A stretch of 52,860 nucleotides of DNA from a virus: IMG/VR virus record IMGVR_UViG_3300044984_001420, positions 1 to 52,860 of that record. One strand, written 5' to 3'. Each line of letters begins with the position of its first letter. Position 1 is the stretch's first letter. The position numbers were made by a program, and so were the translations under genes. This document shows positions 1 to 52,860 of the stretch, one piece after another. Below the pieces are notes generated by a model. It was given only the letters and a program-made list of their open reading frames with translations, was not told where the DNA came from and did not search any database.

Positions 1-45
1 ACACAAACGATTCATGTCGCCTCGGAGCAGCGCCGTATCAAGTAA
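1..45 (+). CDS. C-terminal end of a truncated upstream gene
   Basis: Frame 1 is open from the first base of the window and reads TQTIHVASEQRRIK before a TAA stop. Only 14 codons are present, so no family can be named. It could be the end of a + strand gene that begins outside the window, or simply open by chance; the lack of a start codon and the short length keep confidence low. Confidence 0.35.
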   Translation, partial: TQTIHVASEQRRIK

Positions 46-86
46 GCCGCTGGCTCCTGTCCCTGTCCCCGAGAGATCGGAAAACA

Positions 87-578
87 ATGATCGAATCCAT
101 ATTGTTAGCAGCAGTTCTCATGACTAGCCAGAAACCTTTAATGCCAGCACATCCCATGCCAGTCGCGGCGATAAGCGACCCTAATCAAACAGGATTCCAA
201 CGGAGCGCTTATACAGGAAAATATTTCCGGGAATCAATGGAACCGTATCGAAAGTGTGTGGCCTATCACGAGGCTCGATATCAATATTGGACTACAGGCG
301 GGAATGGGAGATATCACTCCACTTACCAAATGACGGGCGCTTTGGTTGAAGGGGCCGCTTGGATGATTACCCCTGAATTGAAAAAGATCTACGGGCGAGA
401 TACAGCCCTTAAAATACGAGACACTCTCATGAGTACCCCGGGCAAGAAATGGTCCCGCTATTACATGGATATGGCCTTCTGGACGGTATTGAACTGGGAG
501 GGAAATGCATCAGGCTTGCATCATTGGGATGCTCAGCGGCACAGATGCCACACAAACATGACTCACTGGGAGCCATAA
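87..578 (+). CDS. Secreted lysozyme/transglycosylase-like (Rpf-like) protein
   Basis: 163 aa. A hydrophobic N-terminus (residues 1-21) looks like a signal peptide or anchor. The rest has the layout of the small resuscitation-promoting-factor/transglycosylase fold: C57 then YHEAR with candidate catalytic Glu62, a conserved YQ at 80-81, a Trp/Tyr-rich second half (SRYYMDMAFWTVLNW), and HWDAQRHRC ending in C154, which could pair with C57. Such phage proteins cleave the glycan strands of peptidoglycan. It lies far from the holin/amidase cassette (43-44.7 kb), so it may act at entry, in particle-associated wall digestion or as an auxiliary lysin. Its stop overlaps the next gene (TAATG). Family assignment is from motif pattern only. 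Confidence 0.6.
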   Translation: MIESILLAAVLMTSQKPLMPAHPMPVAAISDPNQTGFQRSAYTGKYFRESMEPYRKCVAYHEARYQYWTTGGNGRYHSTYQMTGALVEGAAWMITPELKKIYGRDTALKIRDTLMSTPGKKWSRYYMDMAFWTVLNWEGNASGLHHWDAQRHRCHTNMTHWEP

Positions 579-703
579 TGACGGATCAAAACAAAATAGG
601 TGATTGCAGTCAATGTGGACATATCGAGTGGCAATATCGCATTGACCGGGGTGAATGCCGAATTTGTTTACTTTTCAGCAACGAAAAAGAGCGTACCATT
701 TGA
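578..703 (+). CDS. Zinc-ribbon microprotein
   Basis: 41 aa starting at the ATG that overlaps the upstream TAA stop. Contains CSQCGH at residues 9-14 and CRIC about 20 residues on, a two-knuckle zinc-binding pattern. Function unknown; probably translated by coupling from the lysozyme-like gene. One of about ten CxxC microproteins in this genome. Confidence 0.6.
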   Translation: MTDQNKIGDCSQCGHIEWQYRIDRGECRICLLFSNEKERTI

Positions 704-705
704 GT

Positions 706-987
706 GTGAGCAAACCACCGAAAAAAGCCGACCAACCTGATAGCGCCTCGTCTCAGGAAGCCAAAATATTGTGGGCTCTCGATGGTTTAATTGATGCTGA
801 AGGACCAGTGATGGTCACGTCGTGGATCGCCATAATCGAATACATTGATCACAATGGTGAATCCTGTTTGGCCCCCTTGTCATCGGAAATGCCTCCTTGG
901 CGAATGGCCGGTATCTTGGAAACAGGCCGCGAAATGTTGTTCGCCGATTATGTTTACACCGAGGAGTACGACGAATATGATGAGTGA
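706..987 (+). CDS. Hypothetical acidic protein
   Basis: GTG start chosen because it lies just after the TGA of the upstream gene; a longer reading from an ATG at 655 would overlap that gene by about 50 bases. 93 aa, with a Pro/Ser/Lys-rich N-terminus followed by a probable helix (EAKILWALDGLIDAEG) and a very acidic tail (EEYDEYDE). No family recognised. The acidic tail could suggest a DNA-mimic or partner-binding role, but nothing proves it. Confidence 0.5.
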   Translation: MSKPPKKADQPDSASSQEAKILWALDGLIDAEGPVMVTSWIAIIEYIDHNGESCLAPLSSEMPPWRMAGILETGREMLFADYVYTEEYDEYDE

Positions 988-1058
988 CACTAGCAATATG
1001 TCATTGAAATTATGTTCTAAGTAAGTCACACTCTGTTAATGATCAAAGCGGAGTTTCA

Positions 1059-1346
1059 GTGAAATGGTTGCAGCAAGCATCCTGTAGTGGTGAAGACCCT
1101 GTTTTGTTTGATCACTACGTTTTCCCTGAAGCAAGGGAAGCGTTACGAATATGCGGTAATTGTCTTTTTGTTCAAGAGTGTTTAATGTGGGTTCGCCCAA
1201 ATAAATCTTTTTATGATGGTGTTGCTGCAGGGATTGTTTGGCGTAACGGATATCGTGTGAGACCTGACAACACGACACGAGAAGATCGATTGATACGCAT
1301 CAGAAACGAAAAGGGAGGGAATGTTGATGGCGAGCCAATATCCTAA
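1059..1346 (+). CDS. WhiB-family transcription factor (first of two)
   Basis: 95 aa, GTG start behind a GCGGAG ribosome-binding site. The four cysteines C9, C32, C35 and C41 have the C...C-x2-C-x5-C spacing of WhiB-like proteins, which hold a [4Fe-4S] cluster and bind host sigma-A region 4; the GIVWRNG segment at 58-64 stands where WhiB proteins have GVWGG. A basic C-terminal tail follows. Phage WhiB proteins can repress host WhiB2 regulons or adjust phage promoters. The downstream WhiB gene overlaps its 3' end, so the two are likely co-transcribed. WhiB genes occur only in Actinobacteria and their phages, so this gene is the best pointer to the host. Confidence 0.85.
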   Translation: MKWLQQASCSGEDPVLFDHYVFPEAREALRICGNCLFVQECLMWVRPNKSFYDGVAAGIVWRNGYRVRPDNTTREDRLIRIRNEKGGNVDGEPIS

Positions 1347-1596
1347 TTTTAAAGGTAATGAGCCATGTCGATCTTCGGATCCTGATTCTTTCTTTTCGGA
1401 TGGACATTTCCCTAGTTTGAATGAGCAGTTGAAACGTATTTGTTCCTCTTGTGAAATGTTGGAGCCGTGCCGGGATTATGCGATTCGGTTTGAGGATATA
1501 GGATTTTGGGGTGGATTGGCTCCGGGTGAACGGCGTCGTATTCGTCGTGAGCAAGGAATACAAATAGGCAGTGAGTTGCGGCAGAGCGCCGCTTAA
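1327..1596 (+). CDS. WhiB-family transcription factor (second of two)
   Basis: 89 aa from ATG 1327, preferred over ATG 1321 because GGGAGGG (1313-1319) is then 7 nt away. Cysteines C14, C39, C42 and C48 keep the WhiB spacing and GFWGGLAPGERRRIRRE (59-75) matches the WhiB turn plus basic DNA-contacting tail very closely. It is a more canonical WhiB than the upstream copy, whose turn is altered, so the pair may have diverged into different partners: one binding sigma only, the other also DNA. Overlaps the upstream gene by 20 nt. Confidence 0.9.
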   Translation: MASQYPNFKGNEPCRSSDPDSFFSDGHFPSLNEQLKRICSSCEMLEPCRDYAIRFEDIGFWGGLAPGERRRIRREQGIQIGSELRQSAA

Positions 1597-1613
1597 ATGA
1601 AAGGAAAGACCCA

Positions 1614-2045
1614 ATGAGTACAACAGTTACATTGACAGGAACGCTCGGGCAAGATCCAGAGTTGCGTTTTACGCAGGCTGGCAAGGCTGTCGTTTCTTTA
1701 AGCATGGTGACGTCTAAGTCTGTTAAGGGCGAGGATGGTAAGTGGCAGGATACTGAGACGACGTGGTGGAGAGTTACGGCGTGGGATCAGTTGGCTGAGA
1801 ATTGTGCTGAGACTTTGCAGAAGGGTGATCCGGTGATTGTTGTCGGTCGTACTTTCATGGAGACGTTTGAGGATAAGTCTGGTGTTGAGCGTCAGTCTTT
1901 GAAAGTGTCGGCGTTTAATGTTGGGCTTGATTTGAAGCGTAGGTCTGCGAGTGTGTTGCGGGATAAGCAACCTGTTTCTGTGAAGGCTCCGGTGGGTGAT
2001 GATCCGTGGGCTGTTCCTGTTCAGGATGACATTCCTCCTTTTTAG
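1614..2045 (+). CDS. ssb: Single-stranded DNA-binding protein
   Basis: 143 aa with the usual SSB opening (TVTLTGTLGQDPELRFT), the TTWWRVTAWDQLAENC core strand and the VVGRTFMETFEDKSG region of the OB fold, and the acidic tip DDIPPF that recruits partner proteins. Slightly short because the linker between fold and tip is brief (residues about 112-137). RBS AAAGGA. It will coat ssDNA during phage replication and recombination together with the Rad52-like protein at 45.5 kb. The sense strand is rich in G/T, in contrast to the A/C-rich gene just downstream of the next promoter. Confidence 0.95.
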   Translation: MSTTVTLTGTLGQDPELRFTQAGKAVVSLSMVTSKSVKGEDGKWQDTETTWWRVTAWDQLAENCAETLQKGDPVIVVGRTFMETFEDKSGVERQSLKVSAFNVGLDLKRRSASVLRDKQPVSVKAPVGDDPWAVPVQDDIPPF

Positions 2046-2058
2046 TTTGTTTGGGTGT

Positions 2059-2107
2059 ACCCCCCTGCAAGTCACTAACGGGGGGTATGCTAAACTAGGG
2101 TTGTAAG
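2059..2107 (+). promoter_or_regulatory. Promoter P1 (CTAA-G-box-extended -10 family)
   Basis: Extended -10 TGC TAAACT at 2088-2096 followed by AGGGTTGTAAG, the same arrangement as at 4.12, 6.04 and 17.55 kb. Upstream CTGCAAG and CTAA are shared with the other copies. An inverted repeat ACCCCCC/GGGGGGT (2059-2065, 2080-2086) overlaps the spacer and could terminate or regulate. Drives the block starting at 2142. Confidence 0.75.
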
Positions 2108-2141
2108 GACGGGAGATGCCCGTTCAGGGAGGGAGCCCCAA

Positions 2142-2549
2142 ATGAACAACACAGCCACCATCACCAAAACATCACCCCAATATTTCGAAGCGCTTTACGC
2201 GCAAGCCGACGCAGCAGGCAGGCTAGCCGCTGAAGACGCAGTACCAACACCAATAGTTCTCGGCTCAGAGACGGCCCCATTCAACGGAGTCATCGACTAC
2301 TCAAAGCCCACCTACTACGTTTCTGAAGGTCTATGCGGATTCGCGTGGGTCAACTTCAAGGGCAACACCGCCTTCGGACGTTGGGCCAAAAAAGCCGGTA
2401 AAGCAGACAAGGCTTACGGTGGCGGACTGCAAGTTTGGGTCAGCGGCTTCGGACAGTCGGTAACAAGGAAGTCGGCCTACGCCCAAGCGTTCGCCGCAGT
2501 CCTCACCGAAGCGGGAATCACCGCCTACGCAGGATCCCGGTTGGACTAA
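2142..2549 (+). CDS. Conserved actinophage protein of unknown function
   Basis: 135 aa, behind GGGAGG. The segments EALYAQADAAGRLAAE, VPTPIVLGSETAPFNG, GLCGFAWVNFKGN, WVSGFGQSVTRKSAYAQAFA and AYAGSRLD are of a kind I recognise from many actinobacteriophage genomes, where the protein is annotated as hypothetical. It looks like a soluble alpha/beta protein without membrane segments. As first gene after promoter P1 it is probably strongly expressed. Its codons end in A/C, unlike ssb just upstream. No function can be assigned. Confidence 0.75.
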   Translation: MNNTATITKTSPQYFEALYAQADAAGRLAAEDAVPTPIVLGSETAPFNGVIDYSKPTYYVSEGLCGFAWVNFKGNTAFGRWAKKAGKADKAYGGGLQVWVSGFGQSVTRKSAYAQAFAAVLTEAGITAYAGSRLD

Positions 2550-2557
2550 CAAAAACT

Positions 2558-2664
2558 CCGGTGCTGGAGCGTGAAGGGAAGCCGCTGCAGCACCGGGCTC
2601 AACGGCCCGGGGGTTAAGCGACCGTGATCACCCCCCTGATCACATCGACTCGCTACCCCCGGGC
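2558..2664 (+). ncRNA. Highly structured RNA element between 2142 gene and microprotein cluster
   Basis: Three nested or adjacent perfect inverted repeats: CCGGTGCTG (2558-2566) with CAGCACCGG (2588-2596); GCCCGGGGG (2605-2613) with CCCCCGGGC (2656-2664), extended by AGCG (2617-2620) with CGCT (2651-2654); and inside it GTGATCA (2624-2630) with TGATCAC (2637-2643) around a C6 loop. No T-run follows, so it is not a plain terminator. It ends 7 nt before the RBS of the next gene. Could be a processed leader, a small RNA or a translational control element. Confidence 0.55.
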
Positions 2665-2685
2665 TCCCCACAAAGGAGGCCAAAC

Positions 2686-2787
2686 ATGAACTACATTTAT
2701 AAGTGTTCCTTATGTATCGAATGTGAAGACGCACCATGTTTCGAGGAAAGTCCTTACTGCGAAAACTGCGCGAAGGAGTCGCTGTGA
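2686..2787 (+). CDS. Cys-rich microprotein
   Basis: 33 aa behind a strong AAAGGAGG at 2672-2679. Six cysteines: CSLCIEC at 7-13, then C18, and CENC at 25-28, compatible with one or two zinc sites. Directly downstream of the structured RNA. Function unknown. Confidence 0.6.
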   Translation: MNYIYKCSLCIECEDAPCFEESPYCENCAKESL

Positions 2788-2897
2788 AATTAACTCGCAG
2801 AGGAAAAATAGTTGGCCTGACATTTATTTATTTAGTGGCCGGTGCTATCGGTTTGCTGACCGCAAATTGGTGCTGGTATGGGTATTGTGGCCCATGA
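2784..2897 (+). CDS. Single-span membrane microprotein
   Basis: 37 aa, GTG start overlapping the previous TGA (GTGA). A basic head (KLTRRGK) precedes one transmembrane helix, about residues 8-27 (IVGLTFIYLVAGAIGLLTAN), and a short WCWYGYCGP tail. Orientation by the positive-inside rule puts the N-terminus in the cytoplasm. Could be an anti-holin-like, superinfection-exclusion or membrane-stress peptide, but only the topology is visible. Confidence 0.55.
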   Translation: MKLTRRGKIVGLTFIYLVAGAIGLLTANWCWYGYCGP

Positions 2898-2911
2898 CTT
2901 TAAGGAGAAAA

Positions 2912-3025
2912 ATGTCGCAAAAGAAAGACCTCACGCAATGCCCTCATTGCGGATCAACCGGATCAAAATCAACAAAATACCTTTACCGATGTGACGCACT
3001 GCAAGAGTGCGGACGTTACTACTGA
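2912..3025 (+). CDS. Zinc-ribbon microprotein
   Basis: 37 aa behind AAGGAG. CPHCGSTG at residues 10-17 and C27...C33 G form a rubredoxin-like zinc ribbon with the second knuckle spaced C-x5-C (CDALQEC). Lys/Thr-rich between knuckles, as in nucleic-acid-binding ribbons. Part of the microprotein run 2686-3489. Confidence 0.6.
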   Translation: MSQKKDLTQCPHCGSTGSKSTKYLYRCDALQECGRYY

Positions 3026-3040
3026 TGGGAGAAAAACAAA

Positions 3041-3184
3041 ATGGAAATTGAATGCGGAGATTGTGAAGGAACGGGTGAAGGCGAAAATGCTCCCTGTGAA
3101 TTTTGTGCAGGCATCGGCTTCATCGAAGTGGATCCTGCGTTGCTCGGTCCAGATACAGGTAAAGAAGCCGACGGCAGTGCATGA
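3041..3184 (+). CDS. DnaJ-type zinc-finger microprotein
   Basis: 47 aa. CGDCEGTGEG followed by CEFCAGIGF gives two CxxCxGxG repeats, the signature of half of a DnaJ cysteine-rich domain. The tail is acidic. In DnaJ two such pairs bind zinc and help substrate binding; here the fragment stands alone, so it may be a chaperone adaptor or simply a stable zinc scaffold. Its TGA overlaps the next ATG. Confidence 0.65.
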   Translation: MEIECGDCEGTGEGENAPCEFCAGIGFIEVDPALLGPDTGKEADGSA

Positions 3185-3489
3185 TGGATCATGACTCTTT
3201 GTGCTTGCCCGGTGTTTCACCTGTAACGCCCGATAAATGTATTTACTGCGGTATTGCTCGGGCAGCGCGGTTGGAGGAACGCAACGACATGGCAAACGTG
3301 TCTAACGCCGATTTAGTAATTCAGGCTTATGCGCGTGGTCGCGAGGATGCTGCAGTGGCAGTGCGTGAGTTCCCTGTTCACTCGATTCCTTTTCTGCCAT
3401 CGGACACACCGTTGAGCATGGCTGTTCGTATTAAAGAAATAGTTTCAATTGCCGCTATCGGTTCCCCTGCCAAGGCTGACAATGGTTAG
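3184..3489 (+). CDS. Hypothetical protein with N-terminal zinc knuckle
   Basis: About 101 aa; two adjacent ATGs (3181, 3184) overlap the upstream stop. N-terminus has CLPG and CIYCG knuckles, then IARAARLEERNDM and a helical region (ADLVIQAYARGREDAAVAVREF). An internal ATG at 3289 has a GGAGG about 12 nt upstream and could give a shorter form lacking the zinc part. Function unknown. Confidence 0.6.
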   Translation: MDHDSLCLPGVSPVTPDKCIYCGIARAARLEERNDMANVSNADLVIQAYARGREDAAVAVREFPVHSIPFLPSDTPLSMAVRIKEIVSIAAIGSPAKADNG

Positions 3490-4117
3490 CGAGTTAATCA
3501 AAAAAATCTTTGACACGTCAGAGTCGGATCGTTCATTACAGCGCAGTATTGGACCCAGTGAAATTGGGGGCTGCAGGCGTCGAGTGTGGCATCGTTTACA
3601 AAATGATCCCGCCATCAATGAGACGTTAGGCATGGCGGCTTTCATGGGTACAGCGATTCACGAAAAGATTGAGAGACGTTTACGGGATCTTGATGATGAG
3701 CGTTATCTGGTTGAGGTCGAAGTTGAGTTTGATGGTTTGTTGGGTCATGTCGATGTTTATGATCAAGTGGCCCGTGAGGTGATTGACTGGAAAACGATTA
3801 CTTTGAAAAAGGTGCGTTTCTTTCCGGCTGATCAACAATGGTTGCAAGTTCAGATTTATGGTTTGTTGTTGACGGAGAATGGTTACCCGGTTGATCGTGT
3901 TTCGCTTGTGGGTATTCCTCGTGATGGTAGTGAGCGTGATGTTGTGGTGCGTTCGCAGGTGTTTCGACGTGATGTTGCTGAGGAGGGTTTGCGCTGGTTG
4001 GAGTCGGTGCGCGGGGAGTTGTTTGCTCCTGAGCCTGAGAAGCCTGTTTCGTTTTGTCGGAGTTATTGCCAGTTTTGGTCGGAGTCGGGTGTTGGGGGGT
4101 GCCCCGGTAAGTCCTAA
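3482..4117 (+). CDS. Cas4/RecB-like PD-(D/E)XK exonuclease with Fe-S cysteines
   Basis: 211 aa, ATG overlapping the previous stop. Motifs in order: GGCRRRVWH with C31, GTAIHE with H60, LLGHVDVYD with D91, IDWKT with D102 and K104, QVQIYG with Q123 and Y126, and C-terminal C192, C196, C207. The His-Asp-DxK-Q/Y order is that of RecB-type nucleases and the one-plus-three cysteine layout is that of Cas4/AddB [4Fe-4S] enzymes. Family members resect DNA ends 5' to 3'. In this phage it would supply ssDNA for the Rad52-like annealing protein (45.5 kb), although the two genes are far apart. No Cas1/Cas2 or CRISPR repeats are present. Confidence 0.85.
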   Translation: MVSELIKKIFDTSESDRSLQRSIGPSEIGGCRRRVWHRLQNDPAINETLGMAAFMGTAIHEKIERRLRDLDDERYLVEVEVEFDGLLGHVDVYDQVAREVIDWKTITLKKVRFFPADQQWLQVQIYGLLLTENGYPVDRVSLVGIPRDGSERDVVVRSQVFRRDVAEEGLRWLESVRGELFAPEPEKPVSFCRSYCQFWSESGVGGCPGKS

Positions 4118-4146
4118 ACCGGGGTGTGCTACACTGGGGTTGTAAG
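4102..4146 (+). promoter_or_regulatory. Promoter P2 with overlapping hairpin
   Basis: Extended -10 TGC TACACT at 4127-4135 followed by GGGGTTGTAAG, as at P1, P3 and P4. The perfect inverted repeat CCCCGGT/ACCGGGG (4102-4108, 4118-4124) sits across the end of the nuclease gene and the spacer, so it may act as hairpin for upstream transcripts or as an operator. CTAA at 4114 is shared with the other promoters. Confidence 0.75.
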
Positions 4147-4163
4147 CAAGGGAGAGGAACCTC

Positions 4164-4352
4164 ATGTCAAACGAAAAGACCACCAAAAGCCAAGTCCGAA
4201 GCAACTTCAAATACGTTCGCGAATTGATGCGTCAAGCGGAAGTCGCCATGAAAAATGACGACATCGAAGAACTGTCAATCATCGCCCATGAACTTATCGG
4301 AAGCGCCAACGTTGCGTTCGCCTACATGGAAGAACGAGGAGGTGCGGTATGA
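4164..4352 (+). CDS. Small helical protein, unknown
   Basis: 62 aa, first gene after promoter P2, RBS GGGAGAGG. Two predicted amphipathic helices (NFKYVRELMRQAEVAMK and ELSIIAHELIGSANVAFAYM). No Cys, no membrane span. Overlaps the next start by ATGA. Function unknown. Confidence 0.65.
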   Translation: MSNEKTTKSQVRSNFKYVRELMRQAEVAMKNDDIEELSIIAHELIGSANVAFAYMEERGGAV

Positions 4353-4588
4353 GATCACCAGCCGGATTTATTAAGGCCACGACCCGTGGCTCCGCCTACC
4401 GATCCGTAACGGGCACTCACTGGATCAAGAAGTTGGGGTCTAAATGGCACCTCATCGAAATGCGTGATTCCGGTGAAGGAAGAAAGCCTGTGACGGTTGC
4501 CGTATTCAAAACCCTCACAGAAGCATCACTGTCTTATCTGGAAACAAATCACCCGGAGCGATTCAATTATTTTTACGGAAGGAAGTAA
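4349..4588 (+). CDS. Hypothetical protein
   Basis: 79 aa, start coupled to the stop of the previous gene. Basic and beta-rich: THWIKKLGSKWHLIEM, VTVAVFKTLTEASLSYLE. The pattern of short strands then a helix could be a small ssDNA/RNA-binding or WGR-like fold, but no family is recognised. Confidence 0.6.
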   Translation: MRSPAGFIKATTRGSAYRSVTGTHWIKKLGSKWHLIEMRDSGEGRKPVTVAVFKTLTEASLSYLETNHPERFNYFYGRK

Positions 4589-4592
4589 CCGC

Positions 4593-4772
4593 ATGAGTCA
4601 GCCATATACAAAAACGGAGATCAGAAATTTCATCAAAGACACTCGCCGCATGTTGCGTTACATGGAAGCCGATCTTCGTGAAGAGAATTGGCATGGAGTG
4701 TATGACTGCTTCTCTGCGATGGGCTCGGAAGATTTTGTAAATCGTTATGAAAGATGGGAGGAGGGCCAATGA
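4593..4772 (+). CDS. Small helical protein, unknown
   Basis: 59 aa from ATG 4593, with GGAAGG about 9 nt upstream. Largely helical and charged (KTEIRNFIKDTRRMLRYME, FVNRYERWEEGQ). Longer readings in this frame overlap the upstream gene and were not used. Overlaps the next gene by 4 nt. Function unknown. Confidence 0.6.
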   Translation: MSQPYTKTEIRNFIKDTRRMLRYMEADLREENWHGVYDCFSAMGSEDFVNRYERWEEGQ

Positions 4773-5152
4773 TTCTTTACCACTTCACAAGCCTCATTCA
4801 CCTGCCAGTAATTGAGAAGGCTGAAATGCTACGACTAACCGAATCGAACATTCACATAACAATCCCAAACTTTGGCCCGGATGTTGTTTGGTTCACTACC
4901 GAACCGACCGCCTCGCTAGGTCACGGGCTCCAAGGTGTCGTTGACAAGACAGCCATCAGATTCACGGTGGATGTCCCGGATCATTGGGTCAAGCCGTGGT
5001 TACCGTGGGCTGAGGCTCAAGGCATGGATCCAGAATGGATGGGTTACCTTGTTGAAGCGGGTGGCGGAATGGAGGCCGCTGAAACGTGGATGGTGACATT
5101 TCGCCCGGTAAGGAAAGATCGTTGGGTTTCAATCGATATGGGAAACAGGTGA
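4769..5152 (+). CDS. ADP-ribosyltransferase-fold-like hypothetical protein
   Basis: 127 aa from ATG 4769 (RBS GGGAGGAGG). Opens LYHFTSLIHLPVIEKAEMLRL, then GPDVVWFTTEP, a pattern reminiscent of DarT/DUF4433 and similar ART-fold proteins that begin YH.T...LP.I...GL.., followed by a Trp-rich segment (WVKPWLPWAEAQ). The catalytic Glu typical of ARTs is not obvious, although GGGMEAAETWMV near residue 105 has candidates. If truly ART-like it could modify host nucleic acid or protein; otherwise it is a conserved phage unknown. Confidence 0.5.
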   Translation: MILYHFTSLIHLPVIEKAEMLRLTESNIHITIPNFGPDVVWFTTEPTASLGHGLQGVVDKTAIRFTVDVPDHWVKPWLPWAEAQGMDPEWMGYLVEAGGGMEAAETWMVTFRPVRKDRWVSIDMGNR

Positions 5153-5156
5153 TGTT

Positions 5157-5399
5157 ATGACAACAGTAAGAGCATTCACAATACCGTTCACCCGCCAACC
5201 TGCAGCGGAATGGGAAACACCATTCTGTAAATATCAGGTTGTCGCTTTCGAAAACAGTGTCACTTTAGGGATTTGCCCGTCTGAGACAGGTGTGTGGCAT
5301 AACGTCCCTGTCGATAATCCAGAGCGGTTTGGCGAGTTCAAGACAACAAAACAATTTCAATCATGGGCTGAAGCCTTTTTTGAGGGTGGAAAGGAGTGA
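5157..5399 (+). CDS. Hypothetical protein
   Basis: 80 aa, beginning 4 nt after the upstream stop. Mixed strands and a C-terminal helix (TKQFQSWAEAFFEGGKE). A single Cys pair (C24, C40) is not in a zinc pattern. No family recognised. The A of its stop starts the ATG of the following microprotein. Confidence 0.55.
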   Translation: MTTVRAFTIPFTRQPAAEWETPFCKYQVVAFENSVTLGICPSETGVWHNVPVDNPERFGEFKTTKQFQSWAEAFFEGGKE

Positions 5400-5530
5400 T
5401 GGGATGGAATGGGGCACAAGATTATGTTCGCTTAACGAATTGTGTTGAGTGTGACACGGAAGCACAACTTACCGACAGTCTTTGCCACGGTTGCCGAGTC
5501 GCTATGGGTTATGAAAATGAGGAGGAATGA
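5399..5530 (+). CDS. Zinc-ribbon microprotein
   Basis: 43 aa. CVEC at residues 15-18 and CHGC at 29-32 form a compact two-knuckle ribbon; the tail is acidic (ENEEE). RBS AAGGAG. Its TGA overlaps the start of the HD hydrolase gene (ATGATG), so the two are probably translationally coupled. Confidence 0.65.
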   Translation: MGWNGAQDYVRLTNCVECDTEAQLTDSLCHGCRVAMGYENEEE

Positions 5531-6036
5531 TGAAATTAGGGTTTGATTTATCGACTCCGCAGGGAGCGCTGGAGTTTGCGAATTATGTCCACAAGGATCA
5601 GGTGGACAAAATCGGTGTTCCTTACATTTATCACGTTTCTCGTGTTGGAACCTCTTTGTGGAGGTTTGGTGATGAGTTTGTGATTGCTGGTTTTCTGCAT
5701 GACGTTGTCGAGGACACGGATTACTCGTTGGAGGATCTTTCTGCGATGGGTGCCAGTGATGATGTTGTTTGTGCGGTGGAGTCTGTCACGAAAACGACGT
5801 CTGGAGCCTCTCTCGCAGAGTATGAGGCGAGTGTTCGTAGGGCGATGGATGATCTGATCGGCAGGTTTGTTAAGGCTGCTGATGTGTCTGATAATGGCTC
5901 GCGTGTTGATGATATTCCGTGGGGTTTCTTGCGGTCGAAGATGGCTAAAAAGTATGCGATGGCTGAGCGGGTGATTGCTGAGTACATTCCGGGTTATCGG
6001 CTTGGTTGTGTGTTGGGCCCGCTGCAAGATGCCTAA
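5527..6036 (+). CDS. HD-domain small alarmone (p)ppGpp hydrolase-like protein
   Basis: 169 aa. The order of motifs is that of the RelA/SpoT hydrolase and MESH1: VHKDQVDKIGVPYIYHVSRV (H22, H36), AGFLHDVVEDT (H58, D59, E62, D63), VVCAVESVTK and FVKAADVSDN (D119). The length is that of free-standing small alarmone hydrolases. These use Mn2+ to remove the 3'-pyrophosphate of (p)ppGpp, and in toxSAS systems a SAH can be the antidote of an alarmone-synthetase toxin. A RelA/SpoT-like module is encoded at about 15.6-16.3 kb in the same genome. Alternative: broader HD nucleotide phosphohydrolase. Sense strand is strikingly G/T-rich compared with its neighbours. Confidence 0.8.
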   Translation: MMKLGFDLSTPQGALEFANYVHKDQVDKIGVPYIYHVSRVGTSLWRFGDEFVIAGFLHDVVEDTDYSLEDLSAMGASDDVVCAVESVTKTTSGASLAEYEASVRRAMDDLIGRFVKAADVSDNGSRVDDIPWGFLRSKMAKKYAMAERVIAEYIPGYRLGCVLGPLQDA

Positions 6037-6064
6037 CCCCGGTATGCTATACTAGGGTTGTAAG
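6022..6064 (+). promoter_or_regulatory. Promoter P3
   Basis: Extended -10 TGC TATACT at 6045-6053, preceded by CCTAACCCCGG and followed by AGGGTTGTAAG; CTGCAAG lies at 6022-6028. AACCC and GGGTT bracket the -10. It begins inside the end of the HD gene and serves the 6081-7004 block. Confidence 0.8.
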
Positions 6065-6080
6065 GGAGAGGAGACCCAAC

Positions 6081-6251
6081 ATGAACTGTAAATCATGCGC
6101 CAAAAGTATCGAGGCAATCGAAGCATTCCCCGGCCAAATCTGTGTCGAATGCTACGCCGCTAGTCCAGCCGGACAAGCCCCCATCACTGCCCAACAACTA
6201 ACCGCCTTATGGGGCGGACCCGTCACCAAAACCATCAATTGGGAGGACTAA
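6081..6251 (+). CDS. Cys-rich small protein
   Basis: 56 aa, first gene after promoter P3, RBS GGGAGAGGAG. CKSC at 3-6 and CVEC at 22-25 give a zinc ribbon, followed by a Pro/Ala/Gln-rich tail ending NWED. Stop overlaps the next start (TAATG). Function unknown. Confidence 0.65.
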   Translation: MNCKSCAKSIEAIEAFPGQICVECYAASPAGQAPITAQQLTALWGGPVTKTINWED

Positions 6252-6619
6252 TGAAAACCACATTTCTCAAAGAAAGCCGAAACCTCAACGTTCAATTTAC
6301 TCTTAACGGTGACTACATCGGGGACAGTGAAGCAATTCCTACACTAAACCTCAGTTTTGTGTTTAGCAAAACCTACAAAGCCTACATAGCCACAGCGTCC
6401 TACGTTGAACTGGAGCCAGCAGGCGGATACTCCATGCAAAAGTGGCAATCCGACTGGCCGATGCTCCGCTTCGGGTTCACCCCCACAGCGCGATACAGCG
6501 AAAAAGGATTGACCGAGTTCGCTAACAAACTGTTAGCAGAAATCGAAAACACAGGATTTTCAAGCCCGACGCTTCAAAATCTGTACAACAGGAAAATCAA
6601 TCAGGAGGTGGCAGCATGA
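6251..6619 (+). CDS. Hypothetical beta-rich protein
   Basis: 122 aa. Alternating strand-like segments (LNVQFTLNGDYIGD, LNLSFVFSKTYKAYIATASYVE) and a C-terminal helix (GLTEFANKLLAEIEN). No zinc or membrane signature. Coupled to both neighbours by short overlaps. Family not recognised. Confidence 0.6.
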   Translation: MKTTFLKESRNLNVQFTLNGDYIGDSEAIPTLNLSFVFSKTYKAYIATASYVELEPAGGYSMQKWQSDWPMLRFGFTPTARYSEKGLTEFANKLLAEIENTGFSSPTLQNLYNRKINQEVAA

Positions 6620-6816
6620 GCGAATATTCAAGAGTCACGGCGGAGGATCTTCTTTCCTACCTTAATCACGTCCATCCGGCTGGAGTTACAGGTGAATGCT
6701 CCTGCTCTATTTGTAAGGCTTACACAATCATCTTGGTTGCAGTAGGCAAGATTGAAAATGATCGCGCAGAAAGGCGAAAGGAAGTCGCCAAGGACATTCA
6801 GGAGGTATCAGCATGA
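6616..6816 (+). CDS. Small CxC/CxxC protein
   Basis: 66 aa with ECSCSICKAY at residues 27-36 and H18/H20 nearby, which could bind zinc; helical remainder with a charged stretch (NDRAERRKEVAKDI). Overlaps neighbours by 4 nt on both sides. Function unknown. Confidence 0.6.
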   Translation: MSEYSRVTAEDLLSYLNHVHPAGVTGECSCSICKAYTIILVAVGKIENDRAERRKEVAKDIQEVSA

Positions 6817-7004
6817 AAACCAAACAATATCCGCTAGTCGACAGAATAATTGCCTTTGAAGAAGGAGGCTTGACTGAAGTCGAAATCATCGCCCTGTTCC
6901 AACATCTCGTAGACACCGGCCTAGCATGGTCACTACAAGGATCCTACGGTCGAATGGCACAACTACTTCTGGAGGAAGAACTCATTACTGCGCCAAACGC
7001 ATAA
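6813..7004 (+). CDS. Conserved phage protein with QHLVDTGLAWSLQGSYGR motif
   Basis: 63 aa. The core IIALFQHLVDTGLAWSLQG followed by SYGRMAQLLLEEELI is one I recognise from a very common small protein of actinobacteriophages whose function is unknown. Probably an all-helical DNA- or protein-binding module. Last gene of the P3 block. Confidence 0.75.
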   Translation: MKTKQYPLVDRIIAFEEGGLTEVEIIALFQHLVDTGLAWSLQGSYGRMAQLLLEEELITAPNA

Positions 7005-7022
7005 CAAGACCTCACACCCCGG

Positions 7023-7034
7023 TACACTCGTGGA
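7023..7034 (+). promoter_or_regulatory. Leaderless-type promoter of the 7035 gene
   Basis: TACACT (7023-7028), preceded by CACCCCGG, leaves exactly 6 nt before the ATG at 7035. With a normal -10 to start-site distance transcription would begin at or next to the start codon. No clear Shine-Dalgarno at proper distance. Confidence 0.55.
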
Positions 7035-7199
7035 ATGGAGAATCACGAGACCGGGGTTCTTGCTGACATGAGCCCGCTGCAACAATGGGCGACTCAGTTG
7101 CATGAAATATATATTTCTATGCTGCAAGCAGGATTTGCCAGTGCGGAGGCTCTGACACTTATCGCTGGGATCACCCGGCAAGTTGACGACGACGAGTAA
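7035..7199 (+). CDS. Small helical protein before portal
   Basis: 54 aa: MENHETGVLADMSPLQQWAT then a helix rich in hydrophobics (LHEIYISMLQAGFASAEALT) and a DDDE tail. The pattern AGFSxxEALxLI is common in small actinophage proteins encoded just upstream of portal or terminase. Function unknown. Probably expressed from a leaderless promoter. Confidence 0.65.
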   Translation: MENHETGVLADMSPLQQWATQLHEIYISMLQAGFASAEALTLIAGITRQVDDDE

Positions 7200-7209
7200 T
7201 GGGAGACAT

Positions 7210-8688
7210 ATGGCCCGCGTAGATATGCAAGAACTTGGCACCACTGGACTAAAACGAACCAGTGGGTTTGTTTACGATGAATTCCTTACACGGCTCCAAG
7301 GCATCCAAGGCATCAAAACATATCGGGAGATGTCCGACAACGATCCTGTTATTGGGGCGATTCTTTACGCCATCGAGAAAGTGATCACACGTCTGGAATG
7401 GCGAGTCGACCCCTACACGGATAAAACTTCAGATGGCGACAGTGAAACACTCGACATCGAAAACGCACAATTTATTGAATCATGCCTAAACGATATGAGT
7501 GACACATGGGATTCGACACTCTCACAAATCCTGTCCATGTGCATTTACGGTTTCTCGTTCCATGAAATTGTTTACAAGCAAAGAGTTTCACCTGATAATA
7601 AGGATGCTTCGAAGAGATCCAAGTTCACTGATGGTAAAATTGGTTGGCGTAAATGGTCCATCCGTGGACAGGAAACACTTTACCTTTGGACCTTTGATGA
7701 CAAAGGTGGCATCCAAGGGATGCAACAAGTTGACCCCTACACAGGTCATGGCCGCATCGATATCCCTATCGAGAAGGCTTTATTGTTCCGCACCACTGCC
7801 GCGAAAAACAACCCAGAGGGGCGTAGCCTGTTAAGGAACGCCTACAGGCCGTGGTGGTTCAAACGTCGTATCGAAGAAATTGAGGCAATCGGTATTGAGC
7901 GGGATCTTGCCGGATTACCCATCGCCTATGTGCCACCGGAATATTTATCAAGCACAGCAAGCAATGACCAACAGGTCGTGTTGGCTGCCATCAAACAAAT
8001 CGTCACTTCGATTAAACGCAACGAAAACGAAGGTATCGTTTTCCCACAAGTCTTTGATGATTCAGGGAAACCACTGTTCGACTTGAAACTTATGAGTAGC
8101 GGTGGATCACGCCAATTCGATACCGATAAAGTGATCACGCGCCTAGATCAACGTATCGCCATGTCAGTGCTATCCGACTTTATTCTCCTTGGAAATGACC
8201 GCGTAGGATCTTTCTCTCTCGGTGCAACCAAAATGGATCTGTGGTCAATGTCAGTTGATTCGATAGCAAAAACTATTGCCGACACAGTCAACCAATACGC
8301 TATTCCACGTTTGATGCGTTTGAATGGCATGACTGTAGATCGGGCACCTACGCTGCAGTACAGCGAAGTGGCACACATTGATCTTGGCGAAATCGCTGAC
8401 TTTGTTTCGAAGATGACAACCGCTGGAGTGTTGGCACCGGATCCTGCTTTGGAAGATCACTTGCGTGAACTAGCCGGATTACCTCCAGCGAATCACAACA
8501 TTGAAGACACGGGCACAGATGTTATGTCTGCTGAGGATGCGAAAACTTTACTGGGACTACCACCACAGCAACGCCTTGTTGCTGAAAGAACAGGTATTGT
8601 TCCTGATGGTCCTGCAGCCGCTTCGGAGGAAACACCATTTGGTGGCGACGCTCCCGAGCAATCTGGTGCTGACGAACCAGAGGAGTAA
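7210..8688 (+). CDS. Portal protein (DUF935/Mu gp29-like)
   Basis: 492 aa from ATG 7210 behind GGGAG. Recognised from MSDNDPVIGAILYAIEKVI, the ILSMCIYGFSFHEIVYK stretch, NPEGRSLLRNAYRPWWFKRR and the C-terminal region with LGLPPQQRL. Portal subunits form the dodecameric ring through which DNA enters and leaves the capsid, and anchor the head-tail connector. Followed after 2 nt by the MuF-type head gene, the usual order. The acidic, Pro-rich tail (EETPFGGDAPEQSGADEPEE) is probably disordered. The terminase lies on the other side of the window (50.3 kb). Confidence 0.9.
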   Translation: MARVDMQELGTTGLKRTSGFVYDEFLTRLQGIQGIKTYREMSDNDPVIGAILYAIEKVITRLEWRVDPYTDKTSDGDSETLDIENAQFIESCLNDMSDTWDSTLSQILSMCIYGFSFHEIVYKQRVSPDNKDASKRSKFTDGKIGWRKWSIRGQETLYLWTFDDKGGIQGMQQVDPYTGHGRIDIPIEKALLFRTTAAKNNPEGRSLLRNAYRPWWFKRRIEEIEAIGIERDLAGLPIAYVPPEYLSSTASNDQQVVLAAIKQIVTSIKRNENEGIVFPQVFDDSGKPLFDLKLMSSGGSRQFDTDKVITRLDQRIAMSVLSDFILLGNDRVGSFSLGATKMDLWSMSVDSIAKTIADTVNQYAIPRLMRLNGMTVDRAPTLQYSEVAHIDLGEIADFVSKMTTAGVLAPDPALEDHLRELAGLPPANHNIEDTGTDVMSAEDAKTLLGLPPQQRLVAERTGIVPDGPAAASEETPFGGDAPEQSGADEPEE

Positions 8689-8690
8689 AC

Positions 8691-9800
8691 GTGGCTTTGA
8701 CATTTGGTGGTCGTCGCCGGAAACGTCCCGGCGGTGGTCCTCCTTCTACTCCTTTAACTCCGCTGGAGCAGCGTCTCACCGACCGACTTGTCGCGGTGTT
8801 AAATTTGTTGTCACAGAGTCTTAAAGTCAGTGAGTACGAAACTGCTATCAACGAGTTGTCACCCGAATTGTTGGAACAACTTTTGGCTGAAAATAATATT
8901 GATCAAATTAGTTCTTTGATTGAAGAAACACTTTCGGGCATTGTGATGTCTGGAGCCTTGAACGAGGCTAAAAACATTATCAGAACATCCCCGAGGATCG
9001 GCCAGAATCCATTCAATGCCCTCGAATATGGTGGGCAGGTACTCCCTAGTGGAATCATTTTACCGAGGCCGCTAATCTCGTTACCGCCTGATGTTGAGTT
9101 TCTTATCGAAAACCCTGTCGAAAGAATGTTTAAGTTCGTTAACCAAAAGGCAGCGGATTACGCCCGTTTACGCTCAGCACAACTGGTGACCTCCATCTCC
9201 GAATCGAACAGGCTTGCGATACGTCAAGTAATCTCGACGGCTTTCACTGGCACTCGCACAGTTGATCAAACTGCTAGGTCTTTACGCGACATTGTTGGGT
9301 TGCATCCTCGTTGGGCTCGCGCAGTGGAAACATTTAAGGAAACAAACACGACTCGGCTTATCCGGGACGGAATGAGTACAGAGAGCGCTGCTCTCAAGGC
9401 TGAAGAGATGACTCAGAAATATCGGAAGAAACTTATTCGTCGCCGTGCTGAAATGATTGCTCGCACAGAGATACAACAGGCACAGAATTTTGGCAGGGAA
9501 GCATCGTGGCAGGCTAGTGATCGCGCTGGTCTCATTGATCCAAGGGCTGAGAAAGAATGGCGCACAGCACCTCGGGGGAGCCGTTACGGGCCACCTTGTG
9601 ACTTATGCACGGAGTTAAGTGGGAAGCGTGTTCCTTGGAACGGTTCATTCTCGAACGGTTACTCAATGCCACCCGCGCATCCTAATTGTCGTTGCACTGC
9701 GGTTCTTGTTCCTCCGACTCGTGGGCTTACTGGTTTACCATCTCAAGATATGGGTTCGTGGATAGATAAGTTGGATCAACTTGAAGCGGAAGAGGTTTAG
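8691..9800 (+). CDS. MuF-like minor head (morphogenesis) protein
   Basis: 369 aa, GTG start. The C-terminal MuF domain is clear: AEMIARTEIQQAQNFGREAS, then CDLCTELSGK and PPAHPNCRCTAVLVPP, with Cys/His spacing typical of the SPP1 gp7/Mu gpF family. These proteins bind the portal inside the head and are ejected or guide DNA ejection. In many phages MuF proteins carry C-terminal toxin domains; here the MuF protein is plain and the extra domains are placed on the three following genes instead. N-terminus is very basic (GGRRRKRPGGG). Confidence 0.9.
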   Translation: MALTFGGRRRKRPGGGPPSTPLTPLEQRLTDRLVAVLNLLSQSLKVSEYETAINELSPELLEQLLAENNIDQISSLIEETLSGIVMSGALNEAKNIIRTSPRIGQNPFNALEYGGQVLPSGIILPRPLISLPPDVEFLIENPVERMFKFVNQKAADYARLRSAQLVTSISESNRLAIRQVISTAFTGTRTVDQTARSLRDIVGLHPRWARAVETFKETNTTRLIRDGMSTESAALKAEEMTQKYRKKLIRRRAEMIARTEIQQAQNFGREASWQASDRAGLIDPRAEKEWRTAPRGSRYGPPCDLCTELSGKRVPWNGSFSNGYSMPPAHPNCRCTAVLVPPTRGLTGLPSQDMGSWIDKLDQLEAEEV

Positions 9801-9802
9801 TT

Positions 9803-11572
9803 ATGGTTGAGATTCTTTTTGCTCCGGGGCTACGACCCGTTCTAAAGCATGGAAGTCATAACCAGCAAAACCATGCAGCAAAAACAGGTAGTGAAGACAC
9901 AGGTTCAGGTTCTCCAAAATTAACAATTATGGGTAAGAACGATGGCACGAATAAGTTTTTTAATGAAGATACTCGTGTAGTTCGCCATCAGCCAGATGGA
10001 AAAGAACCTACGGATTATGTTTTATATGCTCAAAAAAATTTTGTAGTCGCAATAGTTAAACCTAAAGACGGAACGACAATCAACGGATATAGCGAAGGCG
10101 GAACAAATAAAGGCGAAATTGGGCATTTAGATATTACTGGCGCTGGAAGTAATCCTTGGCGTAGTTCTGCTAAAAACGATAACAAAGCAACAATTACTGA
10201 AGTTGCTGTAGGTAAAGCGCACCAACGCCGAGGCTTGGCTTCAGCAATGCTTCGTTTCCATAGAGATAAATTTCCTGAGTTAGATGTGCAACATTCTGAT
10301 GCTCAATTACCAGACGGAAAAGCGTGGGCTGAAGTTGCCAAGCATGGAAGTCATGATCAAAAAACTCATGCAGGAAGAATCGGAGTTCACACCGGGCGGC
10401 GTACTGATTCTAAAAATCAACAGAAACTTGATCGAAACCTCATTTATGACGCCACAACAATGTCTGCTCTTCCGGCCCCGTTACGGAAAAAGATTGAAGG
10501 CTCCCTTGAGGTTTTGGGTGTCACGCAAAAACAGATGGAAGACAATGTGCAAGCGGTGCTTGATAGAGCGAAGGCCGCTAATGATCCACCTGAGGGTAGA
10601 GATTGGTACGAACAAGCCAATAATGCAGCGCAGTCAATATCGGATAAGTATGGTTTAAGCAGGACTGAGACGGCGGGCATGATTGCAGCGATGAGTCCGC
10701 AGCAACCGTGGGGTGACAATGTTACGGCAGCGGAATATGTGGCAAAATCGTTGTCCGAAAAGCACGCTGTGCAGGTTGACGATTTGATGGGTCAGTCATT
10801 GACAAAAGGGGTTGGGCAGCCTGCTAAGCCTGTCACGAAAACAATGTATGAGTGGGCGCAGGCCGAAACTGATGGAGTTACAGGCACCCGCAAAATGGAC
10901 GGGCAAACGCACAAGATGCCGGATCCCGATGAACTGCGTGGGAAAACTGTTGACCAGTTAGACCCTTATGTAGCGGCAGCGATTATCAAAGCACACGCTC
11001 AGATGGGTTATCGGGTCGCTGGGGTTGGAGATAATGTTGATGGTCAGCAATTAAAAACTATTGACGATCTTACGGGTCTCCCGGCTCCCGTGAAATTTAC
11101 TTGCGGGGTTCACCACATGGGCCGCGCCGTCAGAGTCGCGCAAGGCGAAAGTCCAGATGAGGTTTTGAACGGCCACAAAGTTCGATCCTTCTACAACAAC
11201 ATTTCCGGCGACAAGTCCGTTGGCACTTACTCGGACGATGTCACCGTAGATTCGCATGCTTTTAGTGTGGCGATGGGCGTAAAGTATGGTTCGGGTTCCG
11301 TTGAGTACGGATATTTCGCTGGATCTAGTTGGCCTAACCCGGCGTCAACGAAAGAAAACAGGTTACCGCCGTTGCACAGTGCGGTTGGCAGCGCGACGCC
11401 CGGAGTTGCTGGATCGTATGCCGCATTCGCTGACGCCTATCGAGAGGTTGGTCGGCGTAACGGTTTGTCGGCTCGCGAGGTGCAATCGATTACTTGGGTT
11501 CAGTGGCGGAAAGATAACCCTGATCAAACAAGGGGTGGGCAGATGGCTGCAATGGAGGTAGAAAATGAGTGA
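9803..11572 (+). CDS. Modular head-region protein: linker, GNAT-like, linker, glycosylase-like domain
   Basis: 589 aa. Begins with the linker GLRPVLKHGSHNQQNHA (K15). Residues about 90-170 look like a GNAT acetyltransferase (TEVAVGKAHQRRGLASAML, the acetyl-CoA loop). A second linker AKHGSHDQKTHAG begins at K180. Residues about 205-589 match a phage domain that I recognise but whose function is not established: AAMSPQQPWGDN (296-306), then HKVRSFYNNISGD and VTVDSHA (D483). The Lys...Asp arrangement and VDSHA resemble the HhH-GPD DNA glycosylase signature VDTHV; this is inference. The GNAT module is bracketed by a perfect 15-bp DNA repeat and is visibly more A/T-rich than its surroundings, suggesting insertion. 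Possible role: enzyme packaged in the head. Confidence 0.7.
   Translation: MVEILFAPGLRPVLKHGSHNQQNHAAKTGSEDTGSGSPKLTIMGKNDGTNKFFNEDTRVVRHQPDGKEPTDYVLYAQKNFVVAIVKPKDGTTINGYSEGGTNKGEIGHLDITGAGSNPWRSSAKNDNKATITEVAVGKAHQRRGLASAMLRFHRDKFPELDVQHSDAQLPDGKAWAEVAKHGSHDQKTHAGRIGVHTGRRTDSKNQQKLDRNLIYDATTMSALPAPLRKKIEGSLEVLGVTQKQMEDNVQAVLDRAKAANDPPEGRDWYEQANNAAQSISDKYGLSRTETAGMIAAMSPQQPWGDNVTAAEYVAKSLSEKHAVQVDDLMGQSLTKGVGQPAKPVTKTMYEWAQAETDGVTGTRKMDGQTHKMPDPDELRGKTVDQLDPYVAAAIIKAHAQMGYRVAGVGDNVDGQQLKTIDDLTGLPAPVKFTCGVHHMGRAVRVAQGESPDEVLNGHKVRSFYNNISGDKSVGTYSDDVTVDSHAFSVAMGVKYGSGSVEYGYFAGSSWPNPASTKENRLPPLHSAVGSATPGVAGSYAAFADAYREVGRRNGLSAREVQSITWVQWRKDNPDQTRGGQMAAMEVENE
9845..9859 (+). repeat. 15-bp direct repeat, copy 1 (linker DNA)
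   Basis: AAGCATGGAAGTCAT, encoding KHGSH of the first linker, is repeated without mismatch at 10340-10354. The two copies are in the same reading frame, 495 bp apart, and frame the GNAT-like module. Confidence 0.9.
10340..10354 (+). repeat. 15-bp direct repeat, copy 2 (linker DNA)
   Basis: Second perfect copy of AAGCATGGAAGTCAT. Recombination between copies would delete the GNAT-like module while keeping the reading frame, since the distance is a multiple of three. Confidence 0.9.
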
Positions 11573-13052
11573 TGTTCGGATTTCTCCCAATACGGATCCT
11601 GATGAACTTGGGGATCTTGTTGACCCGTGGGATGCGTGGCTGAATGGTGATATTGCAACGGAAGACCTCTCCGATGATTTGCAGAAATATGCTTTAGAGT
11701 TCACAGATTCCACTTCTATGACTTCGCTTGTTTCTGAGCCTGTTGTTATTAAGTTTCAGGCTGGACTTAAACCGATTTTGAAGCATCTTCCGGGACAACA
11801 TGATCAGTCTTCTCACGGGGGCGGCGGTGGACAGTTATCACTCCGAGGTGTTGGTGGTGCTGGTGCTTCAGGTGAATTTTCTGAGTGGGGTGATCGGGCT
11901 CCTGAGTTGATTGCTGCACGAGGTATTGGTCCTAGTCGAGATGAGTTAGAAGCGGCTATTGCCCGTAAGGTTTCTCGTCAAGAAGTGCGCGAAAGTATCG
12001 AATCAACTTTTAGTTACGATATCAAAACTGAAACTGATATTAGAATGCTTAGCAATGCACCGCGTGATATGGATGAAAAACAACGCGCCATCCTAAGAGA
12101 TGAATTGTACGAACGGGCTGTTGATAGATACGTTGAACAGTACGGGTTTGAGGCGCGAAGGCGTCTAATAGATAGAAATAGTACCGATATAGATCTGTCT
12201 TCTATGGAAGATGTTTACAGTGTTACGCATGAAGGTGTGACTCGTAATGGTGTGTCCGTTAGTTTACGTTCTGAAGTTACTTCCGTTGAAAAGTATGGAT
12301 CAAATTCTTTTGATGTGCAAGGACCGATTATAGATAATAAGACTGGAAGTGGGGTTGGTCGATTTAAAAGAAGTTTTGGTGCTGATGAAAATGGAAACCT
12401 GTCAGTCTCACACGAATTCTTAGAGATAAGTGATGACTATCAAGGATCAGGTTTCGCTAAAACATTTAACAGGCAGGCTGAAAATTTCTACATCACCCGT
12501 GGTATCAACGATGTTTATGTTCACGCCGCTTTAGATGGTGGCGGTTACGCTTGGGCTTCTGCAGGATTCGATTGGGATCGCGGAAATCTAAATCAATCGG
12601 TCAATAACATTTCACGCAGGATGGATACTTACTTAACGGATAAACCTAATATTCCAAGGACGATCAGAGCCGATATTCAATCAACTCAAACAAGGTTGAA
12701 GTCACTTCCCGTGGGCAGCCCTAACTATCCGACACCTAAAGAGATCTCTGACCTTGGTCGTATTGAAGGGGTAAATAATTGGCCGGGTAAAGAAATCATG
12801 CGTGGATCTAACTGGTACGGCAAGAAAACTTTACGTCCTGAGGGTGCGCGGGTTTCTACGACTCAAGCCGCTAAGGAATCTGAGAGGGCTCAGCAGCGGG
12901 AAATTCAACAGGAGCGTAATCGTGAGGCTGCTACGAGAGCGCCCGGTGTAGGACAGTTGACGATGGATAACAATTTTCTGGATGGGGCATTACGGCAGTC
13001 TCCTGCTTACCAAACCCCATTAATTGAACCTATCCCCGGTATGGTACAATGA
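11565..13052 (+). CDS. Modular head-region protein with linker and GNAT-like domain
   Basis: 495 aa, overlapping the previous gene by 8 nt. Residues 1-65 are acidic; then FQAGLKPILKHLPGQHDQSSHGG carries the recurring linker (K73) followed by a Gly-rich stretch. Residues about 105-230 are charged and helical. Residues about 265-345 read as a GNAT fold: FLEISDDYQGSGFAKTFNR resembles the acetyl-CoA-binding QGxGxA loop, followed by GINDVYVHAALDGGGYAW. The C-terminus is Arg/Gln-rich and probably disordered. Acceptor substrate unknown. With the flanking genes it forms a set of probable virion-associated effectors. The end of the gene holds promoter P5 for the following small gene. Confidence 0.65.
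   Translation: MSDVRISPNTDPDELGDLVDPWDAWLNGDIATEDLSDDLQKYALEFTDSTSMTSLVSEPVVIKFQAGLKPILKHLPGQHDQSSHGGGGGQLSLRGVGGAGASGEFSEWGDRAPELIAARGIGPSRDELEAAIARKVSRQEVRESIESTFSYDIKTETDIRMLSNAPRDMDEKQRAILRDELYERAVDRYVEQYGFEARRRLIDRNSTDIDLSSMEDVYSVTHEGVTRNGVSVSLRSEVTSVEKYGSNSFDVQGPIIDNKTGSGVGRFKRSFGADENGNLSVSHEFLEISDDYQGSGFAKTFNRQAENFYITRGINDVYVHAALDGGGYAWASAGFDWDRGNLNQSVNNISRRMDTYLTDKPNIPRTIRADIQSTQTRLKSLPVGSPNYPTPKEISDLGRIEGVNNWPGKEIMRGSNWYGKKTLRPEGARVSTTQAAKESERAQQREIQQERNREAATRAPGVGQLTMDNNFLDGALRQSPAYQTPLIEPIPGMVQ
13034..13050 (+). promoter_or_regulatory. Promoter P5 inside the end of the GNAT polyprotein
   Basis: CCCCGGTA TGG TACAAT: extended -10 (13042-13044 and 13045-13050) within the last codons of the upstream gene, with the CCCCGG box seen at the other phage promoters. 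Start site predicted near 13057, RBS GGGAGGA, gene at 13069. Confidence 0.65.
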
Positions 13053-13068
13053 TTGTGGGAGGAAAACT

Positions 13069-13311
13069 ATGAACAGAGAACAAGAATTAGCGCGAGTTTC
13101 CGACGTCAACGAAAAATGGCTACGGACGTTTAAAGACACACCAAACTTCGATCCAGACAATCCAACACTGGAGCAATCCGATGAAGAGTACCGTTTAACA
13201 AAAGAAGAGTTTGGTCAAGTTGGTGTGGGAGAGTTCGCAGAGTCCGTAGCGAAAATGAGTGAAGAAGAATTAGCGGAATTGCGTAAATCGCCAATTTATC
13301 AAGATATATAG
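13069..13311 (+). CDS. Small acidic protein with own promoter (candidate immunity or regulator)
   Basis: 80 aa from ATG 13069 behind GTGGGAGGA. Highly charged and acidic (TLEQSDEEYRLTKEEFGQVG, AKMSEEELAELRKS), no Cys, no membrane span. It lies between two large effector-like genes and has a separate promoter, which is what one would expect of a cytoplasmic immunity or chaperone protein that has to be made independently of late head genes. That role is inference; no family is recognised. Confidence 0.6.
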   Translation: MNREQELARVSDVNEKWLRTFKDTPNFDPDNPTLEQSDEEYRLTKEEFGQVGVGEFAESVAKMSEEELAELRKSPIYQDI

Positions 13312-13370
13312 GTCGTAGGTCTTTAATCCCCTATCCTTGACTCGTAGCACTTCGCAGAAGAGGATGGCAT

Positions 13371-16343
13371 GTGAACAAGACTGATACACGACTAGCAGGT
13401 TTGAGCGATGCTCAACTAATTGCTACACACAATGGTCTCGACGATCAGGTATCAGCCGACGCTGCAATCATTGAAGCACACCATTTAGTGGCAATCGAAA
13501 TGTTGAAAAGAAACATTCCTCACGGTCACATTGATGATGCGTGGGTCGATGCTGTAGTCCTGATTGAAAAAGTTGCAGTCGACAGCCCTGAGGATATTGC
13601 TGCACCTGCAGGAATTGAGAAGGCGTGGTCTCAAGCCTTGGTTAAGGGCGGAACTGTTTCTGTTTTGTTGACTACCAATGGTTATGTTTTGAAGGCGGAC
13701 CCAACGGTATCCGACGTGCATGTCGATGCTGTCATGGGCAGTGGGCGTCGCCGTAAACCTCAGGCCAACATTTTTGATCTGCAAAAAACGATTAAGGAAG
13801 AAGACGGGAAATTCACCGTTTACTCGGAGGACGGTGCCCGGAAGTTTGGCACTTATGCGTCTTTAGAAGAGGCTGAGGCCCGTTTGCGGCAGATAGAGCG
13901 TTTCTCTAAGGCCGAGGGTTATTCGGTCCCTAGCGGGGTTCAGGAGGCTGCTAAGCGGGCTGTTGCGTGGATTCAAGATGGCAAGGCGGGCGATGGGTTC
14001 ACTAGCGTCGGTCGTAACAGGGCCAGTCAACTGGCTTCCGGTGGCGTGATTGGTCAGGCGACTCTGGTAAAGATGCGTGCCTATTTTGCACGTCACGGTA
14101 AGCAACGCGGGAATCATGATGCTCTGGTCGATGGTGAGCCAACACCGTGGAGGGTGGCGTGGGATGCGTGGGGCGGTGACGCTGGTAGGGCGTGGGTCAA
14201 CCGTGTTCTAGGTGCCGTGGAGAAGCGTGCTACTCCTGAGCCAATCATTGACTTGCATTTGAATCTTGAGAACCGGCAGCACGCGATTGACGAGTATTTG
14301 TACGGACCGATGAATCCTGATGAACCGGGCGACTATTGGGATCGTCTTGGTGAAGTGTGGGGGGTGTCTGGCGATGAGGCTTCGACGACCCGTTGCGGGA
14401 ATTGTGCGGCTTTCAATGTGAAGTCGGAGATCAAGGATGCAATGGGCGATGCGATTAGCGAGGAGGGCGAGGAGGTAGTTGATCTTGCGGATCTCGGTTA
14501 CTGCGAGTTGTTGCAGTTCAAGTGCGCTGGCAGTCGCTCGTGTTCCGTCTGGTTGACGGGTGGGCCGATTAGTGACGATTTTGAGGGCAGCGACGACGAA
14601 ATTGAGTTGCTGGAATCAATGGATGCTGAGGATTTTGCTGAGTTTGCTGCGTATGCTTATTTGGCTGATGAGATGGAAGAAGAATTTGAGAAGCGCGGTA
14701 ATCCTGAGGCTTTGCGGGACTACTGGCGTAAAGGCGGTAAAGGTAAGATCCCGTGGGGTGCCGGTGGTGATTTCACGGCTTGTGTCGCTGCAGTGGGTAA
14801 GTACATGTCGTCGGAGCAGGCTAAGGGCTATTGCGCTATTCGTCATCGTGAGGTCACTGGTATGTGGCCGGGTGATAAGAGGAATCGCACTAAGAAGTCC
14901 CGTGAGGCGACAGCGAAGTTCACCCTTCCCGGTGGTGCCACTTACGAATATAGCCTCCCAGTGGACTTCACAGGGGATTTAGAGACCATTTTGAAGCACG
15001 GTAGCCATGATCAGAAGGCTCACGCGGGCAAGGGTGGTGCTTCGGGTGATGTTGACCCAGAAATCGCCGCTTCAATTGTTGAACGTGTGCGGGCTAACGG
15101 CGGGTTAAGTGTCAACATGGTTGATGGTTCTGAGCCGCCAAGTGGTTACATGGTTGCTCGTGTTGGAGTTAAGGCAGCAATTGTTGATGCCGATGATTTT
15201 TATGACACTGAAAAAGGACCGGCTGCATTATCGTCTTTTATGAAGGACAATAAAGCCGAATTATCCGGGGGTGACTACCTCGGGGTATGGCACGATACTG
15301 ATGGGGGTAAGGTGTACCTCGACGTATCACAAAATGTTGCAAGCCGATCCACTGCTATACGGTTTGGTGAAGAAAGAAATCAACTCAGTATTTGGGATGT
15401 AGTAGAGGGAATGGAGATACCAACTGGTGGCACAGGAGAACTTGAAAAAGCAAAAGCCTTTAGAGGCGATCAAGTTGCCGGATCTGTCGAAGATGACGGA
15501 CGAGGAGATCGACGCTTACGCGAAAGAGATTTGGTTGAACTTCAGCCAGAAATAAATAAGCACCTAAAAGGTAAGCACGATCAGAGCAGTCACTCTCGTG
15601 GTGGAGGCAGAAGTGATACCACGGTTCAAAGTGGTGGCGCTGGGGCAGTCGAGTATGGCGGCTATAAATTAAATGCGCCTGACAATCCTGCCGGTGAGAC
15701 TGCAAAGCGCGGTGCCGATTCTATTGCCGCAGCAAAAAAAGAACGGGCTAAAGTTGCTTCTATTGAGCCAGAGATTACTCGGGACATGATTGATGTGGCG
15801 AACGCTAATGGTGCAAAAATGGATGGGCTTGATCAACGTTTAAAATCTGAGAAATCATTGGCCCGGAAAATAGATGATGAAAAAGATTCCGACTTTGATG
15901 GTGATGCAACAAAGACCGCTGAAAACATGTCTGACGTTGCTCGTTACACGATGACGTACAAAGACAGTGATTATGTTTCCGGTGCGAATCGAGTGGTTGA
16001 GGATTTGCGGGAAAAAGGCTATGAGATGCGTGTTAAAAATTATTGGCAAGATGGTGACCCGTATCAGGGCATCAACATCAGCGCGGTTCATCCAAACGGC
16101 ACTAAGTTTGAGTTGCAGTTACATACGCCAACGTCTCTTGATTTTAAGGAGCCTACGCACGCAAAGTATGACAAGTATCGTGAGTCAACTAGCCCTCAAG
16201 TTCGGTACAAGGAATACACCAGCATGAGGCGTATTGCTCGACAGATTCCAAAACCACCACCTCCTGATGGATTAAGTGCCATTGGTGATGCTAAGTTCCA
16301 GCCCTTTACCCCGACGCCTGAGTCAGCCCCTGTCGCCATATGA
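13371..16343 (+). CDS. 990-aa modular head-region protein ending in a RelA/SpoT-like synthetase domain
   Basis: GTG start. Modules: 1-190 unknown helical region; about 192-285 the phage module YSVPSGVQEAAKRAVAWIQD...SYFARH-like; about 335-400 cysteine-rich (C342, C345, then GYC, KCAGSRSC, VWLTGGPI); about 455-510 IPWGAGGDFTACV...GYCAIRH; linker LKHGSHDQKAHAGKGG at K542; about 560-700 a domain with YLGVWHDTDGGKVYLDVS and ERNQLSIWDV; second linker GKHDQSSHSRGGG at K735; and about 780-960 a RelA/SpoT-like nucleotidyltransferase: RLKSEKSLARKI (R823, K825), MSDVARYT (D855), YWQDGDPYQGIN (Y898), KFELQLHT (E914, Q916), matching R.K...S..K, D..R, GYQSIH and EIQIRT of alarmone synthetases. No HD domain in the chain. 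Could make (p)ppGpp or pyrophosphorylate tRNA if injected; inference. Confidence 0.75.
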   Translation: MNKTDTRLAGLSDAQLIATHNGLDDQVSADAAIIEAHHLVAIEMLKRNIPHGHIDDAWVDAVVLIEKVAVDSPEDIAAPAGIEKAWSQALVKGGTVSVLLTTNGYVLKADPTVSDVHVDAVMGSGRRRKPQANIFDLQKTIKEEDGKFTVYSEDGARKFGTYASLEEAEARLRQIERFSKAEGYSVPSGVQEAAKRAVAWIQDGKAGDGFTSVGRNRASQLASGGVIGQATLVKMRAYFARHGKQRGNHDALVDGEPTPWRVAWDAWGGDAGRAWVNRVLGAVEKRATPEPIIDLHLNLENRQHAIDEYLYGPMNPDEPGDYWDRLGEVWGVSGDEASTTRCGNCAAFNVKSEIKDAMGDAISEEGEEVVDLADLGYCELLQFKCAGSRSCSVWLTGGPISDDFEGSDDEIELLESMDAEDFAEFAAYAYLADEMEEEFEKRGNPEALRDYWRKGGKGKIPWGAGGDFTACVAAVGKYMSSEQAKGYCAIRHREVTGMWPGDKRNRTKKSREATAKFTLPGGATYEYSLPVDFTGDLETILKHGSHDQKAHAGKGGASGDVDPEIAASIVERVRANGGLSVNMVDGSEPPSGYMVARVGVKAAIVDADDFYDTEKGPAALSSFMKDNKAELSGGDYLGVWHDTDGGKVYLDVSQNVASRSTAIRFGEERNQLSIWDVVEGMEIPTGGTGELEKAKAFRGDQVAGSVEDDGRGDRRLRERDLVELQPEINKHLKGKHDQSSHSRGGGRSDTTVQSGGAGAVEYGGYKLNAPDNPAGETAKRGADSIAAAKKERAKVASIEPEITRDMIDVANANGAKMDGLDQRLKSEKSLARKIDDEKDSDFDGDATKTAENMSDVARYTMTYKDSDYVSGANRVVEDLREKGYEMRVKNYWQDGDPYQGINISAVHPNGTKFELQLHTPTSLDFKEPTHAKYDKYRESTSPQVRYKEYTSMRRIARQIPKPPPPDGLSAIGDAKFQPFTPTPESAPVAI

Positions 16344-16348
16344 ACATA

Positions 16349-16365
16349 ACCCGGGTTGGTATAAT
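16349..16365 (+). promoter_or_regulatory. Promoter P6
   Basis: ACCCGGGT then TGG TATAAT (16357-16359, 16360-16365), consensus -10 with extension, just after the stop of the RelA/SpoT-containing gene. RBS AAAGGAA lies at 16374-16380 before ATG 16387. Confidence 0.7.
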
Positions 16366-16386
16366 GTCTTTAGAAAGGAATTGACG

Positions 16387-17013
16387 ATGGAAATACGATA
16401 TTTCGTAATGACAGATAAAGACGATCAACCGTTGACGCTTTTGCGTCTCAGAATTGATGACACAGCCGAAGAGTTGTATGAAGAAGAGTGGAAAAATGAT
16501 TGGCAAGAATCCAAACGGCTAATGCTGTACATCACTGACGGTGATCCCAGACTGATTGAGATAACAGAGACTGAGGCCCGTGAAACTTTTCCTTCAGCGT
16601 TTTCGGAAGCGACACTAATTTCGAAGGCTGTCGATGAACGCATGTTCACCCTTGGTCCTATGTATATTCCAAACGTGATGGATGCTCATAACGAGTGGAC
16701 GGATCCTGATGAGTTGCAAAAGGCTGTTTGGGATTATGTGCAAAAAGGTGATCGTCGGATTCGTTTGCAGCATGATCGGGATAAGATCGCTGGCGAGTTT
16801 GTTGAGATCATGACTTGGCCTTATGAGGTTGAGGTTCCTATGCTGATGAAAAACGCGACCGAGAAAAAACTTAAGTTCCCGGCTAACACTGTTTTTCTTG
16901 GGGTTGTTTGGGAGCCGTGGGCATGGAAGATGGTAAAGGACGGTAAACTTAGAGGATATTCGATTGGTGGTCGTGCTGAGAGACTCTTGGCGGATCTTCC
17001 TGATGAGGAGTGA
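16387..17013 (+). CDS. XkdF-like prohead serine protease with extra N-terminal domain
   Basis: 208 aa from ATG 16387. Residues about 80-205 follow the phage XkdF/Peptidase_S78-like pattern: MFTLGPMYIPNVMDAHNEW (G90 on), RRIRLQHDRD with candidate catalytic H129, VVWEPWAWKMVKDGKLRGYS and YSIGGRAE with candidate catalytic S192. Such proteases cleave scaffold and head proteins during maturation. Residues 1-72 form a separate domain (EIRYFVMTDKDDQPLTLLRL) resembling small free-standing actinobacterial proteins. Its position directly after the polyproteins makes it the obvious candidate for cutting their repeated linkers. Served by promoter P6. Confidence 0.75.
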   Translation: MEIRYFVMTDKDDQPLTLLRLRIDDTAEELYEEEWKNDWQESKRLMLYITDGDPRLIEITETEARETFPSAFSEATLISKAVDERMFTLGPMYIPNVMDAHNEWTDPDELQKAVWDYVQKGDRRIRLQHDRDKIAGEFVEIMTWPYEVEVPMLMKNATEKKLKFPANTVFLGVVWEPWAWKMVKDGKLRGYSIGGRAERLLADLPDEE

Positions 17014-17333
17014 CAGTGTTTCTTTCTAACGATGACGGCAAGCCTTTAACTATTAAGCCACGGACGGTTGTGAAAGCGTCTTACAAGCAAGGCGATTTTG
17101 CTTCGTGGAATAGTAGCGGTGGTATGGCTCGTGGAACTGTTGAACGTATTCTCACTGAAGGCGTGTTGAATATTCCTGATAGCAGTTTCAAGATCAATGC
17201 TGAGGAAGATGATCCTGCTGTTTTGTTGCGCGTTTACCGTAAGTTCGGTGATGGTTGGCGTAAGACCCCTACTTTGGTTGGTCACAAGATGAGTACGTTG
17301 ACAAAGATTGAACCGTTGAAGATCGGTGAATAG
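17010..17333 (+). CDS. Tudor/DUF2945-like small protein
   Basis: 107 aa, GTG overlapping the protease stop. GDFASWNSSGGMARGTVERI is the core of DUF2945/HVA1 Tudor-like proteins (strand, SxGG, strand), followed by IPDSSFKINAEEDDPAVLLRVY and TLVGHKMSTLTKI, all typical of the phage version. Likely a small beta-barrel that binds a peptide or nucleic acid; role in the head region unknown. Confidence 0.65.
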   Translation: MTVFLSNDDGKPLTIKPRTVVKASYKQGDFASWNSSGGMARGTVERILTEGVLNIPDSSFKINAEEDDPAVLLRVYRKFGDGWRKTPTLVGHKMSTLTKIEPLKIGE

Positions 17334-17523
17334 TCAAGAAAAAAGGCTCCCTGATGCTTTGAGGGCGTGGATTGAGCAGTTGCTGGAGCCTGAGATCACC
17401 CGGTTGTTTGATGTGTTTCCTGATGCTCAGATTGATGTTCGTTTGACGGCTTCCAAGGGAAAGGTTCGCCGTACTCCTTCGATCACGATTAATGGTGGTC
17501 CTGTTGAGATGATTGATCCCTAA
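17326..17523 (+). CDS. Small protein, unknown
   Basis: 65 aa, GTG start overlapping the previous stop. A helix (PDALRAWIEQLLEPEITRLFD) then strands (QIDVRLTASK, SITINGGPVEMI). Not recognised. The stop lies just before promoter P4. Confidence 0.55.
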   Translation: MNSQEKRLPDALRAWIEQLLEPEITRLFDVFPDAQIDVRLTASKGKVRRTPSITINGGPVEMIDP

Positions 17524-17528
17524 CCCCC

Positions 17529-17570
17529 CTGCATTACTAAACCCCGGGTATGCTATACTGGGGTTGTAAG
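17529..17570 (+). promoter_or_regulatory. Promoter P4
   Basis: Extended -10 TGC TATACT at 17551-17559 with GGGGTTGTAAG after it and CTAAACCCCGG before it; CTGCA at 17529. AACCCC (17540-17545) and GGGGTT (17560-17565) form an inverted repeat around the -10. Same family as P1-P3, but located inside the head region. Confidence 0.8.
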
Positions 17571-17584
17571 GGAAAGGGGAAATC

Positions 17585-18736
17585 ATGACAAAACGAGAAA
17601 TCCAAATCGACCCAAGTCTTGATCTGCAAACCACCAAAATCAAAGCCCAAAAAATAGCCGCCCGCGCCTTGAAAAAGGGATTGTCCGGGGGCTACACCAT
17701 CACCACTGAATTGCGTCAAGAAACCAATTCACAAGGTGTCACTTTTGAACAGGCTTACTTGATCATTGAAGGCGAGCCCGCCAAATTCAACGGCTACACT
17801 TTCGTTGCAGTAGTTGAATGGGTAGGCGGAAACCCAGTAGTCACTGGAAGCCCCTACTACTCTGGAAAGCCCGTTGACCGTTCCGTCTTGGTTGAGGGTG
17901 CCTGCGATGACTGCGGAGTCAACCGCAACCGCAAGGCAGTCGTCATCGTTGAAAACGAAAACGGTGACCGTTTACAGGTTGGCAAGCAATGCCTAAAAGA
18001 TTACTTAGGCAACTTTTTAAGCGCCTCATGGTTCAACACCGAAGACGTCTTCGAAGAATTCGCAGGCTACAGCGGTAGTGGTAAAGAATTCAAAAACCTG
18101 TTGAAAACCTTGGCCGCCGCCTCATCCGTCGTTCGTCAACGTGGATGGGTATCAAAAGCAAACGCCCAGTTAAACGAGAAGGTTTCTACCGCTTCACTGG
18201 TCCAACTGGTTTCCTACCCTCGCCCCGGCGGAACTGCCGATGGCAACGAATGGGACGCATTGCGCGACGGTTTCGACGAGGTGGCCGACAATGAGTTTGC
18301 AGCCGCCGCACTGCAGTTCGGAAAATCTTTACAGGCCGGAAGCGATTACGTCGACAACCTGCAAGCGGTCATCGCTCAAGATGCTTTCGATTCCAAATTC
18401 TTTGGACTTGTCGTCTCTCTGGTGGGCGTGTACCAGAACTCATTGGACAAAAAAGCCGAGGAAGCCGCTGACCCAGTAAGTGAAGAAGAGTTCGGTCAGG
18501 TCGGTGAAAAGGTCACAGTCACCTTAAAGGTTGTTTCAGTTCGATCATTCGAGAGCGCTTACGGCGTCAACTTCGTCAACACTTTCACTGGTGAAGGACG
18601 CAGGTTCAAGTGGATCACTGGTTACGGTTTTGAGCAAGGACAAACGGTCACTTTGAAGGGCACCATCAAGAAATATGACGAATACAACGGCAAATTGTTC
18701 ACCGTGTTGACTAGGTGCAAGGAAGTTGCCGCATAA
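17585..18736 (+). CDS. Zinc-knuckle plus OB-fold-like protein, unknown
   Basis: 383 aa, ATG behind GGAAAGGGG. Middle part: EGACDDCGVNRNRKAVVIV and LQVGKQCLKDYLGN, a Cys-x2-Cys...Cys site seen in plasmid and phage proteins of unknown role. C-terminal about 85 residues look like an OB strand set (GEKVTVTLKVVSVRSFESAY, GQTVTLKGTIKKYDEYNGK), suggesting single-stranded nucleic acid binding. It has an early-type promoter and A/C-ending codons although it sits among late head genes, so it is probably a moron or early gene. Possible second ssDNA-binding or DNA-protection protein; not proven. Confidence 0.6.
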   Translation: MTKREIQIDPSLDLQTTKIKAQKIAARALKKGLSGGYTITTELRQETNSQGVTFEQAYLIIEGEPAKFNGYTFVAVVEWVGGNPVVTGSPYYSGKPVDRSVLVEGACDDCGVNRNRKAVVIVENENGDRLQVGKQCLKDYLGNFLSASWFNTEDVFEEFAGYSGSGKEFKNLLKTLAAASSVVRQRGWVSKANAQLNEKVSTASLVQLVSYPRPGGTADGNEWDALRDGFDEVADNEFAAAALQFGKSLQAGSDYVDNLQAVIAQDAFDSKFFGLVVSLVGVYQNSLDKKAEEAADPVSEEEFGQVGEKVTVTLKVVSVRSFESAYGVNFVNTFTGEGRRFKWITGYGFEQGQTVTLKGTIKKYDEYNGKLFTVLTRCKEVAA

Positions 18737-18781
18737 ATTGATTTCGGGGTTGGTTGAAACTCCATCCCCCCTCCATGATTG

Positions 18782-18850
18782 TGCTAATCTACAAGTTATC
18801 GAGACCTGCGGGTTGTTGTTTAACGCATAAGGCGTTAAATGATTGCCCGC
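18782..18850 (+). promoter_or_regulatory. Promoter-like site and two-part hairpin in the scaffold leader
   Basis: TGC TAATCT (18782-18790) resembles the extended -10 of the phage. Downstream GCGGG (18808-18812) pairs with CCCGC (18846-18850) and, within it, TTTAACGC (18819-18826) pairs perfectly with GCGTTAAA (18832-18839) around ATAAG. The hairpin ends 10 nt before the RBS AGGAGG of the scaffold gene. Confidence 0.5.
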
Positions 18851-18870
18851 TCTTTCATGTAGGAGGATCG

Positions 18871-19686
18871 GTGGGACGACCGGCTCGCAAGATGGTTAAC
18901 CTTTCCATCGAAGAAACGTCGGGTGTTGATCACCCGGCACACTTGCATGAAGGTTGGCTCGTAATGAAAGCCGCCTCGGAGGACGCAGTTGCAGTTGCAC
19001 TCGATAGTGCCGCTGTAGAGATCCCGAGTGAAGATACAGATAAGTCCACCGAGGAGGATGTCGTGGAAGAAACCACAATTGAGAAGGCTGAAAAGCCATC
19101 TTATGAGGATCTAATGATGGCCCTCAAGAAGGCTGAAGAGCGTCTTGTTGAGATGGAAAAAGAAATGAATGGGATGAAGAAGCCCAAAGAAGCGATGGTA
19201 GATGAAGAAGAAGACATGATGAAGTCTGCTCCTGAGTCTGTTCGCAAGGCATTCGAAGATATGCAAAAGGCTGTTGAAGACGCGAAGGCTCAGGCTGACG
19301 TCGCTGAAACAGAATTGCGTAAAGAACGTGGCGAGCGTGCCGATGCAGATGCAATCGTCAAAGCCCGTACTTCTTTCGCATCTCTTGGTCTTGATGCCGA
19401 GCAGGTTGGCCCAGCATTGCGCCGCCTTGCAGATAATGATTCTGATCTTGCTAAGTCCGTCGAGGATGTTTTGACTGCTGCTAACGCAAAAGTTGAGTCC
19501 GCTGACATTTTTAGTGAGATTGGTAAGTCGACTCGTGTAGCGGGTTCGGTTTACGAAAAGGCTGAGGCTATGGCTAAAGCCGCCGTTGTGGACGGGAAGC
19601 ATTCCACAATCGAGCAGGCGTTGACCGATGTGTTTACTTCGGACAGCGATCTGTACAAGTCATATCTCGCCGAGCAGGGAAAGTGA
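18871..19686 (+). CDS. Capsid scaffolding protein
   Basis: 271 aa from GTG 18871, 4 nt after AGGAGG; ATG 18892 is an alternative. Begins with SGVDHPAHLHEGWLVMK, a segment common at the N-terminus of actinophage scaffolds, followed by an acidic low-complexity stretch and a long coiled coil (about 75-170: KKAEERLVEMEKEMNGMKK, AFEDMQKAVEDAKAQADVAE). The C-terminal region is helical. Scaffolds guide coat assembly and are cut by the prohead protease and removed. Position just before decoration and capsid genes fits. Confidence 0.85.
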   Translation: MGRPARKMVNLSIEETSGVDHPAHLHEGWLVMKAASEDAVAVALDSAAVEIPSEDTDKSTEEDVVEETTIEKAEKPSYEDLMMALKKAEERLVEMEKEMNGMKKPKEAMVDEEEDMMKSAPESVRKAFEDMQKAVEDAKAQADVAETELRKERGERADADAIVKARTSFASLGLDAEQVGPALRRLADNDSDLAKSVEDVLTAANAKVESADIFSEIGKSTRVAGSVYEKAEAMAKAAVVDGKHSTIEQALTDVFTSDSDLYKSYLAEQGK

Positions 19687-19696
19687 GTGCCTAAAC

Positions 19697-20095
19697 ATGG
19701 CCTACGAATTCAGTAATTACGCAGTAAAGGCCACGCTTGTTGCAGGCGCGGATCTTTCTGAGAAGCAATACCATTTCGTTAAGATTGACAATGGCACCGG
19801 AAGGGCCGTCATTGTTAGTGGAGCAACTGATCGTCCCGTAGGTGTTCTTCAGAACAATCCTACAAGCGGTCAAGAGGCTGAAGTTTTGATCGTTGGTGGC
19901 ACGAAAGTTGCTGCTGGTGGAACTGCTTCCGCTGGTCAGGCGCTTTTTGCTAATGCATCTGGACAGGGTGTAACTCTTGCATACGGAACCACTGGTTCTG
20001 CTGCATTTTCTGTCGGAACATTTATTACCGCCGGGTCCGCAAGTGCAATTGTGACCGCCGTTATCGACTGCGCTGCTGCAAGTCGCGGACTCTAA
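19697..20095 (+). CDS. Capsid decoration / head fibre protein (DUF2190-like)
   Basis: 132 aa from ATG 19697. SEKQYHFVKIDNGTGRAVIV, RPVGVLQNNPTSGQEAEVLI and VAAGGTASAGQALFANASGQ match the beta-rich DUF2190 family of small proteins that sit next to the major capsid gene and decorate the shell. All-beta, neutral, no Cys knuckles. Expressed with scaffold and capsid in the late operon. Confidence 0.8.
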   Translation: MAYEFSNYAVKATLVAGADLSEKQYHFVKIDNGTGRAVIVSGATDRPVGVLQNNPTSGQEAEVLIVGGTKVAAGGTASAGQALFANASGQGVTLAYGTTGSAAFSVGTFITAGSASAIVTAVIDCAAASRGL

Positions 20096-20108
20096 GGAGA
20101 ACTGAAAA

Positions 20109-21086
20109 ATGCCACAACCAACAATCAGCGACGTCCATATTGACGCGATTCTGACGAACATTTCTGTTGCATACATGCAAAAAGCAGAAAACATGATCGC
20201 AGATAAGGTCTTTCCGGTCGTCCCAGTTGATAAGAAGTCAAACAAATATTTTACTTATGACAAGAATGACTGGTTCCGTGACGAAGCACAGCGTCGCGCA
20301 CCGGGCACTGAGTCTGCTGGTGGCGGGTACAACCTGTCCACAACTACCTATTCGGCTGATGTTTTTGCATTCCACAAGGATGTAGACGATCAGACTCTTG
20401 CTAACGCTGATACGCCACTTAACCCGTTGCGTGAGGCTGCAGAGTTTGTGACAAGCCGTTTGCTTCTTCGCCGTGAGGTTCAGTTTATTTCTGACTTCAT
20501 GACGACTGGAGTTTGGGCAACTGACGCCACTGGTGTTAGCGGATCCCCAAGCAGTGGTGAATTCCGTCAGTGGAACGACTACACCAATTCAGATCCGATT
20601 GAGGATATTGAAGAAGCAAAAGAGGATATCCTTTCAACCACGGGTTACGAGGCCAATACTCTTGTTCTTGGTTATCAGTCGTTCCGCCAGTTGAAGAACC
20701 ATCCTGATGTTGTTGACCGCTACAAGTACACAACTTCAAGCGTGATCACTGAGGAAATGTTGGCACGCTTGTTTGGTGTTGATCGTATCCTCGTGGCAAA
20801 GTCAGTTCGGGCAACCAACAATGAAGGTCTCACTCCTGCTTACGGATTCAATTTCGGCAAGAGTGCATGTCTCCTCCACGTTGCACCAAATCCCGGTTTG
20901 ATGACACCTTCCGCTGGTTACATCTTTGCTTGGACCGGCGTTTCGGGTGGGCTTGGTTCCACTATCGGTACTTCACAGTTCCGTATGGAAAGCCTGCGTG
21001 CCGCTCGCATTGAGGCTGAGGTTGCCTTCGACAACAAAGTTGTTGCAAGCGATCTTGGTTATTTCTTTGCTAGTTGCGTGGCTTAA
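20109..21086 (+). CDS. Major capsid protein
   Basis: 325 aa, behind TAAGGAGA. Typical capsid sequence: MIADKVFPVVPVDKKSNKYF, FRDEAQRRAPGTES, a long helix-bearing region PLREAAEFVTSRLLLRREVQ, NTLVLGYQSFRQLKNHPDV, ARLFGVDRILVAKSV and a strand-rich C-terminus. HK97-like fold is expected from family and genome position (scaffold, decoration, capsid, terminator). No N-terminal delta domain, which agrees with a separate scaffold gene. Confidence 0.92.
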   Translation: MPQPTISDVHIDAILTNISVAYMQKAENMIADKVFPVVPVDKKSNKYFTYDKNDWFRDEAQRRAPGTESAGGGYNLSTTTYSADVFAFHKDVDDQTLANADTPLNPLREAAEFVTSRLLLRREVQFISDFMTTGVWATDATGVSGSPSSGEFRQWNDYTNSDPIEDIEEAKEDILSTTGYEANTLVLGYQSFRQLKNHPDVVDRYKYTTSSVITEEMLARLFGVDRILVAKSVRATNNEGLTPAYGFNFGKSACLLHVAPNPGLMTPSAGYIFAWTGVSGGLGSTIGTSQFRMESLRAARIEAEVAFDNKVVASDLGYFFASCVA

Positions 21087-21107
21087 TTTCATAGCATTAC
21101 CCTTGGA

Positions 21108-21149
21108 GGGGGTCGGCGGGTTTGATTCCTGTCGACCCCCTTTATTTTT
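21108..21149 (+). terminator. Rho-independent terminator after the capsid gene
   Basis: GGGGGTCG (21108-21115) pairs with CGACCCCC (21133-21140), followed by TTTATTTTT. Classical intrinsic terminator, placed to limit read-through from the highly expressed capsid genes into the connector genes. Confidence 0.9.
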
Positions 21150-21160
21150 AGGAGATAGTT

Positions 21161-21571
21161 TTGACTTGGTCTTATAGCGGGAATCCGGCATCATCGGATA
21201 AAGATAAGGTTCGTTTCCTTATTGGTGACACTGACACCACTGATCAGTTGCTCAGTGATGAAGAGATCAATTACACGATTACGGAATCTGGATCCATTTA
21301 TCAGGCTGCTCACGATAGTGCTTACGCGATTGCTTCTACTTTTGCTCGTATGGCATCTAGTAAGAGTGTTGGAGACTTGTCGCTTTCTTACAATGATAGG
21401 GCTACTACTTACTATCAGGTTGCTGATCGCATGTTGCAGTTGCAGGCTAAGCGTCAACCTCCGACGCCTTGGATTAGCCCCGATAATATTATTCGTGCTG
21501 CAGAGAAAACTATTCCTCCCGCGAATGGAACCGAGTTTTACACGGGTCAACAGGATTATTTGAGGCCGTAG
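21161..21571 (+). CDS. Head-tail connector (adaptor) protein
   Basis: 136 aa with a rare TTG start; AGGAG at 21150-21154 is 6 nt upstream and no other in-frame start fits. DKVRFLIGDTDTTDQLLSDEEINYTI is the hallmark of HK97 gp6/SPP1 gp15-like adaptor proteins, a helical bundle that binds beneath the portal. First gene after the terminator. Confidence 0.85.
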   Translation: MTWSYSGNPASSDKDKVRFLIGDTDTTDQLLSDEEINYTITESGSIYQAAHDSAYAIASTFARMASSKSVGDLSLSYNDRATTYYQVADRMLQLQAKRQPPTPWISPDNIIRAAEKTIPPANGTEFYTGQQDYLRP

Positions 21572-21573
21572 TC

Positions 21574-21906
21574 ATGGGTATTCCTTCTGAGTTTTTACCA
21601 ATGATGCGAGAGACCGTGGTATTGAAGGCTAATACAACGATGGATGCATACGGTAAGCAATCTTTTGCTGCTTCGGGTGTTTCTTATAATGCGCGTCTTA
21701 TTTTTGATGTTCGAATGGTTCGAGATGCTGATGGGCGTGAAGTTGTTCAGGCGGGTAAAGCAATTATTTATGGCGCTGTTGCTTCGTTGAATCCTTCATG
21801 GCAAATAACTTTGCCTGATAATACTAATCCAAAAATTACTTTTGTTGACACGATTCAGGATGAGGATGGGGATCATCATTCTGTTGTTGGGTTTGGTCAA
21901 GGCTGA
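21574..21906 (+). CDS. Head closure / head-tail stopper protein
   Basis: 110 aa. RETVVLKANTTMDAYGKQSF followed by beta strands and KITFVDTIQDEDGDHHSVVG is the layout of SPP1 gp16/HK97 gp7-type stoppers, small beta-barrels at the neck. Order (adaptor, stopper, neck, tail terminator) supports the call. Stop overlaps the next start. Confidence 0.8.
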   Translation: MGIPSEFLPMMRETVVLKANTTMDAYGKQSFAASGVSYNARLIFDVRMVRDADGREVVQAGKAIIYGAVASLNPSWQITLPDNTNPKITFVDTIQDEDGDHHSVVGFGQG

Positions 21907-22316
21907 TGGCTCGCACTGTGCGGTTGCGTAATCTTGATCGGTTGCAGGCAGCGTTTATTACTGCAGGTAAGGATGCTCCTCGTTTTGCGGCTCGTGCTTT
22001 GTTGGAGGAGACTCAGGAGGCTTTTATTCTTTCTCAGGAGGTTGTCCCTGTTCGTACTGGGGCTTTAGCAACCTCGGGTATGGTAAATGGTCCTTTTGTT
22101 AAGGGCTCAAAAGTGTCAACCAGTATTGAGTATGGTGGGCCCGCTGCAGGTTATGCGATTTTTGTTCATGAGTTGCCTCCTGCTCGTGCTAGTCATGATT
22201 ACCCTACGCGGTGGAAGTTCCTTGAGAATCCGGTAAGGCTTTACGCTGAGGGCATGGGTGATCGTATGACTACTAGAGTTTTAGACATGATTGCTAAAAG
22301 ATTCGAGATGAGTTAA
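21906..22316 (+). CDS. HK97 gp10-like neck/minor tail protein
   Basis: 136 aa. RLQAAFITAGKDAPRFAARA then VPVRTGALATSGMVNG and ASIEYGG-like strand and FVHELPPARASHDYPTRWKF are typical of the HK97 gp10 family that joins the tail to the neck. Coupled to both neighbours by one-base or four-base overlaps. Confidence 0.85.
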   Translation: MARTVRLRNLDRLQAAFITAGKDAPRFAARALLEETQEAFILSQEVVPVRTGALATSGMVNGPFVKGSKVSTSIEYGGPAAGYAIFVHELPPARASHDYPTRWKFLENPVRLYAEGMGDRMTTRVLDMIAKRFEMS

Positions 22317-22717
22317 TGGCTACTATTTTGGAAGCGGTCGGCGATTATTTAGTTTCTCAGGGTCAGGGGACTTTGGGTACTAACTTGTTTTTGACTGTGA
22401 TGCCGGAGAGTCCTAATGCTTGTGTTGCTGTGTTTGAGAATGCAGGTGGCCGCCCTTCAATGACGATGGGTTCGGCACCGTGGGCTATTGATCGTCCTTT
22501 GATCCAAGTGATTTGTCGGGGTAATAAGAGTGATTATCTTTCGGCTCGTGATAAGGCCGAGACAATAAGGGCTTTGTTGGGGGCTATCACTGATCAAACT
22601 ATTTCTGGTATCAATATTATGCGAATGGAGTCTCAGGGTTCTGTCATCCCTATGGGGGAGGATGAGAATCAACGTCCGATGATATCGATTAATTTCGATT
22701 GCATGGTGAGACCGTGA
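22316..22717 (+). CDS. Tail terminator protein
   Basis: 133 aa. ILEAVGDYLVSQGQGTLGTN, PNACVAVFENAGGRPS and IQVICRGNKSDYLSARDKAE correspond to the tail-terminator/minor capsid family (gpU-like) that caps the tail tube. It stands between the gp10-like gene and the moron cassette instead of directly before the tube gene. Confidence 0.8.
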   Translation: MATILEAVGDYLVSQGQGTLGTNLFLTVMPESPNACVAVFENAGGRPSMTMGSAPWAIDRPLIQVICRGNKSDYLSARDKAETIRALLGAITDQTISGINIMRMESQGSVIPMGEDENQRPMISINFDCMVRP

Positions 22718-22854
22718 CGGATCCTTATGGGAGAAATGTTGTTACAGATGATAGCCCAAGGTGCTGGAGATGCAATAGGGTATTAGCGTTCTTCGTTTCT
22801 CGACCGTGGTCCGTCCAGTGCTCACGGTGTAAAGCGGAGAACCGTAGCCAGTAG
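22714..22854 (+). CDS. Com-like zinc-finger microprotein
   Basis: 46 aa, GTG overlapping the tail-terminator stop. CWRCNRVLAFFVSRPWSVQC then SRCKAEN gives CxxC-x15-CxxC with a KAEN end, the pattern of Mu Com and related phage ribbons. Mu Com binds mom mRNA and activates its translation; no mom-like gene is seen here, so the target is unknown. Confidence 0.6.
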   Translation: MTDPYGRNVVTDDSPRCWRCNRVLAFFVSRPWSVQCSRCKAENRSQ

Positions 22855-22865
22855 AGAGGTGCCTC

Positions 22866-23120
22866 ATGGATCTTGACGGTGAGTTAGACGTATTGCTGGC
22901 TTCTGAAGTTAAATCTGGAGCAAGTATTTGTACCATGAGTTCTATTTTAAATAGTTTGCCTGAGGATCAGAGAATTAAATTAGAGGCTTTAATTTCTGCT
23001 GAGATTGTTCCTGCACCAAAGATCGCTGAAGTTTTAAATAAGTATGGTTTCATAATTAAACATAAGTCTATTTCGAGGCATCGTCGACGTTTCAGGGGCG
23101 GTGGATGTTTATGCCCATAG
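22866..23120 (+). CDS. Small HTH-like protein, conserved in actinophages
   Basis: 84 aa. Helical C-terminal half LISAEIVPAPKIAEVLNKYG followed by KSISRHRRRFRGGGCLC; the combination of a helix-turn-helix-like segment with a HRR...CxC end is seen in actinophage proteins of unknown function. Could bind DNA or RNA. Overlaps the next gene by 16 nt. Confidence 0.6.
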   Translation: MDLDGELDVLLASEVKSGASICTMSSILNSLPEDQRIKLEALISAEIVPAPKIAEVLNKYGFIIKHKSISRHRRRFRGGGCLCP

Positions 23121-23371
23121 AAAACAACATCATGATCCTTGCTGTAGATGGTCGTATTTGGATTGATAGTTTTTCTTTAATCTCTTACTTGAGAGATGTT
23201 GAAATTCAAGCGGACACTCATTTGAAAATTGCTGAAGATAAAGGTGACTACAAAAAGGCTATTGCCGCTTACTCAGTTGGGGATTCAATAAGGCAAATTG
23301 CCGATGGCCTTGTCCTGACTTCAATGGTCGCTGATGAAACGATTAGGAGTCGACGTGAGTCTCGAAGATGA
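23105..23371 (+). CDS. Small protein, unknown
   Basis: 88 aa from ATG 23105 (ATG 23111 also possible). Predicted strands (IMILAVDGRIWIDSFSLISY) then two helices (IQADTHLKIAEDKGDYKKAI, YSVGDSIRQIADGLV) and an Arg-rich end. Overlaps the phosphoesterase start. Not recognised. Confidence 0.55.
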   Translation: MFMPIENNIMILAVDGRIWIDSFSLISYLRDVEIQADTHLKIAEDKGDYKKAIAAYSVGDSIRQIADGLVLTSMVADETIRSRRESRR

Positions 23372-24548
23372 TTTGAATTCTTTAAGTGATCCGGGTGACA
23401 GAAGTAATTATCGTCAGAGCGTGATGGCTAAACATCCGTCTGGGTGGGAGCCGGGTGTTGCATGGAATGGTGACTCTGGCACTTTAACGTCTCAGCCTCT
23501 TAATGCTGAGCCGAATGACTGGTCTGAGTTGTTGGCGGTGTGGGATTTGGATCCTGAAGTGTTTGAGGTTGTCGAGCCTGTCCAATATAGGGCTTGGGAT
23601 GCACCTAACCCTGAGGGTGGTCTTCGTAGACTGTTTTACTACAGGGCGACGATTAGAAGGCGCGTAGAGTCGCGAGCGTCGGTGGCTGAGTTGTTAGCCG
23701 TGTTAAAGGAGAAGCGTCCCCGTACAGCCTCTTATGAGGCTTCTGAGGATGGTTTTATGTATGTGGTCCCTGCCGGTGATCTCCAGATAGGCAAGCCTGA
23801 TGGGGATGGTAGTGAGGGAACTATCCGCAGGTTTGTTGAGAAAACTGATTTGTCAGTAATTCGCTTGAAGGAACTTCGGCGTCTTAAACGCCCGATTTCG
23901 GGTGTGATGTTGCCGTGGCTGGGTGATTGTATTGAGGGTTTAGTGAGTCAGGGTGGTGCGTTGGCTGCCGCAGGCCGCCTTGATTTGACTATGAGCGAGC
24001 AGTTGAGAGTGTATCGACGCCTCATGCTGTATCAGATTCAGCAGTTCGCTGGTTTGACGGACAGGATTATCGTGCCGGTGGTGCCGGGTAATCATGATGA
24101 GGTACAGAAAGCGGGCAAGGTTGTCCGGCGCTTTGATGATTCTTGGGCCATAGAAGGGGCTGTAGCGGTCGCTGACGCCCTAAAACTGAGTAGTCAATAC
24201 GATCATATATCTTTTGTTTTCCCCGGCGTAGATGAGTTAACAATCACTTTGGACGTTGCCGGTACTCCTGTAGGTTTCGCTCACGGGCATCAGTTCGGCA
24301 GGGATCCCATGAAATGGTGGGCTGGTCAGGCTCACGGAATGCAAGACATCGGTTCAGCGACTCTCCTGTTAGGTGCCCACCTGCACCATTTAAGGATTGA
24401 ACAGGGTGGCGCTAAGACGTTTATCCAGATCCCCGCTATGGATGGTGGTTCAACGTGGTGGCGTCACAAGACAGGTCAGGATGCTCCTGCCGCTATGGTC
24501 TCAATGCTGATCGGTCACGGCGGATGGACTGACTTGGCTATTATGTAA
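23355..24548 (+). CDS. Calcineurin-like metallophosphoesterase
   Basis: 397 aa from GTG 23355 (AGGAG at 23345-23349; ATG 23334 lacks an RBS). Motifs: GDLQIGK (D142, Q144 where most members have His), LGDCIEG (D191), PGNHDE (N246, H247, D248), AHGHQFG (H312) and LGAHLHH (H342, H344): the full two-metal site of the family. N-terminal about 130 residues include a predicted helical region (LLAVWDLDPEVFEV). Members are nucleases, nucleotide phosphatases or 2',3'-cAMP hydrolases. It sits in a cassette between the tail-terminator and tube genes, an unusual place for a DNA/RNA enzyme. Confidence 0.85.
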   Translation: MSLEDDLNSLSDPGDRSNYRQSVMAKHPSGWEPGVAWNGDSGTLTSQPLNAEPNDWSELLAVWDLDPEVFEVVEPVQYRAWDAPNPEGGLRRLFYYRATIRRRVESRASVAELLAVLKEKRPRTASYEASEDGFMYVVPAGDLQIGKPDGDGSEGTIRRFVEKTDLSVIRLKELRRLKRPISGVMLPWLGDCIEGLVSQGGALAAAGRLDLTMSEQLRVYRRLMLYQIQQFAGLTDRIIVPVVPGNHDEVQKAGKVVRRFDDSWAIEGAVAVADALKLSSQYDHISFVFPGVDELTITLDVAGTPVGFAHGHQFGRDPMKWWAGQAHGMQDIGSATLLLGAHLHHLRIEQGGAKTFIQIPAMDGGSTWWRHKTGQDAPAAMVSMLIGHGGWTDLAIM

Positions 24549-24583
24549 TACGGAATAATTCATATTAAAGGGAGGGGCTTGGC

Positions 24584-24805
24584 ATGACTAGTGAAGAGCA
24601 CGCCGATGATGTGCAAGCGACTGTAGAATCCTTAAGGTCAAGAATTTTGGGTATAGGGGCTGATCAATATGATGATGGTTCTGGTGTTCAGCGTTTTGAG
24701 ACTAAGACGCTGGAACATATTCGTGGAGATGCTATTGAGGAAATTGATGACTTGATCGTTTACCTGTGTCAGATACGAATGCGCCTCTTATCACTTTTGT
24801 TGTAA
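24584..24805 (+). CDS. Conserved small phage protein, possibly MazG-like
   Basis: 73 aa behind GGGAGGGG. Helical: RSRILGIGADQYDDGSGVQR, then FETKTLEHIRGDAIEEIDDLIVYL. The EEIDDLIVYL ending is similar to the metal-binding helix of MazG/dUTPase-type all-alpha NTP pyrophosphatases, but only one such helix is visible. A common actinophage protein of unknown function. Confidence 0.6.
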   Translation: MTSEEHADDVQATVESLRSRILGIGADQYDDGSGVQRFETKTLEHIRGDAIEEIDDLIVYLCQIRMRLLSLLL

Positions 24806-24844
24806 GGCGTAAAAACAAACTCCCTGCCTTCCCTTAAATTGCCT

Positions 24845-24950
24845 TAGACTAAGGATGTAGTAGATCGTGCCCCTAGTGGGTCCAATCCGTCACTACGTCG
24901 TGATCCGAGTGATCCGTGAGGCGGTGCGGATTCGCGCTGCCATCAGGAGG
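24845..24950 (+). promoter_or_regulatory. Structured leader of the tail operon with promoter-like site
   Basis: TAGACT (24845-24850) between inverted CCTTA/TAAGG could be a -10. The following about 100 nt hold CCC..GGG around CTAGT, GTAGT/ACTAC, and a 9-bp hairpin GGCGGTGCG/CGCGCTGCC (24920-24928, 24933-24941, two G-T pairs) on a GATT loop, ending 3 nt before AGGAGG of the next gene. Confidence 0.45.
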
Positions 24951-24954
24951 ATAA

Positions 24955-25161
24955 GTGCCTTATCAGGTGCTCACCGGATTGTCATACCCGCCGGACAAGC
25001 GTGCCGAGGTCGGGGACATCGTTGACGATCTTCCATCAAAGTCAATTCAATGGCTAATAAACAGTGGTCATGTTGAAAAAGTGACAGGAAATACTTTTAA
25101 TCCCACACCTGCTTCGATAGCCTCGCCGGAGCCTGAAACTATTGAGAAAGACGGTGAGTAG
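24955..25161 (+). CDS. Small tail-region protein, unknown
   Basis: 68 aa, GTG behind AGGAGG. YQVLTGLSYPPDKRAEVGDI then KSIQWLINSGHVEKV is a pattern found in small phage proteins encoded near the head-tail junction or tube gene; short SH3-like strand set plus disordered tail. Role unknown. Confidence 0.65.
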   Translation: MPYQVLTGLSYPPDKRAEVGDIVDDLPSKSIQWLINSGHVEKVTGNTFNPTPASIASPEPETIEKDGE

Positions 25162-25163
25162 TC

Positions 25164-25889
25164 ATGCCATTTCGTCACGGTAAATCCACGGGTGTCTTCT
25201 ATAACGGAGCAGACCTGTCGTCCTATTTTAATGAAGCATCCGTTTCCGAAGATGTTGAAACCGCTGAAGTAACTACTTTTGGTAGTGATTCAAAAAGTTA
25301 TATTGTCGGGTTAGCCGATGGAACTATCAGTGCCGCTGGAATGTTTGATGGTAATGAAGGCGCTGTAGACCAAATTTTGTCATCCACTCTTGGCAACGAT
25401 TCTGCGGATACTGTTACGGTGGCTCCCGATGGTGTCACTTTTGGGCGCAGGTCTTTTTCTGCGGCGGCCATCGAAACATCATATGAAATTTCATCACCTG
25501 TATCTGACGTTGTTTCTGCGAACCTTGAAATTCAAGCGACGCAAGGAATCGATTCAGGTGTTCTTCTCGCAGGTCGAGTTACGGTTAGCGGTTCCGCTTC
25601 TGGTTTCAGCGCTACTCTCGATCAAGGAGCATCCTCCACAAACGGGGGAATAGGTTACTTGCACGTCACCTCAAACACCAGAGATGGTGCTTCGACGTTC
25701 AAGGTGCAGGATTCCGCTGACGGTGTCACGTTTGTTGATCGCATAACATTCGCCAGCGTCTCGGCTTCTGCAACTGTCGGCAGCAAAGTTGCCGTCACGG
25801 GTTCGGTCGATCGTTATGTCCGAGCCTTGCATGACCCCGGAGTATTTACCGGGTCCGTCACATACACACTGGCGTTTGCCCGTAAATAA
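25164..25889 (+). CDS. Major tail (tube) protein, copy with extra C-terminal domain
   Basis: 241 aa. Residues 1-130 form the tube domain: LSSYFNEASVSEDVETAEVT, GSDSKSYIVGLADGTISAAG. Residues about 135-241 add a beta-sandwich-like domain (VTVSGSASGFSATLDQGASS, STFKVQDSADGVTFVDR, ending YTLAFARK) of the sort that decorates the tube surface in many siphophages. The following gene is a shorter paralogue without this extension. Confidence 0.8.
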   Translation: MPFRHGKSTGVFYNGADLSSYFNEASVSEDVETAEVTTFGSDSKSYIVGLADGTISAAGMFDGNEGAVDQILSSTLGNDSADTVTVAPDGVTFGRRSFSAAAIETSYEISSPVSDVVSANLEIQATQGIDSGVLLAGRVTVSGSASGFSATLDQGASSTNGGIGYLHVTSNTRDGASTFKVQDSADGVTFVDRITFASVSASATVGSKVAVTGSVDRYVRALHDPGVFTGSVTYTLAFARK

Positions 25890-25902
25890 GGAGTAAAAAA
25901 AA

Positions 25903-26331
25903 ATGGCATTTATTCATGGTAAGAAGTCACTGTTCAAGATTGACAACAGCGCCGGAGCACTCATTGACATTTCTGCTTTCTGCGAAGAAGTCAGCCTGTC
26001 ACGAGATATCGAAACCGCTGAAGTCACCACTTTTGGTAGTGGCACAAAGGCATACATCACGGGACTTTCTGACGGTACTGTCAGTATTTCAGGTAAGTTC
26101 GATTCAGTTAACGCTTCAGCAGTGGATCCAGTTTTGACGGGGATCCTTGGTCAAGATGCGACTGTTTCATGGGCATACCGTGTCAACAGTGCTTCAGTGA
26201 GTTCCACCAATCCTGAGTACCAAGGTGAAGCAATCCTCACTTCGTATGAGGTTTCCGGTGCTGTCGGAGATGCCGTGACTTTCTCGGCTGAACTGCAATG
26301 CACAGGTGCTATCACTCGGGCCACTGCTTAA
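25903..26331 (+). CDS. Second tail tube-like protein (paralogue)
   Basis: 142 aa behind AAGGAG. Shares ETAEVTTFGS, K-YI-GL-DGT and IS-SG-FD blocks with the upstream tube protein over its whole length, but lacks its C-terminal domain; EEVSLSRDIETAEVTTFGSG against SEDVETAEVTTFGSD makes the relation evident. Which of the two forms the bulk of the tube cannot be told. A mixed tube, as in lambda-like phages with alternate tail proteins, or a cap ring are possible. Confidence 0.75.
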   Translation: MAFIHGKKSLFKIDNSAGALIDISAFCEEVSLSRDIETAEVTTFGSGTKAYITGLSDGTVSISGKFDSVNASAVDPVLTGILGQDATVSWAYRVNSASVSSTNPEYQGEAILTSYEVSGAVGDAVTFSAELQCTGAITRATA

Positions 26332-26357
26332 TCTAAGATAGACAGGAAGTCCTAATC

Positions 26358-26765
26358 GTGGGTCAAGCACCCCCTATGGAAAAGAGAAAAAAAGTGTCCC
26401 TACGCGAAAAGATCCTTGCAGCAGATGACATTGCATCAGAGATGGTTGAAGTTCCCGAGTGGGATGTCACCGTTGAGGTGCGAGGAATGAACGGTGCAGA
26501 TCGTTCACGCATTCTGGAAACTGCTGCATCAAGTGAGGATGGCAAGATTGGTATCGGCACTATGTACGTCGAGACCGTGATTGCCAGCACCTACGACCCA
26601 GAAACGGGTCTGCGGGTATTTACCGACGCTGATCGTGATGATCTTATGTCCAAGAGTGCTTCTGCTATTGATCGTCTCGCGACGATTGGTATGCGGTTGT
26701 CTGCGATGGATGGTAAGGCGGCTGATGACGCGAAGGTCACGTTTCCTGAAAAACCCGCATCGTAG
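26358..26765 (+). CDS. Tail assembly chaperone, short (gpG-like) form
   Basis: 135 aa from GTG 26358 (ATG 26376 possible). REKILAADDIASEMVEVPEW and VRGMNGADRSRILETAASSE are typical of the N-terminal part of siphophage tail assembly chaperones, just before the tape measure gene. Ends FPEKPAS-TAG. A second reading frame continues past the stop (see 26358-26928). Confidence 0.85.
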   Translation: MGQAPPMEKRKKVSLREKILAADDIASEMVEVPEWDVTVEVRGMNGADRSRILETAASSEDGKIGIGTMYVETVIASTYDPETGLRVFTDADRDDLMSKSASAIDRLATIGMRLSAMDGKAADDAKVTFPEKPAS

Positions 26766-26928
26766 GTTCCTGTTCGAATTAGCAGAAAAGTTAGGTCGAA
26801 CAGTAGGTGAATTGCTTTATGGGTCAACTTCTCATAGGCCGATCACTTCGTCCGAGTTGACGCAGTGGTCGGCTCTGTGGGAATTGAGGGCTTACGAAAT
26901 GGAGCAAGCGTCCAAGAAACGTAGATAG
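26358..26928 (+). CDS. Tail assembly chaperone, frameshifted long form (gpGT-like)
   Basis: The downstream part, open in the frame of positions 1 mod 3 up to TAG 26926-26928, reads PHRRFLFELAEKLGRTVGEL and later ITSSELTQWSALWELRAYEM, the usual GT tail. It has no start of its own near the junction. Frame arithmetic requires +1 (or -2) rather than -1: the -1 frame is closed by TGA at 26747-26749. The overlap contains GAA AAA CCC GCA at 26748-26759, so slippage of CCC to CCG (+1) or of the A-run (-2) are the candidates. The long form should bind the tape measure protein during assembly. Confidence 0.75.
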
Positions 26929-26943
26929 GTTGGAGGTGTCGGC

Positions 26944-29900
26944 ATGGCTGTTGTTAGCACTGTTGAGGCGCGATATGTAGCCGACACTTCCGCCTATGTC
27001 CGTGGTTTGCAACAGGCAACTCAAGCAACCAACAAGTTGGCTAATGCCATACCAATGGTTGAAATTGCTAACCGCAGTGCAACAGTTTCTGGTTTAGCAC
27101 TTGGTGCCGCAGTCGGTACATTAGGTGCTCAGGTTTTCGCAAAGGCAACTGGCGCGGTAATGAAATACGCGCAACAAGGTATTGCTGCGGCTAAACAGTA
27201 CGAGCAAACTGTTATTTCCATTGAAGGTATTTTTGCTGGTACTGGAATGGAAATAGAAGAGGCTGCTGCCAAAACCCAGACTTATCTTGGTGAGTTGCGT
27301 GACTTTGCGGCGAGGACTCCGTTCGAGTTACCTCAAACTCTTGACGCGGTCAAGCGTCTTCTCTCTATTGGTTACGCGGCTGATGATGTCAAAGATCGAA
27401 TGTTGCCTGCCATCGGTGACATCGTTTCCGCATTAGGTCAGCCACCTGCTGCGATTAGTGCCATTGTTTATGCCTTTGGTCAGATGAAGTCTGCCGGTCG
27501 TGTCATGTCACAAGACTTAATGCAGATCGGTAATGCTCTTCCGGGCTTCAATGCCAAGATGGCTCTTGCTACCGAGTTGTTCGATGGCGACATGATGGCC
27601 TTAACCAAGGCGACAGAATCAGGTTCTTTGGATTCCGTCAAGGCTATTGACACACTCATTACTGCCATGACTAAATTTGGTGGTGCCGCTGGGGCAATGG
27701 ATAGGCAATCCAAAACACTCGCCGGAACATTGTCTACTTTCAACGACACGGTAAACAATGCTCTTATTGATGGTTTGATGCCGAGTCTTCCTGTTCTCAG
27801 CGACACTTTAAATCAAGTTATGCCTGCTGTCGAGGCATTGGCGACATCGTTTGCTCAGGCTCTTGGTCCCGCTTTGATTGATGGTGCCGATGTTTTGGGT
27901 CAGTTGGCTCCTACGTTATCGGCTTTACTTCCTCCTGTTATTGATTTGGCTTCGCAACTTCTTGTTTTTAGTGATGTTATTGTCGCGCTTTCTCCTGTAT
28001 TAGAATTGATGGCTGACAGTATGGGTGCTGTTGCTAATGTTTTGAAAATGCTTCCTGACCCTATTTTTGCTGGCATTGCAGCGCTCATCGTTTTCCGAAT
28101 GGCGATGAAGAAACTACAAATCGATAGCACTGTTGCTGCTACTGGTGTGCTCGGTGCTTTCTTGCGAATGAAAGCGTCTGCCATAAGCACCAGTATTGAA
28201 ATTCGTTCTGCTTTCGCTTTTGCCGGTCTTTCTTTGAAGGCTTTTAGTATGGCTGGAATGACGATGGCTGCCACTTTCCGCGCCGCAATGGTTTCAATAA
28301 AAATTGCGGCAAGAAGCATGATGGCTTCGCTTGGCCCTGTTGGTATAGCAATTGCTATAGCAACTGTTGCAATGGAATTCTTTATGAATTCGTCTAAAGA
28401 CACTACTCACATTGTGGATGCTTTAAAAGATAGTGTTGATGAAACAACCGATTCTTTCGGTAGGTTGTCTGCTTCTGTTGCTGCTGAGAATTTCCGTGCA
28501 GACTTGTCGCCTGAGGGTTTGAAGGATCTTTCAGAGGCAGGGATTTCTGTTGCAGAAATTTCTTCTGCTGCACTTGCAGGGGGTGATGCTGCAGAACAAA
28601 TGAAAGTAAAACTTTACGAGTTGAGTCTTACAAAAGCGGCCCTTGTCGGTTTCGCGGATACTTTCATGGATGTTGCAACTTCCGCTGTTACGGCGCAAAA
28701 ACAAATTGCCGTTGAAACTGCTGCCACTGCTGATGCTGCTGTAGTTGCCGCCGAAATGCATGCGCGTGCAGGTGAATTAACACAGCACACAAACAAGGTT
28801 ACTGCTCAAGAAACAGTTAATGCTCGAAACAAAATGACGGCTGCAGAGAGGGCTGCCGCAGATTTTGTTGTTAAGGCAGAGGCCGCAATGGAGCGGGCTC
28901 GTCTAAAAGGTAAAGGCGCTATTGAGGCTGTCAATTCTGCTTTACAAAATCTTAGTAAGGCTTTGGAGTCTGAAGCAACTTACGACAATGCGCGTAAGGG
29001 TATTAATGATTTAAATAAAGAATTGGCTGAAGGCAAGAAAAATATCAAAGGTTATTCTGACGAGGCTATGACTAATCGTGCCGCTATTCGTGATGCGGCA
29101 CAAGGTTACATTGAATACGCGAACAATCTTACAGATCCTATTGAAAAACAAAAGGCTTTAGAAGAGGGACAAGAAAAAATTCGTAAATCCTTGAAGAAGG
29201 CTGGGATTAAGGCTAAAGATACCGACATTTTTCAAATTTTTAAAGAACAGACTGAGCAATCAGGTAAGACTGTTGATGAGTTTGCTGGTCAAAGATTAGC
29301 CGCTTTAAGTTATGGTAATCAAGTTGGTGTCAATTTCATTGACGGAATAATTAAAGAATTAGAAGCCGGTAAAAAAGAAATTGAAACCACTGCTACCGAA
29401 GTTGGTGCAACACTTCCTGCAGCGGCTAATGCTGCGATTGATGCTTCGTCACCTTCAAAAGAAGCAATGAAGGTCGCCAAAAACTTTATTGACGGTTTAA
29501 CTATTGGTTTAAATAACGGTAAGAAGAGTGCTGGGGGTGCTGCGGCAACTGTTGGATCTTCTCTGCTGTCTGGTATTAAAACAGCGCTGACAAGTGGTAG
29601 CGATATTTCTAGTGTTCTTTCAAACGTGTTTGGTTCAATGCCTTCTATGCCTACCCCACTGGAATCGGCTTTGGGTAAAGATGGTGCCGAGAAGTTTTTG
29701 AAGAAGCATGAAAAAGAATTACTTGTTTTGCAAAAGGCTTTCGCTGATGTTGATGTGATTGTAAATACTATTCGTAGTGCTAACAGTGCTCTTTCTGAGG
29801 TTGGTGCGGCTTCCAAGCAAATATCTGGAACTTACAAAGATGGGATTGTTTCTGCACCTTCAGCAATCATGAATGCTCTCGGTGGTGAGGGTGATCTTTC

Positions 29901-31482
29901 TTCCGCTATTTCTATGTTGGATCAGTTGGCGGCTTCAGCAAATACCGCTCTGGATGCTTTGATTTCTATTTCTTCTGGTAAGGAAAGGAAACAACTCAGG
30001 GGTAGAAAGAATGATCTTAGAGGTTATTTAGATGGTATGAGGGATGAGATTGCGGGTTACATGATTCGCCGTGATCAGATTACTTCTGAACTAAGTGCTT
30101 TAGAAGATACTTACAGTAAAAAACTTGATGAAATAAACGAGCATTACGATGGTCTTGATAAGGCTGCAGGTATTGCTGTCTCAGGTATTGAGAGTAAATT
30201 TAATGGAATTATCCCCGGTCTTAAGTCAGCATTAGATGCTGCGAATCAAGCATTTGATAAAGAGAATGCTGTTCTTGAAAAATTGATTAGTGAGCGTGAC
30301 GGTTTCCTTAAGCGTGTGGGAGATGGTTTAAAATCTTTCGCAAATGATTTGAGTAGTACAAATAAATCTGTCCGTACAATCGTCAAGAACATTGGTAACG
30401 GGATAACGATCACAACGCAGGAAGAGGTTGTAGAACCGGGTTCTTTCCGTGCTTCTCTTGAGAGTCGTCTGGCAACTGTTAGAGAATTTACTTCTAACAT
30501 ACAGAATCTTTTGGCTCGCGGTTTGGATCCTTCACTGGTTCAGGATTTCATTTCGGCAGGTGTTGGTTCGGCTGGTGGGACGGTTGCTGCTCTGGCTGCT
30601 GGTTCGTCTGAGGATCTTGCTGCGATAAATGCTTTGCAGTCTAGTTTGGCTTCTGAGATTTCATCGTTCCAGCAGTCTACTTCGGCACAGTATTTTGATT
30701 TGGGTATTGCTCAACAGGAGGCTGTTGTTGGGCCTTTGCGTGCGGCTGCTGCTAACGCTCAGGCCGCGTTGGCTTTGGCTGAGGAAGCAAGAACCACTGA
30801 ATTAAATGCTGCTCTGGCTCATCAGCAAAAATTGAAGGATGATCGTGATAAGGCTATAGCAGATGAGAATGCTGCCTACAAGACTCAAAGGGACGTTTTG
30901 ACGGCTGAGGCTGTTCTCATTGATGCTGAATTAAGTAAGCGTGCCGCTGCCGTTCAAAAGTATTTCACTGACTTGATGGATCCTGTCACTGGTGTTCCAG
31001 CGGACATGTTCAAGTTAGGTAAGCAAGCGGTCAACGGAATCATCAACGGTATGAAGGATAGAGAGAAAGCCTTAATAGCCTACGCTACTGAATTAGGTAA
31101 CGTCATTAGAAATACTTTAAGGGATTCCTTGCAGGTTTCTAGCCCCTCGAAGGTTACTCGTACCATTGGTGAACAGATTGCTCAGGGTCTTGTTGATGGG
31201 ATGAGGGCGAGTGAGGATTCTGTTGCTAGGGCTGCAGATAGTCTTGCGAATCAAGTCATGTTGCCTTTGGAGACACCGAATTTTTCTGGTGTTTCGGCTG
31301 CCCCATCAGTAAGTGTGAATGGTGGACCCAGTGCCGGTTTCCGGGCAAGCGTTGTAAACAATTACACGGTGAACGTGCAATCACTGGCTGGAGATAAACG
31401 CCAGATTGGCCGTGAAGTTGTTGAGGCTATTAAAGCATTTGAGAAGTCTTCTGGTCCTGTGTATCAGCAGGTGAGTGTGTAA
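26944..31482 (+). CDS. Tape measure protein
   Basis: 1512 aa, longest gene of the window. Residues 70-260 contain the conserved tape-measure N-terminal domain (EQTVISIEGIFAGTGMEIEE, LRDFAARTPFELPQTLDAVK, GRVMSQDLMQIGNALPGFNA). Hydrophobic segments lie at about 295-495. Two repeats of the SPSKxxxxxGxxxxxGLxxG type appear: IDASSPSKEAMKVAKNFIDG and LQVSSPSKVTRTIGEQIAQG. Long coiled coils fill the rest. By the usual ratio of about 0.15 nm per residue the tail would be near 225 nm. No peptidase or lysozyme domain was recognised. Confidence 0.95.
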   Translation: MAVVSTVEARYVADTSAYVRGLQQATQATNKLANAIPMVEIANRSATVSGLALGAAVGTLGAQVFAKATGAVMKYAQQGIAAAKQYEQTVISIEGIFAGTGMEIEEAAAKTQTYLGELRDFAARTPFELPQTLDAVKRLLSIGYAADDVKDRMLPAIGDIVSALGQPPAAISAIVYAFGQMKSAGRVMSQDLMQIGNALPGFNAKMALATELFDGDMMALTKATESGSLDSVKAIDTLITAMTKFGGAAGAMDRQSKTLAGTLSTFNDTVNNALIDGLMPSLPVLSDTLNQVMPAVEALATSFAQALGPALIDGADVLGQLAPTLSALLPPVIDLASQLLVFSDVIVALSPVLELMADSMGAVANVLKMLPDPIFAGIAALIVFRMAMKKLQIDSTVAATGVLGAFLRMKASAISTSIEIRSAFAFAGLSLKAFSMAGMTMAATFRAAMVSIKIAARSMMASLGPVGIAIAIATVAMEFFMNSSKDTTHIVDALKDSVDETTDSFGRLSASVAAENFRADLSPEGLKDLSEAGISVAEISSAALAGGDAAEQMKVKLYELSLTKAALVGFADTFMDVATSAVTAQKQIAVETAATADAAVVAAEMHARAGELTQHTNKVTAQETVNARNKMTAAERAAADFVVKAEAAMERARLKGKGAIEAVNSALQNLSKALESEATYDNARKGINDLNKELAEGKKNIKGYSDEAMTNRAAIRDAAQGYIEYANNLTDPIEKQKALEEGQEKIRKSLKKAGIKAKDTDIFQIFKEQTEQSGKTVDEFAGQRLAALSYGNQVGVNFIDGIIKELEAGKKEIETTATEVGATLPAAANAAIDASSPSKEAMKVAKNFIDGLTIGLNNGKKSAGGAAATVGSSLLSGIKTALTSGSDISSVLSNVFGSMPSMPTPLESALGKDGAEKFLKKHEKELLVLQKAFADVDVIVNTIRSANSALSEVGAASKQISGTYKDGIVSAPSAIMNALGGEGDLSSAISMLDQLAASANTALDALISISSGKERKQLRGRKNDLRGYLDGMRDEIAGYMIRRDQITSELSALEDTYSKKLDEINEHYDGLDKAAGIAVSGIESKFNGIIPGLKSALDAANQAFDKENAVLEKLISERDGFLKRVGDGLKSFANDLSSTNKSVRTIVKNIGNGITITTQEEVVEPGSFRASLESRLATVREFTSNIQNLLARGLDPSLVQDFISAGVGSAGGTVAALAAGSSEDLAAINALQSSLASEISSFQQSTSAQYFDLGIAQQEAVVGPLRAAAANAQAALALAEEARTTELNAALAHQQKLKDDRDKAIADENAAYKTQRDVLTAEAVLIDAELSKRAAAVQKYFTDLMDPVTGVPADMFKLGKQAVNGIINGMKDREKALIAYATELGNVIRNTLRDSLQVSSPSKVTRTIGEQIAQGLVDGMRASEDSVARAADSLANQVMLPLETPNFSGVSAAPSVSVNGGPSAGFRASVVNNYTVNVQSLAGDKRQIGREVVEAIKAFEKSSGPVYQQVSV

Positions 31483-32723
31483 TGGCTGGTTTTGATCCAC
31501 GCACCTTTTATGAAGGCACACAACTTTATGAGTCCGGCGGCTTGTATGACGGTTGGGATTATCGGGGTGAGAATCCGGGACCGTGGTATGTGGAGTTGGG
31601 TGCGGATTTGTCTGCTAATGGTATTGGTGATTGGTTTACTTTAGATGATCCTGTTAAGGGTGAATTGAATAACATAGTTTATTTGTTGACGGGTGATTTG
31701 TTTGTTGATATTACTCGTTACGTTCGTAGTTTAAGTGTGAAGCGTGGAAGGTCACGTTTTCTGGAGAAGTTTATTACGGGGGCGTGTGAGATCGTTCTTG
31801 ATAACAGGAACAGATTGTTTGATCCTACTTTGACAGGTGCTCCTTTTACTGGACAAATTATTCCCCGTAAACCTTTAAGAATTTTTTATGATACGTTCCC
31901 TGTTTTTACGGGTAACGTGCAGGACTGGGATTTTGATTACTCTGTTAAGGACGCTACTGCTACCGTCAAATGTTTGGATGCTTTTTCTACTTTGGCTACG
32001 CAAACGGTTCCTGCTCAAACTATGACTACTCAGTTGACTGGTGCAAGAGTGAATTATGTTTTAGATCAGGTTGGTTTCCCTGCGGAATTGCGTAGCGTTG
32101 AGTCGGGTACGGCTTCTGTTGCGGCAGATACTGTGGGAGACAGTGTTAATGCTTTAGCCTATTTGCAAAAAATAGAGGTAAGTCAAAACGGTTTATTTTT
32201 TATGTCTGCTGATGGTTTGATCACGTTTGAGGATTCTTTCACTGGAACACCAACCCCGGTTGAGGTTGGTGATGGGGGTGTGCCTATTAGCGATTTAGAT
32301 GTGGTTTTTGGGGCTGAAGAATTAACTAACAGGGTCACAGTAAATTATTATTCTGGATCTGTTCAAACTTCTCTGATCATTGATTCTACGCCTAGTCAAG
32401 ATAAATATGGCTTGTTTGATACCTCAGTGGACACATTATTGAGTGGTTCTGTTTCGGCAAGTGCCTTGGGTGTTCTTCTCGTGAATCGGTATGAAGAACC
32501 TCAGTATAGGATTGATTCAGCGGTTTTTAATGTTGCGGGTTTGGATACTTCTGGGCAAAACCAAATTCTGTCGCTGGAGTTAGGTGATCAAATTTTATTA
32601 AAGTTTCGCCCTTTAGGTGTTGGTGAGACTATTGAACGTAATGTTCTCGTGGATGCGATTGACCATTCTGCGGCACCTAAGACGCACACGGTATCGTTGG
32701 CTTTGACTGACCTCGGGATTTAA
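31482..32723 (+). CDS. Minor tail / tail-tip protein
   Basis: 413 aa, start overlapping the tape measure stop. LLTGDLFVDITRYVRSLSVK, ITGACEIVLDNRNRLFDPTL, LRIFYDTFPVFTGNVQDWDF and VKCLDAFSTLATQTV match the actinophage minor tail (distal-tail/tip) family; EELTNRVTVNYYSGSVQTS and LELGDQILLKFRPLGVGET are the second half. It is the only obvious baseplate-type protein between tape measure and fibres, so the tip seems simple. Confidence 0.85.
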   Translation: MAGFDPRTFYEGTQLYESGGLYDGWDYRGENPGPWYVELGADLSANGIGDWFTLDDPVKGELNNIVYLLTGDLFVDITRYVRSLSVKRGRSRFLEKFITGACEIVLDNRNRLFDPTLTGAPFTGQIIPRKPLRIFYDTFPVFTGNVQDWDFDYSVKDATATVKCLDAFSTLATQTVPAQTMTTQLTGARVNYVLDQVGFPAELRSVESGTASVAADTVGDSVNALAYLQKIEVSQNGLFFMSADGLITFEDSFTGTPTPVEVGDGGVPISDLDVVFGAEELTNRVTVNYYSGSVQTSLIIDSTPSQDKYGLFDTSVDTLLSGSVSASALGVLLVNRYEEPQYRIDSAVFNVAGLDTSGQNQILSLELGDQILLKFRPLGVGETIERNVLVDAIDHSAAPKTHTVSLALTDLGI

Positions 32724-32744
32724 TGATGATAGATTGGAGTTGGA

Positions 32745-33785
32745 GTGCCTAACTTTACGGCAAATACTACGTTGTCTGCTGCCGCTTTAAACACGGCTTT
32801 TAATCAGGCAGATGTAAACGTACAAACATCAACCACTTATACGCTTTTGTTGGCGGATCAAGGGAAACTAATTTCTTTGGATAATGCAAGCGCGGTGACT
32901 TTAAGTATTCCTCTTAACTCTTCAGCCGCTTTTCCAACTAATACGGTGATTGGATTGCTGAATAAGGGTGCTGGATTAGTAACTGTTACTCCTATATCCG
33001 GGGTTACTTTGAATCCTGCCGTGAGGGTTCTTGCACAGAATGAAGCGGCATCTTTAATCAAAACTGACACGAATACTTGGTATTTTGTTCAAGGTGGTGG
33101 CCTCCCAAAAGCAATAGTCTCGTCTAGCACAGCCGCTTCAGTTACAGCGGTGACGGTAGGCGGGCTGCCCGCGAAGGTTTACAAGTTTACTGGTACAGGT
33201 TCAATCACTTTATCAAAGGCTGGTCTTGTGGATGTGATTGCTCAAGGGCCGGGTGGTATAGGTTCATTCGGTTCCGGTGGTGCCGGGGGTTTTATCGAGA
33301 AATCAAACGTGTTTGTTGCTGCTGGTTCTAACGCTGTTTACATTGGTGCGGGTGGAAGCGTTTCGCTGGCTCAAGGGACTGCGGAGTCATCGCACTTTAA
33401 TGGAATTGCTGCAACGGGTGGAGGATCTGGGGCGCAATACACGGACAGGCAACCGTCAGGTGGGGCTTGCGGTGGAGGCTCTGGCCCATTCGCTTCCGCT
33501 AACTCGGGCGTAGGCGCAAGGTTCCAAGGTCTTATTGTTGTTTCGGCTGGCGTGACTCGCGGCGGTAACGGTGCAGGCGTGAACGGTGGCGGGGGTGGTG
33601 GCGTGAACGGTGACGGTTCTGGCGGTACGGGCGGCGCTGGCACTACCCCGGACGCGACTTGGGGTTCACCCGGAACTTTAGGTCGTGGTGGAGGTGGTGC
33701 TTCTATGACGGCTAATACTGGTAACGGTGGCAACTTGGGTGCAAATGGTAATAGCGGAATAATTTTGATAAGGGTGATGGACTAA
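32745..33785 (+). CDS. Tail fibre with glycine-rich C-terminal domain
   Basis: 346 aa, GTG behind GGAGTTGGAG. Residues 1-125 form an N-terminal region (TTYTLLLADQGKLISLDNAS, PLNSSAAFPTNTVIGLLNKG), a fold common at the base of fibres. From about 145 on: VYKFTGTGSITLSKAGLVDV, then alternating Gly-rich loops and strands, ending NGNSGIILIRVMD. The pattern is that of polyglycine-type adhesin tips. Followed immediately by a small partner gene (33785). Confidence 0.75.
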   Translation: MPNFTANTTLSAAALNTAFNQADVNVQTSTTYTLLLADQGKLISLDNASAVTLSIPLNSSAAFPTNTVIGLLNKGAGLVTVTPISGVTLNPAVRVLAQNEAASLIKTDTNTWYFVQGGGLPKAIVSSSTAASVTAVTVGGLPAKVYKFTGTGSITLSKAGLVDVIAQGPGGIGSFGSGGAGGFIEKSNVFVAAGSNAVYIGAGGSVSLAQGTAESSHFNGIAATGGGSGAQYTDRQPSGGACGGGSGPFASANSGVGARFQGLIVVSAGVTRGGNGAGVNGGGGGGVNGDGSGGTGGAGTTPDATWGSPGTLGRGGGGASMTANTGNGGNLGANGNSGIILIRVMD

Positions 33786-34090
33786 TGGCTCATTTTGCAA
33801 AAGTTATTGACGGAATCGTTGAGTCGGTTATTGCGCTCGATAACAAAGACTGCGGGGGTGGGGACTTCCCTGATTCTGAGCCTATCGGCAACGAGTTTCT
33901 TAACGATAACGGGTTTACTGGCGAGTGGTTGCAATGCTCGTATTCAAACTCTTTTAGATATTGGATGCCTGCCCCCGGCTACACATGGAACGGTGAAGCC
34001 TTTGTTTGCCAATCACCGGGCAACGGTTGGACTCTTGACGAGGAAACGTGGCAGTGGGTTTCTGGTTCAGGCTCTCGGATACCAAGTTAA
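33785..34090 (+). CDS. Small fibre-associated protein (MAHFAKV family, copy 1)
   Basis: 101 aa. AHFAKVIDGIVESVIALDNK, then FTGEWLQCSYSNSFRYWMPA and GYTWNGEAFVCQ belong to a small family found next to fibre genes in many phages, including marine and freshwater ones (hallmarks: start AHFAKI, middle G.W.QTSYN, end GYTYD..AF). Probably a tip or assembly protein. A second copy lies at 38248. Confidence 0.7.
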   Translation: MAHFAKVIDGIVESVIALDNKDCGGGDFPDSEPIGNEFLNDNGFTGEWLQCSYSNSFRYWMPAPGYTWNGEAFVCQSPGNGWTLDEETWQWVSGSGSRIPS

Positions 34091-34096
34091 GGACGG

Positions 34097-34108
34097 TACA
34101 ATTACATT
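34097..34108 (+). promoter_or_regulatory. Leaderless-type promoter of the 34109 fibre gene
   Basis: GG TACAAT (34097-34102), then exactly 6 nt, then ATG 34109. No Shine-Dalgarno at proper distance. Same geometry as at 7035, 43553, 48878, 49448, 49811 and 51932. Confidence 0.55.
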
Positions 34109-35398
34109 ATGGCTTCTACATATCCCGGCACGGTTGATAACCTAACTAATCCAACAGCGGTCGATCCGTTATCTAGTCCTGCTCATGCGGGGCAACACAC
34201 TAACGCTAATGATGCGATTGAGGCCATAGAAACAACTCTTGGGGTGAATCCTCAAGGGGCTTATGCAACTGTCGCTGCTCGCATGGCGGTCGTTGATAGT
34301 GCTGCCGCTTCAGCCGCCGTATCCGCTTCTGCCGCTGCCGTTTCTGCTTCAGCCGCTTTAGTCAGCCAACTGGATGCGGCACAGTCATCTAGTGACGCTC
34401 AGGAATGGGCAATCAAACTTGTTGATCCGGTGTCGGGTTCGGATTATTCAGCAAAATTTAACGCTAACCTTGCGGCTACTTCGGCTTCTCTCGCGGCTAG
34501 TCTTTACGATCAATTTGATGACAGGTTCTTGGGAGCAAAATCGGTGCCTCCCACCGTCGACAACGACGGAGATCCTCTGGTTGCTGGGCAATTGTATTTT
34601 GACACCGTTTATGTCGCTATGAAAGTTTACACGGGTTCAGCGTGGATAGATGCCGCTACTTCTCTTTACTCGTGGACTGGTCCGGTGACTATTGCTGCTT
34701 CTGGTTCCGTTACTGCGTTGCGTGTAACGCAAACGGGTACGGGTGATGCTCTGCTTATTGAGGATTCGGCTAACCCTGATGCGACACCGTTTGTGGTGGA
34801 TGCAAGCGGCAATGTTGGTATTGGTGAGAGTAGTCCTTCAGAGAAATTTCAAGTTTCAGGAAATATTAAAACTACAGCAGATGTGAATTCAGTAATGTTG
34901 GTCGGTAGGTATAGCGCAGGAGTTCCCGGCTCATACATTGATGCGTACTCACCATCAACGTATTTGGCTTTCCAAGTTCAAGCCTCAGAACGTATGCGTA
35001 TCACTTCCGCTGGCAATGTTGGTCTGGGCGTACAAGCGCCAACACAAACGATTCACGCTTACACGGCTGTGACAGGCGGCTCCCCCGCCGCTTCAGGATC
35101 GGGAAATGATCCGAACGCTACTGCTCGTTTCCAAATGTCGAGCGTTGCGCTAGATGTTGGCACGACTGCTGCTGGTGGGGCATGGCTTCAATCCAGACAG
35201 TTCAATAACTACGCCACCAATTTCCCTCTGCTTCTAAATCCGAATGGCGGCAATGTCGGTGTAGGTACAACGACACCGGGTTACAAATTGGATGTTAACG
35301 GTACAGTTAATGCGTCAGCCGTGTTTGTTAATGGCGCTCCTGTTAGTGCCGGTGGTGGCGCTGGTTTGCAGGATGTTTTCTTTTTAATGGGCGCTTGA
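34109..35398 (+). CDS. Tail fibre with repeat motifs (SAGNVGLG type)
   Basis: 429 aa. N-terminal HAGQHTNANDAIEAIETTLG is a typical phage fibre attachment segment, followed by an Ala/Ser-rich helix (residues about 65-95), then beta-repeats FVVDASGNVGIGESSPSEKF, ERMRITSAGNVGLGVQAPTQ and PNGGNVGVGTTTPGYKLDVN, as found in trimeric phage fibres that usually end in a chaperone domain. No intramolecular chaperone (S74) is visible at the C-terminus. Confidence 0.75.
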   Translation: MASTYPGTVDNLTNPTAVDPLSSPAHAGQHTNANDAIEAIETTLGVNPQGAYATVAARMAVVDSAAASAAVSASAAAVSASAALVSQLDAAQSSSDAQEWAIKLVDPVSGSDYSAKFNANLAATSASLAASLYDQFDDRFLGAKSVPPTVDNDGDPLVAGQLYFDTVYVAMKVYTGSAWIDAATSLYSWTGPVTIAASGSVTALRVTQTGTGDALLIEDSANPDATPFVVDASGNVGIGESSPSEKFQVSGNIKTTADVNSVMLVGRYSAGVPGSYIDAYSPSTYLAFQVQASERMRITSAGNVGLGVQAPTQTIHAYTAVTGGSPAASGSGNDPNATARFQMSSVALDVGTTAAGGAWLQSRQFNNYATNFPLLLNPNGGNVGVGTTTPGYKLDVNGTVNASAVFVNGAPVSAGGGAGLQDVFFLMGA

Positions 35399-35422
35399 CA
35401 ATTACTAACTGAAAGGCTCAAA

Positions 35423-35755
35423 ATGGCAACGGCATACAAATATTCACAGGTACAAGGAACAGCAAGCACTGGCACTTACGCCACGTTGTACACCACCCCT
35501 GTAGCAACTCAAGCAGTGATCTCTTCACTCGTTATGACCAACCAGTCTTCGTCTGCGGTTACGGTACGGATTGGTATGGACACTACGGCTGGTACACCGG
35601 GTGCTAGTGAGTTCCTTGTGTATGACGCTGCTATCGCTGGTAACGATACGGTTGCACTTACACTGGGTATTACTATGCCTGCAAGCAATTTTATTCGTGT
35701 GGCCTCGTCAGCAAGTACTTGTAACTTTACTGCGTTCCTATCAGAGATTTCGTAA
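35423..35755 (+). CDS. Small beta-rich virion-type protein
   Basis: 110 aa behind GAAAGG. QAVISSLVMTNQSSSAVTVR, GASEFLVYDAAIAGNDTVAL and FIRVASSASTCNFTAFLSEI form an Ig/jelly-roll-like set of strands typical of small fibre-cluster proteins. Ser/Thr/Ala-rich, no charge clusters. Likely structural. Confidence 0.65.
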   Translation: MATAYKYSQVQGTASTGTYATLYTTPVATQAVISSLVMTNQSSSAVTVRIGMDTTAGTPGASEFLVYDAAIAGNDTVALTLGITMPASNFIRVASSASTCNFTAFLSEIS

Positions 35756-35757
35756 CT

Positions 35758-36510
35758 ATGGCAATAAACAGTTTCAAGAGGGCAGGTTTAGCAAACACTA
35801 ATACTGCTCAAATAATAAACGCAAACTTTTCTGACACTGCTACTGGAACTTATACCGATACTTACAATTACAAGTATTTGACTTTTAATGCTTCTGGTAC
35901 TTTAACGGTAACAACTGCCGGTAACGCGGATCTACTCGTAATAGCGGGAGGTGGGGGTGGAAACAGCAACGGTAACTTTACTTCCGGTAGTGGTGGTGGA
36001 GGTGGATACGTTGAACAAACAATTTATTTGACCGTGGGAACTTGGACGGTAACCGTTGGTGGTGGAGGTTCTTCCGGTTCTGCTGGTACTGATTCTTTAT
36101 TTGTTGCTGGTACGACTGGGCTTCGTCCGGGTATAGTGGCACGAGGTGGTGGACAAGGTGGAACAGGCGACAGTGGCGGTGGTGGGGGTAATGGTGGAAC
36201 CGGCGCTTCAGGTGGTGGAGCGGGTTACGCGGCTGCAAGCGGAGGAACCGCACTTTATTCTGGTTCTCAAGGATTTAATGGTGGCGCTGTATCTGGATCT
36301 AATCGTGGCGCTGGTGGTGGCGCTGGTGGCGCTGCTTCCGGTGCTACTGCCGGTGTAGGTAAAGCATCTTCAATAACAGGCACAGCGGTAACTCGTGCTG
36401 CTGGTGGCCCCAGTTCTGGTGCAGGAACCGCTAATACTGGAAATGGCGCTGGTGCTGGTACAAATGCTGGTGGTTCTGGCATAGTAATCGTTCGAGTGAG
36501 GACAAACTAA
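35758..36510 (+). CDS. Glycine-rich adhesin-like protein
   Basis: 250 aa. N-terminal about 60 residues include YNYKYLTFNASGTLTVTTAG; from about 65 onward the chain alternates poly-Gly loops (GGGGGN, SGGGGGY) with short strands (LTVGTWTVTVGGGG), ending GGSGIVIVRVRTN. The same C-terminal signature GIVIVR occurs in the genes at 32745 and 36510. Probably packs as polyglycine-II helices at a fibre tip, as described for the S16 gp38 adhesin. Confidence 0.7.
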   Translation: MAINSFKRAGLANTNTAQIINANFSDTATGTYTDTYNYKYLTFNASGTLTVTTAGNADLLVIAGGGGGNSNGNFTSGSGGGGGYVEQTIYLTVGTWTVTVGGGGSSGSAGTDSLFVAGTTGLRPGIVARGGGQGGTGDSGGGGGNGGTGASGGGAGYAAASGGTALYSGSQGFNGGAVSGSNRGAGGGAGGAASGATAGVGKASSITGTAVTRAAGGPSSGAGTANTGNGAGAGTNAGGSGIVIVRVRTN

Positions 36511-38222
36511 TGACTATTACTAAACTTTCAACTGCTCTCGGTGCAGGGTCAGCAATCCCAACAGCGGGTCGTTTCGCACAAATTAGTAGCGGTGGAACTG
36601 TTACGAGTTATACGGATTCTGGTATCACCTATGAAGTGAGGACGTTTACTTCTAGTGGTTCGCTGGTGGTGTCTTCTTCCGGTGTCGTTGATGTTTTGGT
36701 TGTTGCCGCAGGCGCAGGCGGCGGTGGTGGCGCTCGTGGTGGTGGAGGTGGTGCGGGTCAAGCCTTAGTTTTTAACAGTTTGTTTTTGACGGCTGCAACT
36801 CACACTGTAACGATTGGCGCTGGTGGAACTGGTGGAAGTTCAAACAACGTTGGACTTTCCGGGTCGGGTTCTCGTTTAGGTTCTTTAGAATCTTGCGGTG
36901 GTGGTGGTGGTGGTTCTAATTACGTGACAGCAGGCACCATCTCTGCAATGGTTACAAAGGGCAGGGATGGCGGTAACGGTGGCGGTGGCGGTGGTGATGC
37001 TTCTTCAGCCGGTGGCCTAGCGTTAGTTACTTCAGGTTTTGCTGGTGGAACTGCGGCTAACCCTCAAGGTTCCGGCGGTGGCGGTGGCGGAGCAGGCGCT
37101 GTTGGTAGCGCCGGTTCAGGAACAGCCGGTGGTGCTGGCGGCGCTGGGATTTCCTCGTCCATAACTGGTTCTTCAGTTAGTTATGCCGGTGGAGGTGGTG
37201 GCGCGGGTGTTACGACAACTGGTTCTGCTGGCGCTGGCGGGGCTGGTGGCGGTGGTGCTGGAAATATAACTAGCAGCGGAACGGCGGGGTCGGCCAATTT
37301 TGGAGGTGGTGGCGGTGGTGCTGTTGCCACTGGTGGAGCCGGTGGCTCTGGTGTTGTGATCGTCCGAACAATTACTGCCGGTTCAGCAGCGGGTGTAAAT
37401 GCTACTGGTGGAACGGTTACGACTTACACGGGTGATGGTACGAATGGTGTGAACGGTCAGTTGTATCGTGTTCATTCGTTTACTTCGAGTTCTTCGCTTG
37501 TTGTGAGTGGTGCAGGGTTTGTGGACTGCCTCGTTGTTGGTGGCGGTGGTGGCGGTGGAAGCCTTCAAGGTGGGGGCGGTGGCGCTGGTGGTCATTTATA
37601 TTTGACAAACGCTTACTTGGCCGCTGGCACAGCAACAGTTGTGGTGGGTGCTGGAGGCGCTGGAGCAACTGCCGATCTTAGTTTTCAACCGTCTGGTGCT
37701 AATGGCGAAACATCAAGCGTTGGTTCCTATTACGGAGTAGGCGGTGGTGGCGGGGGTGGTGGTATAGGTGGCGCTGGAAGTCGCGGCAAAGGTTTTGCCG
37801 GTGGGTCTGGTGGCGGTAGCGGTAGCCCTGTTGTAGCCACAGGAGGTTCAGGCATATCAAATCAAGGAAACACTGGTGGGACATCAAACAGCAGCGTGGG
37901 TGGCGGTGGAGGTGGAGCCGGTGCGGTTGGAAGTAATGGCGCAGCAAGCGTAGGTGGTGCTGGTGGTGCAGGTCTAGCCAATCTCATCACAGGAACTAGC
38001 GTGACTCGTGCTGGTGGTGGTGGTGGAGGTTTATCTGCTGGAACAGCGGGTGCGGGTGGAACTGGTGGCGGTGGTGCGGGAACGACAAACAACACCACAG
38101 CAACCTCGGCAACTGCAAACACTGGTGGCGGTGGCGGTGGTGGTGGCTACACATCACCCGGTGCTGGTGGTTCTGGCGGCGCAGGCGGTTCCGGCATAGT
38201 AATCGTTCGCTATCCAATCTAA
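36510..38222 (+). CDS. Large glycine-rich adhesin-like protein, internally duplicated
   Basis: 570 aa. Contains two similar units: the first (about 30-295) starts TSYTDSGITYEVRTFTSSGS and ends GGSGVVIVRTITAG; the second (about 300-570) starts TTYTGDGTNGVNGQLYRVHS and ends GGSGIVIVRYPI. Within each unit Gly-rich loops alternate with hydrophobic strands. The DNA is full of GGTGGC-type repeats, so recombination and length change are likely. Predicted receptor-binding tip. Confidence 0.7.
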   Translation: MTITKLSTALGAGSAIPTAGRFAQISSGGTVTSYTDSGITYEVRTFTSSGSLVVSSSGVVDVLVVAAGAGGGGGARGGGGGAGQALVFNSLFLTAATHTVTIGAGGTGGSSNNVGLSGSGSRLGSLESCGGGGGGSNYVTAGTISAMVTKGRDGGNGGGGGGDASSAGGLALVTSGFAGGTAANPQGSGGGGGGAGAVGSAGSGTAGGAGGAGISSSITGSSVSYAGGGGGAGVTTTGSAGAGGAGGGGAGNITSSGTAGSANFGGGGGGAVATGGAGGSGVVIVRTITAGSAAGVNATGGTVTTYTGDGTNGVNGQLYRVHSFTSSSSLVVSGAGFVDCLVVGGGGGGGSLQGGGGGAGGHLYLTNAYLAAGTATVVVGAGGAGATADLSFQPSGANGETSSVGSYYGVGGGGGGGGIGGAGSRGKGFAGGSGGGSGSPVVATGGSGISNQGNTGGTSNSSVGGGGGGAGAVGSNGAASVGGAGGAGLANLITGTSVTRAGGGGGGLSAGTAGAGGTGGGGAGTTNNTTATSATANTGGGGGGGGYTSPGAGGSGGAGGSGIVIVRYPI

Positions 38223-38247
38223 AACAAATAACGAGAGGAAAACAATA

Positions 38248-38499
38248 ATGGCACATGCAGCAAGAATTGAAGATGGAATTGTTCGGGAAGTAATCGTTGT
38301 TCCTGATGATTTGGATGCAACTGAATCGGATGCAGCGATTGAGGCGTACATTCACGGTATTGGTTTGAGCGGTACTTGGATTCGTACGAGTTACAACGCT
38401 ACTAATGGTTTCCGTGGGTGCTATGCGGGGATCGGTTACGCTTATGATAGCGAAGCAGATGTGTTTGTTCCGCCCGTGGTTGAGGTAGTAGAAGCATAA
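38248..38499 (+). CDS. Small fibre-associated protein (MAHFAKV family, copy 2)
   Basis: 83 aa behind GAGAGGA. AHAARIEDGIVREVIVVPDD, LSGTWIRTSYNATNGFRGCY and GIGYAYDSEADVF match the protein at 33785 and the family hallmark GxWxxTSYN...GxGYxYD. Each of the two copies follows a glycine-rich adhesin gene, suggesting that they work as partners (tip cap or chaperone). Confidence 0.75.
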   Translation: MAHAARIEDGIVREVIVVPDDLDATESDAAIEAYIHGIGLSGTWIRTSYNATNGFRGCYAGIGYAYDSEADVFVPPVVEVVEA

Positions 38500-38701
38500 C
38501 CGGTCGGAACAATACCTTTTTCAGTATAGTTGTGCCCGACAAAAGTCGCATTGAAGCACTGACAAAAGTCGCATAGACGGGGCATAAACCCTGTTTATGT
38601 GCGCTATCGTATCCCTTAAATACGTTTAAGCACACAAACATTCTTATGTGACCATGTAATCTACATTTAAGGTTTACGATTTACATGGAAGAGGGGCATG
38701 A
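38500..38701 (+). other. Non-coding repeat-rich spacer with alternative hairpins
   Basis: No gene seen. GACAAAAGTCGCAT occurs at 38538-38551 and 38561-38574 (23-bp period). CATAAAC (38583-38589) can pair with GTTTATG (38593-38599), but GTTTATGTGC (38593-38602) can instead pair, with one mismatch, with GCACACAAAC (38630-38639), enclosing CTTAAA/TTTAAG (38615-38620, 38625-38630). CCATGTAA/TTACATGG (38652-38659, 38681-38688) follows just before the next gene. A/T-rich. Possible attenuator, protein-binding or origin region between fibre and glycan genes. Confidence 0.6.
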
Positions 38702-39379
38702 ATGAGGATTGCACTTGTCACGGCTTGTTTCGGTTCGTATGATCCGATTCGGGCTTTGCCTGCTGATCATGGTTTCGATGACGCGGTACTTGTGACTAAT
38801 GACCGATCTTTCGCAACAGATACGGTATCGCGTATCGGGTGGCGGGTTCATCTGGAGAGTCCTAAGGAGTCGCCAAGGTTGGCGGCTAAGCGACCGAAGA
38901 TGATGCCGTGGCTTTATACGGATTGTGATGCGGCGGTGTGGTTGGATGCTTCGTTTGAGATTATTGGGGTGGGCTTTCGTAATTGGGTTGAGGATCATTT
39001 GACCCGAAATGATTTCGTGGTGTGGGCTCACCCGGAGGGGAGGATTTGTATCCGTCAGGAGGCTGATGTGTGTTGGGACTTCCCGAAGTACAAGGGCCAG
39101 CCTATCCGGGAGCAGGTAAATGCTTACGGGCTTGAAGGATTCCCGGGGTTTTGGGGGCTTTTTGCGGCGGGAACTGTCGGGTACAGGTTTACTGACGAGG
39201 CTAAGCGTTTCGGGGCTCTGTGGCACGCTGAGAACGTTAAATGGAGTGTTCAGGATCAAATCTCCTTGCCGTATCTTTTGTGGCGTGAGGGTAAGCCTTT
39301 CGGTTTGTGGGCTGGCAATGAGTACGCGAATCCGTATGTTCGAGTCCGGTGGGATCAGCGGCCTAATAATGCGTTGTGA
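38702..39379 (+). CDS. Glycosyltransferase-like protein (TOD1/DUF616 type)
   Basis: 225 aa, RBS AGAGGGG. IALVTACFGSYDPIRALPAD at the start, VTNDR, then KMMPWLYTDCDAAVWLDASF (D82) as in the DUF616/TOD1-MUCI70 glycosyltransferase-like family, in which WLDAS is the DxD equivalent. The C-terminal half has aromatic-rich FPGFWGLFAAGTVGYRFTDE. Donor and acceptor unknown. Its 3' end overlaps the antisense epimerase gene by 25 nt. Confidence 0.7.
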   Translation: MRIALVTACFGSYDPIRALPADHGFDDAVLVTNDRSFATDTVSRIGWRVHLESPKESPRLAAKRPKMMPWLYTDCDAAVWLDASFEIIGVGFRNWVEDHLTRNDFVVWAHPEGRICIRQEADVCWDFPKYKGQPIREQVNAYGLEGFPGFWGLFAAGTVGYRFTDEAKRFGALWHAENVKWSVQDQISLPYLLWREGKPFGLWAGNEYANPYVRVRWDQRPNNAL

Positions 39380-40041
39380 ATGTGTTCGTGTAGCCTGATT
39401 TTTGGTTCCCATTCGGGCAGTCGTTCTAAAGGGTAGACAAGTTCGGCGTCAGGGTATCCGACGAACTCAGGGACTTTTAAGCCGTATCTGGCGGCTATAT
39501 CTAATGGGCTGGATGATTTACCCCACCCCGCCATGTAGACACCTCTGGGACTGTCTAATGCAACCAAACAGGCGGCTGCCACATCTTTCACATGAATGAA
39601 GTCTCGTGGTTCTTTCGATAGCCCGATTAAGGGTTCCCCTGTTTTAATGGACTGAATTATTTGGGGGATGATTCCTCTACCCACCCGTGCTCCGTCACCA
39701 TAAATTGAGTAGGGAATGATGTGGACTGCGCTGAACATTCTTGTCTGCCGCTCTTTTAATTTTGTGTAAAGCACTTCACGACAGTTGCCTTCGGAGATTT
39801 GCCACCATGAACCGACAATAACAATTCTCTGTAATTTTGATTCTGTCAGATATTTCTGGATTTCTTGGTTAAATTCTTCGAATTGAATTACTGTACTATC
39901 GTCACGATAATTGGGTGCTGCCGCATGAATGAGTCCGGTTAATTCAATATCTGGCATTGTTCGCCCAATCGGGTAGGCATCCGGGATGAGATCCATTAAG
40001 GCTTGCCCTAGATGTCCTGATGCACCCGTTACCCCGATCAT
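39355..40041 (-). CDS. NAD-dependent epimerase/dehydratase (SDR)
   Basis: 228 aa. Nucleotide-binding GVTGASGHLGQALMDL (GxxGxxG at 4-10), then LIHAAAPNYRD, RIVIVGSWWQISEGN in place of the usual SxxxxY region, HIIPYSIYGDGARVGRG, FIHVKDVAAACLVAL. The YxxxK pair is represented by VLYTKLKE, so catalysis seems possible. Extended SDRs convert nucleotide sugars such as dTDP- or GDP-sugars. Last gene of the three-gene - strand group, overlapping the previous one by ATGA. Confidence 0.8.
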   Translation of the reverse strand: MIGVTGASGHLGQALMDLIPDAYPIGRTMPDIELTGLIHAAAPNYRDDSTVIQFEEFNQEIQKYLTESKLQRIVIVGSWWQISEGNCREVLYTKLKERQTRMFSAVHIIPYSIYGDGARVGRGIIPQIIQSIKTGEPLIGLSKEPRDFIHVKDVAAACLVALDSPRGVYMAGWGKSSSPLDIAARYGLKVPEFVGYPDAELVYPLERLPEWEPKIRLHEHIHNALLGR

Positions 40042-40757
40042 TGCAGGGACTCAATAAAGCGATAAGACTCTTCATGACAATCATGGAGGGTTGCTGGATC
40101 TGTTTCTCGGAGCAGACGGGTGAGGCTTTTTCTTTCGTCTTGCAGGTCGTCTAGGTGGCAAAGTATTTCAGGTGTGTAGGCCATAAGTTCAGGGTGTGCA
40201 GCGACCGTGGCGTAGTTGATTAACACGTTAGGTCCGACCCCTGATTCAAAGGCTTGCGGGGATAAGTGACGCATAAGCGACCATGATTCAACAAGGGCAT
40301 CTCGGCGTATGAGTGCCGTCACGGGGCTGACGGAGAGGATTCCTTGACGCACGGCTTGCGGTATTGGAATGTCAGGTGTCCACGAGTTGTAAACAGGTTG
40401 GCCTGTCCATGCAAAGGTTGACCCGCATTGTGACACCAAAGTGGTATCGCTTGCGATACTCAGGAGTCGTTCGCAACATTCGGGTTCAAGCCAATCATCA
40501 TCAAAAACATATTTGATCCAATCCCCTTTGGATGCCATGAAACCAAGCATCCAGTTCCATGTGATGTTGACTTTTTTATCCGACCTAAGATAAGTGATGC
40601 GCTCGTCCGTTAATGAAAGAACATATTCCATTGTTCCATCATTCGAGTTATTATCGGACACGATTATTTCAACGGGCACGGTCTGTTGAAGGCATGAATG
40701 TAAGGCTCTTTTAAATGCTTCACCCCTGTTATGAGTGGGGATTATGCAAGAGATCAT
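40038..40757 (-). CDS. GT2-family glycosyltransferase
   Basis: 239 aa from the ATG at 40757, which overlaps the stop of the upstream gene (ATGA); a longer reading begins at 40784. ISCIIPTHNRGEAFKRALHS, VEIIVSDNNSNDGT (UDP-sugar site) and YVFDDDWLEPECCE (D86-D88 as DxD) define a GT-A inverting family 2 enzyme. No membrane segment. Probably transfers a sugar to a glycan or virion protein. Confidence 0.88.
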   Translation of the reverse strand: MISCIIPTHNRGEAFKRALHSCLQQTVPVEIIVSDNNSNDGTMEYVLSLTDERITYLRSDKKVNITWNWMLGFMASKGDWIKYVFDDDWLEPECCERLLSIASDTTLVSQCGSTFAWTGQPVYNSWTPDIPIPQAVRQGILSVSPVTALIRRDALVESWSLMRHLSPQAFESGVGPNVLINYATVAAHPELMAYTPEILCHLDDLQDERKSLTRLLRETDPATLHDCHEESYRFIESLQ

Positions 40758-41398
40758 TTCATGCTCTTTACGATTTCGGCCCAATGTTGCTCATCTACGC
40801 CGTTGCTGATGTTGTGATCTGCGAGGTTGTAATAATAGTCGCTGCGTCCGGTGGGTATAAAACGTGCTTTTTGTTTTGCACACCCAATCCAGAAAACCCA
40901 ATCCTCAAAGATCATATCCTCAAACTTATTGTTTTCCCACAATGTTTTTCTAAATGGGGAGCCAGAAAAGATCAAATTGTGTTCCGACTCAAGAATCGTC
41001 TCGTGAGTAAAGGATGTTGGTAGCAGGCTTTGTGTTTGTCCGTCCCTGTCCAGCGTTATACCGAACATAATTACATCTGCCTCAGTTGACAAATCGTTGA
41101 AGGCGTGAGGGTAGATGCGGTCGTCGGCATCCATTTTGCAGATCCATTCCGTTTTACATTCAGCAATTGCTTCATTAACGAGAACTTGAGGGTGATGCTT
41201 CCAAGTCGTGTCGGATTGAATGACCGTTCCCTCTATGTTGAGTTTGCTTGTCGCTTCGGCTATGTGATCATCGAGACGGTCTGTAACAATGCAATAAAAG
41301 TCGGGTGCGGTTTCGAGTTGGGATACCGATTGCGCCCAATTGGGTAAAAAGGCGCGATAAGTGTCCCCGTGAGCCACTGTCACGATTCCGACGTTCAT
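40754..41398 (-). CDS. GT2-like glycosyltransferase
   Basis: 214 aa. VGIVTVAHGDTYRAFLPNWA, VLVNEAIAECKTEWICKMDADDR (D90-A-D92 metal site), then SGSPFRKTLWENNKFEDMIF and EDWVFWIGCAKQ; the acceptor region has the ED of the GT2 general base. First gene of the - strand group. The sequence before its ATG, AATACT then 6 nt, nearly repeats the leaderless geometry seen elsewhere. Confidence 0.8.
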   Translation of the reverse strand: MNVGIVTVAHGDTYRAFLPNWAQSVSQLETAPDFYCIVTDRLDDHIAEATSKLNIEGTVIQSDTTWKHHPQVLVNEAIAECKTEWICKMDADDRIYPHAFNDLSTEADVIMFGITLDRDGQTQSLLPTSFTHETILESEHNLIFSGSPFRKTLWENNKFEDMIFEDWVFWIGCAKQKARFIPTGRSDYYYNLADHNISNGVDEQHWAEIVKSMK

Positions 41399-41440
41399 AA
41401 GGGTAGTATTTCACGGAAGCCAACTTTTTAGGGGATCTGC

Positions 41441-42493
41441 GTGCCAAGTGCCGGTTTTATTTCCACGGATTTTGCTACCACTGTGGATCCACCTGTCCCA
41501 AATGGGTGTACTTGGTATCGAATGGTGCTGCCTTCCCGTCAATTGAGTGCTTTGGGGTGGGATATCGCAGTTGGTTTGCCTCGCGTCCATCCCGAGAAGG
41601 GTTTTGGTGTTGCTCATGAGGATGGAGCCTTTTTTGGTTGGGATGTTAATGTTTTTAAGTTACTGATGCACGAGTCAACATCCGAGATTTTTAAAATCAT
41701 GCAGCAAAATGGAGATAAAATTATTGTTGACGTGGATGATTTTCATTTTGGTATTCATGAAGAAAATATTGCTGCAAGCAAAACGCACCCTAATTTGAAC
41801 ACGGAAAACAACCGCATGTTTTTTGAAATGGGTATCAGGCAAGCCAACACTGTCACGGTGTCCACCCAATTTTTGGCTAATTTTTATGAGAGACGTTGTC
41901 GAGATGTCCGTATCGTGCGTAACGCTGTTGATGTCGAGCGCTTCACAATACAACCTCAACCTGAAACCCCTATTTTTGGTTGGGTAGGCGGGACCATGTG
42001 GCGCTCAGGTGACATAGAATTATTGTCACAGTGGCTTCCTAGTTTCGTGGAAGATTTTGATGTGCAAGTTCACCACTCAGGTCACATACCAAATGATTCT
42101 CGACATTTTGCTGTCCGCGCTGGGTTAAAAAAAGTAACCACTGTGCTTATGAGTCCCGTTCCTGACTACCCCAAATTATTGAATCATTTTCATGTCGGGC
42201 TTGTGCCTTTGACAAGAAATCTTTTTAATGAGGCTAAAAGTAATCTTAAAGGGCTTGAATATGCTGCAGCAGGGATTCCCTTTATTGCTACTCCCACGGA
42301 GGAATACAGGCTTCTTCATGAGGCAGGGGTTGGAAGGTTGGCTACTTCTCCTGACGAATGGCGGGATCATGCCATTGCTTTATTGGATCCTGCGATACGA
42401 CAATTTGAGGCTAAAAAAAATTGGGAGATTGTTAATGCTGAATTTAATATGGCTACGAAAGGAAACGAATGGGCTTCCGCACTACTTGGTTAG
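41441..42493 (+). CDS. GT4-like (GT-B) glycosyltransferase
   Basis: 350 aa, GTG start, divergent from the - strand group across 42 bp. YRMVLPSRQLSALGWDIAVG, IIVDVDDFHFGIHEENIAAS, ANTVTVSTQFLANFYERRCR and VRIVRNAVDVERF (the NGVD-type GT-B segment), FGWVGGTMWRSGDIELLSQW, then FNEAKSNLKGLEYAAAGIPF with the E-x7-E donor-binding pattern (EAKSNLKGLE). Retaining transferase of family 4 by pattern. No RBS evident upstream; TAGGGG lies 12 nt before the start. Confidence 0.85.
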   Translation: MPSAGFISTDFATTVDPPVPNGCTWYRMVLPSRQLSALGWDIAVGLPRVHPEKGFGVAHEDGAFFGWDVNVFKLLMHESTSEIFKIMQQNGDKIIVDVDDFHFGIHEENIAASKTHPNLNTENNRMFFEMGIRQANTVTVSTQFLANFYERRCRDVRIVRNAVDVERFTIQPQPETPIFGWVGGTMWRSGDIELLSQWLPSFVEDFDVQVHHSGHIPNDSRHFAVRAGLKKVTTVLMSPVPDYPKLLNHFHVGLVPLTRNLFNEAKSNLKGLEYAAAGIPFIATPTEEYRLLHEAGVGRLATSPDEWRDHAIALLDPAIRQFEAKKNWEIVNAEFNMATKGNEWASALLG

Positions 42494-43074
42494 AGCATGA
42501 GGGTTTCTTGTCTGTTCACACTGAAGATTTTCTTCATGCCATTGATCGTATAATTCCAGAAAAACCGATTGATATTTTACTTCTTGGGGTTGGCAACGGT
42601 GGAGACATAGAGGTTTGGAAAAAAACATTGCCTGAAGGTTCTAGCGTTACGGCTGTAGACGATAAGGCTTTAACTTCTGACCTTAATCTTCAAGTTATTG
42701 TTGCTGATTTAAACAATAAAAGCCTGATGCGAAGTTTTCTTTTTGGATCTTGGTTTCATGTGATCATTGATGCTACTGGAACTTTCATGCCTCATGTTTG
42801 GCCGTTTCTCCGAGCGGGGGGAGTTTTCGTCGTAGAGAACTATCAACACGATATTTTAACGAAACTAGTTCGCGACCTTGCAGAAGATAATGACTCTGTT
42901 TTACCCACGGAAGAAATAATGTTTATGTCTGTCTTTCCTAATGTCGTTAGTCTTGAGAAAAGAAATCCTAGAGTTGTTCCTTACCTCGCAATTATTACAG
43001 GTAAGAATGATCCCGTTGTTAAAGAAAAAATTTATCAGGAACAAGGAGCAAAAAGAGTGGTTGTCCAATCATAA
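42469..43074 (+). CDS. SAM-dependent methyltransferase (class I)
   Basis: 201 aa, overlapping the GT4 gene by 25 nt. Motif I IDILLLGVGNGGDIEVWKKT, an acidic end of strand 2 (VTAVDDKA), IVADLNN, FHVIIDATGTFMPHVWPFLR and AGGVFVVENYQHD represent the Rossmann methyltransferase series. Similar enzymes methylate sugars (for example O-methylation caps) in glycan clusters, and its place in the cassette supports that over a DNA methyltransferase; no DPPY/PC motif is present. Confidence 0.8.
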   Translation: MGFRTTWLEHEGFLSVHTEDFLHAIDRIIPEKPIDILLLGVGNGGDIEVWKKTLPEGSSVTAVDDKALTSDLNLQVIVADLNNKSLMRSFLFGSWFHVIIDATGTFMPHVWPFLRAGGVFVVENYQHDILTKLVRDLAEDNDSVLPTEEIMFMSVFPNVVSLEKRNPRVVPYLAIITGKNDPVVKEKIYQEQGAKRVVVQS

Positions 43075-43176
43075 ACTACCCTTTAGTCATCTGGAGGTGG
43101 CAAAATAGGGGTACTTGACTTGCAATTATGGCAACTCAAGGGGCTTTGCTTCCCATCCCTACTTCGAAAGTAAATT

Positions 43177-43536
43177 ATGCCGATTCAAGACATCTTGGCT
43201 TTTGCCGTTGGAGGCATCGCCATCCTTACTTTTATGGGTCTTGTTCATAAAATGTTTTTAAACAAAATTTTTGTAGAGTTCAGAGAAGCGCTTTTATGGT
43301 TCCGTAAGTTTCAAAGGGATTGGGACGGCGAGGATGCAAGCCCCGGGAGAGACTCCGTACCGGGGGTTATGGAGCGCCTCAACAGGATTGATGGGGAGTT
43401 AAAGCGCAACGGTGGCTCGACCTTGAAGGATAAAGTTTTTGAGACATGGGAAAAAGTTGAGAATCTTGATGAACGGGTTGATTCAATAGAGGCAACGCAA
43501 TTGGCGATACAAAAGTCTATTCAAAAGGATAAATAG
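43177..43536 (+). CDS. Membrane-anchored coiled-coil protein (lysis cassette)
   Basis: 119 aa. One N-terminal transmembrane helix (about 5-28, ILAFAVGGIAILTFMGLVHK), then FRKFQRDWDGEDASPGRDSV, GVMERLNRIDGELKRNGGST and a coiled coil to the end. This arrangement is common in actinophage lysis regions, where it may be a second holin/antiholin or spanin-like helper. The 100-nt gap before it holds TTGACT (43115-43120) but no clear -10. Confidence 0.7.
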   Translation: MPIQDILAFAVGGIAILTFMGLVHKMFLNKIFVEFREALLWFRKFQRDWDGEDASPGRDSVPGVMERLNRIDGELKRNGGSTLKDKVFETWEKVENLDERVDSIEATQLAIQKSIQKDK

Positions 43537-43540
43537 GGGT

Positions 43541-43552
43541 TAGACTCCAACA
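43541..43552 (+). promoter_or_regulatory. Leaderless-type promoter of the 43553 gene
   Basis: TAGACT (43541-43546), 6 nt (CCAACA), ATG 43553. AGGGG further upstream is too far (about 10 nt or more) to be the natural RBS for this start. Confidence 0.55.
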
Positions 43553-43867
43553 ATGGATAAAAAACCGTTAGTAAAAAAGACTGTCGCTGCAGACCCCGTT
43601 CCAACGGTTCGACGCTCAATTTTGTCGCTGGAATTGAAGCATCCTTTGGCTCAAGGAGATATTGGTGGTCAGGTGCATAAAGCACAGGATGCACTTTCAA
43701 AACTTGGCTTCGATGATTTTAAAGTCAATGGACGTTTCGGCTCAGTAATGAGTAAGGCAGTTCGTCGTTTTCAGGAATCACGAGGTTTAAGAATCACGGG
43801 AGAAATTGATTCCCGGACGTGGGAGTCTTTGTTTCAACCCGATTCAAAAACAAAAATAAAGGAGTAA
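43553..43867 (+). CDS. Free-standing peptidoglycan-binding protein
   Basis: 104 aa. Residues about 30-100 are a PG_binding_1 domain: GQVHKAQDALSKLGF, FKVNGRFGSVMSKAVRRFQE, RGLRITGEIDSRTWESLF. N-terminus is basic (KKPLVKKTVA). The amidase two genes downstream lacks an evident wall-binding domain, so this protein could be its separate targeting subunit, or a wall-binding virion part. Confidence 0.8.
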   Translation: MDKKPLVKKTVAADPVPTVRRSILSLELKHPLAQGDIGGQVHKAQDALSKLGFDDFKVNGRFGSVMSKAVRRFQESRGLRITGEIDSRTWESLFQPDSKTKIKE

Positions 43868-43869
43868 TT

Positions 43870-44073
43870 ATGCCCGCAATTCCTGCTGTTTGGAGAAAAT
43901 GGCTTTACGTCGTTGGTATTGCTTTTGTTCCCGTTACTCAGGCTTTTGGTTGGATTGATGACAATAAAGCCATTGCTATAACCGGCCTTGTCTATGCCGT
44001 ATTTATGGGGGGATTGGCTGCCGCTAATGTGCAGACGGTTCCCGTTGATCAGTTTCAGGAGGCCGCAGAGTGA
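43870..44073 (+). CDS. Holin
   Basis: 67 aa from ATG 43870 behind GGAG. Two transmembrane helices (WLYVVGIAFVPVTQAFGWI and AIAITGLVYAVFMGGLAAAN) with the short loop DDNK, preceded by KW and followed by an acidic tail; this is the usual two-span actinophage holin. It forms the lesion that releases the amidase. Overlaps the amidase start (GTGA). Confidence 0.82.
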   Translation: MPAIPAVWRKWLYVVGIAFVPVTQAFGWIDDNKAIAITGLVYAVFMGGLAAANVQTVPVDQFQEAAE

Positions 44074-44723
44074 AGGTTTCACCACAGCGTCTTGAAAATC
44101 ATTTGAAGAAATGGAAAATTGATTACAATTTGGTGAAGGGCTGGGATTCCCCGAGCATTGATCCTTACAAGGGAAACAGTGTTTTTTCTGGGGTTTTGTT
44201 GCATCATACTGCCGGGACCAACAGCGAGCATTACATTTGTTTCACGAATCCTTATGCTCCCGTTCGGGCGGCACACTTCCTCGTGAATCGTGATGGTTCT
44301 GTTTCAGTGTGTTCGGGTTCTGGTGCTTATCATGCTGGGCTCGGTGGTCCTTGGACTTTTACTAAAACGGTGACCGTGCCGAAGGATCAAGGGAACTCGC
44401 GTCTTTACGGTATTGAGATTGAATCTTTGGGCACCAGTGCCACGATCAGTGGAACGCAAAAGGGAATGACTTTAGAGCAAGTTATATCTACCGCTACCTT
44501 GTCGGTGGCCTTGCTTGATGCAATGGTCAAAGGTCCGTTGATGTTGGGCGTCGAGCGGGTAATTCGTCACCGCGATTGGACCACGAGGAAGCCCGACGTT
44601 AAACAAGATTTGGACTGGTGGCGACAGGTCATAAATTTGGCTCGCAAGGCCAAGGGTGATCCGGCTTTAACTCGGACGTTGATCACGGAATATGTAAATC
44701 GATACCCCAAGGGAAAAATTTAA
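44070..44723 (+). CDS. N-acetylmuramoyl-L-alanine amidase (endolysin)
   Basis: 217 aa, GTG start. Amidase_2 fold: VLLHHTAGT (H45 first Zn ligand), AAHFLVNRDGSVSVCS, GAYHAG, YGIEIES (E116), and VIRHRDWTTRKPDVKQD (H167 second ligand, D176 third). Cleaves the amide bond between N-acetylmuramic acid and the stem peptide. The last 30 residues are helical and basic and do not resemble a known binding domain. Ends the lysis cassette directly before a terminator. Confidence 0.92.
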   Translation: MKVSPQRLENHLKKWKIDYNLVKGWDSPSIDPYKGNSVFSGVLLHHTAGTNSEHYICFTNPYAPVRAAHFLVNRDGSVSVCSGSGAYHAGLGGPWTFTKTVTVPKDQGNSRLYGIEIESLGTSATISGTQKGMTLEQVISTATLSVALLDAMVKGPLMLGVERVIRHRDWTTRKPDVKQDLDWWRQVINLARKAKGDPALTRTLITEYVNRYPKGKI

Positions 44724-44739
44724 TCTCAAGAGACGAAAT

Positions 44740-44763
44740 CCCCCTCACGGGGGTTTTTGTTTT
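44740..44763 (+). terminator. Rho-independent terminator after the lysis genes
   Basis: CCCCC (44740-44744), loop TCAC, GGGGG (44749-44753), then TTTTTGTTTTT. Ends the late transcript. Confidence 0.92.
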
Positions 44764-44768
44764 TGGGG

Positions 44769-44808
44769 GCGGAGGAGCGCCGTAAGACCCCAAACAACGC
44801 TCCTCCGC
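44769..44808. repeat. Perfect 11-bp inverted repeat next to the terminator
   Basis: GCGGAGGAGCG (44769-44779) and CGCTCCTCCGC (44798-44808) with an 18-nt loop. No T-run on either side. May be a second transcription stop, an RNA stability or protein-binding element at the border between late genes and the replication arm. Apart from this and the promoter, 44809-44940 shows nothing. Confidence 0.75.
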
Positions 44809-44877
44809 GTGGCATCGGAGACTCTAGGGGAGAGGATGAGTCATCGACGATGTTACAGATATTGTGTCATAACTTGG

Positions 44878-44913
44878 ACCCCCTCAACACAGGACTAAAG
44901 GGGGGTGTATGAT
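44878..44913 (+). promoter_or_regulatory. Promoter P7 of the replication arm
   Basis: ACCCCC...ACTAAA then GGGGGGTG and TATGAT (44908-44913), resembling P1 in its C-run/ACTAA/G-run layout. RBS AAGGAGAGG precedes ATG 44943. Confidence 0.6.
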
Positions 44914-44942
44914 TCATACAACCCCAAGCAAGGAGAGGCGCA

Positions 44943-45500
44943 ATGAGCGAAAATATTAATGACTACGATGATGACGGTGAAACAGTAGTAAGAGACATGC
45001 TGCGTTTCACAGTTAAAGATGACGCGGAAGCGTCATGGGCCATGAGAAAACTCCTCAACATAAAATCGAAAATGTTGGAAAACGAGGAGATGGCAAAAGC
45101 CGAGCGAGCAAGAATTGACAATTGGTTGGTTCGAGTTAACGGCAGATTTGAAACAGAGGTTTCATATTTCGAGGCCATACTCACGCAATATGCTCGGACG
45201 CAAAGACAAAATGAAGGTCGTAAAACCATTGATACTCCTTACGGAACTGTCAAGTCGCGAGCAACACACTCAAAATTCAAGGTAGAGAACGTAGAAGAAT
45301 TTCTACAGTGGGCTAGTATCAACGCCCCAGAACTGGTCAACATCAAAACAAGCCCGAACCTTGCGGCTTTGAAAGATTTTGCCAGCATAGAAGAAACACA
45401 AACCCTCGGATCAGTAGCCATGACAATTGATGGGGAAATTATTCCCGGTGTCATTGTGGATCCGGCTGACATCAATTTCACTGTGGAGGTGGCATCATGA
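44943..45500 (+). CDS. Gam-like / Gp157-type host-nuclease inhibitor
   Basis: 185 aa. Long central helix region (LLNIKSKMLENEEMAKAERA, RIDNWLVRVNGRFETEVSYF) followed by GRKTIDTPYGTVKSRATHSK and VENVEEFLQWAS, the order of Mu Gam/Gp157-type proteins, which bind dsDNA ends and protect them from RecBCD/AddAB. The following gene encodes an annealing protein, the usual company. Confidence 0.7.
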   Translation: MSENINDYDDDGETVVRDMLRFTVKDDAEASWAMRKLLNIKSKMLENEEMAKAERARIDNWLVRVNGRFETEVSYFEAILTQYARTQRQNEGRKTIDTPYGTVKSRATHSKFKVENVEEFLQWASINAPELVNIKTSPNLAALKDFASIEETQTLGSVAMTIDGEIIPGVIVDPADINFTVEVAS

Positions 45501-46135
45501 GTTTGACTCAAGAACAAGTAAAAGAATTACTCAAGCCAATTGACCCTGCCCGGGTAAGTAAGGACGGGAAAGGCTTTTCGCACGTTGAAGCGTGGGATAT
45601 CCGCCGGACCATGAATCAGATTTTTGGGTTCGGTAACTGGTCGTCTGATGTTCATCGCATGGAACTCGTTGCTGAGCGCGAGGTTCAAAGCAAAGATGGA
45701 AAGACACGATGGAACGTGATTTATCGTGCTCAATGCTCTTTGCGTATTGGCGAGATATTTGGCGACACTTCCTCGTATACGGAGTGGGCGGCTGGAGATG
45801 CCACCAACCCAACTCTTGCCGATGCTCATGATCAGGCAATTAAGACAGCCGAATCACAGGCGTTCAAGCGTTGCGCTGTGAACCTTGGCGATCAATTTGG
45901 TTTATCTCTGTACAAGAACGGATCGACTGTTGCATCGGTTGGCGAGATTGTTGGTCAGGAACATGAGCATGCTGCCAATGTAGCCACTTGGGTTACGGAT
46001 TTGCTGAACGCTGAAACCGAAGAGGCTTTGGCTGAGGTGGTGTCCCAGATCCGTGGTGCAGATATTTCCTCGCGTGATCGCGCAATCTTGACGCAAGGAT
46101 ACAAGAGGGCTCAAGCACGAGTTAATCCTTCATGA
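45497..46135 (+). CDS. Rad52-family single-strand annealing protein
   Basis: 212 aa. LLKPIDPARVSKDGKGFSHV, WDIRRTMNQIFGFGNWSSDV, TEWAAGDATNPTLADAHDQA and KTAESQAFKRCAVNLGDQFG are the characteristic Rad52/Rad22 N-terminal blocks. These rings anneal complementary ssDNA during phage recombination. The C-terminal about 50 residues are helical (TDLLNAETEEALAEVVSQI). Coupled to the Gam-like gene by ATGA and to the initiator gene after it. Confidence 0.88.
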   Translation: MSLTQEQVKELLKPIDPARVSKDGKGFSHVEAWDIRRTMNQIFGFGNWSSDVHRMELVAEREVQSKDGKTRWNVIYRAQCSLRIGEIFGDTSSYTEWAAGDATNPTLADAHDQAIKTAESQAFKRCAVNLGDQFGLSLYKNGSTVASVGEIVGQEHEHAANVATWVTDLLNAETEEALAEVVSQIRGADISSRDRAILTQGYKRAQARVNPS

Positions 46136-46893
46136 GCGTGAGAGTGATGTCTCAAGTCTGGGATATCGATTTGCCTACGAGCGAGAAAATGGTTCTTCTC
46201 GTCATTGCTGATCACGCTGATGATGAGGGCACAAATTCGTGGCCGAGCATGGCAACCATCGCTCGTAAGGCAAGTATCTCTTCGCGTCAGGCTCAACGAT
46301 TGATTAAGTCGCTGTCTGATGCCGGTCTGTTATCTGTCGAGGATCAGGCGGGAGGTCATCGTGAAATGCGTGATGATCGTCGTCCCAATCGTTACACAGT
46401 CACTTTGAGCGGGGCGACACGGACGACATCCCGTAAGGTAGAACGGGGTGACAAGGAACCCGCACGGGGTGTCACCCATGACGTCGACGGGGTGTCACCC
46501 ATGTCACCCAAACCATCCTTAGAACCATCCTTAATAGAACCACCCATTAATATTGATCATCGGCGGGCTCTCGGTGCCTATTTTGAAATCTTCTGGCAGA
46601 CCTACCCGCGCAAGGTTGGGAAGGCTGCAGCCGAGAAGGCATTCAAAAAGATTATTCAAACCGTGGACCCGTCTGTCATTCTTGATGGCGCTTTGCGTTA
46701 TGCGATGGATCCAAATCGAGATGACGAATTCACGGCTCATCCGACAACTTGGTTGAACGCTGGCCGCTGGGAAGATGAACCAATGCCAATGCGGGGGCGT
46801 CAATCGGGCACTAGAGCCTATTTGGAGGCTTCTAAGGCTCTTTCATCACCGTTCGGGTATCTGGAACTGGAGTCACCCAATGAACCCTTCTGA
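46132..46893 (+). CDS. Replication initiator-like protein (winged helix)
   Basis: 253 aa. Residues 1-85 form a HTH_36 winged helix (KMVLLVIADHADDEGTNSWP, TIARKASISSRQAQRLIKSL), then a hydrophilic linker, and a C-terminal module (about 150-235) AYFEIFWQTYPRKVGKAAAE, LDGALRYAMDPNRDDEF, HPTTWLNAGRWEDEP known from phage replication proteins. Likely binds the origin and recruits host helicase together with the next gene. The linker region (about 46,440-46,510) contains a direct repetition of GGGGTGTCACCCATG-like sequence. Confidence 0.75.
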   Translation: MSVRVMSQVWDIDLPTSEKMVLLVIADHADDEGTNSWPSMATIARKASISSRQAQRLIKSLSDAGLLSVEDQAGGHREMRDDRRPNRYTVTLSGATRTTSRKVERGDKEPARGVTHDVDGVSPMSPKPSLEPSLIEPPINIDHRRALGAYFEIFWQTYPRKVGKAAAEKAFKKIIQTVDPSVILDGALRYAMDPNRDDEFTAHPTTWLNAGRWEDEPMPMRGRQSGTRAYLEASKALSSPFGYLELESPNEPF

Positions 46894-47242
46894 GGCCGCT
46901 GAATTGCTCGCTGTTGCTTCTGCGTTAGATCCACGACTACGACCCCCATCGGTGGAAGATGCACGCGCCCGGGCCACGTTGTGGTCACAAACGCTCGACA
47001 CGGACATGCCAGTGTCAGTAGCCGGAAAACTGGTCACTTGGCACTACAAGGAATCTACTGATGGGGTGATGCCTGCTCACATCAATAGACTCTGGAGGCA
47101 ACACAGACGAAATGAGTCTGAGGCAAACAGGGCAGCCATCGAACAAAAACAGGCCAGTGACGTTGCGGCCCTGAGCGTGCCGATGCCTCCCGAAGTGAAA
47201 GAGAAACTAATGAAGACACTTAAAACGACCAGAACACCATGA
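46880..47242 (+). CDS. Replisome accessory / helicase-loader-like protein, unknown
   Basis: 120 aa from ATG 46880, overlapping the initiator gene. ASALDPRLRPPSVEDARARA, TLWSQTLDTDMPVSVAGKLV and PAHINRLWRQHRRNESEANR are typical of an actinophage protein always next to the replication initiator; helical with a basic tail. Helicase loading is likely by context only. Confidence 0.6.
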   Translation: MNPSEAAELLAVASALDPRLRPPSVEDARARATLWSQTLDTDMPVSVAGKLVTWHYKESTDGVMPAHINRLWRQHRRNESEANRAAIEQKQASDVAALSVPMPPEVKEKLMKTLKTTRTP

Positions 47243-47667
47243 GCACAGCAGCGCGAGAACGGATCATCGAAAGAGCAAACGGTGCCTGCGAACTGTGCTA
47301 CGGACCGCTAACAATCATGAGTTTGCATCACAGGCGACCACGAGGAATGGGAGGAACAAAATCACCGTGGATCCATGACCCCGAAAATCTGTTGGCCTTG
47401 TGCGGAACAGGGACCAGTGGCTGTCACGGGAAAGTAGAATCATTCCGGGACATGGCTTACCGTTACGGCTGGCTTGTACGTTACGGAACTATCCCTCACG
47501 GCATCATTTTTGCGGATCTTCACGGAAAATGGTGGCTGCTGCATGAAGAACAAAAAATGGAAGTAATTTTACCGTTCGAATATCTTAACCCAAGTTCAAT
47601 CAATCCACACCCGAGTGTAGGATTAACTACCACCCCACGAGAGGAAAACAATGAGCACGCCTACTGA
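47239..47667 (+). CDS. HNH endonuclease
   Basis: 142 aa. C17-x2-C20, then SLHHRRPRGMGG (H30, H31), DPENLLALC (N50) and C55...C62-H63: the zinc-stabilised HNH (His-Asn-His) fold. The C-terminal half after about 75 is an extra domain (RYGWLVRYGTIPHGIIFADL). Phage HNH enzymes next to terminase genes assist packaging, but here the terminase is 2.6 kb away, so homing or recombination functions are also possible. Confidence 0.88.
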   Translation: MSTAARERIIERANGACELCYGPLTIMSLHHRRPRGMGGTKSPWIHDPENLLALCGTGTSGCHGKVESFRDMAYRYGWLVRYGTIPHGIIFADLHGKWWLLHEEQKMEVILPFEYLNPSSINPHPSVGLTTTPREENNEHAY

Positions 47668-47899
47668 AATGTTGAAAGCCCCTGAATATCCTGAACTGGT
47701 CGACATTAAAACGTTAACAGACATGATCAGGAATCATCAACGAGCCATCGAAGAAATATCACAGACACGAAAAGTAAACATCTTGTCGCTGCGGCGCAAA
47801 AGAATTACTTACAGGGAAATCGCTGCAGCAATGGGAGTGACCGAACAATCCGTGTACAAGATTCTTCGCGACACAATCAAGGCACAAAAATCGTTGTGA
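47651..47899 (+). CDS. Helix-turn-helix protein
   Basis: 82 aa, start inside the 3' end of the HNH gene. Residues about 48-78 (SLRRKRITYREIAAAMGVTE then QSVYKILRDTIK) are a HTH like that of sigma region 4 or small phage regulators; N-terminal helix MIRNHQRAIEEISQTR could dimerise. Probably a DNA-binding regulator of the arm. Confidence 0.7.
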   Translation: MSTPTEMLKAPEYPELVDIKTLTDMIRNHQRAIEEISQTRKVNILSLRRKRITYREIAAAMGVTEQSVYKILRDTIKAQKSL

Positions 47900-48303
47900 A
47901 ACTTGAACTGACGGTGATGGGCGACCCAAAACCACAAGGATCTAAAAGAGGTTTCGTCACAAAAACGGGGAAAGTTGCTTTAGTTGAAATGGCAGGCAAT
48001 CCCCTGAAATTGTGGCGTGAATCGATAGCATTGATAGCACAAGCCGAAGCGAAGAAACAAAACTGGGAAGTGACAGATCAACCTGTTTCGATGGAAATAA
48101 TCTTTTACATGAAGAAACCACAAAAACCTAAATTTTCGCTCCCGGCGGTACGCCCCGACATAGACAAACTGTTACGGGCACTACTCGACGGACTAACGCA
48201 AGCCAAAACCGTGTATTTGGATGACTCACAAGTATGTATCTTGCAGGCCAGCAAAATGTATGGCGAGCCCCGCGTGGAGATAAAACTATGGACGACCCTT
48301 TAA
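47896..48303 (+). CDS. RusA-like Holliday junction resolvase
   Basis: 135 aa, GTG overlapping the previous stop. LELTVMGDPKPQGSKRGFVT, and RPDIDKLLRALLDGLTQAKT with D88, D90 and D98, then VYLDDSQV (D109/D110): the RusA dimeric resolvase signature. It resolves junctions before packaging. Confidence 0.92.
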   Translation: MKLELTVMGDPKPQGSKRGFVTKTGKVALVEMAGNPLKLWRESIALIAQAEAKKQNWEVTDQPVSMEIIFYMKKPQKPKFSLPAVRPDIDKLLRALLDGLTQAKTVYLDDSQVCILQASKMYGEPRVEIKLWTTL

Positions 48304-48422
48304 TACCCTGCCAACGATGTGGACTAGATGGGGGGAAAGCATTCAACGGTTGGGCTTTAATTTGCCAACCCTGCCAAGACAAAGACCTCAATGAACTATT
48401 TGATGACAGGGGGGAATCGTGA
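48288..48422 (+). CDS. Zinc-ribbon microprotein
   Basis: 44 aa, ATG inside the end of the RusA gene. CQRCGLDGGKAF and CQPCQDKDL: CxxC-x17-CxxC ribbon with an acidic end. Overlaps the next gene (GTGA). Confidence 0.65.
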   Translation: MDDPLIPCQRCGLDGGKAFNGWALICQPCQDKDLNELFDDRGES

Positions 48423-48868
48423 ACGCAATATTGGAAACAGCCCTAGACAGGGACAGGGAAGAACTCACCATCATGCGGATCACACACAGGACAGGGTCAC
48501 AAGCCCACAGGCTCCCATCGTTTAGTGTCGCTGACTACATGATCACAGGTGAAAACACAGTCAAATCTTTCGTGGAACTCAAAATCAGGAAAGAAACAGA
48601 AGAACAAGTGCGCTCCTACGGTGGCATCATGTTCAAACACAAAAAACTCCAAGCACTCCAACAACTCAGCGCACTCACAAACACACCCGTCATCATCGTG
48701 TTTGCTTTCGAAAACGGAACAGGAACTATTCGAGGTGCAGCCGCGTCTAAGATCCCGAACTACACACCCGAAACACCACCACGTCGACGCAACTATCGTG
48801 GACTCCCAACAGATGAAGAGCCAGTAATTTACCTTGACTGGGAAAAAGATTTGCCTTACAGATGGTAG
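48419..48868 (+). CDS. PD-(D/E)XK nuclease-like protein
   Basis: 149 aa, GTG start. SFSVADYMITGENTVKSFVE then LKIRKE gives D39 and E53-x-K55, the D...ExK catalytic arrangement, followed by a helix with QL.AL and TPVIIVFAFENG, as in resolvase-like nucleases. The C-terminus ends YLDWEKDLPYRW. Replication/recombination role likely. Sense strand very rich in A and C. Confidence 0.65.
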   Translation: MNAILETALDRDREELTIMRITHRTGSQAHRLPSFSVADYMITGENTVKSFVELKIRKETEEQVRSYGGIMFKHKKLQALQQLSALTNTPVIIVFAFENGTGTIRGAAASKIPNYTPETPPRRRNYRGLPTDEEPVIYLDWEKDLPYRW

Positions 48869-48877
48869 AATAAACCG
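48866..48877 (+). promoter_or_regulatory. Leaderless-type promoter of the 48878 gene
   Basis: TGG TAGAAT (extended -10, TAGAAT 48866-48871), 6 nt, ATG 48878. It overlaps the last codons of the nuclease gene; no Shine-Dalgarno is present. Confidence 0.6.
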
Positions 48878-49423
48878 ATGTCAAATTATTGGACCAAACG
48901 ATCTTTTGCGGAACTTTCAACCGAACCGATAGATCTTTCAAGGCGCGGCTTGGTTTATCAAGCATCGGTGGACAGGACTCTTGGGAACGGGGCTAGTGCT
49001 TCCGCTCAAATGCAGACGGGTTCAGTAAGTACAGTTGTATATCTTCGTGAGGGAACGGCAACACTTGATTCTATCGCGTTTAAGTTATTTGAGGTTTCTG
49101 CAACGAGTGGCGTTTCAGGTTCAGCGCATGGTCAAAACTTGAATCGTCTGGTAACGAATAGTGCTTCAATTAGTCAGGCAGTTTTTTCGGCTTCTGTGAC
49201 TGGAGCAAGTGTTACTAATTTATTGGCTTATGACATTATTCCCGGCGGGAACAAATCTGGTGGGACTTCTATTTGTAATAAAGTTCGGACGTTACAACCG
49301 GATACTAAATATCTTTTTGAGTTTAAGAATCTGGGGAACGCAACTACTTTGGTTCACGCGACCCTAATCTTCTCTGAAGGAGAACCAGACACTTACAACA
49401 TCATCACGCAAGTGGAAAACTAG
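48878..49423 (+). CDS. Beta-rich, virion-type protein in the replication arm
   Basis: 181 aa. Strand-rich and Ser/Thr/Gly-rich: SVSTVVYLREGTATLDSIAF, GQNLNRLVTNSASISQAVFS, LLAYDIIPGGNKSGGTSICN, DTKYLFEFKNLGNATTLVHA. Such all-beta sequences in phages are mostly decoration, neck or tail proteins. Its G/T-rich sense strand matches the structural genes and not its A/C-rich neighbours, suggesting that it belongs to a late or transplanted module. Own leaderless promoter. Confidence 0.6.
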   Translation: MSNYWTKRSFAELSTEPIDLSRRGLVYQASVDRTLGNGASASAQMQTGSVSTVVYLREGTATLDSIAFKLFEVSATSGVSGSAHGQNLNRLVTNSASISQAVFSASVTGASVTNLLAYDIIPGGNKSGGTSICNKVRTLQPDTKYLFEFKNLGNATTLVHATLIFSEGEPDTYNIITQVEN

Positions 49424-49435
49424 ACCCCCGTAAGG

Positions 49436-49447
49436 TAAACTAATCGC
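49436..49447 (+). promoter_or_regulatory. Leaderless-type promoter of the 49448 gene
   Basis: ACCCCCGTAAGG then TAAACT (49436-49441), 6 nt, ATG 49448. The C-run and TAAACT are as in promoter P1. Confidence 0.6.
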
Positions 49448-49801
49448 ATGATCCCAAACCATGCACAAGCACTAGAACGCCTAGCCGAACTCTCACGAAT
49501 GCTCGACAAAGCAACAGAAGAAGTCGCCTTCATTGACGAGCAAGCCGTACACGCTAAACAATCCTACGAAGTTGCCTACGCCAGAGCCTTCCTCGACTCC
49601 ATCGGAAGCATGGACCTACGCAAACAAATAGCCATATACGAAACACAAACCGAAAACCTCACAGCAGAACTCGCTGCAGCACAACTCAGGGCCATCAAAG
49701 AAAGAATCCGCACACTAGGCACACAAATCGAGGTAGGCAGATCACTCGCCTCAGCACACAAAAACCAGTACCTAGCCGAAACAGCCGGACAATACACTTA
49801 A
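49448..49801 (+). CDS. Coiled-coil protein before the terminase
   Basis: 117 aa, almost entirely helical: LAELSRMLDKATEEVAFIDE, AYARAFLDSIGSMDLRKQIA, AAQLRAIKERIRTLGTQIEV. The VGRSLASAHKNQY end is typical of small proteins directly upstream of actinophage terminases. May be a packaging or ssDNA accessory factor; unknown. Confidence 0.65.
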   Translation: MIPNHAQALERLAELSRMLDKATEEVAFIDEQAVHAKQSYEVAYARAFLDSIGSMDLRKQIAIYETQTENLTAELAAAQLRAIKERIRTLGTQIEVGRSLASAHKNQYLAETAGQYT

Positions 49802-49810
49802 GATAACCCC
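49799..49810 (+). promoter_or_regulatory. Leaderless-type promoter of the terminase operon
   Basis: TAAGAT (49799-49804), 6 nt (AACCCC), ATG 49811. The box includes the stop codon of the upstream gene; no RBS. Confidence 0.55.
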
Positions 49811-50296
49811 ATGACGACTAAACCCCCCGCTCGTAAACAAGGACGCAACACGCTCCTCACAGACCTACGAAAAGAAACCATTTGCACCATGCTCCAAGCC
49901 GGATCCTACGTCGACGACGCCTGCAGGGCAGTAGGAATACACAGATCCACTTTCTACAACTGGATGCAAAGAGGAAACATTCAAAGGGAACGCCAAGGCG
50001 CAGGTCTGCCAGTAGAAGAGAACGAAGCCCAATATCTCGACTTTCTCGACACAATAGAAGTTGCTGACGCTGAAGGAATCATCAGTCACCTCATGAATAT
50101 TGATAATGCTGCCAAGAATGGTGCATGGCAAGCGTCAGCATGGATCCTCGAAAGGAAACAACCTAAAAAGTGGGGACGCTACGACAGAACCGAGATCAGT
50201 GGACCTGACGGTGGAGCCATCCAAATCAATGTGACCACGGAAGAACTGGAACGCAAAATCAGTCACATCCTGAAGACCCGTGAAATCGAAGCATGA
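49811..50296 (+). CDS. Terminase small subunit
   Basis: 161 aa. N-terminal HTH (AGSYVDDACRAVGIHRSTFY, NWMQRG), DTIEVADAEGIISHLMNIDN oligomerisation helices, then AAWILERKQP-like ASAWILERKQPKKWGRYDR and a C-terminal ISGPDGGAIQINVTTEELER: the standard order of phage small terminases. It recognises the packaging site and stimulates TerL. Overlaps the large subunit by ATGA. Confidence 0.9.
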   Translation: MTTKPPARKQGRNTLLTDLRKETICTMLQAGSYVDDACRAVGIHRSTFYNWMQRGNIQRERQGAGLPVEENEAQYLDFLDTIEVADAEGIISHLMNIDNAAKNGAWQASAWILERKQPKKWGRYDRTEISGPDGGAIQINVTTEELERKISHILKTREIEA

Positions 50297-51918
50297 GACT
50301 CGTAGACCAAATACTTGAAGCGTCAAGGGAAGAACGCTACAACATTTACTCGAAACTCAACCCTGACGAAAAAGCATCCCTCAACATGCTTTTGGAGGCG
50401 GAACAAAATAATCCGTGGGCACGCTACGAAACCGATCCTGTCGGATTTATTAACGACGGGTTAGGGGAGACTCTTTGGTCGAAGCAAATCGAGATTGCTC
50501 ACTCGGTGGTCAACAATCAGCGTACCGCTGTAGCAGCGTGCCACGCACCCGGAAAGTCTCACCTGTCAGCCCGTATCGTTTCATGGTGGATCGCCTCCCA
50601 CGCCCCGGGTACAGCCCTAGCAATCACCATCGCCCCGACACACAGGCAGGTCCGCAACATTATTTGGCCCCACATCCGCAGATGCCATTTCATGGCTAGG
50701 TTGCCCGGGGAAGTCCTCACACAAACATGGAAGATCGGCGGGGACGTTGTCGCCTACGGTTTCAGCCCGTCACCTTACGATGAAGCGGCCACACAGGGCA
50801 TCCACGCACCAAACCTGTTGATCGTGGTGGATGAGGCCGGTGGTATCGGTGAAGTGGTAGGTCAAGCCCTAGAAGCCCTCATGACGGGTGGCAACACCCG
50901 GTTGTTACTGCTCGGTAACCCACCGACAGATCACGAGGATTCATGGTTTGAAAGATGCTACGAGTCACCGTTGTACAACACGATCACCATCGGGGCTTAT
51001 GACACACCAAACTTCACAGGTGAAACAGTCGGTATCTGCAAAACGTGTCCACCACAAGTGGGTCAACACTTGATCACAAAGCACCTTGTTGACGATAGGT
51101 GGGTCCAAGACGTCATCACCGAGTTTGGTGCAGATTCACCTTTCGTCGAGGCCCGGGTGTACGCACGATTTCCACGCTCAACAGCCAACAAAGTCATCCC
51201 GTTCAGTTGGTGCGAGAAAGCATCAAACAACGAGGAACCAATCATGGGCAACCATATTCGCCTCGGAATCGATATCGCTGCAGATGGCGGCGACGAATTC
51301 GTGATAGCAAAAGCCGACGGATACAAAGTAAACATCGTTCACCGCTCCAGTGGTAAAGCCAACGAGAATGCTGTCGATGTCGCTAACGTGTGTTTGCATC
51401 ACATCAGGGAGGCTGAGGAAACTCACATGGCCCGCGAGTTGACGGAACCTCCACGCATCAAAATCGACACAATTGGTGTCGGTTGGGGTGTCGTGTCGAT
51501 TCTACAAAAATGGGGTCAGGAAGGAAAACACAGATCCCAAATCGTTCCCGTCAATGTGGCCGAGCGTGCAAAAGATCCCGAGAAGTTCCGCAACATTAGA
51601 TCCGAATTGTGGTGGAACGGCAGAGGACTTTTGCAGCCCGATCAAGATGGACGCCAAAATCTTGCTCTGGACACTGAACGCAAAGTCATGTCGCAGTTAG
51701 CCGGACCAACTTTCAAAGCAGATTCTGCCGGACGCATCCAAATCGAAACCAAAGTCGAAATGAAACGCAGGGGAGTGTCCAGCCCGGATCAGGCTGAAGC
51801 CGTACTTCTAGCAATTTATGAGCCACCGGGCAAAAACATTCCCAACGTGTCACCGATTGGATTCAGTCAATCAAACGAATTTAGTAGCATCAATTTCGGT
51901 AATAGCCTCGTTTTTTAG
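50293..51918 (+). CDS. Terminase large subunit
   Basis: 541 aa. ATPase: ACHAPGKSH (Walker A, K88), LLIVVDEAGG (Walker B, D180/E181), LLLLGNPPTD coupling motif. Nuclease: LGIDIAADGGDEF (first Asp near 326), IKIDTIGVGWGV, and SSPDQAEAVLLA. The ATPase pumps DNA into the head; the RNase H-like domain cuts concatemers. The region HITIGAYDTPNFTGE-like (NTITIGAYDTPNFTGETVGI) is conserved in this TerL group. Packaging mode (cos or pac) cannot be told. Confidence 0.95.
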   Translation: MRLVDQILEASREERYNIYSKLNPDEKASLNMLLEAEQNNPWARYETDPVGFINDGLGETLWSKQIEIAHSVVNNQRTAVAACHAPGKSHLSARIVSWWIASHAPGTALAITIAPTHRQVRNIIWPHIRRCHFMARLPGEVLTQTWKIGGDVVAYGFSPSPYDEAATQGIHAPNLLIVVDEAGGIGEVVGQALEALMTGGNTRLLLLGNPPTDHEDSWFERCYESPLYNTITIGAYDTPNFTGETVGICKTCPPQVGQHLITKHLVDDRWVQDVITEFGADSPFVEARVYARFPRSTANKVIPFSWCEKASNNEEPIMGNHIRLGIDIAADGGDEFVIAKADGYKVNIVHRSSGKANENAVDVANVCLHHIREAEETHMARELTEPPRIKIDTIGVGWGVVSILQKWGQEGKHRSQIVPVNVAERAKDPEKFRNIRSELWWNGRGLLQPDQDGRQNLALDTERKVMSQLAGPTFKADSAGRIQIETKVEMKRRGVSSPDQAEAVLLAIYEPPGKNIPNVSPIGFSQSNEFSSINFGNSLVF

Positions 51919-51919
51919 G

Positions 51920-51931
51920 TAGGATCATTTC
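51920..51931 (+). promoter_or_regulatory. Leaderless-type promoter of the 51932 gene
   Basis: TAGGAT (51920-51925), 6 nt, ATG 51932, directly after the terminase stop. TTTTTTAGG upstream; no RBS at a usable distance. Confidence 0.5.
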
Positions 51932-52705
51932 ATGCTACTTACACAAAACAGGGAGATGCGAGCCGATGGGGTATGGAACTTCACACTTCCTGCGTGGGTA
52001 GTCGAATTGCCGGATGGCTCACACATGAACGTATGCCCTAATGCTGGGGCTTGCGCTAAATTCTGTTACGCACGAAACGGCACATATTTGTTTCCAAAAG
52101 TAAAAGGGAAACACCTCAACAATTTGCTTCTCGTGCGAGATGACCCTGACTGGACAAAAGTCATGGCAACGGAATTGATGCTAAAAAAGTTGCAACCAAA
52201 AAATCTTTCTCGCATCATCCCCGGCCTAAATTCTGTTGATCATTTGAATTCTTGGATCCAGCAATGGATCACCTATGGGGGGCAAGCCGTCAGGATCCAC
52301 GACTCAGGTGACTTTTTCAACCGCGACTATCTGTACGGTTGGATTCGTTTAGCGTTCAAATTCCAAGACATTTTGTTTTACGCTTACACAAAAGAAGTCA
52401 AAATGTTGGAGGAAGTGAAACCTGATCTTCCCCCAAATTTTCAAATCGTTTATTCGATGGGTGGAAAGCAAGACATCCTTGTGAACAAAGAAACGATGCG
52501 TCACGCCGACGTATTCCCGGACCTTGAATCAATCGAGGCAGCCGGATACATGAGTCAACACGAATCAGACCTGTTAAGCGTCTTACTTCCCACAACACGA
52601 GTAGGGATCCCACAAAACAATATTCCGCATTTCAAGAAACGCTTAGATGGGCGAACATTTTCACAGGCACAGAAGGACCGTAAAAAGTCGACGTCATCGC
52701 CCTAA
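51932..52705 (+). CDS. GP88-family protein
   Basis: 257 aa. CPNAGACAKFCYARNGTYLF (C35, C41, C45), VRIHDSGDFFNRDYLYGWIR and LFYAYTKEVKML are the hallmarks of the GP88 (mycobacteriophage gene product 88) family. The three-Cys CYA segment resembles the cluster motif of phage radical-SAM-like proteins, so an Fe-S cluster is plausible, but the activity is unknown. C-terminus basic (KKRLDGRTFSQAQKDRKKS). Its end overlaps a convergent gene by 12 nt. Confidence 0.82.
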   Translation: MLLTQNREMRADGVWNFTLPAWVVELPDGSHMNVCPNAGACAKFCYARNGTYLFPKVKGKHLNNLLLVRDDPDWTKVMATELMLKKLQPKNLSRIIPGLNSVDHLNSWIQQWITYGGQAVRIHDSGDFFNRDYLYGWIRLAFKFQDILFYAYTKEVKMLEEVKPDLPPNFQIVYSMGGKQDILVNKETMRHADVFPDLESIEAAGYMSQHESDLLSVLLPTTRVGIPQNNIPHFKKRLDGRTFSQAQKDRKKSTSSP

Positions 52706-52860
52706 GGCGACAGCCATCCTTGACCAAGCCAATGGTGTAGCCCCATCAGGTTGATAGCCTCCCGCACCACCAAACAAAATCGGTGTCGTGGGGAACTTGT
52801 CACGAACAGCCTCCATAGCGGACTCCATGCCATCGACCGTGTAATTGATGCTGGACAGTG
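52694..52860 (-). CDS. C-terminal part of a convergent gene, truncated by the window edge
   Basis: Open on the - strand from the right edge to a TGA at 52694-52696: 54 residues, including NYTVDGMESAMEAVRDKFPT, TPILFGGAGGYQPDGATPLA and WSRMAVALGR. The good composition, GG-rich turn and Trp suggest a real protein; PILFGGAGG recalls Rossmann-like or B12-binding domains, but this is too little to name it. Confidence 0.6.
   Translation of the reverse strand, partial: LSSINYTVDGMESAMEAVRDKFPTTPILFGGAGGYQPDGATPLAWSRMAVALGR

What the first reader, a model, noticed from the sequence alone, without database searches (positions are those of the whole stretch)
38702..43074. Glycan cassette with an inverted three-gene core
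Four glycosyltransferase-like genes, an SDR epimerase and a methyltransferase lie together, and three are the only complete - strand genes in the window. They follow directly on the Ser/Thr/Gly-rich fibres. Some actinophages glycosylate capsid and tail proteins; this set could build a capped glycan on the fibres or tube, or alter the host surface.
Basis: partly seen in the sequence, partly recalled or inferred. Interest (0 to 1): 0.5.

Follow-up and report, generated by a model that had tools for sequence, protein, structure and literature searches.

The report
Swappable phage sugar-coating gene cassette
An uncultured virus, probably of actinobacteria, carries next to its tail-fibre genes six genes that look able to build and cap a sugar chain, and related viruses swap the backward-facing middle genes like interchangeable parts, so the virus may be varying its own sugar coat.

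Summary
Six genes (38702-43074) encode four glycosyltransferase-like proteins, a short SDR and a methyltransferase; the middle three run backwards. The methyltransferase best matches, by fold and profile, the macrolide sugar O-methyltransferases MycE and SpnK; the first gene (T1) has a GT-A fold.

Relatives explain the inversion. Of 15 distinct tail/lysis-slot loci found with T1 as bait (window included), 12 have backward glycosyltransferase genes after T1, 2 only a backward peptidoglycan-binding gene, and 1 none, T1 lying 26 bp from the next glycosyltransferase. Identity jumps gene by gene. So the core is a replaceable module. No inverted repeats sit at its edges.

In another phage group T1 relatives lie, forward, between major capsid and connector genes, the slot where mycobacteriophage Constella keeps its glycosyltransferases, one a C3 relative. 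With no membrane protein in the cassette and no thymidylate-synthase or C5-methylase match in the record, virion-protein glycosylation is the best reading (about 0.65). Acceptor, sugar and glycan are not shown. I rate it a new variant of a known kind; the exchangeable, convergent core is the interesting part.

The parts
36510..38222 (+). Gly-rich fibre-like tail protein (570 aa), upstream neighbour and possible acceptor
   Evidence: PF21722 Gly_rich_2 E 2.6e-27; phrog_2295 E 4.6e-81; S+T+G 57%; same family upstream of T1 in 7 of 7 relatives tested
38248..38499 (+). small conserved protein (83 aa) between fibre and cassette; family recurs upstream of T1 in relatives
   Evidence: phrog_7759 E 2.3e-16; cluster c11, 9 members
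38702..39379 (+). T1: GT-A-fold glycosyltransferase, first gene of the cassette (the bait for the slot comparison)
   Evidence: PF04765; AlphaFold2 pLDDT 86.5; BoGT6a Z 13.0, glycogenin 12.6, GlyE 12.4; 54-65% to the other tail/lysis-slot loci
39355..40041 (-). C1: short SDR (228 aa), last gene of the minus core; overlaps the T1 3' end by 25 nt
   Evidence: PF01370 E 5.7e-11; TGxxGxxG and YxxxK readable and shared with L014; 49-50% to L014/L015, 30% over 77 residues to the longer SDR of L016
40038..40784 (-). C2: GT2-family glycosyltransferase with DDD motif, found only in the window among the loci compared
   Evidence: PF00535 E 6.5e-23; no relative found in viral contigs; singleton cluster; chondroitin and heparosan synthase matches in the PDB
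40754..41398 (-). C3: glycosyltransferase of phrog_9549, first gene of the minus core
   Evidence: phrog_9549 E 4.2e-27; 31.6% to Constella gp13, 29% to Tweety gp104; 57% to L016
41399..41440 (.). 42-bp divergent gap between C3 and T2; no sigma-70-like site found here
   Evidence: coordinates
41441..42493 (+). T2: GT4-type glycosyltransferase
   Evidence: PF13692 E 3.6e-7; phrog_7162 E 6.4e-36; relatives in the tail/lysis slot and between head and tail genes
42469..43074 (+). T3: MycE/SpnK-like sugar O-methyltransferase, overlapping the T2 3' end by 25 nt
   Evidence: follows T2 in relatives

Best explanation
A glycan-building cassette of an uncultured actinophage that most likely decorates the phage's own virion proteins. 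Inferred working: C1 makes or alters a nucleotide sugar from host stock; T1, C2, C3 and T2 add sugars one after another to Ser/Thr (or another side chain) of a structural protein, whether tail fibre, tail tube or capsid; T3 puts an O-methyl cap on a sugar. Shown: gene content, predicted folds of T1 and T3, and that T1 and T2-T3 flank the core in the window and in its relatives L010 and L014, while the convergent minus-strand core is absent, shorter or different in relatives and recombines gene by gene. Inferred: substrate, acceptor, sugar order, and that core exchange changes the glycan type. The reverse orientation belongs to the exchanged module at this site; nothing points to a switch. A separate promoter for the core is needed and was not found.
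For: (1) Families and folds. (2) Slot comparison: T1 is followed by a minus-strand gene in 14 of 15 distinct tail/lysis-slot loci and by a plus-strand gene in all 8 distinct capsid-side loci where the T1 ORF was called (near-copies merged). Core states: SDR+GT2+GT9549 (window); SDR+GT9549-like (L014); GT32-like+SDR+GT9549 (10 loci); PG-binding only (L012, L013); none (L010, 26-bp gap). Another core gene, a Methyltransf_23 protein, lies beside T2 in L047. (3) Mosaic: L011/L021 T1 69% but C3-family 99%; L022/L037 T1 84% against 94-98% for the three core enzymes. In the window C3 is sister to L016 (98/95), while C1's near match is L014. (4) Virion link: capsid-side L017 runs MCP (phrog_10, PF05065) - GT4 - unknown - T1 - methyltransferase - unknown - GT - connector; Constella carries genes 10-18, five of them annotated GT, between MCP and head-to-tail adaptor, one a C3 relative; T2-T3 also lie among head/tail genes in L006 and L049-L053 (the tail-tube label rests). 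(5) In print: capsid glycosylation in Che8 and Corndog needs phage GTs (passages of PMC12363180; PMC11256854).
Against: No glycan has been seen. T1's presence in all 15 loci is partly built in, since T1 was the bait; L072, found with T2, has fibre genes like the window's (three of four at 70-88%, one at 41%) followed by lysis genes with no T1, C1-C3 or T3 match, so the cassette is dispensable. No cassette protein matches Che8 gp108-110 by BLASTP (best E 0.53). MCP and tail-tube proteins show no Ser/Thr tail extension compared with relatives without an annotated GT. Two of seven T3 homologues lack the SAM-loop region, and in T3 the aspartates next to MycE's metal site are A102 and N124 (alignment; MycE's metal ligands are recalled), so catalysis is not assured. 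Composition does not mark the core as foreign. No promoter for the core was found; the promoter scan as a whole found fewer sites than shuffles give (7 against 10.2).
Confidence: 0.65

Rival explanations
1. Host-surface modification: the enzymes alter a cell-envelope glycan of the infected host to block superinfection or prevent released virions from sticking.
For: Weak matches, all far below cut-off, of C2, C3 and T2 to bacterial envelope or protein-glycan transferases (TuaG, PglI, TuaH). Weak GtrB-like PHROG matches of C2 (E 0.00066 and 0.0011). Such a role has been suggested for GTs of Nanopelagicales phages (passage of PMC10202952).
Against: No membrane segment in any of the six proteins, so no flippase or polyprenyl-phosphate GT of Gtr type. 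No tyrosine or serine integrase match in the window, so long-term conversion is less likely. T1 and T2 relatives sit among structural genes.
Confidence: 0.2
2. DNA hypermodification: the transferases glycosylate modified bases in the phage genome.
For: A role proposed in print for Nanopelagicales phage GTs (passage of PMC10202952).
Against: No thymidylate-synthase (PF00303) or C5-cytosine methylase (PF00145) match in the record; these searches rang in 9 and 10 of 14 control genomes. The Tet_JBP search rang nowhere and is inconclusive. The genes lie with fibre and lysis genes, and a sugar O-methyltransferase fits protein glycans better. The record may be incomplete.
Confidence: 0.07
3. Decayed or passenger genes: the core is a selfish or neutral insert with no glycan made.
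For: The core is absent in L010 and the whole cassette in L072; T3 homologues L049 and L052 have lost the SAM loop; no core promoter found.
Against: All six window frames are open and full length, and C1 keeps its TGxxGxxG and YxxxK motifs. T1 has 53 invariant columns in 9 aligned homologues. The core families recur with the same order and strand in 10 loci.
Confidence: 0.08

Closest known systems
Virion glycosylation in mycobacteriophages Che8 (cluster F) and Corndog (cluster O)
   Same: Phage-coded glycosyltransferases in an actinobacterial phage; glycan on capsid and tail tube reported (passages in PMC12363180; PMC11256854; PMC12619734; the original paper is not held).
   Different: No meaningful BLASTP match of the six proteins to Che8 gp108-110 (best E 0.53); Corndog could not be compared. 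Here the cassette lies between fibres and lysis genes with a reversed core and carries an SDR.
Capsid-side glycosyltransferase block of mycobacteriophage Constella (genes 10-18; cluster J, name recalled) and the kinase-methyltransferase-GT trio of Tweety (102-104)
   Same: C3 is a relative of Constella gp13 (31.6%) and Tweety gp104 (29%); Constella's block holds the slot used by the capsid-side relatives of T1.
   Different: All plus strand; no T1, T2 or T3 match to the compared proteins below E 0.39.
MycE and SpnK, macrolide sugar O-methyltransferases
   Same: T3 fold and profile match.
   Different: T3 is much shorter (201 aa against 397-419 in the PDB chains) and aligns to their C-terminal part only; the metal-site aspartates are partly replaced.
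Gtr seroconversion cassettes of temperate phages (features recalled)
   Same: Phage-borne sugar-transfer genes.
   Different: No flippase-like or other membrane protein.

Membership tests
Phage virion-protein glycosylation cassette | Phage codes its own glycosyltransferases | tested here: met
   Four GT-like proteins; T1 fold
Phage virion-protein glycosylation cassette | GT families recur inside virion structural gene blocks | tested here: met
   T1 family and C3 family between MCP and connector genes; T2-T3 among head/tail genes
Phage virion-protein glycosylation cassette | Glycan covalently on a virion protein | not testable with these tools
   Needs virion mass spectrometry
Che8 gp110 / Corndog gp38 GT family | Sequence relation to Che8 gp110 | tested here: not met
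   BLASTP at E <= 1 of the six proteins against Che8 gp108-110: best E 0.53, and that for the SDR. Corndog record not held
MycE/SpnK-type sugar O-methyltransferases | Fold and closest profile match | tested here: met
   MycE Z 16.8, rmsd 2.7, 156 residues; SpnK 16.5; next TrmR 13.8 and MycF 13.5; MycE E 1.1e-5, SpnK E 0.063 by profile
MycE/SpnK-type sugar O-methyltransferases | Mg-binding acidic residues | tested here: inconclusive
   E123 invariant in A4, but A102 and N124 stand where MycE has aspartates; ligand identity recalled
GT6/GT8-like GT-A glycosyltransferases (T1) | GT-A fold with GT6/GT8 enzymes as best matches | tested here: inconclusive
   Z 13.0, rmsd 3.7, 198 residues to BoGT6a, but glycogenin, GlyE and LARGE1 rows lie within 1 Z; CAZy family names recalled
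Gtr serotype-conversion cassette | Membrane flippase and membrane GT | tested here: not met
   Highest 19-residue hydropathy mean in the six proteins 1.17, against 1.96 and 2.16 in the small downstream proteins p84 and p119
DNA-hypermodification GT system | Enzyme making a modifiable base | tested here: inconclusive
   No PF00303 or PF00145 match, but Tet_JBP rang nowhere and the record may be incomplete

The most novel reading that the evidence does not exclude
The slot is a phage counterpart of a bacterial O-antigen locus: a fixed address beside the fibre genes where uncultured actinophages swap reversed glycan modules, gene by gene, together with sugar O-methyltransferases, sulfotransferases and 2OG-Fe(II) hydroxylases, so that closely related phages carry different, chemically capped virion glycans ('glycotypes').
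Probability: 0.3. Interest if true: 0.7.

Novelty: new variant of a known kind. Interest (0 to 1): 0.5.

Why it matters
Virion glycosylation is known from a few cultured mycobacteriophages. If it holds here, uncultured phages carry a locus that varies the sugar coat at one site, with a reversed module as the unit of exchange. That gives a direct way to ask what phage glycans are for (adsorption, protection from proteases, grazers or receptors), by comparing relatives that differ in the core.

Tried and rejected
Phase-variable inversion: no inverted repeat has its arms at the core's edges; of the 15 short pairs found, three (I3, I12, I13; 12-19 nt, 84-92%) enclose the core at a distance inside coding sequence and look like chance. 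Recent foreign origin by composition: only T3 is unusual (GC z -2.9). Close DNA relatives among phage isolates: none by megablast of 36000-46000. The nearest isolates by MCP and terminase include Arthrobacter phages Ottawa, Kharcho, Kovu and Shrooms and Microbacterium phage ValentiniPuff; in the parts of Ottawa, Shrooms and ValentiniPuff that I read no GT is annotated. Viral relatives of C1, C2 and C3 as single queries: none; these scans need exact peptide words, and C1 and C3 relatives turned up in loci fetched with T1 and T2. Cellular homologues: T1 and C3 alignments found none in genome contigs, with the same limit. PDB by sequence for T1: none at E 0.1. Sulfotransferase in L014 (3495-4193): suspected from a P-loop-like stretch, not supported by PHROGs, Pfam, PDB or BLAST against the sulfotransferases of other loci. 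Acceptor search by Ser/Thr C-terminal extension: nothing. Literature: eight searches; their listings showed no description of this exchangeable reversed cassette; most subscription journals are not held.
Full report
OBSERVATION. The window is a 52,860-base IMG/VR record classed as linear. It is an actinophage-like tailed phage: a WhiB-like gene (phrog_472), MCP nearest to Arthrobacter phages Ottawa and Kharcho (61%) and terminase nearest to Arthrobacter phage Kovu (54%). The six genes of the finding are real and sit where stated. Family searches give T1 TOD1/MUCI70-like, C1 Epimerase, C2 GT2, T2 GT4-type and C3 phrog_9549 glycosyltransferase. T3 had no Pfam match. The five other minus-strand ORFs of the greedy set (70 aa or more; the ORF antisense to T1 set aside) match no PHROG at E 0.01, so C1-C3 are the only supported minus-strand genes. 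Codon usage could not separate them.

FOLDS. The AlphaFold2 model of T3 (pLDDT 77.7, 7 sequences) matches MycE (Z 16.8, rmsd 2.7, 156 residues) and SpnK (16.5), both macrolide sugar O-methyltransferases; the next rows are TrmR at 13.8 and MycF at 13.5. A profile of T3 also picks MycE from the PDB by sequence (E 1.1e-5). Two of seven T3 homologues lack the SAM-loop region, so not every copy can be active. T1 (pLDDT 86.5) has a GT-A fold. BoGT6a and alpha-1,3-galactosyltransferase (Z about 13) are tied with glycogenin and GlyE, so the exact GT family is open.

THE SLOT. The T1 alignment scan listed 31 loci; L019, a 100% identical fragment that carries the window's own genes, was left out. With the window that makes 32 records in the map. 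I merged copies at 99.6% DNA identity or more and the two ends of one contig (L022 and L038). That leaves 15 distinct loci that I place in the tail/lysis slot (window, L008, L010, L011, L012, L013, L014, L016, L020, L021, L022, L024, L025, L026, L037), 9 with T1 on the capsid side (L017, L018, L027, L028, L030, L031, L032, L033, L034), and L039, which fits neither. L012 and L013 are 94-96% alike and counted as two. The slot assignment rests on: a phrog_2295 fibre-type protein upstream of T1 in all 7 relatives tested (L008, L014, L016, L021, L025, L026, L037), BLAST matches to window fibre or lysis genes in L010, L012 and L013, an endolysin-type gene downstream in L011 (phrog_880), and shared gene clusters for the rest. 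The gene after T1 is on the minus strand in 14 of 15, overlapping or within 187 bp. Twelve of 15 hold minus-strand glycosyltransferases; L012 and L013 only a minus-strand gene of the PG-binding cluster; L010 has none, T1 and T2 being 26 bp apart. Core make-up: window SDR+GT2+GT9549; L014 SDR+GT9549-like; 10 loci GT32-like (PF04488 in L016) + longer SDR + GT9549 (Pfam and PHROGs were run on the L016 proteins only, the rest assigned by BLASTP clustering; GT32 is a recalled name). A different core gene, a Methyltransf_23 protein, lies minus-strand beside T2 in L047, where the contig ends.

A BIAS TO STATE. T1 was the bait, so its presence in the 15 loci is partly built in. Among loci fetched with T2, L072 has fibre genes like the window's (three of four at 70-88% identity, one at 41%), then lysis genes, and no match to T1, C1-C3, T3 or the two other core families. 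Five further T2 loci near a lysin-like gene (L061, L066, L067, L070, L071) also have none. So the whole cassette is optional.

MOSAIC. Among ten of the loci, identity changes gene by gene: L011/L021 T1 69%, GT32-like 93%, SDR 78%, GT9549 99%; L021/L022 T1 96%, GT32-like 84%, SDR 72%, GT9549 69%; L022/L037 T1 84%, core enzymes 94-98%. In the window, C3 is sister to L016 (98/95), a locus without a T2 or T3 match, while C1's near match is L014 and T2 groups with L004, L047 and L014 (92/91). The exchanged unit can thus be a single gene or the block. The C3 tree carries a long-branch warning.

LINK TO THE VIRION. On the capsid side T1 is on the plus strand: the next gene is plus in all 8 distinct loci where the T1 ORF was called, L027 not being called. 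L017 reads MCP (phrog_10, PF05065) - GT4 - unknown - T1 - methyltransferase - further ORF - GT - connector (only L017 was scanned with PHROGs and Pfam for this gene order); a GT9549 gene follows T1 in L028 and L031. The MCP cluster is present in 8 of the 9 loci, L028 being the exception. Mycobacteriophage Constella has genes 10-18 between MCP and head-to-tail adaptor, five of them annotated glycosyltransferase, with gp13 31.6% identical to C3. T2-T3 also sit between an exonuclease-type gene and tail-tube genes in L006 and L052; the window's tail-tube genes match PHROG major tail proteins and Ottawa's. Capsid and tail-tube glycosylation by phage GTs is described for Che8 and Corndog; I read passages in papers citing the original work, the original being not held.

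RIVALS. Gtr-type surface conversion lacks its membrane parts, and no integrase family matched. DNA modification lacks PF00303 and PF00145 matches, with Tet_JBP inconclusive. Decay is possible for some copies, but the window's frames are open and C1's motifs intact.

WHAT IS NOT SHOWN. Acceptor, sugar, product and promoter. The MCP and tail-tube C-termini do not differ in Ser/Thr from relatives without an annotated GT (by eye). The fibres are the neighbours, not proven acceptors.

VERDICT. A real, probably functional glycan cassette, most likely for virion proteins; the convergent core is an exchangeable module. New variant of a known kind.

Noticed in passing
L011, L020, L021, L037, L038 upstream of T1 (for example L037:2506-3066): 2OG-Fe(II) oxygenase genes (PF13640 in L037; phrog_61 in L037 and L020; others by cluster) lie just upstream of T1 in 5 of the 15 tail/lysis loci; hydroxylation before glycosylation is possible. 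PF13640 had no match in the window.
   Followed up: partly
L021:3791-4615, also L024/L023 and L038: Sulfotransferase (PF13469, PF00685 in L021; others by cluster) upstream of T1 in 3 of the 15 tail/lysis loci, suggesting sulfated glycans.
   Followed up: partly
L049:7371-7844 and L052:7042-7521: Short T3 homologues that lack the SAM-binding loop and middle region yet keep the C-terminal EKR-PR signature; perhaps pseudo-enzymes with another role.
   Followed up: no
window 43553-43867 against L016:12979-13278: The PG-binding-type gene is plus strand downstream of T3 in the window but the first gene of the minus-strand operon in the L016-type loci.
   Followed up: no
window 33785-34090 and 38248-38499: Two related small proteins (32% identical) each sit next to a fibre gene; the family recurs beside fibres in relatives, possibly a fibre chaperone or tip.
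   Followed up: no
L072:3206-6215: A cassette-free version of the slot: fibre genes like the window's run into small lysis-type genes and an endolysin.
   Followed up: partly
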